DNA of 26,135 bases from a virus: IMG/VR virus record IMGVR_UViG_3300006916_000325, positions 1 to 26,135 of that record; one strand, written 5' to 3'. The number at the start of each line of letters is the position of its first letter. The stretch's first letter is position 1. Under the pieces are notes generated by a model. The model was given only the letters and a program-made list of their open reading frames with translations, searched no databases and was not told where the DNA came from. Position numbers and translations under genes: made by a program. This document shows positions 1 to 26,135 of the stretch, piece after piece.

Positions 1-64
1 TAAGTTTCAATACTATTTTCAATAATATATCAGTGATTAGGTGGCACAGTATTGTGGCACAGCA

Positions 65-124
65 CCCCCGCCCGTTATCGTCAATGCCAAGCTTGCTTGA
101 GCGATGGTCGATAACGGGCGGGGG
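65..124. repeat. 16-bp perfect inverted repeat (stem-loop)
   Basis: The left arm at 65-80 (CCCCCGCCCGTTATCG) is the exact reverse complement of 109-124. A 28-nt spacer contains the palindrome AAGCTT. Two further G residues follow the right arm. There is no T-run, so this is not a standard intrinsic terminator. It could be a cruciform, a protein-binding site or the arms of a small mobile repeat. Confidence 0.75.
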
Positions 125-265
125 GGTGTCAAATCGCCCGATTCGGGGCAAATCAGCCGCACGCCCTACCCCCTTAGGCTCCGCAGATCCCGCTCAACCG
201 CAGCAACGCCCGACAAAATCGGGCTTATGCTTAATCGGATATCCCAGGCGTTTGTCCTGGCTAAC

Positions 266-304
266 GAAAGTTTTCGACACCCTGCGAAAGATTTGCAAAC
301 TTTC
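266..304. repeat. Nested inverted repeat (8-bp outer, 5-bp inner arms)
   Basis: GAAAGTTT at 266-273 pairs with AAACTTTC at 297-304. Just inside, TTTCG (272-276) can pair with CGAAA (285-289), sharing two bases with the outer arm, so the two pairings partly compete. No T-run follows. Function unknown. Confidence 0.5.
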
Positions 305-733
305 CCGAATTGCCAAATGTTAAGAATCGGACACGGGGTAGACGGATGTCCAGTGTTCACCCGTCCACCAGTGAACAGGCGAACAGCACCACCCCAAAAC
401 CGAAACCCGCCGGAGCAGTGTGCCAAATGTCCGCAGGGATGGGAGGTGAGCAGAGCGACCCTAGCCCGCTCGCTCCCAGACACCCCAGCCGCCCGCCTGC
501 CTAACGTTCTGGCTGCGTTGGTTGGGTGGTGGGGTGTCCAGCGATCGGGCGACACGACGCAAGGTGGGCGATTGGGTGGGGTCAAAAGCGAACCCCCCGA
601 AATCTTGACCACGACCCCCCGCCGTCTCGGCATAACTCTATATATAGCCCTATCACACCAGATACCAAAAACGGGTGTTAAGTTGGGTAAGCCGTACATA
701 TTGACCGACAAAGTAGGAGTCCCGTAAAAAAAT

Positions 734-763
734 TTGCAAAAAAAAATTCTATTAGACTAGAAT
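734..763 (+). promoter_or_regulatory. Putative sigma70-type promoter for the 801-2968 operon
   Basis: TTGCAA at 734-739 and TAGAAT at 758-763 are separated by 18 nt, with an A-tract between them. The -10 box matches TATAAT at five of six positions and the -35 matches TTGACA at four of six. Transcription would start near 770, about 30 nt before the first gene's ATG at 801. A weaker alternative is TTGACC (701-706) with TAAAAA (725-730). Confidence 0.5.
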
Positions 764-800
764 GTCACGCGGAGCTATTTTTCAGTCTGAGGGCATCTCT

Positions 801-1472
801 ATGAGGGTACTCGTAATAGGCGACACTCACGCTCCTTGCATGGATGTGAGGTACATTAAGTTTCTGGCTGATTTACATGATCAGTGGAGTATTGACAAAA
901 TTGTGATGATTGGGGATTTGGTAGACAATGCGGCTATTTCTTACCACCCAAAATCCCCTAGTTTGCGGGATAGTGAGCGAGAGTTTGCTTTGGCTATGGA
1001 GCAGGTTCAGATGCTGTACAAGCTGTTTCCTACTAAGGTTGATTGGCTTATTGGCAACCATGACGCATTGACAGAGCGGCATATGGACGACTGTGGGCTA
1101 CCTAGATCGTCTTTAAAGGATTACACGGAGTTGTGGCAGATTCCTAAATGGGTGGCTCATCCGAGGTTTACAGACCTAACGTTAGACGGGGTGATTTACA
1201 GGCATGGAGACAAGGGTAAGGGTGGATCGTTTCCTGCTTTGAGTAATGCTCAGTCGGAGTTTGCCAGTGTTGTGCAGGGGCATTACCATGCAGTAGGTGG
1301 AGTCATGTATGGGGCTAACAACAGGGCTAAGTATTTTGGTGGTCAGACGGGTTGTGGGATTAACATATCAGCAGCCGCCTTTGACTACGGCAAAAAGTTC
1401 TCAAAAAGGCCAGTGTTGGGAGCTATGGTGGTAATTGACGGAAATCCGTACTTTGAACCTATGAGTCTGTAA
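801..1472 (+). CDS. Calcineurin-like metallophosphoesterase
   Basis: This is a 223-residue protein of the calcineurin-like phosphoesterase superfamily, which hydrolyses phosphoester bonds at a two-metal centre. The metal-binding motifs appear in the expected order: GDTH (residues 7-10), GDLVDN (38-43), GNHD (85-88), HGD (135-137) and GHYH (160-163). All residues usually needed for catalysis are present, so an active enzyme is likely; the substrate cannot be told from sequence. The frame is open upstream to 762, but I chose the ATG at 801 because GAGGG lies seven bases before it, the next residues form the conserved first strand (RVLVIGDTH), and an upstream start would fall inside the putative -10 box. 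It is first in a short + strand operon, and its stop overlaps the next start as TAATG. Phages carry such enzymes in nucleic acid metabolism or host takeover, but I infer no specific role. Confidence 0.9.
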   Translation: MRVLVIGDTHAPCMDVRYIKFLADLHDQWSIDKIVMIGDLVDNAAISYHPKSPSLRDSEREFALAMEQVQMLYKLFPTKVDWLIGNHDALTERHMDDCGLPRSSLKDYTELWQIPKWVAHPRFTDLTLDGVIYRHGDKGKGGSFPALSNAQSEFASVVQGHYHAVGGVMYGANNRAKYFGGQTGCGINISAAAFDYGKKFSKRPVLGAMVVIDGNPYFEPMSL

Positions 1473-1747
1473 TGCAAGCAATTCTTGGTAATAATGAAAA
1501 ATGGACAATTGAGTTTGTTCAAAAATCTGACATACCTAAGAAGACATGGGGTGATTGCAACAACAAAACTAAGGTTATTCGTGTTAGAACAGATTTGTGT
1601 GATTTAAATGTTTTGGATACGTTTTTGCATGAAATGTTGCATGCCAGTAATTACGTGTGTTTTAGTGAAGAATTTGTAGAACAAACAGCTACTCAGATGG
1701 CAAAAGCCCTGTTAGAAAGTGGTCTTATCCAGATAGTTCGAGAGTAG
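1472..1747 (+). CDS. Small HExxH zinc-metallopeptidase-like protein
   Basis: A 91-residue protein with the zinc-binding helix motif HEMLH at residues 53-57, preceded by a hydrophobic turn (LDTFLHE) and followed by an acidic helix (SEEFVEQ, residues 65-71) that could supply the third metal ligand. This is the core of small phage and prophage proteins distantly like the ImmA or SprT metallopeptidase folds. The N-terminal half contains beta-like segments (WTIEFV, TKVIRVR) typical of these minimal gluzincin-like domains. Translation is probably coupled to the phosphoesterase because the start codon overlaps its stop (TAATG). It ends with TAG, followed by the ribosome site AAAGGA of the next gene. 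Substrate unknown. The fold assignment is an inference from the motif and size; the presence of the coding region is well supported by its position between tightly spaced genes. Confidence 0.8.
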   Translation: MQAILGNNEKWTIEFVQKSDIPKKTWGDCNNKTKVIRVRTDLCDLNVLDTFLHEMLHASNYVCFSEEFVEQTATQMAKALLESGLIQIVRE

Positions 1748-1763
1748 CAAAGGAAAACAGAAA

Positions 1764-2162
1764 ATGTCTGAAGAAGAAAAAGATCATGGGTATGAAACAA
1801 ACCATGAATTTTTAAATGCAGTAGTCGAAGATTACATTGACTGGGACGATTGGGATATTGACCAAGAAAGTGGAGAAATAGTCAAGCCTTACAAGACTAT
1901 GGCAATGCCACAGTATGACAGTGCTTTAATTGGCTACTCGGTTTCAGACAAAGGTGGAATACAAGCTGTTTATTCTATGGAAGCGATTATTGAATGTCTT
2001 TGCGACGACATGACCGAAGAAGATGCTCTTGAATATTTTTATTTTAATATAGCTGGTTCATACCTTGAAAATTCTTCAGAAAGCAACGACAAAGACGACG
2101 ATTCCGAAAACCAAAGACCTATTATGCCTTTAATCCTTCACACATTTTCAAGGGAGTTTTAG
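1764..2162 (+). CDS. Acidic phage hypothetical protein
   Basis: A 132-residue, strongly acidic protein. The first half contains DWDDWDID; the centre (around residues 53-98) has the pattern ALIGYSV...YSMEAIIECL...MTEEDALEYFYFNIAGSYL. That pattern resembles a small family of phage proteins in which an EEA/EDALEYF-x-FN-x-GSY/AY core follows a short beta region; their function is not known to me. The C-terminal tail is Asp, Ser and Asn rich and then ends with a short hydrophobic segment. The ribosome site is AAAGGA about 12 nt before the ATG. The stop is TAG, immediately followed in the same frame by the ATG of the next gene, so rare readthrough would fuse the two products, although the next gene has its own GGGAG site. 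No function assigned. Confidence 0.8.
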   Translation: MSEEEKDHGYETNHEFLNAVVEDYIDWDDWDIDQESGEIVKPYKTMAMPQYDSALIGYSVSDKGGIQAVYSMEAIIECLCDDMTEEDALEYFYFNIAGSYLENSSESNDKDDDSENQRPIMPLILHTFSREF

Positions 2163-2645
2163 ATGGAGATTTATCTCGGAAAAACAGTGATTTACAAGCC
2201 TGCTGGAGGCATGCAATATCGCAACATGGATCTGGTAGCTATCGTTACCCGCGTTTATGAAAACGGTCGTGTCAACTTGGCTATATTCGACCCTACCGGC
2301 AATATTATGCAAAACCCTCCAACTAACATTTCTGTTGATTTGTTAAGCGAGGTTGATTCAGAGCCTGTTTGTCAAAATTTATGCCACCCTATGCAACCAG
2401 AAAACCCTTTGCAAATACCAAAATTAAATGCTGACACGCCAACGGCAGTTATTCCCAATATACCTTTTGACAAATCAGAGTTACCGGCTGGAGCGAGAAT
2501 GGTTGAGCATCGACCTGCGACTCCAGAAGAAATTGAAGCTGCGAAAGCAGGGATTGGAGTATCTAACGTGAAAAGTCCTAAAAAACCCGTAAAGAAGCCT
2601 GTTAAGAAGCCTAAAAGCCCTCGCAGACCTAAATCGGGGTATTAA
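2163..2645 (+). CDS. Phage hypothetical protein with small beta domain and basic tail
   Basis: A 160-residue protein in two parts. Residues 1-65 (beginning MEIYLGKTVIYKPAGG and including AIVTRVYENGRVNLAIFDPTG) look like a small SH3-like beta barrel seen in many phage proteins of unknown function, where the pattern is G-x-V-x-Y, then AIVT-x-V, then VNL-x-x-FDP-x-G. The middle is Pro-rich and the C-terminus (about residues 138-160) is highly basic, with KKPV and KKPK repeats, which suggests nucleic acid or membrane contact. The ATG directly follows the TAG of the preceding gene; GGGAG eight bases upstream gives it its own ribosome site. Its TAA overlaps the next ATG (TAATG), so those two genes are probably translationally coupled. 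The precise role is unknown. Confidence 0.8.
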   Translation: MEIYLGKTVIYKPAGGMQYRNMDLVAIVTRVYENGRVNLAIFDPTGNIMQNPPTNISVDLLSEVDSEPVCQNLCHPMQPENPLQIPKLNADTPTAVIPNIPFDKSELPAGARMVEHRPATPEEIEAAKAGIGVSNVKSPKKPVKKPVKKPKSPRRPKSGY

Positions 2646-2968
2646 TGACTTCTGAATCTAAAGAAAAAAAAGCTGATGTTCGGGCAGCTATTGAATGGGC
2701 TTGGTTGAATTACGACGAATGTATAATTCGCGATGATCGCAATCTTTCGGTTGCTATTGATTTTGACAAGGCAACTAACGATCCTCCTGAGGGCGGCAAG
2801 CAGTTTCTTGACTTGGCTTTTACAAACAAAGTCGCTTTTTACAAGGATTTTGTAATGAAAGCACTAGGAACGGATATGGACGATGAAGACGAGATTGTCG
2901 TTAAAGAACGCAAATCTATTAAAGAATTGACTGATCTTTTAAGTCAATATCAGGAAAAAAGCGCATAA
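2645..2968 (+). CDS. Small acidic phage protein, possible terminase small subunit
   Basis: A 107-residue, mainly helical protein. The pattern in the centre, PPEGGKQFLDLAFTNKVAFY (residues 46-65), followed by a charged stretch and a C-terminal helix (ERKSIKELTDLLSQYQ), resembles small phage proteins annotated as terminase small subunits or associated packaging factors, in which a Pro-Gly turn precedes a helix with N-x3-FY. I see no clear helix-turn-helix motif, so this is only a suggestion. It is the last gene of the first operon, coupled to the previous one by TAATG, and lies about 2 kb before the large terminase gene. The intervening DNA contains the structured RNA and the two lipoprotein genes. 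If it is the small subunit, the packaging genes would flank the RNA. An ordinary hypothetical protein is equally possible. Confidence 0.75.
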   Translation: MTSESKEKKADVRAAIEWAWLNYDECIIRDDRNLSVAIDFDKATNDPPEGGKQFLDLAFTNKVAFYKDFVMKALGTDMDDEDEIVVKERKSIKELTDLLSQYQEKSA

Positions 2969-2973
2969 AAATA

Positions 2974-3023
2974 CCGCATCGGGCTGTGCTTGCAGTCGAA
3001 AGGATTAAACTGAACCGATGCGG
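2974..3023 (+). other. Structured element with 9-bp GC-rich stem after the first operon
   Basis: CCGCATCGG at 2974-2982 pairs perfectly with CCGATGCGG at 3015-3023. Inside the 32-nt loop a 4-bp stem can form (CAGT 2993-2996 with ACTG 3009-3012). It begins five bases after the TAA of the preceding gene. No T-run follows, so it is not a textbook intrinsic terminator; it might protect the 3' end of the operon mRNA, be a processing site, or be part of an untranslated structured RNA. Confidence 0.5.
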
Positions 3024-3036
3024 CAGAGAAACCGAA

Positions 3037-3050
3037 GTTTAATGTTTAAT
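3037..3050. repeat. Tandem GTTTAAT duplication
   Basis: GTTTAAT occurs twice head to tail (3037-3043 and 3044-3050). The surrounding AAGTTT (3035-3040) and AAACTT (3053-3058) can form a weak A/T hairpin. Function unknown. Confidence 0.5.
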
Positions 3051-3070
3051 AAAAACTTTGCAAGTCAAAT

Positions 3071-3094
3071 GTCCGTTTTTTTGTCCGTTTTTTT
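3071..3094 (+). repeat. Perfect 12-bp tandem repeat with T-tracts, upstream of promoter
   Basis: GTCCGTTTTTTT occurs twice in direct succession (3071-3082 and 3083-3094), ending two bases before the -35 box TTGACA. The 7-T tracts repeat every 12 bp, close to one helical turn, so they may bend the DNA or act as an UP-like element for the polymerase alpha subunit. The arrangement suggests deliberate enhancement of the promoter that follows. Confidence 0.7.
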
Positions 3095-3096
3095 AG

Positions 3097-3126
3097 TTGA
3101 CAGAGTTCTGTTCGTTTGGTTAAAAT
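3097..3126 (+). promoter_or_regulatory. Strong sigma70-type promoter driving the small RNA
   Basis: A perfect -35 hexamer TTGACA (3097-3102) is separated by 18 nt from TAAAAT (3121-3126), a five-of-six match to the -10 consensus. Seven-T tracts lie just upstream. The predicted start is near 3133, which places both hairpins and the terminator of the downstream RNA inside the transcript. This is the best promoter sequence I find in the window, and no good protein gene begins within the terminated transcript, which supports an RNA gene. Confidence 0.7.
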
Positions 3127-3132
3127 AGCCTG

Positions 3133-3239
3133 CTTACCAACTGTACCCTAGTTGATAAAGAAAGACGTTTGACGCTCTCTCTGCTAGTGAAGGGTACTCA
3201 CTAGAGCCACCGGAGAGGTCGTCAAACGTCTTTTTTTGT
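3133..3239 (+). ncRNA. Putative structured small RNA with two complementary 7-nt hairpin loops
   Basis: The predicted transcript is about 107 nt. Its elements in order are: hairpin H1, a 5-bp stem (CAACT 3138-3142 with AGTTG 3150-3154, extendable by 3 bp beyond a C-A mismatch) closing the loop GTACCCT (3143-3149); a 14-bp perfect helix (3161-3174 with 3220-3233); a short helix (CTCTC 3175-3179 with GAGAG 3213-3217); an asymmetric internal loop; and hairpin H2, a 7-bp stem (3184-3190 with 3198-3204) closing the loop AGGGTAC (3191-3197). The two 7-nt loops are exact reverse complements over their whole length. The transcript ends in seven T residues. No start codon with a ribosome site and sustained frame lies inside. 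Because H1 sits at the base of a roughly 27-bp rod and H2 at its tip, contact between molecules seems easier than within one. The phi29 packaging RNA is a known precedent for loop-loop multimers; homology to it is not claimed. Confidence 0.6.
3161..3239 (+). terminator. Intrinsic terminator formed by the 14-bp helix of the small RNA
   Basis: AAAGACGTTTGACG (3161-3174) pairs perfectly with 3220-3233, and the T-run at 3231-3237 completes a Rho-independent terminator. The stem encloses the whole H2 arm instead of a short loop, which is unusual and suggests that the helix has a structural role beyond termination. Confidence 0.75.
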
Positions 3240-3503
3240 GGCTTATTCTGATTGTTCTCAGTTGCCCAAACCAAATCCAAGGACATTCACGTAGCGTATC
3301 CGGCTCCAGTGGAAGGCATCGCGACCATCCCGTACCCAAAGAACTACGAAAAGCACCAACACCGAACAGGGGTCACGCCCGTTGGCTTTGCAAGGTTGCA
3401 TTTATTAGATAATGGAAATGCAGCGTCCCTTGGTGTAGCTTTTAGCTACACTCTCTCTTTAGGAGTCCTATGTTTTGATTTTGACGGTTGTCGGTTGTTT
3501 GAG
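3240..3503. other. Gene-poor stretch resembling a fragment of a dispersed repeat
   Basis: An open frame from a TTG at 3252 runs on past 3568 into the next gene, but its second half is hydrophobic, low-quality sequence in the A/T-rich promoter region, so I do not call it a gene. The first half (to about 3420) has higher G+C than its neighbours. All its frames give translations such as KHQHRTGVTPVGFARLH, which I associate with spurious reading frames over a dispersed repeat in some bacterial genomes; this is memory and is unverified. It may be a captured host fragment. Confidence 0.35.
3433..3451 (+). repeat. 8-bp perfect hairpin followed by a pyrimidine run
   Basis: GTGTAGCT (3433-3440) and AGCTACAC (3444-3451) flank TTT; opening the last pair gives a 7-bp stem with a 5-nt loop. 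TCTCTCTTTA follows. It could act as a weak terminator or be part of the repeat-like element around it. Confidence 0.5.
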
Positions 3504-3531
3504 TTGAAAATTTACATTTTTAATATACAAT
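3504..3531 (+). promoter_or_regulatory. Putative promoter of the lipoprotein and head gene operon
   Basis: TTGAAA (3504-3509) and TACAAT (3526-3531) are 16 nt apart in an A/T-rich stretch. A start near 3538 would give a short leader containing AGGA (3557-3560), seven bases before the ATG at 3568. Confidence 0.5.
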
Positions 3532-3567
3532 CCGAAATAAACCCAACTGTTTGGTCAGGAACTTATA

Positions 3568-4719
3568 ATGATTCGTTTTTTTGCAATTGCCGTTTTATCC
3601 TTGTCATTAACAGCCGGATGTCAAAGTAATCTGGAAAACAAAGACGATATAGCGGAAACCGTGCTGCAATTTGATGGTTTATCTCAAAACTGTTTTGACA
3701 CCTCAGTCCGAATTCGAAGTAGAAATTCAATAGGGTCAGCATCGGCAATTAGGTATTTAAATTGCGAAGATTCAATCGTAAATGAGGTGCAAAGCCCTCT
3801 TGAAGCAACACACGTAGAATTTGAAACAAACAGGCATGTAGCTGGTGATCGAGGTGATCGCCATGTGATAGACGTTTGGTACGAAGGAAAATTAGTTTCA
3901 AGCGTTCATTGCAAAACCGATGATTCTTGGTTTAAGTCTGGTGTTTCTAAAGACATTGCTACAATAGTTGTTTCGTTAGAAACTTTAGGCGGTGCAATTC
4001 CGGTTGTTCCAGCGGCTCCATACGGCGAAGCTGATATAAAAAACGGTGAAAAGATATTTACTGTTGGTTGTTCAGATGGCCGCGTTCCTCGTGCTAGATG
4101 CGGAAACGTATTGCAAGTTTTAAACGGCTTGATTTATTATTTGCCTCAATCAATAAGCGGCGACAGCGGGTCTGCCGTTTTTAAATACTCAAGTAAACGA
4201 GACGCTTGGGAAGTAATTGGTCGAACTGCATGGGCAATGCAAGTGGATGGTAGATGGATCGGATTGGCAATGACTTCCGACCGCATTTCCGACATTCGGG
4301 CTGGTCGAGTTTCGGCTGGAAGTTTTAAGTTGCCCGAAGGTGCTGTTTGCCTTTCGACAATTTGCAATGATTTGCCGGAAGGAGCCGTAACGTGTGATGA
4401 ATTAAGACACGTTGCATTGCATCAGGAATCTGATCTTCCTAAGCGTCTCGACGTAAGTAATCAGCGAAGATGGAGATTTCCAATTCGCGGAGAAGATATT
4501 AGAGAAAAGCCTAATCGACCATTTAAAGATAGAGAATGGACAATTATTAGTGGAATTACTGACTTTATAAGGTCTTTAATAAAGTTTGCTTTTTGGGTAG
4601 CCATAATAACAATCATTGCAGCGGCGTGGATTGCACCTACGATTTTGTCACCTTTAAAATACGACTGGCCGATTCAGTTTGTTAAATATGTTCTTGGTTT
4701 GATTAGGAAGAAAAAATGA
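3568..4719 (+). CDS. Lipoprotein trypsin-like serine protease with C-terminal membrane segment
   Basis: A 383-residue protein. Residues 1-18 are a lipoprotein signal peptide ending in the lipobox LTAGC, so Cys18 would be lipidated and the protein anchored outside the inner membrane. A chymotrypsin-fold domain follows with a plausible triad: His90 in TNRHVAG, Asp129 in SKDIATIVV and Ser200 in SGDSGSAVF, where GDSG is the classic nucleophile motif of family S1. Cys168 and Cys178 flank a loop and might form a disulfide. After about residue 255 a linker with more cysteines leads to a hydrophobic segment (about 336-360) and a basic end (RKKK), suggesting a second membrane anchor. It has its own promoter and AGGA ribosome site. 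Its TGA overlaps the next start (ATGA). A membrane-tethered protease is unusual just before terminase; it might act on a host envelope protein, in superinfection exclusion, or in virion maturation. All three roles are inference. Confidence 0.8.
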   Translation: MIRFFAIAVLSLSLTAGCQSNLENKDDIAETVLQFDGLSQNCFDTSVRIRSRNSIGSASAIRYLNCEDSIVNEVQSPLEATHVEFETNRHVAGDRGDRHVIDVWYEGKLVSSVHCKTDDSWFKSGVSKDIATIVVSLETLGGAIPVVPAAPYGEADIKNGEKIFTVGCSDGRVPRARCGNVLQVLNGLIYYLPQSISGDSGSAVFKYSSKRDAWEVIGRTAWAMQVDGRWIGLAMTSDRISDIRAGRVSAGSFKLPEGAVCLSTICNDLPEGAVTCDELRHVALHQESDLPKRLDVSNQRRWRFPIRGEDIREKPNRPFKDREWTIISGITDFIRSLIKFAFWVAIITIIAAAWIAPTILSPLKYDWPIQFVKYVLGLIRKKK

Positions 4720-4994
4720 AGTTTAAGTTATTGTTTGCATTAGTTGGGGTGTCAGCTTTATTGGCTGTTTCGTGCGTCGGTGATGATTCAGCAGAATCTG
4801 CACTAGGAATGCAAGAACCAATTGAGGTTCCGTCCTTAATTAAATCGAAAGCTGGTCAAATTTCTTGCATGCCGTGTGTTCGCGGTGCTGTTCGTCGAGT
4901 TATTGAAAGTCCTGTAGTAAATCGAGTGGTTGGCGATAGAGAGATCCAACGAAAACCTGTTCGACGCATGCTTCGACGGCTGCTCCGACGATAA
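4716..4994 (+). CDS. Small lipoprotein with arginine-rich C-terminus
   Basis: A 92-residue protein. The N-terminus is a lipoprotein signal peptide: two basic residues, a hydrophobic run and the lipobox AVSC, with Cys20 as the predicted lipidated residue. The mature part is short and acidic at first (GDDSAESALGMQEP), contains a CMPC motif near residue 52 and ends in a strikingly basic tail with repeated RRV, RRML and RRLLRR segments. The start overlaps the stop of the protease gene as ATGA, so the two are almost certainly translated together and may work as a pair, for example as protease and partner or as envelope-modifying proteins. Phage lipoproteins are known as o-spanins in lysis and in superinfection exclusion (for example Llp of T5), but I see no i-spanin partner immediately beside it. 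Function unknown. Confidence 0.75.
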   Translation: MKFKLLFALVGVSALLAVSCVGDDSAESALGMQEPIEVPSLIKSKAGQISCMPCVRGAVRRVIESPVVNRVVGDREIQRKPVRRMLRRLLRR

Positions 4995-5000
4995 TTAAAA

Positions 5001-7004
5001 ATGAGTAAAAAGAAAAATCCATATTACGCTATGATCCCTAAGGATATTCAAGGGAATTTAGCGTGGCGAGCCAAATGGCGAACTGACGCAATGAAGGACA
5101 AAGGACTTCAGCGTGATTTTCGCCAAATGGCAATGGATGATGTTCTTTTCTTTTTTGGTGCTATGTGCTGGGCGTTTGAGCCTCGTTCGGCAATTAAGAT
5201 TTTGCCGTTCATACCATGGAAACACCAAGAAGAAGTAATGGTTGGGATGGACGAGTCGGTTGATAACGCTGAAAAGCTTTATGAAACTACGCAAACATGC
5301 CTTGACGTTGTTCTTGATAAAAGCCGTGGTCAAGGTGCTACTTGGATGTATTTGATGATTTGCTTGCGTCGCTGGCTTAGAGACGACATGTTTTCGGCTG
5401 GCCTTGTTACAAGAACGGAACGTCTTGTAGATTCGGATCGCGATCCTGATACGTTGATGTGGAAAATTATTTGGGCAATGAAATTGCTTCCAGCTTGGAT
5501 GATGCCGGAAGGGTTTATTTGGTCAAAACATCGAAACGTAACTGAACACTCGTTGCTTAACCCTCAAAACGGAGCTTCTATTGTTGGTTATGCTGCAACT
5601 GGAGATGTTGCTCGTGGTGGTCGTAAAACTCTGTTTTGCATCGACGAGATTGGCGGTAAAGAATTTATCACCGGCGGCAAAGACATTGAGGTTATGAACT
5701 CAACGCAACACGTAGCTAATTGTCGGTTTCTTGTTTCAACGTTTGGTGGAGACTCTGGGGCATTTTACGATGCAGCACAAGACGCAAAAAACGGAAACAG
5801 CGATGCTGTTTATTTAGTGTTGGATTGGAAAGATAATCCAATCCAAAATAGAAAACAATACATTTTAAAGCATGGCACAATTAGAGATGTAAATGCAAAA
5901 AAATATGGCGGCAAACTTACCGATAAAGAAAAAGCTTTAATAAAAAAACAACACGTAAAACTGGCTCGGCGAGGATATAAGTGTACCGACGTAATAAGAA
6001 ACACTTGGTACAACCATCAATGTTTGCGACCTGGAGCTACTCCAAGGGGTGTTGCTCAAGAACTTGATAGGAATCCTAAAGGTGCAGTTTCTAAAGTTAT
6101 TAGCTCTGAAATAATTAACAAAGCAAAAGCTGATTCTGCTAGACCACCAGATATAAAAGGTCGTTTGCTAGTAGACATGGAAACTGGTCAGCCAGTCGAA
6201 CCTTATTTTGTTGAAGACGAAGGCGGTGAACTTTCTCTTTGGTTTAAACCTGACTTAAACGGAAAACCTCCGTTTGGAGTTCATTCAGTAGGAATTGATA
6301 TTGGAGGTGGAACTGGAGGCAGCTACACGGCTAACTCGGTTTGTTGCGTTATTAATAAGATGACTGGTGAGCAAGTTGCTGAATGGTCTAGCAACCTTGC
6401 TGAACCAAGAAAGTTTGGAATTATTTCAGTTGCATTGTGTCGATGGTTTAATGATGCAGTTATGATTCCAGAAGCCAACTTTGGAGGTGGATTTTTAAAG
6501 GTAGTTGAAGACGAATTGTGTTATCCAAAATTGTGGCAAAGAGAAACTTCGGTTTATGGTCTTAAGAAACTGACCAAAAAAACTGGATTCTGGATGACCA
6601 ATGATGACACAAAGCTTGCTTTGTTTGAGGGAATGGTTGCTGCAATTGCAATGGGGACTTTTATTCCAAGATCCGAGGAGCTTTTGGAAGAATGCGGTCA
6701 ATATGAATGGAAAAACGGAAAAATTGTTCATGTTGGTTCAAGAAAAAGCGAAGACGAAGGTGCAAAAGGCAAGTCGCACTCTGACAGGGTGATAGCGGCT
6801 GCTTTGTCAGTTTACGAGATGGGGCAATCTGTTTCACACGACGAAACGCAAGAATTAATCGAAGAAAATGCCCCTGAAGGCTCTATGGCAAAGCGAATAC
6901 ATGAGTACGACAGAACAAGGAACATGGCTGGCGATCCTTGGGTAGAGGCAAATGTTGACATATTTGGTACAATAAATTCGGAGCATGTTGATACATGGTT
7001 GTAA
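5001..7004 (+). CDS. terL: Terminase large subunit (packaging ATPase and nuclease)
   Basis: A 667-residue protein that drives DNA into the prohead and cuts the concatemer. The ATPase domain has a Walker A-like loop KSRGQGAT (residues 107-114), the variant in which the lysine comes early, as in many phage terminases. Walker B is LFCIDE (211-216), with the catalytic Glu216. The LVSTFGG segment (about 244-250) fits the coupling motif position. The C-terminal RNase H-like nuclease domain begins near 425 and has the acidic set Asp433 (GIDIGGG), Glu491 (IPEANFGGG) and Asp595 (KSHSDRVIAAAL). The length is in the upper range for the family. The start is seven bases after the stop of the small lipoprotein gene. 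Portal follows after three bases, as is usual. Assignment is firm; the packaging type (cos, pac or terminal repeat) cannot be told from this sequence. Confidence 0.95.
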   Translation: MSKKKNPYYAMIPKDIQGNLAWRAKWRTDAMKDKGLQRDFRQMAMDDVLFFFGAMCWAFEPRSAIKILPFIPWKHQEEVMVGMDESVDNAEKLYETTQTCLDVVLDKSRGQGATWMYLMICLRRWLRDDMFSAGLVTRTERLVDSDRDPDTLMWKIIWAMKLLPAWMMPEGFIWSKHRNVTEHSLLNPQNGASIVGYAATGDVARGGRKTLFCIDEIGGKEFITGGKDIEVMNSTQHVANCRFLVSTFGGDSGAFYDAAQDAKNGNSDAVYLVLDWKDNPIQNRKQYILKHGTIRDVNAKKYGGKLTDKEKALIKKQHVKLARRGYKCTDVIRNTWYNHQCLRPGATPRGVAQELDRNPKGAVSKVISSEIINKAKADSARPPDIKGRLLVDMETGQPVEPYFVEDEGGELSLWFKPDLNGKPPFGVHSVGIDIGGGTGGSYTANSVCCVINKMTGEQVAEWSSNLAEPRKFGIISVALCRWFNDAVMIPEANFGGGFLKVVEDELCYPKLWQRETSVYGLKKLTKKTGFWMTNDDTKLALFEGMVAAIAMGTFIPRSEELLEECGQYEWKNGKIVHVGSRKSEDEGAKGKSHSDRVIAAALSVYEMGQSVSHDETQELIEENAPEGSMAKRIHEYDRTRNMAGDPWVEANVDIFGTINSEHVDTWL

Positions 7005-7007
7005 ATC

Positions 7008-8771
7008 GTGATTGATTTAACCTCAGAAATACAAATACAGCGTCTTTTTGCAGCAATTGAATCGTCTAGGCAGGCTATGCGCCCGTTTTTAGATGAGCGA
7101 AAATCAATGCTAAAAGAGTACGTTGGAAGTCATTACAACGGAAACGGTGCGCCGCATGAGGTAATTGTTAACCTTATTGCTCAAACTGCTGATGTTTACA
7201 CTATTGGTTTAGCTGCAAACAATCCAATAGTAAACATCACGACTAATTCAAAAGAACTTTTGCCTTTTGCTAATCGTTTTAAAGTTGGAATAAACAACCA
7301 GATAAAGGAAATGAGATTTAGCGATACATTGCAATGTATTGTTCTAGATTCTTTGTTTGGCCTTGGAATTTCAAAAACCCATTTAGCGGAATCAGATCCA
7401 ATTCAATTGGAAGATGATGTGTGGGCAGACGTTGGTCAAATTTATGTAAGCAGAATTTCATTAGACGATTTTGTAATGGATTTGACCGCAAAAGAAGTGC
7501 GTCGCTGCAAGTTTATGTCAGACGAATACAGGGTTTCTTGGGAAAAGTGCAAAGAGCATCCAAACTTTGACAAGAAAGTGTTGGAAAAATTAAATCCAAC
7601 CTCCAAGCATGACAGAAGTTCTGAACAGGCAAACGACATTTCAAGTGGATTGCTTACTGACGACGACGAATACGAGCCAATGATCGACCTTATTGACGTT
7701 TGGCTTCCAGAATCAAAAGTTATTGCTACTTTTCCTCGCTACCAACAAACAAAGCCTCTTGCGGTTTTACCTTGGAGTGGAGCAGAAGGCGGTTGCTACG
7801 ATTTGTTAAGTTTTTCTGACGTGCCAGATAATGTTTTGCCATCTTCTCCAATGTCAAACCTAAAGGCGTTGCACGACCTTTACAACGGTTTGATTAGAAA
7901 ACAAGCTCGCCAAGCAAAAAGACAAAAAACAAACCCTGCTTACAGGCCGGATGCTCAGGACGACGCAAGCAGATTAAAGAACGCCTCAGACGGAGAGTGG
8001 GTCAAGGTTAAAGATCCTTCTGGCGTAAATGTAATTCAACAAGGTGGTGTTGCTCAAGAAAACGTAGCATTTTCAATTGGAATTATGGATTTGTTTGATC
8101 GGCAAGCTGGAAACTTGTCGGCAATGGCTGGCCTTGGTGCGCAAGCACCAACTGCAAGTCAAGAGGAACTTATTCACGCTGCTGTAAGTCGAAAAGAAGC
8201 AAAGATGCAACAACGTGTGCATGCTTACACGGCAAGTGTCATGGGTAAAATTGGTCACATGATGTGGGCAGATCAGTTTTTAAATGTTTCAGGTCAAACC
8301 GAGGCAATTGTAGGTTCAGGAATAATGGTTGATTCCTCTTGGACTCCAGAATTAAGAGAAGGTGATTTTTGGCAATACAATTTTGATATAAGCCCAGGGT
8401 CTACAAATTACGAATCAACGGAGGCAAAAATTGCAAAAGTTGAAAGAGCAATGGACAGGCTTCAGCAAATGTATCCAATGATTCAAGCTGCTGGTGGCGA
8501 CATTGACGTAGAGGCTTTAACGAGATTGTATGCTGATTATCTGCAAATTCCTGAACTAGAAACAATAATCACATTTTTTCAACCTTTAAACGATATGGGC
8601 GGCGGCAGTCCTGAATCTGCTGGAATGCCTAACAATACAACTAGAAATTACGTTAGAAGAAATGTTCCAACTGGCGGTACTCCGCAGGCGAGAAGCGCAG
8701 CGTTGCAGCAAAGTTTGTATGGAAACGCTTCACCTAATCAACAGCAAATGCTTACAAATCAAGGTGCTTAA
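7008..8771 (+). CDS. Portal protein
   Basis: A 587-residue protein starting with GTG three bases after the terminase stop. Portal proteins form the dodecameric ring at one capsid vertex through which DNA enters and leaves, and serve as the docking site for terminase. The N-terminal helical region (SSRQAMRPFLDERKSMLKEY, then HEVIVNLIAQTADVYTIGL) and the alternating stem and wing segments fit phage portals, and gene position directly after TerL supports it. The C-terminal third is helical (KIAKVERAMDRLQQMYPMI, about 487-505), followed by a flexible Gly, Pro, Gln and Asn rich tail, which fits the crown or barrel of podovirus-type portals. A GTG start is used here because the next ATG lies well inside the conserved part. 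Confidence rests on context, size and general sequence character, not on a short motif. Confidence 0.88.
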   Translation: MIDLTSEIQIQRLFAAIESSRQAMRPFLDERKSMLKEYVGSHYNGNGAPHEVIVNLIAQTADVYTIGLAANNPIVNITTNSKELLPFANRFKVGINNQIKEMRFSDTLQCIVLDSLFGLGISKTHLAESDPIQLEDDVWADVGQIYVSRISLDDFVMDLTAKEVRRCKFMSDEYRVSWEKCKEHPNFDKKVLEKLNPTSKHDRSSEQANDISSGLLTDDDEYEPMIDLIDVWLPESKVIATFPRYQQTKPLAVLPWSGAEGGCYDLLSFSDVPDNVLPSSPMSNLKALHDLYNGLIRKQARQAKRQKTNPAYRPDAQDDASRLKNASDGEWVKVKDPSGVNVIQQGGVAQENVAFSIGIMDLFDRQAGNLSAMAGLGAQAPTASQEELIHAAVSRKEAKMQQRVHAYTASVMGKIGHMMWADQFLNVSGQTEAIVGSGIMVDSSWTPELREGDFWQYNFDISPGSTNYESTEAKIAKVERAMDRLQQMYPMIQAAGGDIDVEALTRLYADYLQIPELETIITFFQPLNDMGGGSPESAGMPNNTTRNYVRRNVPTGGTPQARSAALQQSLYGNASPNQQQMLTNQGA

Positions 8772-8772
8772 A

Positions 8773-9114
8773 ATGGAAAAAAAACAATACAAAACATCTA
8801 AAGGTTTTAGAACTGTTTTTGCCAAAGTGAAGCCAAATTTTACAAAAAACAAAAGTGATGTGTTTCATGTGCCAAACGTTAATAATGCTATTAACCAAGC
8901 AAACCCTTTGGAGTCGCAAGCAATTGGGGTTCACAGAACACAAGTAGAAGAATTCAACGCTTACTACAAAGAAAATGGAATTGTAGGAGCCGGACACAAG
9001 CCAGACGGTACGCTTGTCATGGAGAGCAGGCAGGCACGCAATGAGGTTTTAAAACTTCGTGGGTGTCGAGATAATGATGCCGGTTATGGTGATTACGCTG
9101 GAGAAAATAGTTAG
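8773..9114 (+). CDS. Small phage hypothetical protein between portal and scaffold
   Basis: A 113-residue protein, basic at the N-terminus (MEKKQYKTSKGFRTVFAKVK) and mixed afterwards. I chose the ATG at 8773, one base after the portal stop; the longer open frame from 8662 lies inside the portal gene and is not needed. The segment from about residue 61 to 99 (VEEFNAYYKENGIVGAGHKPDGTLVMESRQARNEVLK, read in parts) looks compact, with a Gly-rich turn and a helical end, and recalls small phage proteins located next to the portal gene. It ends in a Gly and Asp rich tail. Stop codon TAG, followed within ten bases by the next start. I do not recognise its function; a minor head protein or a scaffold partner is possible from context. 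Confidence 0.75.
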   Translation: MEKKQYKTSKGFRTVFAKVKPNFTKNKSDVFHVPNVNNAINQANPLESQAIGVHRTQVEEFNAYYKENGIVGAGHKPDGTLVMESRQARNEVLKLRGCRDNDAGYGDYAGENS

Positions 9115-9123
9115 GAGATGGAG

Positions 9124-10077
9124 ATGAGTAAGAAAGAAAAAACGCCTACGACTGAAGAGCTTGTAAACGAAGATGGAGTTATAGACGAAAAAGCTGCTGG
9201 AGAGGCGATTGACAAAATAATTGAAAAAACTAACCAAGAAATTTCTGTTAGTTTAGACAATAAAACAGAATCTGAATCTGTCGAAAAAATTCCAGAGGAA
9301 AGTTCTGATTCCAATGACAATGATGAATCTGTCGTTGATGGCTGGGTGAACTCGGAGGAAATGCAAGAGCTTATAGCGAGCCTTGGGTACACCGAAGAGG
9401 ATGCTTCTTTATTTTCGAACGAAAACGATTTTCAAAGCCACGTTAAGCTTTTAGACAAAGAGTTTAAAGGCAAGAAGGTGGTTGAAGAACAAGAACTTGC
9501 GCTTGAAATAAATGAAGCTGAAGAACGGAAAAATTCAATTAGGGAAAACGAAAAGTTTAACAGTAAAAATGAAAAGCTTCCTTCGCTTGACCCTGATGAA
9601 TTTGATGAGCAACTAATAGAGGTATTAGAAGCAAGAGACGCAAAAATAGCTGAACTTGAAAGACGGCTTGACGAAACAGGTCAAAGCAATGTTTTAAAGC
9701 AATTTGATTCTATTGTTGACAGCCTTGGGCATGATGATTTGTTTGGAAATTCGGAAAACTTAACTGCATCTGAGCAAAAGCAAAGAGAAAAGTTGTTTAA
9801 CGAATACAAAGAAATTTACAACATACTAGAGGCAAGGGGAAAGTCGGTATCTGGAAAGAAAGCAAACAAGGGAATTGTTCTTCGGGCTTTAAACATTGAG
9901 TTTGAAGATGAACTAAACAAAAGTAACCGCCAAAAATTAAGCAAGAGAATTAAAAAGCAAGCAAAAAGAATAACAGGAAGCAATGCTGGCATTAAAGGCA
10001 ACACCTTTAATGGCGACGTTACCAAAGATCCTGTGTTGCATAAATTGTTTGCTCAATTTGAAGCTGAAAACGGCTAA
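9124..10077 (+). CDS. Putative capsid scaffolding protein
   Basis: A 317-residue, highly charged protein with an acidic N-terminal half and a basic C-terminus (KLSKRIKKQAKRITG, about 272-286). A coiled coil is likely at about residues 155-180 (LIEVLEARDAKIAELERRLDE). Position between portal and major capsid gene, overall acidity, predicted helicity and the short basic C-terminal end that usually contacts the coat protein all fit a scaffold, which templates prohead assembly and then leaves. Two ATG codons, at 9118 and 9124, lie close together; I prefer 9124 because AGGAG at 9113-9117 is six bases from it but directly abuts the other. Sequence similarity between scaffolds is poor, so the call relies on context and composition. 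Confidence 0.75.
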   Translation: MSKKEKTPTTEELVNEDGVIDEKAAGEAIDKIIEKTNQEISVSLDNKTESESVEKIPEESSDSNDNDESVVDGWVNSEEMQELIASLGYTEEDASLFSNENDFQSHVKLLDKEFKGKKVVEEQELALEINEAEERKNSIRENEKFNSKNEKLPSLDPDEFDEQLIEVLEARDAKIAELERRLDETGQSNVLKQFDSIVDSLGHDDLFGNSENLTASEQKQREKLFNEYKEIYNILEARGKSVSGKKANKGIVLRALNIEFEDELNKSNRQKLSKRIKKQAKRITGSNAGIKGNTFNGDVTKDPVLHKLFAQFEAENG

Positions 10078-10094
10078 CAATAAGGTTTTGAACA

Positions 10095-11150
10095 ATGGCA
10101 CTATATCATCATCAAATCGACGACTTTGTCGAATTAACACTCAACCGATTCAAAAAAAATGAATGGGTTGATATTTCGCTACCTTTGCAAGAATACAAAT
10201 TCGCTGGTCGAGTGTTCGAAGCAAAGAAAAAAGCCGAACGAGGTGGAGCGAGATTAGAATGGAAACTGAGAACCAAAAACCAAGGTACTGCAAAGCACTC
10301 TGGATTGTTTTCAGTGGACGACACAAATCGTCGAAACGTAATGACCAATGCAAAGCAAGAATGGTCAAAGCAAACCGTAAATTACATTTACGATATCGAC
10401 GAAGAATCGTTCCAGAGTGGCCCAGAAACAATCATTCGTGAAATGCAATTGCTTGAGCAAGGGCTTTACAATGATTTCTTTGAGCTAATGGAAACTGCAA
10501 TGTGGACGGCTCCATCGTCAAGTTCGCTTGACCCAATGCCTCCTGCCGGTATTCCGTTCTGGTTGCAGAAAAATGCAACTCTTGGTTTTAGCGGTGGCAA
10601 CCCTAGTGGTTGGTCTAACGGTGCTGGAAGTGTTAACAGCGACACTTTTGATCGTTGGAAAAACTACAGCGGAACCTACAAGCAAGTAAGCCGTGACGAT
10701 TTAATTGAAAAAGTTGTTAACGCTTGCGATTTTACTTATTTCAAAGCACCAAAAAGCTACGCAGAAATTGGCGGCGGCGACCCAATGTATGAGTTCGTGA
10801 CCGTTCATTCCGTGTTGGCTACTATGCGTCGATTGCTACAGGCTGGCAACGACAACCTTGGTGCTGACGTTGCTAAGTGGGCTGGCAATGTTCTTATTAA
10901 AGGCAACCCAGTAGATTGGTGTCCTGCAATCACAGACTCTTCCTCGGAAGCGTATGACTCACAGGCTCCATTTTATGGAATCAACTGGAAGAAGTTTGAT
11001 TACTACTTCAAAACAGGTCGAAACATGATTAAGCACGCTCCAGTAAAGGCTGCAAACCAGCATACTGTGCGCGAGCGACACATGGACAACTGGGGCAACT
11101 TTGTTTGTTACGACCGACGACAGGGTGGTTTTGTTTTCTACACTGCTTAA
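10095..11150 (+). CDS. Major capsid protein
   Basis: A 351-residue protein expected to form the capsid shell. It directly follows the scaffold gene and precedes a decoration-type protein. The sequence has few cysteines, many aromatic residues and segments typical of HK97-fold shells of podovirus-type phages: an N-terminal helix (MALYHHQIDDFVELTLNRFKK in part), a long acidic helix region around residues 109-135 (ESFQSGPETIIREMQLLEQGLYNDFFELM in part), and a beta-rich C-terminus ending with the pattern NWGNFVCYDRRQGGFVF. The segment AMWTAPSSSSLDPMPPAGIPFWL near 136-158 with flexible loops could be the surface insertion. Assignment is from gene order, size and sequence character; I cannot show a fold match here. 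Confidence 0.85.
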   Translation: MALYHHQIDDFVELTLNRFKKNEWVDISLPLQEYKFAGRVFEAKKKAERGGARLEWKLRTKNQGTAKHSGLFSVDDTNRRNVMTNAKQEWSKQTVNYIYDIDEESFQSGPETIIREMQLLEQGLYNDFFELMETAMWTAPSSSSLDPMPPAGIPFWLQKNATLGFSGGNPSGWSNGAGSVNSDTFDRWKNYSGTYKQVSRDDLIEKVVNACDFTYFKAPKSYAEIGGGDPMYEFVTVHSVLATMRRLLQAGNDNLGADVAKWAGNVLIKGNPVDWCPAITDSSSEAYDSQAPFYGINWKKFDYYFKTGRNMIKHAPVKAANQHTVRERHMDNWGNFVCYDRRQGGFVFYTA

Positions 11151-11205
11151 TTAAGCAAGGAAAACTTTTAATTTCAAATTTCAATAAAAATAAGAGGAAG
11201 ATAAG

Positions 11206-12066
11206 ATGCAACTTTTAAACAAACATGAAAACCAAAACGGTCGAGGGTTAACCTTTGATCTTTGGAAAAACTTTCCAACGGATGAGATCCTTGTTCGCAA
11301 AGATGGAAGCGTAGGCGTTGGGTGCAAACTTGATCCTGCCGCTTCGCCTTATGCAGCAGCAAGCTCAACAAACACCGTTGCTGGGTCGGGAGCAAGAGCT
11401 TTTACAGATGCTACTTGTTCAATTAGCGGCTTAACAAAAGCTCAATATTCGGGCGGGCAAGGAGTGCGACTTTTGGCTTCTGCTGACAATCAAGCTGCTG
11501 AACTTCAGCTTGGTGGTGGCGGTGAACCGTTTGTCATTTCTGACGCTGCTGCTGATGTTAAAGAATTGGTATTTGAATGCCATTTCCGAGTTGATTCAAT
11601 AACAGCAGATGACGTTGCCTTTTTCATTGGGCTTGCAGGTGCGCAGGCTCTTGATGGGGATTTTATTGCCGACAACGGTGCTGACGTTGCTGATCTTGAC
11701 ATGGTTGGTTTAATGTCAACTCATGCCGACACAACTGGCGTAGACGTTATTTACCAAGACACTGGCAGTGCTTTTACTGTTCACAAGGCTGATTTTGCAA
11801 CTATTGCAGTCAACACTTGGTACATTTTTGGTATGCGATATTTGCCAAGTACAAAAAAGCTAGACCTGTATTTTGGAGTAGGTGATAGATCAACTTCGTT
11901 GGTTAAGTCGTCTGATCCGATTATTTCGACTGACATTGCTGATGGTGTCTTCCCAGACGGCCAAGGGCTTTGTCCGACGATTGCAGTTAAGGGTGGTCAT
12001 GCAGATGACGTTGCTCTTGACATTCGGACGCTTGCATGTGCGCAAGTAGCTTACGCGGCAGACTAA
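11206..12066 (+). CDS. Putative capsid decoration protein with LamG/concanavalin-like domain
   Basis: A 286-residue protein rich in Ala, Asp, Gly and Val. After a head-like N-terminus (about 1-60) there is a beta-sandwich region, about residues 60-285, with the signature order of laminin-G or concanavalin-like domains: ELVFECHFRVDS (paired strands), VAFFIGLAG, then NTWYIFGMRY followed by KKLDLYFGVGD. In those families such domains often bind sugars or proteins. Placed directly after the major capsid gene and before a strong terminator pair, it is likely to be made at high level and to sit on the capsid surface. The ribosome site is AGAGGAAG; the sequence GGAAGATAAGATG around the start recurs at 13533. 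A role in attaching virions to polysaccharide, like the immunoglobulin-like capsid domains of other phages, is inference. Confidence 0.65.
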   Translation: MQLLNKHENQNGRGLTFDLWKNFPTDEILVRKDGSVGVGCKLDPAASPYAAASSTNTVAGSGARAFTDATCSISGLTKAQYSGGQGVRLLASADNQAAELQLGGGGEPFVISDAAADVKELVFECHFRVDSITADDVAFFIGLAGAQALDGDFIADNGADVADLDMVGLMSTHADTTGVDVIYQDTGSAFTVHKADFATIAVNTWYIFGMRYLPSTKKLDLYFGVGDRSTSLVKSSDPIISTDIADGVFPDGQGLCPTIAVKGGHADDVALDIRTLACAQVAYAAD

Positions 12067-12086
12067 CGGTTCGTAACCGTTTTTTT
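12065..12086 (+). terminator. Intrinsic terminator after the head genes (first of two)
   Basis: AACGGTT (12065-12071) and AACCGTT (12075-12081) form a 7-bp stem with a 3-nt loop, directly followed by T residues to 12086. The stem overlaps the last base pair of the preceding gene's stop codon. A textbook Rho-independent terminator. Confidence 0.9.
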
Positions 12087-12088
12087 AG

Positions 12089-12134
12089 AGCCTCCCCTAA
12101 GTAGCTCCATCTCCAAAGGGGAGGCTTGTTTTTT
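12089..12134 (+). terminator. Second tandem intrinsic terminator
   Basis: AGCCTCCCCT (12089-12098) pairs with AGGGGAGGCT (12117-12126), a 10-bp GC-rich stem around an 18-nt loop, followed by TGTTTTTT. It begins two bases after the first terminator. Together they should sharply separate the abundant head transcripts from the tail genes. Confidence 0.85.
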
Positions 12135-12146
12135 AAAGGAATAAAC

Positions 12147-13169
12147 ATGCCAACTTTAAACGACGGTACGCCGGTTTCCGCTGCGTCATCATCTGACATG
12201 ACGATTGAGTATTCTCAATTAGTTTCAGAGGTTGGTGAATATTTGGGAATGGGGCGAAGCTCGTGGAGCAGCTTGGAGGAAACTCGAATTAAATCAATTG
12301 TCAAGTCGGGATTGAGGCAAGTTTATTATCCTCAGAGATCCGGTGACAAGCTGGCTTACCAATGGTCTTGGATGCGGCCTGAAGCAACTATTGTAACAAC
12401 AGCCGAGTACGGAACAGGAACTGTAGAAATAGTTTCTGGGGTTGTTACTTTAAGTGGGGGTACGTTTCCAAGCTGGGCTAACGAAGGTGAAATAAAAATA
12501 AGCAGTCAAGTTTACACGGTAAACACAAGGGATTCAAACACCCAAGTGACCCTAGACGATTTGTCAATTGCAGCGTCGGCTGGTACGACTTATAGCCTTG
12601 GAAGACCGTCTTACGATTTGCCAGAAGGTTTTGACGGAAGTTTTGACGGAAATCTGCATTACAAAACAGGGGACAACACATTGTATCCCTCAATTAAAAT
12701 ATTTTCCCCAGAAGTTATTAGGGAGCATAGACAAAATTACAACGGATCTGACAGGCCGTTGTGTGCGTCAATACAACCTAAACAATATCAAGCAACAGTA
12801 GGGCAAAGGTGGAAAATTACTTTTTTTCCATCGCCAAGCGAAAGTTTTACTCTTTACGGCAGATACAAGGTTCGTCCAGAAATGATTGACGCAGTCAATA
12901 AGTTTCCATTGGGCGGTTCAGCAATGTCAGAGGTGTTTTTAGAGTCGTGTTTGGCGGTAGCAGAAAAACGATTTGTAGAAGATTCAAAAATACACCAAGA
13001 GGAGTTTAGGCGTTTACTTAAACAAGCAATTGATCAAGACGCGGATTCTTTTTCTCCTGACTTTTTAGGTTATAATTCAGACAGATCTGAAATTAGGTTT
13101 TCCGATTCTAATAGTCGTCGATTTAACAACGCAATTCATTCATACGAGGGAGTCGTTTATCGCGACTAA
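12147..13169 (+). CDS. Putative head-tail adaptor protein
   Basis: A 340-residue protein. The N-terminal part (about residues 18-60) is helical (YSQLVSEVGEYLG, then EETRIKSIVKSGLRQVYYP) and is typical of connector proteins that dock beneath the portal. A beta-rich insert follows (about 85-150; TGTVEIVSGVVTLSGGTFP), then a second helical region (AMSEVFLESCLAVAEKRF, EEFRRLLKQAIDQDADS). T7 gp11-like adaptors, which join portal to nozzle in podoviruses, have the same helical part plus beta domain. The gene lies between capsid and nozzle genes, which fits. I chose the ATG at 12147 because AAAGGA lies six bases before it; the open frame begins at 12126 inside the terminator stem, which cannot be the start. 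It is the first gene after the terminators, so a promoter in or before that region is needed, but I see no clear one. Confidence 0.65.
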   Translation: MPTLNDGTPVSAASSSDMTIEYSQLVSEVGEYLGMGRSSWSSLEETRIKSIVKSGLRQVYYPQRSGDKLAYQWSWMRPEATIVTTAEYGTGTVEIVSGVVTLSGGTFPSWANEGEIKISSQVYTVNTRDSNTQVTLDDLSIAASAGTTYSLGRPSYDLPEGFDGSFDGNLHYKTGDNTLYPSIKIFSPEVIREHRQNYNGSDRPLCASIQPKQYQATVGQRWKITFFPSPSESFTLYGRYKVRPEMIDAVNKFPLGGSAMSEVFLESCLAVAEKRFVEDSKIHQEEFRRLLKQAIDQDADSFSPDFLGYNSDRSEIRFSDSNSRRFNNAIHSYEGVVYRD

Positions 13170-13174
13170 AAATC

Positions 13175-13522
13175 ATGGCAAATTTTTCAATATCACAATC
13201 ATATCAAATTGGAACAGACGCGGACGGAAGTAGTAGCGATGCTATTGGCTTTGGAGAATTTATTTCTGGAATGGTATACATACCAAACGGTTCCTCAATA
13301 GGTTCATTAACATGGCTTGCTTCTGATGCGCTTGGAGGAGAATACGAGCCTGCCAAGCACACTGTAAATCAAGGAGTTACTCCTTTAACTTATGTTGCAA
13401 CTGTACAAACAGTTGGGGCAAACGGGGCGTACCCAATTCCACAGGACTTAGTTGGTGCTGTTGGTCTTAAAGCTGTTGGAGATGCAGCAGGTGTTATTAA
13501 GGTTAGCTTGAAAAACAAGTAA
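13175..13522 (+). CDS. Small beta-rich phage structural protein
   Basis: A 115-residue protein with beta-strand and turn character (FSISQSYQIGTDADGSSSDAIGFGEFISGMVYIP in parts) and few charged residues. The end (DLVGAVGLKAVGDAAGVIKVSLKNK) looks like closing strands of a beta sandwich. No cysteines. The start follows the preceding stop after five bases without a strong ribosome site, and the gene ends eleven bases before the next start. Similar small beta proteins between adaptor and nozzle genes are often virion components such as fibre bases or minor decoration proteins, but I do not recognise this one. No function is claimed. Confidence 0.75.
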   Translation: MANFSISQSYQIGTDADGSSSDAIGFGEFISGMVYIPNGSSIGSLTWLASDALGGEYEPAKHTVNQGVTPLTYVATVQTVGANGAYPIPQDLVGAVGLKAVGDAAGVIKVSLKNK

Positions 13523-13532
13523 GGAAGATAAG

Positions 13533-13895
13533 ATGAGTGGACACAGAGCGGCACATGATTTGGCAAAAGCACCGTTACAACTTACCGATGCGGGCAATGC
13601 TGGCATAATTGGTATTGATCGTTTCGGAGGCATTGTTGAGCTAGAAACTACAGGCGTTGAAACACGAACCCTGGCTGATCCTGTTGGTGCAGGATTAATG
13701 GCTATTGTTCGAATGCGAGTTGACGGTGGCAATTGCACTGTTACGGCAGCAAACGGCTTAAATGTAGCAGGTAATACTACGGCAGTGTTTGGCGACGTTG
13801 GCGATTTGCTTCATATGGTAAGTGTTGAAACTGCTGTAGCTGGAGTTTTTCGTTGGGAAATTCTAGTTAACACTGGAAGCGTAGCACTATCGTAG
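13533..13895 (+). CDS. Small beta-rich hypothetical virion protein
   Basis: A 120-residue protein. Its centre (GGIVELETTGVETRTLADPVGAG, about 32-54) and end (GVFRWEILVNTGSVALS) look like beta strands, and the sequence contains NCTVTAANGLNVAGNTTAVFGDVGDLLHM, with a short repeat-like rhythm of Gly and Asn turns. Proteins with this rhythm occur in phage tail regions and are usually annotated only as hypothetical. The ribosome site AAGGAAGATAAG before the start closely matches that of the decoration protein at 11206. Stop codon is TAG, followed by GGGATGG, which serves the next gene. It forms a pair with the preceding gene of similar size and character. Function unknown. Confidence 0.75.
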   Translation: MSGHRAAHDLAKAPLQLTDAGNAGIIGIDRFGGIVELETTGVETRTLADPVGAGLMAIVRMRVDGGNCTVTAANGLNVAGNTTAVFGDVGDLLHMVSVETAVAGVFRWEILVNTGSVALS

Positions 13896-13905
13896 GGATG
13901 GTAAA

Positions 13906-15468
13906 TTGCGAACTATTGAACTTCATTTTCCAATTGAGGGGGTTAACCGGCGAATGCCGGAGCGTCCGAAACAAAGGAGAGGTAGCTACCCTTCTCCTTG
14001 GGCGGTAAATGTATGCAATGAGGACAATATTGAGCAAAGAATAAGGGGCGGCAGCAGAGTAGGTTTGACTAAGTTTGTTGCTAATGACTTAGGGGCTACA
14101 ATAAGCGACATTGTTTCAGTTAATTTTTCAAGTTTAGCAGGAGCAACTGAAGTCTTATTTGCCTTAGTTGATTCGTCAATAAAAACTGTAACCGGCGGGG
14201 TTGTTGCAACTCCGGTCGGTCATTTGGGTGCTGATGCAGGTTCGGACATTTTAACTGATGCTTCTGGAAATCAAATTTTGTCGGGGTCAGTTGCTTCTCC
14301 TGCCAGCGGCTTTTTGGTTGCAGGTCAACAATTGGTTATGGCGATAGCGGCAAGTTCAATAACGCAATTTGATGCAAAAACAGGAAAAGTTGATTCAATT
14401 CTCGCTAGTGCTGGAACCGTACCTACGGGTTGCACATTTGGTGCGATCTACAGAGACAGGTTGATCCTTGCTGGTTCTGACAACACAATTTATTCCTCAA
14501 AAATGGGCGATTATTCTAATTGGGATTATGGCCGTGATGTCAGTGACGCAAGTCGGGCAATTGTGTGGCAACTAGCGTTAGCATCAGAAGTTGGATTAAA
14601 ACCAACGGCAATGATTGCTATAAGCGATAGTTCTTTAATTCTTGCTTCAAAAAACAGCCTTTGGATTTTAAGAGGCGATCCTTCTGGGGGTCAACTTCAA
14701 AGAATATCAGACAACATTGGCATTGTTTCTTCTAAGGCGTGGTGCGTTGCTGACGGGGCAATTTTCTTTTTGTCTGACTGTGGCGTTTACAAAGTTGGGG
14801 CAGATGGATCAGGGCTTGCAATGGTTTCTGAAAACGCATTGCCAGTTGAATTGAAAGATGTCAACACTTCTACAACAACAGTCATGATGGAGTACGAAAA
14901 GGATAGGAAAGCTGTACATGTTTACCTAAAAACATCAGGTGGCAATGACACTCATTGGATTTACGAATTGCAAACAGAAGCATGGTGGGCAGTTCGTTTG
15001 CAGAACAACCATTCTCCGTTAGCTGTTTGCAAACATCAAGGTGAGGTCATTTTAGCTGGAGTTGATGGGTATTTAAGAAAAGTTGGCGGCGATGACGACG
15101 ATGGAACTGCAATTGAAAGCCATGTCGTTATTGGTGCTATGAGGCTTGGCACGATTGACAAGGCGGGCATTGCAAACATGTTGCATGGCGTTCTTGGAAC
15201 AGGAAGTGGGACAGTTACGTGGAGAATGGTTGTTGGCGAATCAGCCGAGGAAGCATCTGACAACGCTAAGTTAGCAATAGAAGCATTCCAAGCGGGGGGG
15301 GACTATTCAGGCTACGTAAAACACACAGACACTTGGGCTGCTGGAAGGTCTTTGGCTCAATATCCGAGGGTTCGTTCTTTATGGTGTTGCCTTTGGTTAC
15401 AGTCAACAACCAAATGGGCTTTTGAGGGGGCTACTATGCAAACAAAACAATCAGGTAGGTACAGATAA
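13906..15468 (+). CDS. Putative tail nozzle protein (beta-propeller, T7 gp12-like position)
   Basis: A 520-residue protein. The N-terminus has PIEGVNRRMPERPKQRRGSYPSPWAVNV (read in parts, about residues 8-35), followed by a run of repeated beta-strand blocks: LTKFVANDLG, VNFSSLAGATEVLFALVDSSI, SILASAGTVPTGCTFGAIYRDRLILAGSDNTIYSS, LILASKNSLWILRGDPSGGQL and AIFFLSDCGVYKV. Blocks of the type RLILAGSDNTIYSS and IFFLSDCGVYKVG are typical of beta-propeller tail proteins. In podoviruses the equivalent protein forms the nozzle through which DNA passes. I use a TTG start at 13906: AGGGATGG lies just before it, and no in-frame ATG occurs before residue 17, after the conserved start of the N-terminal block. 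Its TAA overlaps the next ATG (TAATG). The nozzle role is from position and repeat style. Confidence 0.65.
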   Translation: MRTIELHFPIEGVNRRMPERPKQRRGSYPSPWAVNVCNEDNIEQRIRGGSRVGLTKFVANDLGATISDIVSVNFSSLAGATEVLFALVDSSIKTVTGGVVATPVGHLGADAGSDILTDASGNQILSGSVASPASGFLVAGQQLVMAIAASSITQFDAKTGKVDSILASAGTVPTGCTFGAIYRDRLILAGSDNTIYSSKMGDYSNWDYGRDVSDASRAIVWQLALASEVGLKPTAMIAISDSSLILASKNSLWILRGDPSGGQLQRISDNIGIVSSKAWCVADGAIFFLSDCGVYKVGADGSGLAMVSENALPVELKDVNTSTTTVMMEYEKDRKAVHVYLKTSGGNDTHWIYELQTEAWWAVRLQNNHSPLAVCKHQGEVILAGVDGYLRKVGGDDDDGTAIESHVVIGAMRLGTIDKAGIANMLHGVLGTGSGTVTWRMVVGESAEEASDNAKLAIEAFQAGGDYSGYVKHTDTWAAGRSLAQYPRVRSLWCCLWLQSTTKWAFEGATMQTKQSGRYR

Positions 15469-17501
15469 TGGCCGATGTATTTTTTAAAGATTTTGTAAAC
15501 GGCTTGTCAGTTGATGCGGTTGGCGGTGCGGAAAAAATTCCTGTCGTGGACGGGGCAACTACCAAGTACCAGACTCCTGACCTAATTAAGGCATATATCA
15601 TTGCGGCTTTGACGGCTTCTGGTGCGGTAACGCCCACGGCTAACGATGCGTTGATAATGGAAAGGGCTGGCACAGCAGGCACGTTTGATCTAAACGCTCT
15701 TTGTGACTACGTCTATGCGTACCTTTGGACAAACCCTAGCGAGGTGACTCCGGCCACAAGTGCTGACAAGCTCATACTTGACCGCTCAGGCACAAAGTAC
15801 AGCATTGACATAGACACGCTTGTCACTTATTTCAATGCCTCTAACGGCACTCTGGGGGCGCAGATAGCGGCGTTTTCTGCGGCGACCCTTGGTGATTCCG
15901 ATGAGTATGTGTTGTCACAAGGTGGCACGGCTAAAAAGGTTACTTTTTCAAACCTGTCAGCTAGGGTTCAAGCCCAGTTTAACTCTTATCTTGCTGCCTT
16001 GTCTGCGGTCAGTTCGCCAGCAGACGCAGACACAATGTATGTTCTCCAGGGGTCAACAGCCAAAAAGATGACCTTGACCGTTTTGGCAAACACTTATCTT
16101 GCTGCGGAATTGGATGTTGAGGATTTTGGTTGGGGAATGGCAGAGGCCAATCCTGCTGCAACCGGCGACATGCTGTTGATAGAGCGAAGCGGGACAAGAT
16201 ACAAACTAAATGTTGATAATTTAGTGACTTATGCAGCAACAGGGCTTCAGGATGGAGTCCTCACATTTTCTAGCCTTGCTGCTGCAAGTCCTAACGCCGC
16301 TGATATGTTTGCTGTTGATGACTCTGGAACTCCTAAAAAGCTTACCCTTGCAAACCTAGAAACAAAGTTGTGGGTTGATTACGCGGCCTACGTCAATGCG
16401 TTGTCGGCGGTAAGCACAACGAGTGCTACGGATAAGTTTTACTGCATTCAAGGTGGAACAGCAAAATACGTCACGCCAGCAGAGCTTTCGACGTTCATGA
16501 ATGTCACGACGGGCGATGTGCTGGCTCCAGTGTCTACGACCCAGCACAACATACCTCAATGGGATTCAGTAGCCAAAAAGTTAACAGATGGCTTGTCTCT
16601 TGTAACGACTGTCAGATTTACCGGCAGTGAATCAGATACTGCTTTGCCGACCGAGCAAGCTGTTTCAGAGGCCGTTGAAAACATAACAAATCTTGACATT
16701 GACGGTGCAGCAGACATTGGGGCAGCCTTGGTTGATGCCGACCTGTTTATTGTTGACGACGGGGCAAGTGGGACAAACCGCAAAGCTACTATGAGTCGTT
16801 TGAAGACATACATTGGCTCTGGCGATGTGGCAAATCTAGACATTGATGGAACAGCAGACATTGGTGCTGCACTGGCCTCTACGGATTTGATCATTGTTGA
16901 CGATGGGGCAAATGGCACAAACAGAAAGTCACAAGTAAGCAGAGTAAAAACTTACCTTGAAACTGTTGGTCACTATGACAATGTTTTTGTTAATTCAGCA
17001 CAAATGCACCCATGCACTACAAACGGTGCAGCAGCATTAGCAAAAAACGAGTACGGAACTAATGACATAGATTTGCAATACTTTGCATTTGACGGCGGTG
17101 GAACTGAGGAGCGTGTTCAGTTCCACATGGTAATGCCAGAAGATTGGGACAGAGGCACAATTAAAGCAAAGGTTTATTGGTCTTCCGCAAGTGGGTCAAC
17201 TGCGGGAGATACTGTGGAATGGGGAATTAAAGCTAACGCTCTTGCAGACAATGATACAATAGATGCGTCGCTTGGGACTCCGCAAGTTATAAGCGATACG
17301 TTGTTGGCAAACAGCGGAGCTAAAATGCAAGTAACTCCTGCAACTCCTGCAATCACTGTGGGCGGGGCGGCTGGCCTTAATGACATGGTTGTATTTGAAA
17401 TTTACAGAAACACTGACGGAACGGACAACATGGTTGAAGACGCTTGGTTGTTTGGAATCCATATTCAATATCAAAGAAACCAAACAGTCGCGGCTTGGTA
17501 A
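15468..17501 (+). CDS. Modular tail fibre protein with about ten short repeats
   Basis: A 677-residue protein. From about residue 20 to 500 it is built of repeats of the pattern AD-x-hydrophobic-x3-[SG]GT-x-[KR]-K/Y-hydrophobic-T/D-x2-L-x2-Y, for example DKLILDRSGTKYSIDIDTLV, DTMYVLQGSTAKKMTLTVLA and DMLLIERSGTRYKLNVDNLV. I count about ten units, each 40-75 residues with spacers. The last two units (about 410-445 and 455-495) share NLDIDGxADIGAAL and IVDDGAxGTNRK and are close copies. The C-terminal domain (from about 535) is different: DGGGTEERVQFHMVMPEDWD, then VEWGIKANALADNDTI, a beta-rich fold often found at the end of phage virion proteins. This layout fits a fibre whose shaft is a stack of modules ending in a distal or receptor-binding domain. 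Coupled to the nozzle gene by TAATG. Receptor unknown. Confidence 0.75.
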   Translation: MADVFFKDFVNGLSVDAVGGAEKIPVVDGATTKYQTPDLIKAYIIAALTASGAVTPTANDALIMERAGTAGTFDLNALCDYVYAYLWTNPSEVTPATSADKLILDRSGTKYSIDIDTLVTYFNASNGTLGAQIAAFSAATLGDSDEYVLSQGGTAKKVTFSNLSARVQAQFNSYLAALSAVSSPADADTMYVLQGSTAKKMTLTVLANTYLAAELDVEDFGWGMAEANPAATGDMLLIERSGTRYKLNVDNLVTYAATGLQDGVLTFSSLAAASPNAADMFAVDDSGTPKKLTLANLETKLWVDYAAYVNALSAVSTTSATDKFYCIQGGTAKYVTPAELSTFMNVTTGDVLAPVSTTQHNIPQWDSVAKKLTDGLSLVTTVRFTGSESDTALPTEQAVSEAVENITNLDIDGAADIGAALVDADLFIVDDGASGTNRKATMSRLKTYIGSGDVANLDIDGTADIGAALASTDLIIVDDGANGTNRKSQVSRVKTYLETVGHYDNVFVNSAQMHPCTTNGAAALAKNEYGTNDIDLQYFAFDGGGTEERVQFHMVMPEDWDRGTIKAKVYWSSASGSTAGDTVEWGIKANALADNDTIDASLGTPQVISDTLLANSGAKMQVTPATPAITVGGAAGLNDMVVFEIYRNTDGTDNMVEDAWLFGIHIQYQRNQTVAAW

Positions 17502-17521
17502 TTTATAAAGACAGGTAAAAA

Positions 17522-17752
17522 ATGCTCGACCGTGAATTTTGGATTACTATTGGCTCAGTGCTTTTGCTCAGTGCAGTGTTTGTTTGGTGTTTAAGCGAAT
17601 CAGAAAAAGACAAGACTGAACGGCGATATTACCTGCAAACAATTGACGGTGACGGTGTTCAATGGTTTGTGTACATGACGCAAGCAGAGCATGACAAGTG
17701 GGCTGCAAAGCGATACGCAAAAATTAAAGCTGGGTTGATAACAGGAAATTAA
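17522..17752 (+). CDS. Small single-pass membrane protein
   Basis: A 76-residue protein. Residues about 7-25 (WITIGSVLLLSAVFVWCLS) form one transmembrane helix, preceded by a short charged start and followed by a soluble region with many Lys and aromatic residues (SEKDKTERRYYLQ, QWFVYM). An N-terminal single helix followed by a short charged domain is compatible with a holin-like or i-spanin-like protein, but the soluble part lacks the long coiled coil of i-spanins and it sits among fibre genes. It may be an unrelated small membrane protein made late. The ATG is 20 bases after the fibre stop with a weak ACAGG site before it. It ends just one base before the next gene's ATG. Function unknown. 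Confidence 0.7.
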   Translation: MLDREFWITIGSVLLLSAVFVWCLSESEKDKTERRYYLQTIDGDGVQWFVYMTQAEHDKWAAKRYAKIKAGLITGN

Positions 17753-17753
17753 A

Positions 17754-18368
17754 ATGACACTTTATGCAGAATTATTAAGGCGTGGCTTGCTAGAGGTTCC
17801 TAACGAGGAAGCAGCAACCGCAATGGGGTCAATTACCAGCATGGATATTGTTGTGCCTAGTGCAACAACTTGGATGCGAGAAGAATTGTTGTGGTACTGG
17901 TCATCACCTGACGTAATGAGTGGATCAATTCAGCTTGGTATTGAAAGCGGAGTGCTTTCGCAATTAGTAGAATCTCTTGGCGAACTTTGGTCATCGTTGT
18001 TTGGTCAATCGGCATCAGTTTTAAGAACCTACAATTCAGCAGAAATTGCTGCTCGGCTTTATGCTGGATGGGAGGGCTTAGTCCTTGCGGCTGTTGCAAC
18101 AGAATCTCAAATGGACGCTTTCTACGCACTTGGCGGCGGTCTAATGTTCCCCGACTGTTCTGCCGACGATGTTCAGAAAGCTAAGGACGACGAAGCAGCA
18201 CGGGAAGCAGCGGCCAAAGCTGAAGAAGAAAGAATCGAGCGAGAGTTGGCACTGAATGCAAAGTGGGAAAATGCACTTGCTGAATCGGGATTTGACGAAG
18301 CGATGTATAACGGTGACGAAGCTGCGTTAATTGTCGCTGTTCAAAATGCTCTTGCACTAATGGGGTAA
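17754..18368 (+). CDS. Hypothetical protein with C-terminal coiled coil
   Basis: A 204-residue protein. The first 130 residues are mixed: a short N-terminal helix (YAELLRRGLLEVP), then MDIVVPSATTWMREELLWYWSSP and a Trp-containing region. From about residue 136 it is strongly helical and charged: DDVQKAKDDEAAREAAAKAEEERIERELALNAKWE (in parts), a likely coiled coil for oligomerisation, followed by ALAESGFDEAMYNGDEAAL. It follows the small membrane protein gene with one base between and precedes the first spike gene by three bases, so translation is probably coupled. Its place suggests an adaptor or chaperone for fibres or spikes, but I recognise no family. No signal peptide. Confidence 0.75.
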   Translation: MTLYAELLRRGLLEVPNEEAATAMGSITSMDIVVPSATTWMREELLWYWSSPDVMSGSIQLGIESGVLSQLVESLGELWSSLFGQSASVLRTYNSAEIAARLYAGWEGLVLAAVATESQMDAFYALGGGLMFPDCSADDVQKAKDDEAAREAAAKAEEERIERELALNAKWENALAESGFDEAMYNGDEAALIVAVQNALALMG

Positions 18369-18371
18369 AGG

Positions 18372-19529
18372 ATGGCCGTATATTACATCGACGGATCAGT
18401 CAGTGGCAGTGCCGGAGTGCTAGGCGGTAGCGGCACGGAAGCCGACCCTTGGACTTGTAACTCTGGAATCGATTTGCTTGAAAAAGCAAGGCTAGCAATT
18501 GTCGCCGCAGGAATTGGAAGTGCTGGCGATACCGTTATCGTGAAGGCTGGCGGTTTAACAAATACCGCGCCTATGACCTACGAAAGTGGATGGAACCAAA
18601 CTAAACCGTTTGTACTTCGCCCCCTTTTAATGGACGGAACTCAGATAATTGATTTCGACCTTGGCCTCAAAGCGATGTATGCAACAAACATTGTTCAGCA
18701 GGGGCAAAATTTTTACTTTTGCAATTTTCATAAGTTTGGAAACAGCACTAGCACCGGCGGCTTTTTGGTGTTTAACCTGCGGCATTGGGCAGGGTTTTAC
18801 TTTTGCACATTCGACGGAGCCGATGCTGAGGCAGGCGGGTCAACCGGACTCATTTACACTGGCAGTGGCACTCACATTATTGGTTGTCGCTTTATCAATG
18901 ACGGTCGCGGAAGTGGGTTGTTGATTCAGGGCTCGTCTGGTTGCACTTTCCGAAACAATTACATTGAAATTAACTATGCAAATTATTCAATGTACACCTA
19001 CAACAGCGAATTTTCTTGCAACGTTGTAAATTTAATTTCGGCATCACACCTCGGTGCAATTCTCCCAATACAGGGAGGAACTTTTAACCGGAATACCTTC
19101 TACGGTGCTGATGCAGACAACCCGACCAACTCGGGCGGGGCAATATATTTAACAGCGGATTACGAACATAATATTATAACCAATAACGTATTTGTTAACT
19201 GTCGTCGATCTGTTTATATAAATTCCAGCGATCAGCACAACATTTCGGTCTTTGCTGGAAATTATGAATTTAACACAGCGGATCACAATCATTATCCGAA
19301 CTCGACAAATACAACCTTCATGACAAACAATAATAACAACATGGCAACCTCTCCGTTGATTGATCCAGCAAACGGTGACTATCGTCCAACAGATTTACTT
19401 ATTGGCAAAGGCTTCAACTTAGAAACCTATTCCTTGCAGGGCGTGTCGATGGGGGGCAAAACAATTGGTGCGATTGAAGGCTCGTCGGCTCCAGTGTTTG
19501 GTCAATATTCACCATTTGGAGGACAATAA
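18372..19529 (+). CDS. Tail spike with right-handed beta-helix (first of two)
   Basis: A 385-residue protein. The N-terminus (AVYYIDGSVSGSAGVLGGSGTEADPW, in parts) is the standard beginning of many parallel beta-helix proteins: a YYVD-type strand followed by a Gly-rich segment and a short helix (LLEKARLAIVAAG), then GDTVIVKAGG. The body is a series of short strands with Asn-rich turns, such as FCNFHKFGNS, FYFCTFDGAD, GCRFINDGRGS, GCTFRNNYIEIN and FSCNVVNLI, as in pectate-lyase-like and phage tail spike folds. Near the end, TSPLIDPANGDYRPTDLLIGKGFN is a typical closing motif, and the protein finishes with APVFGQYSPFGGQ. These folds bind or cleave polysaccharides; I do not identify catalytic residues, so receptor binding without cleavage is possible. 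The second spike starts directly after the stop (TAAATG). Confidence 0.75.
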   Translation: MAVYYIDGSVSGSAGVLGGSGTEADPWTCNSGIDLLEKARLAIVAAGIGSAGDTVIVKAGGLTNTAPMTYESGWNQTKPFVLRPLLMDGTQIIDFDLGLKAMYATNIVQQGQNFYFCNFHKFGNSTSTGGFLVFNLRHWAGFYFCTFDGADAEAGGSTGLIYTGSGTHIIGCRFINDGRGSGLLIQGSSGCTFRNNYIEINYANYSMYTYNSEFSCNVVNLISASHLGAILPIQGGTFNRNTFYGADADNPTNSGGAIYLTADYEHNIITNNVFVNCRRSVYINSSDQHNISVFAGNYEFNTADHNHYPNSTNTTFMTNNNNNMATSPLIDPANGDYRPTDLLIGKGFNLETYSLQGVSMGGKTIGAIEGSSAPVFGQYSPFGGQ

Positions 19530-20621
19530 ATGGCAACTTACTATGTTGACCCAGAAAACAAAACCGGATCGGCGGTAGACAGTGCAGGAGGAGGCTCAAT
19601 TTCCAGCCCTTACGTTGAGCTTGATTATGCAGTACAGGATATAAATTCTGGAGGCGTGCATAGCAAGGGTTCAACCGGCGATGTCTTTAAGATGATTGGC
19701 GTTTACGCCCCAGATAACACTAAGGCAGCAAATCTAACAACGCAACTTCTTTCTTATGGTAACGGGGCAAAAATTGTTGGGGACGGCGCGAATGGTTTTG
19801 GCACAAGCAGCCCGACAAGCATGGCAACAATGAGCCAAGCAAATTGCACAACGCCAATCATCAACTCGATAAGCTGGAATTATGGCACGGTTGCGAGTTT
19901 CAAATTTACAAACTTTCGTGATTCGACTTACGCAATATCAGCCGGTCAGCGTTTAAATTTTATCGGCAATCATTGCGACACTTCCGCAATAAGCGGCGCG
20001 GGTTCTCAGGCAAGGATTGTTGCCGGAAGGAACGCTTGGCGGGCGATTGGGAATTACGTTAAGGCAAGATCGTCGACTGGTATTATGTTTCAGCCTTACA
20101 CATCCCATGTTGTCGCTTACAACTATGCCGACCTCGACGACGGAAACACGACGAAAGCTGTTAGTTTGCAACTTTCAAGTACCAATTCTGGAAATCATTT
20201 TATCGGCAACATTGTCTACGTTGGAGGCGCTGCCCAAGCTTTTCGCTCAAACTCAGATTTTATCGCACTAGGCAATCTTATCGTTGGAACGAGCGGCAAT
20301 GGAACTGGAATCGTTTTTGGCAACAGCGGAAATCATGCAGTTATTTGCGGCAATCATTTTGAGAATTTGTACCAAGCCTTTGGTGCGCTTAGTAATGGCT
20401 CCACTACCAGCGGCTATATCACAAGCACCGACAACACTTATCACAACGTAACCTACGTTGACACTCCCAACCCAGATTTCACCAGAACATGGAACGCCAG
20501 CGGTTGCATCATCGCACGCAACACGAACCTTGCTAGAAGTGGCGTTGTAAATGCAGCGACGGGCGATCTCAGAACTTCGTCAAGTCGTTTAGGCAAAAAC
20601 ATGCTTAACGCACTCGACTAG
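19530..20621 (+). CDS. Tail spike with right-handed beta-helix (second), ends at an amber codon
   Basis: A 363-residue protein of the same general type as its neighbour. It begins TYYVDPENKTGSAVDSAGGGS, with a turn SSPYVELDYAVQDI and GDVFKMIG, then a long series of beta-helix turns (FTNFRDSTYAI, FIGNHCDTSAI, RAIGNYVKARS, HVVAYNYADLD, HFIGNIVYVGG, FIALGNLIVGT, AVICGNHFENLY, read in order), where IGN-x-[IVY] strands alternate with Asn and Gly turns. The closing region ATGDLRTSSSRLGKNMLNALD corresponds to NGDYRPTDLLIGKGFN of the first spike. The reading frame then meets TAG at 20619-20621 and continues for 24 more sense codons to TAA. The extension ends in NNPTQYFPFG, resembling GQYSPFGGQ at the end of the first spike. 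The amber may be a recent nonsense change or a leaky stop giving two forms. Confidence 0.75.
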   Translation: MATYYVDPENKTGSAVDSAGGGSISSPYVELDYAVQDINSGGVHSKGSTGDVFKMIGVYAPDNTKAANLTTQLLSYGNGAKIVGDGANGFGTSSPTSMATMSQANCTTPIINSISWNYGTVASFKFTNFRDSTYAISAGQRLNFIGNHCDTSAISGAGSQARIVAGRNAWRAIGNYVKARSSTGIMFQPYTSHVVAYNYADLDDGNTTKAVSLQLSSTNSGNHFIGNIVYVGGAAQAFRSNSDFIALGNLIVGTSGNGTGIVFGNSGNHAVICGNHFENLYQAFGALSNGSTTSGYITSTDNTYHNVTYVDTPNPDFTRTWNASGCIIARNTNLARSGVVNAATGDLRTSSSRLGKNMLNALD

Positions 20622-20696
20622 CAAACGGCTTGGGAAAAAAAAATGTCGTCGGGGGTTAACATTAACAATCCAACTCAATACTTTCCATTCGGGTAA
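20622..20696 (+). other. In-frame 24-codon extension beyond the amber stop, with an internal small ORF
   Basis: After TAG the same frame reads QTAWEKKMSSGVNINN and on to PTQYFPFG before TAA at 20694-20696. An ATG at 20643 inside it could start a separate 17-residue peptide, but no good ribosome site precedes it, only a run of nine A residues after TGGG. The final residues match the C-terminal style of the first spike (GQYSPFG). The next gene starts five bases after this TAA with no clear ribosome site, which is easiest to explain if ribosomes reach 20694 by readthrough or re-initiation. Confidence 0.5.
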
Positions 20697-20701
20697 AAAT
20701 C

Positions 20702-21526
20702 ATGAGCAACAGACCAACAACTTATTGCCTCGATGACGATTTTATTTATTGGATTGTCAGCCTTTATGACGCAGACGGTCAGCTAGTCGATGCTGATTCT
20801 TTGCCTACTCTAAGTTATCGAAGGCAAGCCGAATTGGGATTAAGCACGACTGGCGTTAACGTCGCAAAACTTGCTGGAACAACCGGCACATATCAATTCC
20901 GGCACAACATTGCGCTTGATAATGCAATCACAGTTGCATCACCACAAATACACTACACTGAAAGTTGCGTAATCGGCGGCGTGACTTATGTCAACACTTG
21001 GACAGCAACTGTTCGTTCGGTTGCAACGTTGACAAATCAAACAGCTATTAAGACGGTGACTGATGCACTGCCAAACAGTGGGGCGTTGACTGACCTAGCG
21101 ACTGCGGCAAATCTTGCGACTGTTGATACAGTTGTCGATGCGGTCAAAGTTAAAACAGATCAGCTAACATTTACTGTCACGAATCAAGTGGACGCTAACA
21201 GTTTGACCGGAGGGACATCTGCTGCTGCAATTTACACATACTTCACAGATGGTTCACGCGAAGATGTGTTTAAAGCGGACGTTACAGTCCTCAATGGCTC
21301 AGGCTCTATCTCCTATCCAATAACCGTAACGTCGTCTGGAACCCCTGTTGCCGGAGTTGAGTGCTGGGTAACCACAGATTCAGGCGGCACAAACGTAGTA
21401 GCGGGAACGCTTACTACTAACGATTTTGGAGTTGTTACTTTCCTTCTAGATGCAGGAACGTATTACCTGTGGCGAGATTCAACAACTCATTCATTTCCTA
21501 AACCTACAACAATTACGGTGTCCTAA
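20702..21526 (+). CDS. Phage fibre protein with C-terminal carboxypeptidase-regulatory-like domain
   Basis: A 274-residue protein. Residues 10-110 form a beta domain (DDDFIYWIVSLYDADGQLVDADS and RHNIALDNAITVASPQIHYTESCVIGG, in parts) that resembles ligand- or fibre-attachment domains of virion proteins. The centre (about 115-170) is a short helical linker with VDTVVDAVKVKTDQLTFTVTNQVDA, a pattern common in tail fibres before a trimer shaft. The C-terminal part (about 195-274) contains ISYPITVTSSGTPVAGVECWVTTDSGG and DFGVVTFLLDAGTYYLWRD, which fits a small prealbumin-like or carboxypeptidase-regulatory-like beta sandwich. Such domains are frequent in fibre ends. The start is just downstream of the TAA of the amber extension. 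Its own TAA overlaps the next ATG (TAATG). A receptor-binding role is plausible but not shown. Confidence 0.7.
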   Translation: MSNRPTTYCLDDDFIYWIVSLYDADGQLVDADSLPTLSYRRQAELGLSTTGVNVAKLAGTTGTYQFRHNIALDNAITVASPQIHYTESCVIGGVTYVNTWTATVRSVATLTNQTAIKTVTDALPNSGALTDLATAANLATVDTVVDAVKVKTDQLTFTVTNQVDANSLTGGTSAAAIYTYFTDGSREDVFKADVTVLNGSGSISYPITVTSSGTPVAGVECWVTTDSGGTNVVAGTLTTNDFGVVTFLLDAGTYYLWRDSTTHSFPKPTTITVS

Positions 21527-22923
21527 TGCCGCATACAGAACTTGATCCACAGTTTCAGGATATAACGCCTGCTTGGAAAGGTCTTCCAAACATGAACGGC
21601 TGGTACTTTACCAGCGTCGTGGATGGCATTTCCGAGGAGGCATTGCCGTGGCTTTTAGCACAAGGCTGGCAGTTGAACGCTGCAAACACAGACAATACTG
21701 TGGAGCCTCCTGTAACAACTTACCTAATGGCACGAACTAGGCTTTTGCATTGGAATGTTCTTTACAGCTTGCTTGTTGACTTTACCAACTCGTTTAACGA
21801 GGGAAGGTCGGCAAATGACAAGCGTTACGAGGACGTTGTCTTTAACATGCAGAACATGCTTGACAAGCATCAAGCAGAAGTCAAGGAGTTCCAAGACGAC
21901 AAGTCTCAAGGCACAAATGGCTATATCACGTTAATGCTAAACAAGGTTGACGAGTCGCTTGCAGACTACGATTCCTATAAAACTGAGTTTCAAAGCAAAG
22001 ACTCTGGTGACAGAGCTACAGAGTTGGCAAAGCTTAAGACGACTTGGGCTAATGCAGCAGACACAGCACAAACAGAATACGACTCAATGACAAGCGGGTT
22101 AGACGTTGCAGCAATTATTGCTGGCGTTGACACTGCGATAGATGACTTTGCCGTTGCTGTTACAGCGTTTAACAATGAATACGCTGACTTAGGCACAACT
22201 CTTGTGTCCGATTACACTGCTCATCAGACGCTTGCAAAGGCATTCCTTGTTGATCTTGGTGCAACAGAGCTTGTAAGAATAAACGAAAAGTTTGATGCAG
22301 ATTTGGCGACTCAAAGTCAAGCCATGATTGATAGAGGGTTTTATTCTTCAGGAATAATGGCAGACATTACAGCCCGCAACACAAGAGATCGCAATGACGC
22401 TATTGCCGAGCTTAATGACAAGCTGGCAAGAGAGAAATTGCAAAACCAGCACACGTTGTATGGGCAGCAATACCAAATGAGGCTGGGTGGTTTAGACGCA
22501 AGCATGAAAGCAATTGACGCATCATCTAAAATTGTTTCATCGCGATTGCAACATGGTCAGTTTTCGGCTGAGATCAGGCACAAGATTGCTACGCTTTCGG
22601 TGCAAACAAGGCTGGCAGTGCTTGGGCTGCGAGAAAAGTATTACGAGTCGTTGTTGCAGTCCATTACTTGGGAGTCGGCAAGGGAGACAGATTTGTATCA
22701 GCAGTTAGTTCAGGTTCGCATTAGACAGGCTGAAATACTTGGCCGCACAATGCAACAAGATATGGAATTGCTCAAATACCAACTTGACAGTCGAAATGAC
22801 ATTGCAGCTTCGTTGTTTGGATTTGTCGAAAGAAGAACGGACGCATACCCAGACAACAACGCTATGGCTCAATTGGCGACTAATCTTGGTGAAACGGGAG
22901 CGGCCACATGGCAATCCGCGTAA
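21526..22923 (+). CDS. Large helical virion-associated protein
   Basis: A 465-residue protein. The first 60 residues are mixed (PAWKGLPNMNGWYFTSVVDGISEEALPWLLAQGW in parts). The remainder is almost entirely helical with heptad patterns, such as LDKHQAEVKEFQDD, LADYDSYKTEFQS, AELNDKLAREKLQNQH and VRIRQAEILGRTMQQDMELLKYQ, so long coiled coils are expected. No membrane segment or catalytic motif is visible. Proteins of this shape in podoviruses may be internal virion or ejection proteins or tail-associated adaptors; its position after the fibres and before the cysteine-rich genes suggests a structural component that assembles late. It overlaps the next gene by 16 bases, with GGGAG before that start, which implies coupled translation. 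Confidence 0.75.
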   Translation: MPHTELDPQFQDITPAWKGLPNMNGWYFTSVVDGISEEALPWLLAQGWQLNAANTDNTVEPPVTTYLMARTRLLHWNVLYSLLVDFTNSFNEGRSANDKRYEDVVFNMQNMLDKHQAEVKEFQDDKSQGTNGYITLMLNKVDESLADYDSYKTEFQSKDSGDRATELAKLKTTWANAADTAQTEYDSMTSGLDVAAIIAGVDTAIDDFAVAVTAFNNEYADLGTTLVSDYTAHQTLAKAFLVDLGATELVRINEKFDADLATQSQAMIDRGFYSSGIMADITARNTRDRNDAIAELNDKLAREKLQNQHTLYGQQYQMRLGGLDASMKAIDASSKIVSSRLQHGQFSAEIRHKIATLSVQTRLAVLGLREKYYESLLQSITWESARETDLYQQLVQVRIRQAEILGRTMQQDMELLKYQLDSRNDIAASLFGFVERRTDAYPDNNAMAQLATNLGETGAATWQSA

Positions 22924-24812
22924 ACGGACAAGATGGTGATGATTTTCGTCGGAGGCAGGTTAGGCATAACTCTGCTCAGGGCTTTCGTAACGGTGCGCCT
23001 TATGATTCGCGATCTGGCAACGATTCCCCGTTGTGGCCGACTGTAAAGATTAAAATTGGTGTAACTGACGAAGAGATTCAGCCAGACGACCACGGGGTTG
23101 TTACTGTATGGCGCAACCCGACTGACGGCGTGGAGGCAATAGAAACCGGCGAAAAGATTCGCGTATATTTGGATTGGATGCACAACGACCAAAGTATCCC
23201 CGAAAACACAGAAGTAATGTGTATTGAGTTTCCAGACGAAAAACTTTGGCGAGTGTTTGTTGATCAAGACCCTGCTGCTGTAGAGCTTGAGAGATGTAGC
23301 GACCAAAAAAAGGTTTTAGCTTATGACATTAAACTTGATGATGATCTTGGTTTGTTGTCAGATAACATTGGTCGGGTTGTAAGACTTCGTGATTCAGCGT
23401 TTTTTGAAACCGATTGCTGGAAAGTTAAGCAAAAATCAGATTGCATTCCTGAAATATGCCCAGACGTTTGCTTGGTTACTCCAGATTGCAGAACGTGTTA
23501 CGGATGTTACAAGCTAACCCAGTGCGTAGACCCGTCAATAATAAAAATAACAACTCCTCAAAACATTTGCGAAGAACATCAAAAAGGTAGCGGAAACTTT
23601 TTTGATTTAATTGCTAGTGAAGGTGGAGTGATTCTTCTTGACGATGGTTTTTGCTATACCGTTGAAATTGCTGACAGTTGCGTTGGAGCAGAGGATGTAA
23701 ACCTAATTGGTTTGTCTGAAGATTGCCAGTCTTGCCTTGATTGCTATCGGCTAGAACTGTGTCCTCCTGACCCAAACTTTCCTCAATCATTTCCCGATGA
23801 CACTGTTTATATTTACAAAGACGACCACGGGTTGTCTGAAGGCGATGTAATAAAGTACGAAGGTCGATGTTACAAAGTTTTTGATGGATTTAACAATTGC
23901 CCTACGACTGCAATTCACGTTAATAACAGTTTTGAAAAATATGACGATTGCGAAGATTGTGCAGATTCAGGTTGTTACGATTTTGCATCATGCTCAGAAG
24001 GCTTGTATGGAAGTATAAAAGTCCGTTCAGCCACAATGCTAGACGACGCTACAGGAACGTATTTAGACGTTGATCTTGATTCATATGTTGGGTTTACAGT
24101 AATGACGGCAGACGGCAATTGCTATTCAGTTAGCAAAAGCTACGAGCAGTGCGAGTCTGCTTCTGACGTGATAATTTTAGAAATGTTTGAAGATTGCAAT
24201 AAATGTGGAGTCTGGAGAATGGAAGGCTGCTACGGTGCGCCAGACATTTACACCTACGACGACATGACTTATTACGCAGAAAAAGGAATACCTTATGTCT
24301 TAAGAAGAGCCGAAGACGACCTTTGTTACATATTAAGAGAATTTGTGCAAAACCAAGGGTTTGTGGGTGTTCCATTTACAGTTTTAAGTCAATACCCAGA
24401 CGGAACTTGCAATGATTGCGAAAAGCCTATTTTTCTTTTGACTCCAAATTGCGACGATTGTGCGAGCATTATTGACGATTGCAATTCAGCGGACGGGACA
24501 AAAATAGCTGGAGGCACTAGGGAATGGGTTACAGATGAAAATTTGCTTGCTTACGTGGGGCAATACATAAAAATTCAAGGAATTTGTTTTTATGTTTCAG
24601 ACATATCAAATCGAGACGTAACTTTGTACGCTCCGATTACTTTTACGGGCGGGTTTCCAAACTGTGAGGCTTGTCAAAAAACTTGTTTGTGGGTAGTTGA
24701 GAATGTGTATGTATATAACAACGAAATCCGGCAAACAAAAAAACAAATAATTGTTGATCAGATTTGCAGAGAGGAAGATGAACTAATTATTGACATTGAG
24801 GATTGCCCGTAA
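22908..24812 (+). CDS. Large cysteine-rich protein with about six repeated modules
   Basis: A 634-residue protein. The first 160 residues form a distinct domain (VNGQDGDDFRRRQVRHNS, WPTVKIKIGVTDEEIQP, VVTVWRNPTDG, EKIRVYLDWMH). From about residue 178 onward there are modules of roughly 75-85 residues, each starting with C-x2-C-x2-C followed by Y-[KR]-L-x3-C or a variant (clusters at 194/197/200, 273/276/279, 348/351/356, 430/433/441, 501/504/515, 586/589/593) and ending in a beta segment such as YVGFTVMTADGNCYSV or YVGQYIKIQGICFYV. Spacing of cysteines suggests disulfides in an extracellular virion protein or small metal sites; I cannot decide between these. The last module is truncated. The start overlaps the preceding gene, and the stop overlaps the next ATG (TAATG). 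It probably forms a rigid exposed structure such as a fibre. I know no precise named family for it. Confidence 0.75.
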   Translation: MAIRVNGQDGDDFRRRQVRHNSAQGFRNGAPYDSRSGNDSPLWPTVKIKIGVTDEEIQPDDHGVVTVWRNPTDGVEAIETGEKIRVYLDWMHNDQSIPENTEVMCIEFPDEKLWRVFVDQDPAAVELERCSDQKKVLAYDIKLDDDLGLLSDNIGRVVRLRDSAFFETDCWKVKQKSDCIPEICPDVCLVTPDCRTCYGCYKLTQCVDPSIIKITTPQNICEEHQKGSGNFFDLIASEGGVILLDDGFCYTVEIADSCVGAEDVNLIGLSEDCQSCLDCYRLELCPPDPNFPQSFPDDTVYIYKDDHGLSEGDVIKYEGRCYKVFDGFNNCPTTAIHVNNSFEKYDDCEDCADSGCYDFASCSEGLYGSIKVRSATMLDDATGTYLDVDLDSYVGFTVMTADGNCYSVSKSYEQCESASDVIILEMFEDCNKCGVWRMEGCYGAPDIYTYDDMTYYAEKGIPYVLRRAEDDLCYILREFVQNQGFVGVPFTVLSQYPDGTCNDCEKPIFLLTPNCDDCASIIDDCNSADGTKIAGGTREWVTDENLLAYVGQYIKIQGICFYVSDISNRDVTLYAPITFTGGFPNCEACQKTCLWVVENVYVYNNEIRQTKKQIIVDQICREEDELIIDIEDCP

Positions 24813-25210
24813 TGACAATTAAAAAAATTAGAAAATTTGATCGCGGGGATCATATTCTTGTAATAAACGTTGCAACGGGAGAGCGTTCAGTTGAGTTAAA
24901 AGAAGCTCCAAGTTTAGCAAAAAAGGCAGCAAATTTTGCAAAGGCGGCGGCAAGACAGGCTTCAAGAGGCAACCCAAAAGCCTCGCTTGAAGTTATAAAT
25001 AAAAGATATGAAATTTGTTCAAACTGCCCCGATGGATTGTTTGCGGAAATAGACAGGAATGACGTTCCAAGCAGGCTTAAAGATGTAGAGATAGTTGGGA
25101 CTTGTATGCACCGAAAATGCGGTTGTTACATTCACGACACTGAGACGTTTCCGAACAAGCTTTCATGGGGTACTACAACTTGCCCCAAAGGTCACTGGGG
25201 GGCGACTTAA
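24812..25210 (+). CDS. Small protein with zinc-ribbon-like cysteine set
   Basis: A 132-residue protein. The N-terminus is basic (TIKKIRKFDRGDHIL) with a helical alanine- and lysine-rich stretch (LAKKAANFAKAAARQASR, about 35-52). The C-terminal half has a conserved-looking cysteine layout: CSNCP (Cys69 and Cys72), CMHRKCGCYI (Cys98, Cys103, Cys105) and CPKGHWG (Cys124), with the pattern C-x2-C ... C-x4-C-G-C ... K-x-S-W ... C-P-x-G-x-W. That pattern is familiar from small phage proteins and likely binds one or two zinc ions. The true start is the ATG at 24812 overlapping the previous stop; an earlier TTG at 24803 lies within the preceding gene. The gene's own TAA overlaps the next ATG. Role unknown; it could fold or assemble the cysteine-rich partner proteins. 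Confidence 0.75.
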   Translation: MTIKKIRKFDRGDHILVINVATGERSVELKEAPSLAKKAANFAKAAARQASRGNPKASLEVINKRYEICSNCPDGLFAEIDRNDVPSRLKDVEIVGTCMHRKCGCYIHDTETFPNKLSWGTTTCPKGHWGAT

Positions 25211-25746
25211 TGCCGTTATTTACAGGAGCAGGAGGAGGATTGCTGAGGAAGCCAACTACAGGCAAATTAATGCGTGCGCCTAGTGGTGGGTGTTGTTGTG
25301 AAACTTGCGATTGTTGTGTTGCGTTTAAAGATGTAACGCTTGCGGGCGGGTTTGTGATTAATGACATTGGAGTTCAATCTACTTCAGATATGTCAACGAA
25401 CATTCACGAAACCGCATACTGCGACCAAGTTGCGTGGTCGTTTACAATGACAATTATTAACAACACTGGCGGTGCGTGGAACGGCGGTTTTCAGGGTATA
25501 ACTTTTGTTAGTTATTTGTTGTCTGATTTTGAGTTTGTTTCTGCCTCTGACAGTCCTACGGTAACTGACAACGGAACAACGGAAACAATTACTTGGGATT
25601 ACGATTACACAACCAGCGAAACCAAGACATTTACGGTTTCGTTTAAAAAGAAAAATTGCGGTACAGGTCAAGAGTACGACATAGATGGCGGTGTTCAGCA
25701 GGGTAAGGATGCTGAACTAACAATTGAACAAGTCACATGTAGCTAG
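25210..25746 (+). CDS. Virion-type protein with N-terminal cysteine cluster and beta domain
   Basis: A 178-residue protein. The first 36 residues hold a Gly-rich start (FTGAGGGLL), a basic segment (RKPTTGKLMRAPSGG) and a dense cluster CCCETCDCC, with six cysteines at 28-36. The rest (about 40-178) is a beta-sandwich-like domain with NDIGVQSTS, WSFTMTIINNTGGAWNGG, WDYDYTTSETKTFTVSFKKKNCG, and a final cysteine. The pattern WSF-x-MTIINNTG recalls DUF11-like or immunoglobulin-like repeats. The Cys-rich N-terminal segment may crosslink to the adjacent cysteine-rich proteins or bind metal. I place the ATG at 25210 because it overlaps the preceding TAA (TAATG), as at other junctions in this phage. 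The stop is TAG. It is the third of three adjacent cysteine-rich products, so joint assembly is likely. Confidence 0.75.
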   Translation: MPLFTGAGGGLLRKPTTGKLMRAPSGGCCCETCDCCVAFKDVTLAGGFVINDIGVQSTSDMSTNIHETAYCDQVAWSFTMTIINNTGGAWNGGFQGITFVSYLLSDFEFVSASDSPTVTDNGTTETITWDYDYTTSETKTFTVSFKKKNCGTGQEYDIDGGVQQGKDAELTIEQVTCS

Positions 25747-25757
25747 AAGGTAGAAAA

Positions 25758-26135
25758 ATGCCGATCACAATATCATATGGAAATCCAGCGTTAGTCGGGG
25801 CAGCAGCGTTTGGAGTCGGTCGAGAAAAGGGTCGAATGAAGTCTGGCGCACAGGCTGCAAAAATGGCTCAGGGTATGTTGGATCGGCGTGACGCTAAAAG
25901 AGAGGACGAACGCAACAGGTATGACAGGCTGACAAAGGAAAGTGCTGACAGGCAGCAACGGGCGGCAATAGAAGCTGGTCGAATAGCTCAAGATCAAGAC
26001 GAAGCTCGTATGAAAGCTGAGGCTGCAAAAAACCAAGCCGATTTGCGTGCAAAAGAAAGAGCAGAGGATTTTGCCTTTAGAAAAGATTATCAACAAGCGG
26101 GTTTTGATCAGAGAGACAAGGAAGATGCGAGAGAA
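25758..26135 (+). CDS. Partial coiled-coil virion protein, open to the window end
   Basis: The frame is open for all 126 codons from the ATG to the end of the window, so the gene is truncated at the right edge. The start MPITISYGNPALVGAAAFGVG is followed by a strongly charged helical region with many Arg, Lys, Glu, Asp and Ala residues (for example AKMAQGMLDRRDAKREDERN and KESADRQQRAAIEAGRIAQ), suggesting a long coiled coil. The Gly- and Ala-rich N-terminal stretch could be membrane-active. This resembles internal virion or ejection proteins of podoviruses, which are long and helical and are injected with DNA, but a tail-associated scaffold is possible too. An AAGG sequence lies about 10 bases upstream of the start, and the gene begins 11 bases after the previous stop. 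Confidence 0.8.
   Translation, partial: MPITISYGNPALVGAAAFGVGREKGRMKSGAQAAKMAQGMLDRRDAKREDERNRYDRLTKESADRQQRAAIEAGRIAQDQDEARMKAEAAKNQADLRAKERAEDFAFRKDYQQAGFDQRDKEDARE

Follow-up and report, generated by a model that had tools for sequence, protein, structure and literature searches.

Complementary loops in a small structured phage RNA: a possible promoter-proximal switch ahead of a second conserved RNA

Why would a short phage RNA carry two hairpin loops that are exact complements of each other? The question is raised by a locus in a viral genome fragment from IMG/VR (record IMGVR_UViG_3300006916_000325, positions 1 to 26,135; this whole 26,135-nucleotide stretch is referred to as the window), where a promoter is followed by a 5'-terminal hairpin, H1, and an intrinsic terminator whose apical hairpin, H2, presents the complement of the H1 loop (Table 1). 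A first-pass annotation made from the letters alone had proposed a multimeric RNA here, possibly a packaging RNA; its coordinates for the promoter, H1, H2, the 14-bp helix and the T-run all agree with the sequence.

Table 1. Features of the locus and its surroundings in the window.
Feature	Position	Strand	Comment
Probable TerS-like small gene	2645..2968	+	homologues shortly before terL in L012, L030
Promoter, sigma70-like, TTGACA-18-TAAAAT	3097..3126	+	TTGACA 3097-3102, TAAAAT 3121-3126
H1, 5'-terminal hairpin CAACT[GTACCCT]AGTTG	3138..3154	+	5 bp, loop GUACCCU 3143-3149
A-rich linker / terminator A-tract	3155..3163	+	
Intrinsic terminator hairpin	3161..3237	+	14-bp lower helix 3161-3174/3220-3233
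Terminator upper helix	3176-3183/3211-3218	+	T7 = 3231-3237
H2, apical hairpin of the terminator CTAGTGA[AGGGTAC]TCACTAG	3184..3204	+	loop AGGGUAC 3191-3197
One-sided 6-nt bulge AGCCAC, between H2 and terminator helix	3205..3210	+	hinge that would permit intramolecular docking
Second conserved structured RNA (candidate)	3238..3450 (core 3278-3432)	+	covarying helices
Promoter-like site after second RNA, before next gene	3504..3531	+	L005 has one at matching place
Terminase large subunit, TerL	5001..7004	+	phrog_2

The two loops match in all seven positions (7/7), so that each is completely filled, and the two arms of the lower terminator helix pair perfectly. The element is predicted to fold at -51 kcal/mol, whereas shuffles average -26.5 (z = -6.5). 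Neighbouring hairpins whose loops are exactly complementary over 7 nt or more are found once in the window, here, and in 1 of 40 dinucleotide-shuffled windows; the chance level for the loops alone is about P = 0.03 per window, which is mildly improbable, and the stems, promoter and T-run are additional to it. As the loops alone reach only this level, the real support for a selected complementarity comes from relatives. The terminated RNA is predicted to be ~105 nt long in the window and ~97-110 nt in each lineage, and H1 starts within a few nucleotides of the predicted transcription start in most lineages. The first-pass annotation had also envisaged that CUAG next to each loop could extend the loop duplex, but this brings no gain over the loop match: the H1 CUAG (3148-3151) takes in the last two loop bases, and CUAG/CUAG pairing would therefore compete with the 7-bp loop pairing.

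Two other features lie close to the promoter. Just upstream of it are two direct repeats, TGTCCGTTTTTTT (3068-3094), and many related short repeats occupy the matching place in a relative, L014; these are possible origin or regulatory iterons. The minus strand has, at 2965-3047, an intergenic hairpin (CCGCATCGG..CCGATGCGG) that is conserved and followed by a T-rich tail, and the loop of a flanking hairpin is complementary to its interior over 8 nt in the window and 6 nt in L014. We considered this hairpin as a second kissing-terminator and set it aside, since the corresponding H1 is not evident in L005 or L006 and would run into the promoter.

A TerL scan of IMG/VR yielded 15 loci, an alignment-based scan 26, and two more TerL queries a few more; relatives were few in the collections scanned. 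The TTGAC of the -35 box is retained in L004-L008, L030 and L012. The element is nearly identical in L004-L006, with both loops and H2 unchanged and one pair of the lower helix replaced (A-U to G-C). In L007 and L008, the element found at this position, flanked by a TTGAC promoter and the shared downstream block, is unrelated in sequence and has the same architecture: an H1 of UGUUC[GAGAGACGUAA]GAACA, an A-rich linker and a 15-bp terminator stem, whose interior, ACGUCUCUU, matches nine bases from the 5' end of the H1 loop (a 9-bp match). When these two genomes are compared, 36 of the 36 drawn pairs are standard in both. There are six substitutions within the structure: two make up a loop-loop compensatory pair (G-C to A-U), which is the covariation expected of a kissing RNA and is seen in this one genome pair, two further ones form a compensatory pair in the terminator stem (A-U to G-C), and another turns a G-U into an A-U in the loop helix.

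The more distant L030, whose TerL shows 51% identity, shares the layout of promoter, H1 and terminator, with TTGACG-17-AGGATA, an H1 of GUUGGGUG[CCACAUAC]CACCUAAC and a terminator of ~22 bp, in which the interior GUAUGU is complementary to ACAUAC (a 6-nt match). The layout is also present in L012, a weak member with a match of 5 nt only, and L014 has no such element on the plus strand. An architecture scan covered 1.16 Mb (summed over both strands) and 223 terminator-like hairpins; all scores of at least 44 fell in this TerL family, at one cassette. The loop code varies between phages (GUACCCU, GAGAGACGU, AAGAGACAU, CCACAUAC), and in the two longer records (41 and 49 kb) the coding strand holds a single copy of each 7-8-mer, whose sole complement is the partner loop. 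Among cultured phages, DNA matches to the element and its variants did not exceed chance level, and TerL matches reached only about 24-27% identity. The annotation's idea would have been undermined by relatives that kept the terminator and lost the complementarity; instead, L004-L008 and L030 retain both, with L012 a weak case (5 nt). The proposal of a small structured RNA is thereby strengthened: because relatives keep the pairing even with different letters, the loop complementarity is probably functional, and the comparison suggests that it is under selection.

Several further observations were made in the scanned contigs. L009 has a non-coding stretch of ~390 nt (60-450) that ends in a GGCCCGG..CCGGGCC-TTTT hairpin, lies upstream of that phage's terminase and has no Rfam match. 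In L030, the region 545-1070 after the terminator adjoins a serine integrase, and 3424-3500 (minus strand) matches the type II hammerhead ribozyme. L012 carries a tRNA-like gene with an odd anticodon at 539-609 (ARAGORN tRNA-???). A protein of 3993 aa in L077 (7737-19718) has a DUF6884 match only; it was checked as an N4-type virion RNA polymerase and no such match was found.

What lies behind the terminator bears on how the element might work. The ~250-nt block directly after the T-run is 87-95% identical in L004-L008, where most flanking DNA is about 75% identical, and it is still recognisable in L014; in all it is conserved in eight contigs, the window's own included. Indels in this block argue against a conserved protein. 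Among its 40 consensus pairs, 14 are changed on both sides, which exceeds all 500 column shuffles and all slid controls, with many of the changes coming from the single divergent row of L014. The folding energy is no better than that of shuffles, and it is therefore the covariation that carries the claim of a structured RNA. No Rfam family matches this second RNA (about 3238-3450), and a covariance model built for it (R1) matches only the window, L004-L008 and L014; extra loci from a pattern scan look like chance or coding matches and were discarded. A search of 289 genomes from the phylum of the one host-side TerL match found none, which shows little. The second RNA is possibly a new phage RNA family. 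Between 2900 and 3650 of the window, promoter-like sites on the plus strand start only at 3097 and 3504, with none between the T-run and the second RNA, and L014, which has no such element, carries a promoter-like site (1635-1663) immediately ahead of its second RNA. From this layout, the element is a possible conditional stop between a promoter and the second RNA.

The best explanation we can offer, which we put at somewhat short of an even chance, is a promoter-proximal RNA switch, or attenuator, with conditional read-through into the second RNA. The promoter would start a transcript with H1 at its 5' end, and the strong intrinsic terminator would form directly behind. During or after transcription, the H1 loop would pair, within the same molecule, with the terminator hairpin, either at its apical loop or in its interior. 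This contact would alter the outcome of termination: most transcripts would end as the ~105-nt RNA, and under some condition transcription would continue into the second RNA and perhaps into genes further on. At the level of sequence, the layout of the locus is that of an attenuator, in which a promoter and a short leader precede an intrinsic terminator and then a downstream unit, here the covarying second RNA; these parts, the covarying loop pairing and the placement between promoter and second RNA are all features of the sequence. We infer from them that the RNA would be produced, that its loops would touch within one molecule, and that this contact would control read-through in response to a sensed signal.

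Folding of growing transcripts is partly consistent with such a switch. Before the 3' arm of the terminator is made, the H1 strand is predicted to pair with the H2 segment in the window, L007, L008 and L030. Constrained folds indicate that in L007 and L008 the H1 strand and loop can form a 14-18-bp antiterminator, which is ahead of the partial terminator by about 8-11 kcal/mol (L007) and 5-9 kcal/mol (L008) when the transcript is 12-17 nt short of the end of the T-run. In the window and L030, however, the long-range alternative is only a brief intermediate, the terminator being ahead by about 10-16 kcal/mol with 13-14 nt left, and a common antiterminator form across members is therefore not supported. 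A switch, as suggested earlier, is still conceivable; its antiterminator form is not uniform among members. The total duplex energy between leader and interior (window, L005, L006, L030) is unexceptional against shuffles (174-410 of 1000), and only the loop-to-loop match is exceptional. Counting against an attenuator are also the opposite-strand genes that follow the L030 cassette, the 5-nt match of L012, and the compensatory loop change, which rests on one genome pair (L007/L008).

Geometry bears on whether the loops meet within or between molecules. The first-pass annotation had noted that contact within one molecule needs a sharp bend; a bend is indeed needed, and the one-sided 6-nt bulge is located at just that point. 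In a crude rigid-body A-form model, in which the bulge was allowed a length of 7 nt (window) or 6 nt (L005), 5-15% of the sterically allowed hinge poses let the linker close, and with the bulge removed almost no pose was allowed at all. Intramolecular docking is thus sterically feasible in this model through the bulge and hardly without it, which removes the main argument for multimers. By a nearest-neighbour estimate, a dimer would be favoured over two monomers by only about 4 kcal/mol.

Other explanations need to be weighed against the attenuator. The chief rival is that the element may instead encode an autonomous phage sRNA of ~105 nt, with its own promoter and terminator, that acts in trans on a host or phage target; the 5' hairpin would dock on the terminator to give a compact, nuclease-resistant fold, and the second RNA would be expressed separately or by leakage. 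This is possible, if on the whole unlikely. It would suit the placement of H1 so near the predicted start in most lineages and the total of about 97-110 nt in each, as well as the context in L030, where ~530 nt with no clear gene separate the cassette from opposite-strand genes, among them the serine integrase, so that the cassette is not a late-operon leader there. It fits less well with the lack of a promoter-like site between terminator and second RNA in the window and with the presence of one directly before the second RNA in L014. An ordinary strong terminator behind a promoter, with the complementarity as a by-product, is improbable: the modest chance level of the loops alone (about P = 0.03 per window) and the unremarkable duplex energies of the window and L030 against shuffles would allow it, but the exact 7/7 filling of both loops would not be expected, nor would the recurrence of the pairing at this locus in L007 and L008 with an unrelated sequence, and a compensatory change between these two. 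It is also decidedly improbable that the loops act between molecules, with the terminated RNA pairing in trans with its own nascent copies and so reporting phage dosage, as antisense attenuators or the P4 CI and P1 C4 immunity RNAs do. The fully paired seven-nucleotide loops do resemble those of ColE1 RNAI/RNAII, the loop code differs between phages as expected of a specificity code, and in the 41- and 49-kb records each single-copy 7-8-mer finds its only complement in the partner loop; yet effective concentration favours the intramolecular contact that the geometry permits, and no integrase or repressor was identified near window-type elements. A self-coded dosage sensor, in which the terminated leader, bearing both halves of the loop code, would swap intramolecular for intermolecular loop pairing with nascent copies and thereby set read-through into the second RNA as a new class of structured phage RNA, the code diversifying like a plasmid incompatibility code, is a long shot.

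Known regulatory RNAs share parts of this arrangement. The lambda pR'-tR' (6S RNA) late leader couples a strong promoter, a transcript of ~100-200 nt and an intrinsic terminator ahead of the late genes, as promoter-proximal attenuators do more generally; unlike it, our element has a 5'-terminal hairpin loop complementary to the terminator interior and a conserved non-coding RNA downstream, and no Q-like protein was identified. In L030 opposite-strand genes lie between the cassette and terL, and for this reason we rejected a lambda-like late-operon leader as a reading that covers all members. ColE1 RNAI/RNAII and antisense plasmid attenuators also have fully paired seven-nucleotide kissing loops whose code changes by compensatory steps, but here both loops are on one RNA and not on antisense partners. 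In the P4 CI and P1 C4 antisense immunity RNAs, termination is affected by short complementary segments of a single phage leader; at our locus no immunity locus was seen and the element has no Rfam match.

The proposal of a multimeric packaging RNA has fared worst and is highly improbable. The phi29 pRNA (RF00044) likewise has two complementary, covarying loops in one small phage RNA (PMC12670572), and in the window the element lies between the TerS-like gene and TerL. However, in phi29-type RNAs the loop pairing spans 3-4 nt and is arranged around a three-way junction (PMC12670572), whereas our element is a rod ending in an intrinsic terminator with a separate 5' hairpin and a pairing of 7 nt (7-9 nt among members). 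The window element does not match RF00044 at the gathering threshold or at E<=5, and Rfam at gathering and permissive thresholds gives only chance-level matches in and around it. The TerL found in the window, whose genome is incomplete, is of the usual large type (phrog_2) and is not itself a phi29-type ATPase, and the bulge permits an intramolecular contact. GOLLD and ROOL, which are phage-encoded structured RNAs with kissing loops (PMC12286853), are far larger than the element, which is not in a tRNA island; their Rfam models match nothing in the window or relatives. The link to packaging genes is itself loose: the element had been placed just upstream of them, and a probable TerS-like gene does lie directly upstream, but TerL begins 1.76 kb away, beyond the conserved non-coding RNA and two genes. 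The homologue of the TerS-like gene is directly before TerL in L012 and close before it in L030, and the cassette is about 4-5 kb from terS-terL in both (in L030 about 5 kb and many opposite-strand genes from TerL), so the packaging link is not conserved.

If the attenuator reading is true, the RNA-only control device of this uncultured phage group would be very compact, with a covarying loop contact tying the terminator hairpin to the 5' end of the transcript that carries it. The element also points to its immediate downstream neighbour, a covarying phage RNA without a family in Rfam.
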